From Lentisphaerota bacterium (lineage in GTDB: Bacteria > Verrucomicrobiota > Kiritimatiellia > RFP12 > UBA1067): a DNA stretch of 7,413 nt. This document shows positions 1-7,413 of this stretch, piece after piece. Location of the stretch: NCBI GenBank assembly GCA_015061765.1, contig SUVZ01000182.1, forward strand, positions 1 to 7,413, read 5' to 3'. The first letter of the stretch is position 1; each line of letters starts with the position of its first letter. The notes beneath the pieces were generated by a model. It was not told where the DNA came from. It was given only the letters and a program-made list of their open reading frames with translations, and made no database searches. The position numbers were made by a program, and so were the translations under genes.

Positions 1-1
1 A

Positions 2-2869
2 GCACTGTTTGGCGCAAAGTCTTACAGCCAGAGGGCCCGGTTCTGTCCGCAGCTCGAAGAGGACGAAGAGGAGCCTGAGGACGAAGAAGATCCCGATGAT
101 GGCGATACCGGCGGTGGTTCTGATGACGGTTCGGACGGTAATGGAAATGACGGCAACGATAATGACGATGACGAAGAGGAAGAAGATCATGCCTGCGATG
201 AAAACTGCGACTGCTGGCAGAGTTCGGACAACGGTGATCTTCCTCCAGATGATGGTACTGACGACGGTAACCCTGATCCGGAACCTGAGCCTGAGCCCGA
301 TCCGGAAAACTGCCCTGAACATGGCGTTCCGTTTGAAGAGTGCAGAAGCGAACATGAGGAGGAATATGAGGAGGCTTCTAGAACGTACGCACAGCTTCAA
401 GGCGTGCTTCTTCTGAGGAATCCAACGCACTACCATGACATATGGCTCGATGTTCCGGACGAGGATGCCCCACAGTGCTGCCCGTGTCCTGACCATGCCA
501 CGAACTATGTTTCCTTATCCTATGTGTCTGGCAGGCTTTCCCTGCTTGACGAGAACGGGGCAAGGTTCTCCAGGACGACAAAATCCTGCAATGTATTCGT
601 GGGCGGTGTTTCGCCAAGCAAGGGCATCGGGGATACGCGGCTCATGTTCTCGCATAACGGCCGCACGTGCAGGGACACGCGCTATACCGTATTCGGGGTG
701 GGTATCTCCAGCGCAGGAAATGTGAGCCTGAGTGCGCTTAATGCCAAGAAACCGTCTTTCGGACTGCCTGTGGTCGTTGGGACGAACAGCATAAGCGCGA
801 GCCTGGATCTCGATCTGAAGGTCAGGCTTCAGACCGGACGGGTGAGGCTTTCCTTCACGGGTGCGACCGGATCGTTCAAGATGCTGTACCGCAGTCCATA
901 CGCCGGAGAATGGCGTACGCTCATCGACACCGAAAGCCGTCCGTTCATCGACATGGATATCTACGAGTGGCGTAACCTCTTCAGGAAGCGTCATGACGCG
1001 GCGTTCAGCGCTCCGGTTGCGATAGTGTCGGCAGAGGCTGGTCATTGCGATATCGAATTCCGCTACTGGCTTGGGAATGGCGTTTTCGCGGAGGATGTCG
1101 CAACCCAGCGCATAACGGCGGTCAATCCGCCATTCCTCCCGGACATTGACCGAGATGGGCAGATAACAAATACGGACATTGTTGAATATCTGAAAGGAAA
1201 AATCTTCAGATATTGGACTAACGAAGATACAATCAAAGGTGACTATGCGGGGCACATTTCCGATCAAGCTCCCAATGTCGCCGATCTTGTGGTGAACGGA
1301 AGGTGTGACTTGATAAATTTGTTCCCAATGAAGATTGACGTCAAAGACTTTATCGATGCCTGGGGAGCTACGGCAAAATGCGTCATTAGGGTTGAAGGGG
1401 ATGATAAGCCTTCATTTAATTTCTGCTTTGCGGACATCCCATGGTCGGAGTCAGGCTCGGTTCAAACATCGAGTGTTGCGACAGTTGAGGGGACGCTGCT
1501 AAGTCAGGCTCAGTTGCTTCCACTTGATTATCAGGGATATGAATTGCCTCATGAATTGCTGACGAGATTTTCGGAGGAGTCCGGTTTGGTTGTCTGCGAA
1601 GCGTTGAAGCCTTCTGCTTTGATGTGTGTAGATATAAAACTTGGAGACATGACCGTTTGTTCCTATTCAGTCCCTATGCTGATTCGTCGCGTCAAGGATA
1701 TGTACAGTTGGTGCAATTTCCGGCTTCTGTCCGGTCAGAATGCTGGCAGAGAGACTGAATTCCACATATTGCCGGAAGAGGACTATGCAAAATCCTTAAT
1801 ATTCCTGCATGGGGCGAATGTCTCAACTGAAGATGCGGAGCAATGGGGTGACGCTGTCTTCAAGCGGATGTGGTTATCAGGAATGCGGGCGAGATTCTAC
1901 AACATTGATTGGAGAAGCGACATTGGAAGCCCCGCGAATTATCACGCCAATGCGTCTAATGCGTTTGTCGTTGCAAGCCAGATAGCATCGACGATTAAGA
2001 GCATCCCCGGAGAAAAGACAATCATGGCTCATTCGCTTGGTAATATGGTCGTCTCATCCATGATACAGGATCATGGGTTGGAGGTGTCGAGTTACATCAT
2101 GTGCAATTCAGCTGTCCCGGCTGAGGCGTATGATACGAGTTTGAGCCTTCGTACACCAAAACTCGTTCATCCAGATTGGGTTGATTATCCGACAAATTCA
2201 TGGGCTTCGAGCTGGCATAGGCTTTTCAGCAATGACCTTAACGATGACAGGAAGTATCTTGGTTGGCCAGGTAGGTTTACTAAGGCTTTACCTGTTGCCG
2301 TCAATTTTTATTCGACAGGTGATGAGGTGTTGGAATTGGCCGTAGATAATGATGTTGGTGCGCTTACTGGCGTTACCGATTCTTTTGCTCATCATGCTTG
2401 GCATAAGCAGGAACTATTCAAAGGACGTGGGCTTGGTGTAGGATTGGGAGCTACCGATTGGTCTGGATGGAATATTGAAGAAAATTGGCTTGGAGTCAAC
2501 AAGATTTCAGTTGAGAAGGCTATGTCGATGAGCGACGCTGATTTCAAAACGAATACCGTTTTTTATTGCTATCCGTCAAGCATGAATGCGACAAATATTC
2601 CTCATTTCGTACGTAATGCGCATCTTGCACTTGGTATTCCTGCGTTAACGCCAGCGACAGGAGCTGGCGAAATTACAGCATTAGGTGCAACTCGAAATCA
2701 CAATCTTGACAACATTGATGAAGATAGTGGGGGTGTTTCTCGACCTAACGGATGGCCAAGTAAGTCAAGTTATACTGGTAGATGGCTTCATTCAGATATA
2801 AAGGATGTGTCTTTTTTCTATAATTTTAGATTGTATCAGTTCATAATTGAGAAAGGTGGATTACGATGA
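2..2869 (+). CDS. Large secreted multidomain protein with C-terminal alpha/beta hydrolase domain (5'-partial)
   Basis: The frame is open from the window edge to TGA at 2867-2869 (955 residues visible), so the true start lies outside; GTG at 404 is internal. Order by fragment residue: acidic linker 19-125; Cys clusters (CCPCPDH near 160); beta-rich segment about 165-370; dockerin-like loop 381-392; conserved module 392-520; alpha/beta hydrolase about 600-955. In the hydrolase FLHGAN (HG at 603-604) fits the oxyanion strand, AHSLGN the nucleophile elbow (Ser678), STGDEV the acid (Asp774) and LHSDIK the base (His930). This fold in general contains esterases, lipases and peptidases; the substrate cannot be read. 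Export is inferred from composition and from the exported partner gene, since the N-terminus is missing. GC falls from near 60% to about 40% at position 1160, inside the gene, suggesting a recombinant C-terminus. The stop overlaps the next start. Confidence 0.85.
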   Translation, partial: ALFGAKSYSQRARFCPQLEEDEEEPEDEEDPDDGDTGGGSDDGSDGNGNDGNDNDDDEEEEDHACDENCDCWQSSDNGDLPPDDGTDDGNPDPEPEPEPDPENCPEHGVPFEECRSEHEEEYEEASRTYAQLQGVLLLRNPTHYHDIWLDVPDEDAPQCCPCPDHATNYVSLSYVSGRLSLLDENGARFSRTTKSCNVFVGGVSPSKGIGDTRLMFSHNGRTCRDTRYTVFGVGISSAGNVSLSALNAKKPSFGLPVVVGTNSISASLDLDLKVRLQTGRVRLSFTGATGSFKMLYRSPYAGEWRTLIDTESRPFIDMDIYEWRNLFRKRHDAAFSAPVAIVSAEAGHCDIEFRYWLGNGVFAEDVATQRITAVNPPFLPDIDRDGQITNTDIVEYLKGKIFRYWTNEDTIKGDYAGHISDQAPNVADLVVNGRCDLINLFPMKIDVKDFIDAWGATAKCVIRVEGDDKPSFNFCFADIPWSESGSVQTSSVATVEGTLLSQAQLLPLDYQGYELPHELLTRFSEESGLVVCEALKPSALMCVDIKLGDMTVCSYSVPMLIRRVKDMYSWCNFRLLSGQNAGRETEFHILPEEDYAKSLIFLHGANVSTEDAEQWGDAVFKRMWLSGMRARFYNIDWRSDIGSPANYHANASNAFVVASQIASTIKSIPGEKTIMAHSLGNMVVSSMIQDHGLEVSSYIMCNSAVPAEAYDTSLSLRTPKLVHPDWVDYPTNSWASSWHRLFSNDLNDDRKYLGWPGRFTKALPVAVNFYSTGDEVLELAVDNDVGALTGVTDSFAHHAWHKQELFKGRGLGVGLGATDWSGWNIEENWLGVNKISVEKAMSMSDADFKTNTVFYCYPSSMNATNIPHFVRNAHLALGIPALTPATGAGEITALGATRNHNLDNIDEDSGGVSRPNGWPSKSSYTGRWLHSDIKDVSFFYNFRLYQFIIEKGGLR
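56..376 (+). other. Acidic, low-complexity Asp/Glu/Pro/Gly linker with Cys/His clusters
   Basis: About 107 codons of the large gene are dominated by GAN and GGN codons, giving runs such as EEDEEEPEDEED and PDPEPEPEPDPE. Two Cys/His groups break the acidic run: CDENCDC, and a CPEHG...EEC...H group just before the globular part starts. Acidic DG- and PE-rich segments of this kind occur in calcium-binding or cell-surface tethers; metal binding by the Cys/His groups is only a possibility. It probably separates an anchoring or secretion part left of the window from the globular domains to the right. The other two forward frames here also lack stops over much of the stretch, a side effect of the codon bias. 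Confidence 0.8.
1142..1177 (+). other. EF-hand/dockerin-like calcium-binding loop
   Basis: The translation DIDRDGQITNTD has Asp at loop positions 1, 3, 5 and 12, Gly at 6 and Ile at 8, the classic DxDxDGxIxxxD arrangement, followed by an amphipathic helix-like IVEYLKG. Dockerin modules use this form with Asp rather than Glu at position 12 and normally have two such loops. Only one intact loop is visible here, so it may be a structural calcium site rather than a cohesin-binding dockerin. It lies exactly at the GC-content break, and its last residue opens the repeated module. Confidence 0.8.
1175..1561 (+). repeat. Conserved module, copy A (internal to the large gene)
   Basis: 129 codons that align without a gap to copy B at 7010-7396. 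The first 64 residues (starting DIVEYLKG, containing FRYWTNEDT, VNGRCDLINLF and ending FIDAWG) are identical to copy B at 42 positions. The following 65 residues keep exactly the same length but only about 9 identities, ending in PHELL against PSELL. This is an old paralogous repeat, not a recent duplication. It lies between the calcium loop and the hydrolase, the position of a pre-effector or connector domain. Confidence 0.85.
2853..2859 (+). promoter_or_regulatory. Ribosome binding site for the exported partner gene
   Basis: AAGGTGG sits 6 nt before the ATG at 2866, inside the last codons of the hydrolase gene. With the ATGA stop/start overlap it indicates coupled translation of the two products from one mRNA. 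No promoter-like gap separates them. Confidence 0.7.
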
Positions 2870-3822
2870 AAAAAAAAGTTATTGTATTTGCATTAATAAT
2901 GTTTTCAACTGTAGTGATGGCACTCAAAAAAGATCCGAATTATTTGAGAGCAAGACGTCAAGGTGCTGAAACGCATGTGAATGTGCGTATTGTTGACGAA
3001 CTTGGAGAATCTGTATCAAACGCCAATATCAAAGTTTTTATGGGGATGAACTTTCGACCGAAAGGTTATTGGATTAAAGGCATAACAGATAAGAATGGAG
3101 TTTTTGCCGTAAAGGGCAAATCCTGTGGCGATGAGTTAGAAATATTTGTGGAAAAACAGGGGTATTATAATTCAAGACAGAAGCTATGTTTTGCAAAGAT
3201 GGGATCAGAACACAAAGTCTCGGATGGCAAGTGGTTGCCATATGGTGCAACTGAAATTCTTCAACTGCGACGCATTCATAATCCTATAGTATTACACAGT
3301 TTTGGTTTTGGTGCGGGTAAGGATGTGCCAAGTACCAATACATGGATCGGTGTTGATATGGCAAGAGGAGATTTTGTTAAGCCACATGGAAAAGGTGATA
3401 GGGCTGATTTCGAGATTATGACAGAGTGGGATGGTCGTCCGCCAGTCGATTGTGATTATTGCGCAGTAAACATTCGTTTTACAGAGCCGTTATCAGGGGG
3501 ATATTATGCCTCCAAGGTACAGGAAAGCGAATATCCGTATGTTTATCAAGCAAATGGCGGCAATGTTTATAATGTCCGTCAGTTTAAGGTCGTTGGGCGA
3601 GATCGGATTCACCAAGACAAACAGTCGCGGTATGGGAATGATTCTGTACTTGTTACACGCACTCGCTGTTTACTGAATGAAACAGGTGATTTAGTGGTTG
3701 CGAATTATGGTCTTATTAGAATTCTAAGTGTAGATGCTGGATGGAATGGAAAACCAACAATGCGACTGGCTTGCATTTTTAATCCTACTCCCAACGATAC
3801 GAATCTAGAGCCGAAGCTGTGA
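2866..3822 (+). CDS. Exported protein with Ig-like/carboxypeptidase-regulatory-like domain, coupled to the hydrolase gene; function unknown
   Basis: 318 residues, not recognised as a named family. MKKK followed by a hydrophobic stretch (residues 5-19) and V-M-A at 17-19 reads as a Sec signal peptide cut near Ala19; there is no lipobox Cys. Residues about 36-108 ([21 protein letters not shown], then [11 protein letters not shown] and VEKQGYY) have the strand pattern and T-D-x-N-G turn of CarboxypepD_reg/CnaB-type beta sandwiches. The rest is beta-rich with no recognisable motif. ATG is chosen because it gives the signal peptide and a good RBS and overlaps the previous stop (ATGA). Its coupling to an effector-like hydrolase suggests a partner acting in the same exported compartment, perhaps an inhibitor/immunity protein, chaperone or anchor; none of these is shown. 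Codon use is AT-rich like the hydrolase part. Confidence 0.8.
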
Positions 3823-3906
3823 ACAAAATAAGTGTCCGACATGGATGAGAAGAATACGAAAAAAGATAGGACGATACAGTAGTCAATACTGAAACTGCTA
3901 GCCTTG
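3823..3906. other. Short convergent intergenic gap, weak hairpin only
   Basis: The plus-strand exported-protein gene and the minus-strand nuclease gene converge here. The only structure seen is a 5-bp stem with a 5-nt loop at 3877-3891 (CAGTA...TACTG) with no adjacent T-run on either strand. It is not a convincing terminator. Confidence 0.4.
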
Positions 3907-5069
3907 TTATCTATTACCTTTCGCTCGGTTGTGGGTTTTGCATAGCATTTGACAGTTTGCGATATCGGTTGCACCACCTTTCGACCATGCCGTAACATGG
4001 TCGGCGTCCATTTCGGCGAATTTCCATATCCGCTTGGCGTTTGCTGTATGACCAATAGCGCATAAAGGACAGTTGGAGACGCCTTTCTTTTCTGCCATCT
4101 TTGTCTGCTTTGCATAGACGACCTTTGTCTCCTTTGGCTCGAAAACGCGAACATCAAGAAGCTGCGGATTTTTTCTCCACCTAATATGAATTCGAAAATC
4201 CCCCTGCGGTTCTTAACGAAGCCATCCTCGTACAGTTCTTTAACGCGGGTCCAAACTTTTAGTTTGTTGTATGGATTTTCATGGTACGTCTTATAAAGCC
4301 GTCCCCATTCCAGACCGCACATTTCGTCCTCAATCCCTTCAAAAGTGCCGCTAGCCCAGTCGATGACAGTTTCAAAATATGTCTTTAGTTCTTCGATCCC
4401 AACATCTTTGCGGTGAGCGCTCATATAGCCATCGATGTTGCCTTCTGAAACCCACTCAAGCGCTGTTTTCAGAATCTGCTGCCGTCGTTCATCTCCCTTG
4501 ACATAGCTTTCCCACTTCTGCATTTTTGCATTCGCAGAATTGCTGAACTCGGCTTTTGCCGCAGTGACAAATGGCCCGGAGTAGATTGCATTGAGAAGTT
4601 CCTGTTCGTTGAGCGGAATGCCGGCTATGTTGATTGTCTTGAACCATTCTTTTATTTCGTGTTCCTCTCCTTCGCAGACATAGATTGTCAAAGGAGTTTC
4701 GAGAATCTTCTTTTGGATTGTCGCATCCAAACCTGTGAAATACTGCTGCATTCCGCTTGAATCGACAACGGAAAACTTCTCTTTCACGAAACGCCCGAAA
4801 CTTGTAATGCGTTGCTGGCCATCAAGAACCTCATACATCCCAGATGTGGTCTTTACAAAATAGAGAAGTCCGAGTGGATATCCTTTCAGGATGGAATCAA
4901 TTACCGCGACATCTCGTTTGCCGTCAGCGTAAATGTAGTTGCGCTGATATTCAGGCTGGATGACGAGTTTTCCGCCCCAGCCGAAAAGACCCTTGCCTTC
5001 AAGCTCGTTGTAGATGAAGCCATCGCAGATGTCGGCAACTGTGAGATCGGTGAGAAGTTGAGTGGTCAT
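3907..5069 (-). CDS. DUF262 (GmrSD/ParB-like) plus HNH endonuclease, interrupted by a frameshift
   Basis: Residues 1-300 from ATG at 5069 carry DUF262 hallmarks: QPEYQR at 38-43, then [11 protein letters not shown] and the DGQQR motif at 83-87. The family includes GmrS, BrxU and SspE, where this domain binds and hydrolyses nucleotides and controls an attached nuclease. After K300 the frame changes at an A6 tract (4169-4174). The -1 frame continues [16 protein letters not shown] into CPLC, DADHV, NCQMLC and KTHNRAKGN, a full HNH/zinc-finger nuclease end, stopping at 3907. One extra A would give an intact 387-residue protein; as written the first frame runs on in nonsense to 3705. It may be a genuine null allele, a slippage site or a sequencing error. 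It lies 222 nt behind the methyltransferase on the same strand, suggesting a restriction or modification-sensing partnership. The start is supported by AAAGGAG 6 nt upstream. Confidence 0.85.
4169..4174 (-). other. Homopolymer frameshift site (A6 on the coding strand)
   Basis: The coding strand reads GGA-GAA-AAA-ATC-CGC, leaving the conserved frame. With seven As it would read GGA-GAA-AAA-AAT-CCG and enter the HNH frame directly, so the two halves meet with no lost residues. The tract does not form a canonical X-XXY-YYZ -1 slippery heptamer in the zero frame, but an A-run of this length can slip during transcription or be miscounted by sequencers. Confidence 0.85.
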
Positions 5070-5075
5070 AGAATG

Positions 5076-5082
5076 CTCCTTT
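5076..5082 (-). promoter_or_regulatory. Ribosome binding site of the DUF262-HNH gene
   Basis: AAAGGAG on the minus strand, 6 nt from the ATG at 5069. It is a strong Shine-Dalgarno match and supports independent translation after the long spacer. Confidence 0.75.
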
Positions 5083-5097
5083 TGTTTATTTTTGATT

Positions 5098-5115
5098 AAC
5101 GCAGAGGTGCAGAGA
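5098..5115 (+). repeat. Partial copy of the AACGCAGAG-type dispersed repeat
   Basis: AACGCAGAGGTGCAGAGA matches the two ends of the 35-nt repeats found inside the methyltransferase gene but lacks the middle. It is read here on the plus strand, opposite to the other two copies. It lies only 28 nt upstream of the nuclease start codon. Confidence 0.65.
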
Positions 5116-5124
5116 TTTTCAGTC

Positions 5125-5150
5125 GTGTAGATCGTGTAGAAATGTGTAGA
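5125..5150 (+). repeat. Three short direct repeats of GTGTAGA
   Basis: GTGTAGA occurs at 5125-5131, 5134-5140 and 5144-5150, spaced 9 and 10 nt apart, so the copies lie on nearly the same helix face. They could be a small iteron or operator upstream of the nuclease gene, or simply part of a dispersed repeat. Nothing else supports a binding site. Confidence 0.45.
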
Positions 5151-5172
5151 TTCTTTTGGGGCAGGATTAATT

Positions 5173-5271
5173 TTGCTTTCGCTTCTTGGAGTTTTGGAGA
5201 TTTTGAGAAAAGGAGATTTTAAATACCCTCCAATCCTTCAAACCTCTCAATCTCCCAGTAGCGAAAGCAAC
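5173..5271. repeat. About 99-bp imperfect palindrome (MITE-like or long hairpin)
   Basis: The terminal 11-nt arms are perfect (TTGCTTTCGCT at 5173-5183, AGCGAAAGCAA at 5261-5271). Inward the arms continue to match at about 23 of the next 37 positions, so nearly the whole element folds back on itself. It fills most of the spacer between the methyltransferase stop (5292) and the nuclease start. As RNA it could stabilise or end the methyltransferase mRNA. As DNA it looks like a non-autonomous palindromic element. No target-site duplication is obvious. Confidence 0.65.
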
Positions 5272-5291
5272 CATATCTCCACATCCTTGCA

Positions 5292-6530
5292 TTATTTCTC
5301 CTCCCGATGCCGAATAAGGATTCGTTGATAAACTTTCTCTTGAATACCTTCAACGGTTAAAACACCGCTCGCATTCAAATCGTACGATCCCTTCTTCCCA
5401 AACTTCAGTTGATATGCTTTTTGACATTCTTCTCGATTATACACTCTTGTCTTTAAGCTATACAAATCCTCATTTTCACACATTCCCAAAATCTCAAACT
5501 GCTCGGGACAGTATTTGTCGAGAAATGAGATTGGAACACCCATTACGCCTTCATAATCGTTTGGGATCGCGTCGGTGAAAGGGACTTCGATTGCATCATA
5601 GTTGTCGTACTTCAGATACTTTTTGCCGCGCAATTCCTTATGCCGGGAAAACTTGATGTTGTCCGCCATTGTCATAAGTTGAAGTGGCTGATGGCGGCGT
5701 CCATGCTCAAGGTTGGTGAACCAGCGAACACCTTTGACTCGAATAAAATGATTTCCGTCTTCATCAATTCTCCAGCCCGCAGCATTAAGAGGATATTCTT
5801 TAGGGACGCCAAATTCCCTGTCTCCACTATGAATGCTTTCCCCAAGCCACATTTTATTTTCCTTGATCAGGGGAAACACCTCTTTGTATGTAATCGCATT
5901 CATGTTTCCGATGATCAAAAACTTCATCTCTGCGACCTCTGCGCCTTTGCGCCTCTGCGTTAAAACATCGCCTTCCAGTATCCACGCCAAAAACTCCCTG
6001 AAAAGTGAGAACGGCGGATTGGTCACGATTATATCCGCTTCATCTCTGAGCCTCTTCACTTCCTTGCTTCTGAAATCTCCGTCACCTTCAAGATACTTCC
6101 ATTCCAGATCTTCGATGTCTATCTTCCCGTTGTTGTTCGTGTCGTGATCGAGAATGAAGATTTTGCCGTGTGCCTTTGTTTTCTTTTCGTCAAACTGAAT
6201 ACTTTGCCGTTCAAAAGTAGAAGGCTGATGCACAAAAACATCTTTGCGCCCTCTGTGCCTTTGCGTCTCTGCGTTGAAGAAAGATTTACTCTCTACTGCG
6301 TAGCTGGTTGAGATAAGTTTTTTCAAACCGAATCGTTCAAAGTTCTGAGCAAAGAAACGTGTGAAATTGCTCCATTCGGGATCATCGCACGGAAGAAGAA
6401 CCGTCTTCCCGCGGAAAACATCGGCGTCGTAATCGAGATACGCGTTCACCTCTTTTTGGATGTCGGCATATTGCGTATAGAACTCATCGTTCTTCGCATT
6501 CTTTGCATTGGAAAGATTCTTGTTTGCCAT
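5292..6530 (-). CDS. EcoRI-family adenine-specific DNA methyltransferase (with two in-frame repeat insertions)
   Basis: 412 residues. The N-terminus (NLSNAKNAKNDEFYTQYADI) and NPPFSLFREF at 171-180, then FLIIGNMNAITYKEVFPLIK, fit the EcoRI-type N6-adenine methyltransferase family, in which NPPF is the catalytic motif IV and SAM is the methyl donor. VLLPCDDPEWSNF (44-56) probably belongs to the cofactor side. Two stretches look inserted: FFNAETQRHRGRKD (84-97) and DVLTQRRKGAEVAE (188-201), both translations of a 35-nt dispersed repeat. Despite this the frame is intact. Residues 130-141 form an EF-hand-like DTNNNGKIDIED. From memory the protein is longer than EcoRI methylase itself, partly through these segments. 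The start has AAGGA 7 nt upstream. No EcoRI-type endonuclease is visible; the DUF262-HNH gene downstream on the same strand is the candidate partner. The recognition sequence cannot be inferred. Confidence 0.9.
   Translation of the reverse strand: MANKNLSNAKNAKNDEFYTQYADIQKEVNAYLDYDADVFRGKTVLLPCDDPEWSNFTRFFAQNFERFGLKKLISTSYAVESKSFFNAETQRHRGRKDVFVHQPSTFERQSIQFDEKKTKAHGKIFILDHDTNNNGKIDIEDLEWKYLEGDGDFRSKEVKRLRDEADIIVTNPPFSLFREFLAWILEGDVLTQRRKGAEVAEMKFLIIGNMNAITYKEVFPLIKENKMWLGESIHSGDREFGVPKEYPLNAAGWRIDEDGNHFIRVKGVRWFTNLEHGRRHQPLQLMTMADNIKFSRHKELRGKKYLKYDNYDAIEVPFTDAIPNDYEGVMGVPISFLDKYCPEQFEILGMCENEDLYSLKTRVYNREECQKAYQLKFGKKGSYDLNASGVLTVEGIQEKVYQRILIRHREEK
5927..5961 (-). repeat. 35-nt dispersed repeat inside the methyltransferase gene, copy 2
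   Basis: On the coding strand it starts AACGCAGAGGCGCAAAGG. It matches copy 1 at 31 of 35 positions in the same orientation, but is read one phase later (codons ACG-CAG-AGG), giving TQRRKGAEVAE. It sits just after the catalytic NPPF region, between WILEG and MKFLIIGN, which would otherwise be close neighbours. Confidence 0.85.
6241..6275 (-). repeat. 35-nt dispersed repeat inside the methyltransferase gene, copy 1
   Basis: On the coding strand it starts AACGCAGAGACGCAAAGG and is translated NAETQRHRGRK (codons AAC-GCA-GAG). Peptides of the NAETQRHRG type are the well-known signature of a short repeat scattered through many bacterial genomes, including PVC members, and tolerated in genes because its frames lack stops. 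Here it separates residues 84 and 97 of the enzyme. Confidence 0.85.
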
Positions 6531-6537
6531 TTCATCG

Positions 6538-6542
6538 TCCTT
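6538..6542 (-). promoter_or_regulatory. Ribosome binding site of the methyltransferase gene
   Basis: AAGGA on the minus strand, 7 nt upstream of the ATG at 6530. It fixes the start that gives the family-typical N-terminus. Confidence 0.65.
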
Positions 6543-6578
6543 GCGCTCTTGTCTGCCGCTGGACGATTCCGATGCATG

Positions 6579-6609
6579 AAAAAGAGCGCACTTTCTTCTC
6601 CGTGCACTC
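6579..6609 (-). terminator. Terminator-like hairpin 2 in the methyltransferase leader
   Basis: On the minus strand GAGTGCAC pairs with GTGCGCTC (8 bp including one G-U), with a 10-nt loop, followed by TTTTT. It points toward the methyltransferase, whose start is only about 48 nt beyond the T-run, leaving little room for a promoter in between. It may therefore act as an attenuator in the leader rather than as a plain gene end. Confidence 0.55.
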
Positions 6610-6634
6610 CCCTAAAGCCCGACCAAAGGCCTGA

Positions 6635-7413
6635 ATAGAATACACGAAAAAGAAGTGCGCCCATACGGGCGCACCTCAACTATCATGCCGTTCTATTCTA
6701 AATATTGGTCGTATTTTAGGGGAACGACTTGTTAGCTTAGATGCTAAATTGTCTCTCGGCGCATTGGATTTCTCCCCGTTGCACCATAGTCTTGTGATTG
6801 TCCACAAAACGCCGATAATTATATCAAATTCTCATGTTGACGATCCATCAATGGGCAACTTTGGTAAAATGTGGCGCATGGGATGGTATTTGCAATCAAA
6901 CAAATCAGATTTAGATTCAATGTGTGATGTTGAATCTAAATCTATCGGTTTTAAATCAAGTGCTACCATGTCGCCATTATACGCTTTTTGTGATGATTTG
7001 CATGATTCGGATGTTGCTGAATACATCAAGGGCAGGCTGTTCCGGTACTGGTTTAATGAGGATACGGTCAAGGGCGACTATGATGGACACATTCCCGATT
7101 ACACGCGAAATGCCGCCGACGGCGTGGTGAACGGACGGTACGATCTCATAAACCTTTTTGCCGCAAGGCTCGACCTGAAGCCGTTTATCGATACGTGGGG
7201 ATCGTCGGTCAAGTTCGAGCTCTCCGCATACGGCGAAGACACGATGCGCTACTGCGCCGTGAATGTGAATCCGAATGAAGTCGGCAAGATATATACTGAC
7301 GATACTTTTACGAAAAACGCAAATGTGCCCTTGCATTCCGCGCCATTGACCGCGCTTCAGTATGACGCAATGCAGATAAATCCATCGGAGCTTTTGGGCG
7401 AAGGCAGCGCGCC
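6635..7413 (+). CDS. Gene fragment: AT-rich open frame fused to module copy B of the large secreted protein (start unresolved, 3'-partial)
   Basis: This frame follows a TGA at 6632 and stays open to the window edge (259 codons). The first codons overlap terminator hairpin 1, so real coding probably begins after about 6690. No ATG occurs before 6851 and none has a Shine-Dalgarno sequence, which suggests a 5'-truncated gene. Part 1 (about 6700-7009) is AT-rich and reads plausibly as protein (SPLHHSLVIVHK, GNFGKMWRMGWYLQ, SPLYAFCDDLHDS); I do not recognise it, and a hydrolase or peptidase remnant is only a guess from the His pair. Part 2 (from 7010) is GC-richer and is the paralogue of module A in the large gene on the left. 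The calcium loop that precedes module A is missing or degenerate here. It may be a displaced 3' end of that gene or the next member of a gene family. Confidence 0.6.
   Translation, partial: MEYTKKKCAHTGAPQLSCRSILNIGRILGERLVSLDAKLSLGALDFSPLHHSLVIVHKTPIIISNSHVDDPSMGNFGKMWRMGWYLQSNKSDLDSMCDVESKSIGFKSSATMSPLYAFCDDLHDSDVAEYIKGRLFRYWFNEDTVKGDYDGHIPDYTRNAADGVVNGRYDLINLFAARLDLKPFIDTWGSSVKFELSAYGEDTMRYCAVNVNPNEVGKIYTDDTFTKNANVPLHSAPLTALQYDAMQINPSELLGEGSA
6647..6677 (-). terminator. Strong intrinsic-terminator-like hairpin 1
   Basis: On the minus strand GAGGTGCGCCC and GGGCGCACTTC form an 11-bp stem (one G-U) around a GTAT tetraloop, followed directly by TTTTT (6647-6651). There is no T-run on the plus strand, so it works right to left only. 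No minus-strand gene is visible to its right, so it either ends antisense transcription, is left over from a lost gene, or belongs to the methyltransferase leader. An 8-bp inverted repeat (GAATAGAA at 6633-6640, TTCTATTC at 6691-6698) flanks it. Confidence 0.7.
7010..7396 (+). repeat. Conserved module, copy B
   Basis: 129 codons colinear with copy A at 1175-1561: it opens DVAEYIKG, contains FRYWFNEDT and VNGRYDLINLF, reaches FIDTWG, and ends PSELL, with no gap relative to A. GC is about 50-60% per line, close to the start of the large gene and unlike the sequence just before it (28% over 6901-6960). Confidence 0.85.

What the first reader, a model, noticed from the sequence alone, without database searches (positions are those of the whole stretch)
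1178..7012. Low-GC cassette bounded by the same protein module; its removal would rebuild one high-GC gene in frame
Sampled 60-nt lines give about 62% GC at 1081-1140 and 40% at 1141-1200, then 28% at 6901-6960 and 50-60% from 7021 on. Both breaks coincide with the first residues of the paralogous module (D-IVEYLKG at 1175, D-VAEYIKG at 7010). The two copies are in the same frame, and 1178-7012 is 5,835 nt, a multiple of three. Joining the flanks gives an intact DIDRDGQITNTD loop followed by VAEYIKG. This suggests that an incoming block carrying a new C-terminal half, a partner gene and a restriction-like pair displaced the original 3' end. It resembles C-terminal tip displacement in Rhs/CDI-type polymorphic toxins.
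Basis: partly seen in the sequence, partly recalled or inferred. Interest (0 to 1): 0.75.

Follow-up and report, generated by a model that had tools for sequence, protein, structure and literature searches.

The report
Swapped lipase tip beside restriction genes
In this gut-bacterium DNA the tail of a large envelope protein appears to have been replaced by a different lipase-like tail that came with its own partner gene, leaving the old tail stranded downstream, which is the pattern bacteria show when they exchange weapon-and-antidote cassettes.

Summary
The left gene is a chimera: residues 131-378 are 89-94% identical to five proteins (P0003-P0007) whose next stretch matches copy B (82-94%), while its tip is 33-34% identical to the four of them that have a tip and up to 79% to another lineage. 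Uninterrupted relatives therefore exist. Copy B lies downstream as a headless tip behind an RHS-protein remnant; the same fusion exists in P0092 (4 contigs), so the right junction is not a one-off artefact.

The pattern recurs. Tips are <=50% identical in 214 of 724 pairs with cores >=70% (extreme: core 98, tip 30), and in 12 of 16 chosen pairs identity drops at the same border. A partner gene follows 84 of 87 tips and varies with the tip, not the carrier. Further tips or fragments occur in 14 of 79 loci, two or more partners in 23 of 79. The tip model is lipase-like.

Best reading: an exchangeable effector-immunity cassette of polymorphic-toxin type. Differences: one tip family, no T6SS sheath gene in 31 genomes, and linkage to EcoRI-type methylases (6 of 56 within 2 kb, 0.20 expected). 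Toxicity, immunity and delivery are inferred.

The parts
2..1132 (+). Carrier part of the left gene (5' end outside the window): acidic linker and core, type-1 lineage
   Evidence: linker 85-95% identical to P0003, P0004, P0007; core 88-92% to P0003-P0007; identity breaks at residue 378
1133..1177 (+). Exchange border: end of the core, ITxVxPP-like motif followed by a DxDxDG loop
   Evidence: change point at or within 15 residues of this border in 12 of 16 pairs that I chose, 6 of 8 groups
1148..1660 (+). Incoming module (copy A) and middle segment, type-2 lineage
   Evidence: 40-47% identical to the type-1 relatives P0003-P0007; 44% to copy B
1682..2869 (+). Incoming alpha/beta-hydrolase (lipase-like) tip, with stop codon
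2866..3822 (+). Partner gene (318 aa): N-terminal hydrophobic helix, transthyretin/CnaB-like domain, second beta part; candidate immunity protein. Overlaps the tip's stop
   Evidence: homologue follows 84 of 87 tips; model pLDDT 91; fold matches over 30-138; PF13620 weak, below cut-off
3907..5069 (-). Restriction-endonuclease-like gene (GmrSD_N/DUF262 plus HNH), its two domains in different frames, so broken or misread
   Evidence: PF03235 E 7e-20; PADLOC REase_II model 17-317 in one frame, 325-371 in the other; one open frame in L040
5292..6530 (-). EcoRI-type adenine methyltransferase
   Evidence: PF13651 E 2e-126; PADLOC MTase_II
6707..6931 (+). Remnant of an RHS-repeat protein, in the frame of copy B
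   Evidence: 73% identical over 75 aa to P0093, which carries Rhs_assc_core TIGR03696 further on
7004..7411 (+). Copy B: module and start of the middle segment of the type-1 tip, headless; runs off the window
   Evidence: 81.6-94.1% identical over 136 aa to P0003-P0007

Best explanation
The window shows a tip exchange in a polymorphic effector-immunity-like locus of a Kiritimatiellae-type gut bacterium. A membrane-anchored carrier gene (type-1 core) lost its own C-terminal tip and gained, at a border that the family uses repeatedly, a lipase-like tip of another lineage together with the partner gene that belongs to it. The old tip lies 5.8 kb downstream, without a core in front, behind a restriction-modification pair and an RHS remnant. 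Proposed working: the N-terminal segments hold the protein in the envelope with most of it outside the cytoplasm; the tip hydrolyses lipid (or another ester) in a neighbour's or the cell's own envelope; the exported partner blocks the cognate tip. Recombination at the border swaps tip and partner together, and old tips and partners stay behind as remnants. Shown: chimerism, recurrence, border, coupled tip and partner, remnants, predicted fold. Inferred: enzyme activity, toxicity, immunity, delivery, that copy B is the old tail of this very gene, and that this window's parts came in one step.
For: Core 89-94% identical to P0003-P0007 but tip 33-34% to the four of them with a tip. Among 94 proteins with core and tip, 214 of 724 pairs with cores >=70% have tips <=50%, for example 98/30, 95/29, 96/34 and, within one genome, 83/33. 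7 of 11 multi-member core clusters hold two or more tip clusters. Border drop in 12 of 16 chosen pairs. Partner after 84 of 87 tips; tip-partner identity rho 0.66, core-partner 0.10 (210 locus pairs). Further tips or tip fragments in 14 of 79 loci, two or more partners in 23 of 79. Tip GC below core GC in 26 of 26. Motif HSLG (nucleophile elbow, recalled) invariant in 27 of 27 tips that I aligned. Lipase-like fold, T6SS phospholipase Tle3 among the tied best matches. Same right junction in P0092, 89% identical.
Against: The tips found belong to one sequence family, whereas classical polymorphic toxins swap unrelated domains. No T6SS sheath gene (PF05943) in 31 genomes searched (MAGs of untold completeness), so no delivery route is known. 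Two hydrophobic N-terminal segments in 57 of 86 carriers suggest an inner-membrane anchor, awkward for delivery to other cells. Headless tips with their own leader exist (L130), so the pair may also work without a carrier. In 4 of the 16 chosen pairs the change lies elsewhere. The partner diverges faster than the tip (for example tip 85, partner 49), which fits immunity but does not prove it. Copy B is fused to an RHS remnant, and L068 has an RHS-like stretch beyond its partner gene, so copy B may have another history. Reads were not available.
Confidence: 0.7

Rival explanations
1. Same exchange, but not a weapon: the carrier is an envelope or secreted lipase used for nutrition or envelope remodelling, and the partner is a chaperone or regulator of the hydrolase. 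Fast divergence and swapping reflect substrate change or phage/host pressure.
For: One hydrolase family among tips; hydrophobic N-terminal segments; no T6SS sheath gene in 31 genomes; closest folds include ordinary lipases, one from goat rumen.
Against: Arrays of truncated tips and partners, and a partner apparently kept after tip replacement (L130 against L055), are hard to explain for a chaperone.
Confidence: 0.22
2. Copy B is not the displaced old tail of the left gene but an independent orphan tip that arrived with, or was captured by, the RHS fragment; the left gene's tip swap was a separate event. (Compatible with the main reading of the left gene, so the odds overlap.)
For: Copy B is fused in frame to an RHS remnant here and in P0092. 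In L068 an RHS-like stretch (31% identical over 117 aa to P0093) lies at 10352-10696, about 1.4 kb after the partner gene.
Against: Comparing the places by eye (31 genomes, many short contigs), no RHS core lies within 15 kb of a tip; one contig (G041:C3) holds both, about 19 kb apart. Type-1 core and type-1 tip form one gene in P0003-P0006.
Confidence: 0.3
3. Assembly chimera between paralogues in a metagenome.
For: The window's source is not disclosed and reads cannot be checked; 1 to 7 tip matches per genome were found in 31 genomes. The left junction itself was not seen in a second sequence.
Against: The stretches around the two junctions (1100-1260 and 6940-7100) share no exact word longer than 7 nt; the right junction recurs in P0092 on 4 contigs; the left frame stays open across the junction to a conserved C-terminus; other carriers show equal chimerism.
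Confidence: 0.06
4. Two ordinary tandem paralogues with a restriction pair between them.
For: Modules are paralogous.
Against: Copy B has an RHS remnant, not a core, in front; core and tip of the left gene have different closest relatives.
Confidence: 0.04

Closest known systems
Rhs-CT/RhsI loci of enterobacteria (PMC3967940: abstract and passages read)
   Same: Constant carrier with variable tip, partner gene directly downstream, displaced tip fragments with partner genes downstream that usually lack start signals
   Different: No RHS repeats were found in the carriers scanned; the tips found are one hydrolase family; RHS appears only as a remnant next to copy B and as a stretch near L068
Polymorphic toxin systems, incl. 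Tox-ABhydrolase-1/2/3 (PMC3482391: passages read)
   Same: Long near-identical N-termini with differing C-termini, toxin-then-immunity order, strings of partner genes read as leftovers of earlier tip replacements, lipase-like alpha/beta hydrolases among toxins
   Different: No known trafficking or pre-toxin domain in the carriers scanned; relation of this tip family to Tox-ABhydrolase was not tested; tip polymorphism is by sequence within one family
T6SS phospholipase-immunity pair Tle3/Tli3 (PDB 8boz; PMC9860674: search listing only)
   Different: PF05943 absent from 31 genomes; tip sits on a large carrier; other lipases tie on Z
CDI (CdiA-CT/CdiI)
   Same: Tip and immunity exchange at a fixed border, orphan modules (recalled, and from the listing)
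   Different: No CdiA domain listed in the Pfam scans; CdiB was not searched
Type II restriction-modification with EcoRI-type M and DUF262-HNH R
   Same: Both genes match PADLOC Type II models
   Different: R is split between frames in the window; in L055 and L130 a tip-partner unit sits between M and R

Membership tests
Polymorphic toxin system | Long conserved N-terminal part with strongly differing C-terminal part | tested here: met
   214 of 724 core-similar pairs have tips <=50% identical
Polymorphic toxin system | C-terminal domain is a toxin | not testable with these tools
   Lipase-like fold and invariant HSLG only
Polymorphic toxin system | Partner gene immediately 3' of the tip, inherited with it | tested here: met
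   84 of 87; rho 0.66 against 0.10 with core
Polymorphic toxin system | Partner neutralises the tip | not testable with these tools
   No assay
Polymorphic toxin system | Standalone or displaced tip cassettes | tested here: met
   14 of 79 loci with further tips or fragments, 23 of 79 with two or more partners
Polymorphic toxin system | Tips of several unrelated folds on one carrier | tested here: not met
   The 20 core-anchored loci fetched (L110-L129; 20 of 41 core matches) all lead into this tip family. P0007 ends in a short GH123-like tail (weak); P0070 and P0091 show no tip match; these three are unexplained
Polymorphic toxin system | Known trafficking domain or secretion system | tested here: inconclusive
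   Hydrophobic N-terminal segments; PF05943 0 of 31; other systems not searched
Rhs protein | RHS/YD repeats and Rhs_assc_core on the carrier | tested here: not met
   Pfam and NCBIfam scans of the window's part of the carrier and Pfam scans of P0003, P0007 and L001 list none
T6SS Tle effector | Host has a T6SS | tested here: not met
   PF05943 in 0 of 31 related genomes; control E. coli rings. The window's own genome is not held and was not tested
Type II R-M system | Adjacent M and R genes | tested here: met
   PADLOC MTase_II and REase_II
Type II R-M system | Intact R gene | tested here: not met
   Domains in two frames in the window

The most novel reading that the evidence does not exclude
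The EcoRI-type methylase/DUF262-HNH pair and the lipase tip-partner pair form a composite conflict cassette: the restriction pair helps a tip-partner unit enter and persist in carrier genes, or the two act together, as in gene rows ordered M, tip, partner(s), R (L055, L130). This would be a restriction-linked route for exchanging envelope effectors.
Probability: 0.22. Interest if true: 0.78.

Novelty: new variant of a known kind. Interest (0 to 1): 0.6.

Why it matters
It points to a large exchangeable effector-immunity-like family, prominent in uncultured ruminant-gut Kiritimatiellae, that my literature searches did not find described (open-licence papers only, and of the 12 listed I read passages of one). 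If the tips are toxic it would be a polymorphic system built on one enzyme family, with no T6SS sheath gene in the genomes tested. The association with one restriction-modification type makes it testable whether restriction genes help such cassettes move.

Tried and rejected
GC step as proof of insertion: rejected, since the step is family-wide. Simple tandem paralogues: rejected. Viral origin: two scans of viral contigs gave no relative; plasmid search with the tip gave no match. Rfam (gathering threshold) and tRNA scans of the window: nothing. PDB sequence searches with tip and methylase: none. The remnant looked like an orphan sequence at first (no hit in 32 genomes) until the large protein search showed RHS proteins. 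The window's species was not among the genomes searched (best core 50%, 161 genomes), so no DNA of the type-1 gene could be aligned and breakpoints are known at protein level only. General R-M enrichment near tips: a control with PF02384 gave 0 of 81 within 2 kb (0.28 expected) and 2 of 81 within 7 kb (0.79 expected), so the link seems specific to the EcoRI type; only this one control was run.

Limits of counts. One search scored only 7,997 candidates. One search kept 80 of 135 confirmed stretches (79 loci), and it was anchored on the tip. Searches used 31 of these 49: the 29 with a methylase match plus G002 and G021. In one search the 67 methylase rows became 56 places (5 below the cut-off dropped, 6 merged); of PF02384 I kept matches of 40 bits or more, leaving out 11 second matches of a locus and, by oversight, one further place (G042:C24, a contig without a tip), which gave 81; 1 of 80 tip matches was dropped. 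The 8 neighbour cases within 7 kb come from 6 genomes, so the Poisson p is optimistic. The 16 pairs were picked by me from the extreme end and are not independent (8 groups). The 94 proteins include close relatives. The 27 tips were chosen by me. GC figures rest on 75 loci. My odds for the best explanation went from 0.72 to 0.70 on recheck, because the RHS-like stretch in L068 had been left out.
Full report
What is there. The window (7,413 bases) holds the 3' part of a long gene (2-2869, +, 955 codons, 5' open), a partner gene overlapping its stop (2866-3822, +), a restriction-like gene and a methylase on the other strand (3907-5069 and 5292-6530), and an open frame (from 6635, +) that runs off the right end.

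The left gene is a chimera. Search with residues 130-640 gave 89 proteins. Cutting the gene into parts shows that the core is 88-92% identical to P0003-P0007 and the acidic linker 85-95% to three of them, while the four with a tip match the window's tip only at 33-35%; other proteins have the reverse pattern, with cores near 42% and tips up to 79% identical. A one-step change-point fit puts the break at residue 378 against each of P0003, P0004, P0005 and P0006. In those proteins the core runs straight into sequence like copy B; over P0003-P0007 copy B is 81.6-94.1% identical across 136 aa. The flanks of the window were not joined.

The right side. Copy B has no core in front. Its frame holds 75 residues (6707-6931) that are 73% identical to an RHS protein, P0093, which carries Rhs_assc_core further on. 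A separate protein, P0092 (194 aa, 6 members on 4 contigs), shows the same fusion at 89% identity, so the junction is not unique to this assembly. The short LYAFC just before copy B resembles the end of the RHS core, but that match is not significant (E 9). RHS cores occur in 27 of 31 related genomes; comparing these places with the tips by eye, I saw none within 15 kb of a tip, and one contig (G041:C3) with both about 19 kb apart. Outside these genomes, L068 has an RHS-like stretch (31% over 117 aa) about 1.4 kb after its partner gene. How the RHS piece got into the window is not known.

The family. A genome scan anchored on the tip gave 79 loci, mostly MAGs titled Kiritimatiellae, Lentisphaerae or Verrucomicrobia, many from goat, sheep or rumen samples. 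A core was found in 29 of 79. Of the other 50, some are cut by contig ends. Among nine coreless or headless genes scanned, L017, L040, L052, L074 and L078 carry TSP3, laminin-G, PKD or Big domains, L038 a weak Chlam_PMP repeat, and L033, L036 and L055 no N-terminal domain. Among 94 proteins with core and tip, 214 of 724 core-similar pairs have tips at or under 50% identity, and 7 of 11 multi-member core clusters contain more than one tip cluster. In 12 of 16 pairs that I chose (6 of 8 groups) identity drops at the core end or within 15 residues of it, around ITSVxPPL and a DxDxDG loop. In the P0038 pairs it drops just before the tip, and in P0016/P0065 and P0020/P0064 inside the core.

The partner. 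A homologue starts within 400 nt after 84 of 87 3'-complete tips, median gap 7.5 nt. The three misses are one tip at a contig end (L016), one fragment (L042), and one fragment near a contig end (L052). Over 210 pairs of loci with cores, partner identity follows tip identity (rho 0.66), not core identity (0.10); over all 2,278 pairs tip-partner rho is 0.61. 23 of 79 loci have two or more partners and 14 of 79 have further tips or tip fragments. In L130 a tip and a partner stand before a second partner that is 69% identical to the partner of L055, whereas the tips of the two loci are only 35% identical. That is what one tip replacement leaving the old partner behind would give, as argued for polymorphic toxins in PMC3482391 (passages read).

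Export. 57 of 86 carriers with a core after residue 500 have two hydrophobic segments near the N-terminus (19 have one, 7 none, 3 three), and the loop between the first two is positive in 57 of 60. By the positive-inside rule (recalled) this places the rest outside the cytoplasm. The T6SS sheath family PF05943 was absent from 31 genomes, while E. coli rang as control; completeness of these genomes is not told. How a tip would reach another cell is open.

Restriction genes. The pair is a methylase of EcoRI type and a GmrSD_N-HNH nuclease whose two parts lie in different frames here. Methylases of this family were found in 29 of 49 genomes. In 31 genomes, 6 of 56 lie within 2 kb of a tip locus (0.20 expected) and 8 of 56 within 7 kb (0.58 expected); the control family PF02384 gives 0 of 81 (0.28 expected) and 2 of 81 (0.79 expected). 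Orders differ: tip, partner(s), M, R (L005, L064); M, R, tip gene, partner (L040, L076); M, tip, partner(s), R with a coreless tip (L055, L130). The window adds a reversed R-M pair between new tip and old tip. The expectation uses genome sizes only and the 8 cases come from 6 genomes, so the effect is likely real but its size is uncertain.

Comparison with the known. Rhs loci have main and displaced tips with immunity genes, and recombination can bring a displaced tip back to the main gene (PMC3967940, abstract and passages read). The present family works like this but is not an Rhs system: the carriers scanned lack RHS repeats, and the tips found are one family. Searches for Kiritimatiellae with polymorphic toxin or with effector and immunity protein gave 0 papers; polymorphic toxin with Verrucomicrobia gave 12, of which I read passages of one, PMC3482391.

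Verdict. The element is a new variant of a known kind: an exchangeable lipase-like tip and partner cassette, with a restriction pair and an RHS remnant between the new and the old tip. Toxicity, immunity, delivery and the number of events are inferred.

Noticed in passing
window 5910-5964, 6227-6278: A DNA repeat (82% identical over 55 nt) occurs twice inside the methylase frame; a similar-looking piece lies near 5095-5115 between the two restriction genes (by eye). Looks like a dispersed repeat inserted in frame.
   Followed up: no
window 5292-6530 (residues 129-166 of the methylase): EF-hand-like calcium-loop sequence inside an EcoRI-type methylase (PF13499 E 0.003, below cut-off).
   Followed up: no
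window 3907-5069: Nuclease domains GmrSD_N and HNH lie in two different frames; L040 has them in one open frame.
   Followed up: partly
L055 8928-13885, L130 7295-12656: Tip and partner gene(s) sit between methylase and nuclease genes; in L130 most neighbouring frames overlap and the coreless tip begins with a hydrophobic leader.
   Followed up: partly
L068 10352-10696: RHS-like stretch (31% over 117 aa to P0093, E 2e-9) about 1.4 kb beyond the tip's partner gene.
   Followed up: no
P0007: Type-1 core and module followed by a short tail like the end of a GH123 catalytic domain instead of a hydrolase tip (weak, E 0.002, below cut-off); rearranged gene or misassembly.
   Followed up: partly
window 6652-6677 and 6907-6943: Inverted repeats: a GC-rich hairpin upstream of the methylase start, and an AT-rich palindrome at the end of the RHS remnant.
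   Followed up: no
75 tip loci: GC falls stepwise carrier core > tip > partner (medians 0.59, 0.53, 0.47).
   Followed up: yes
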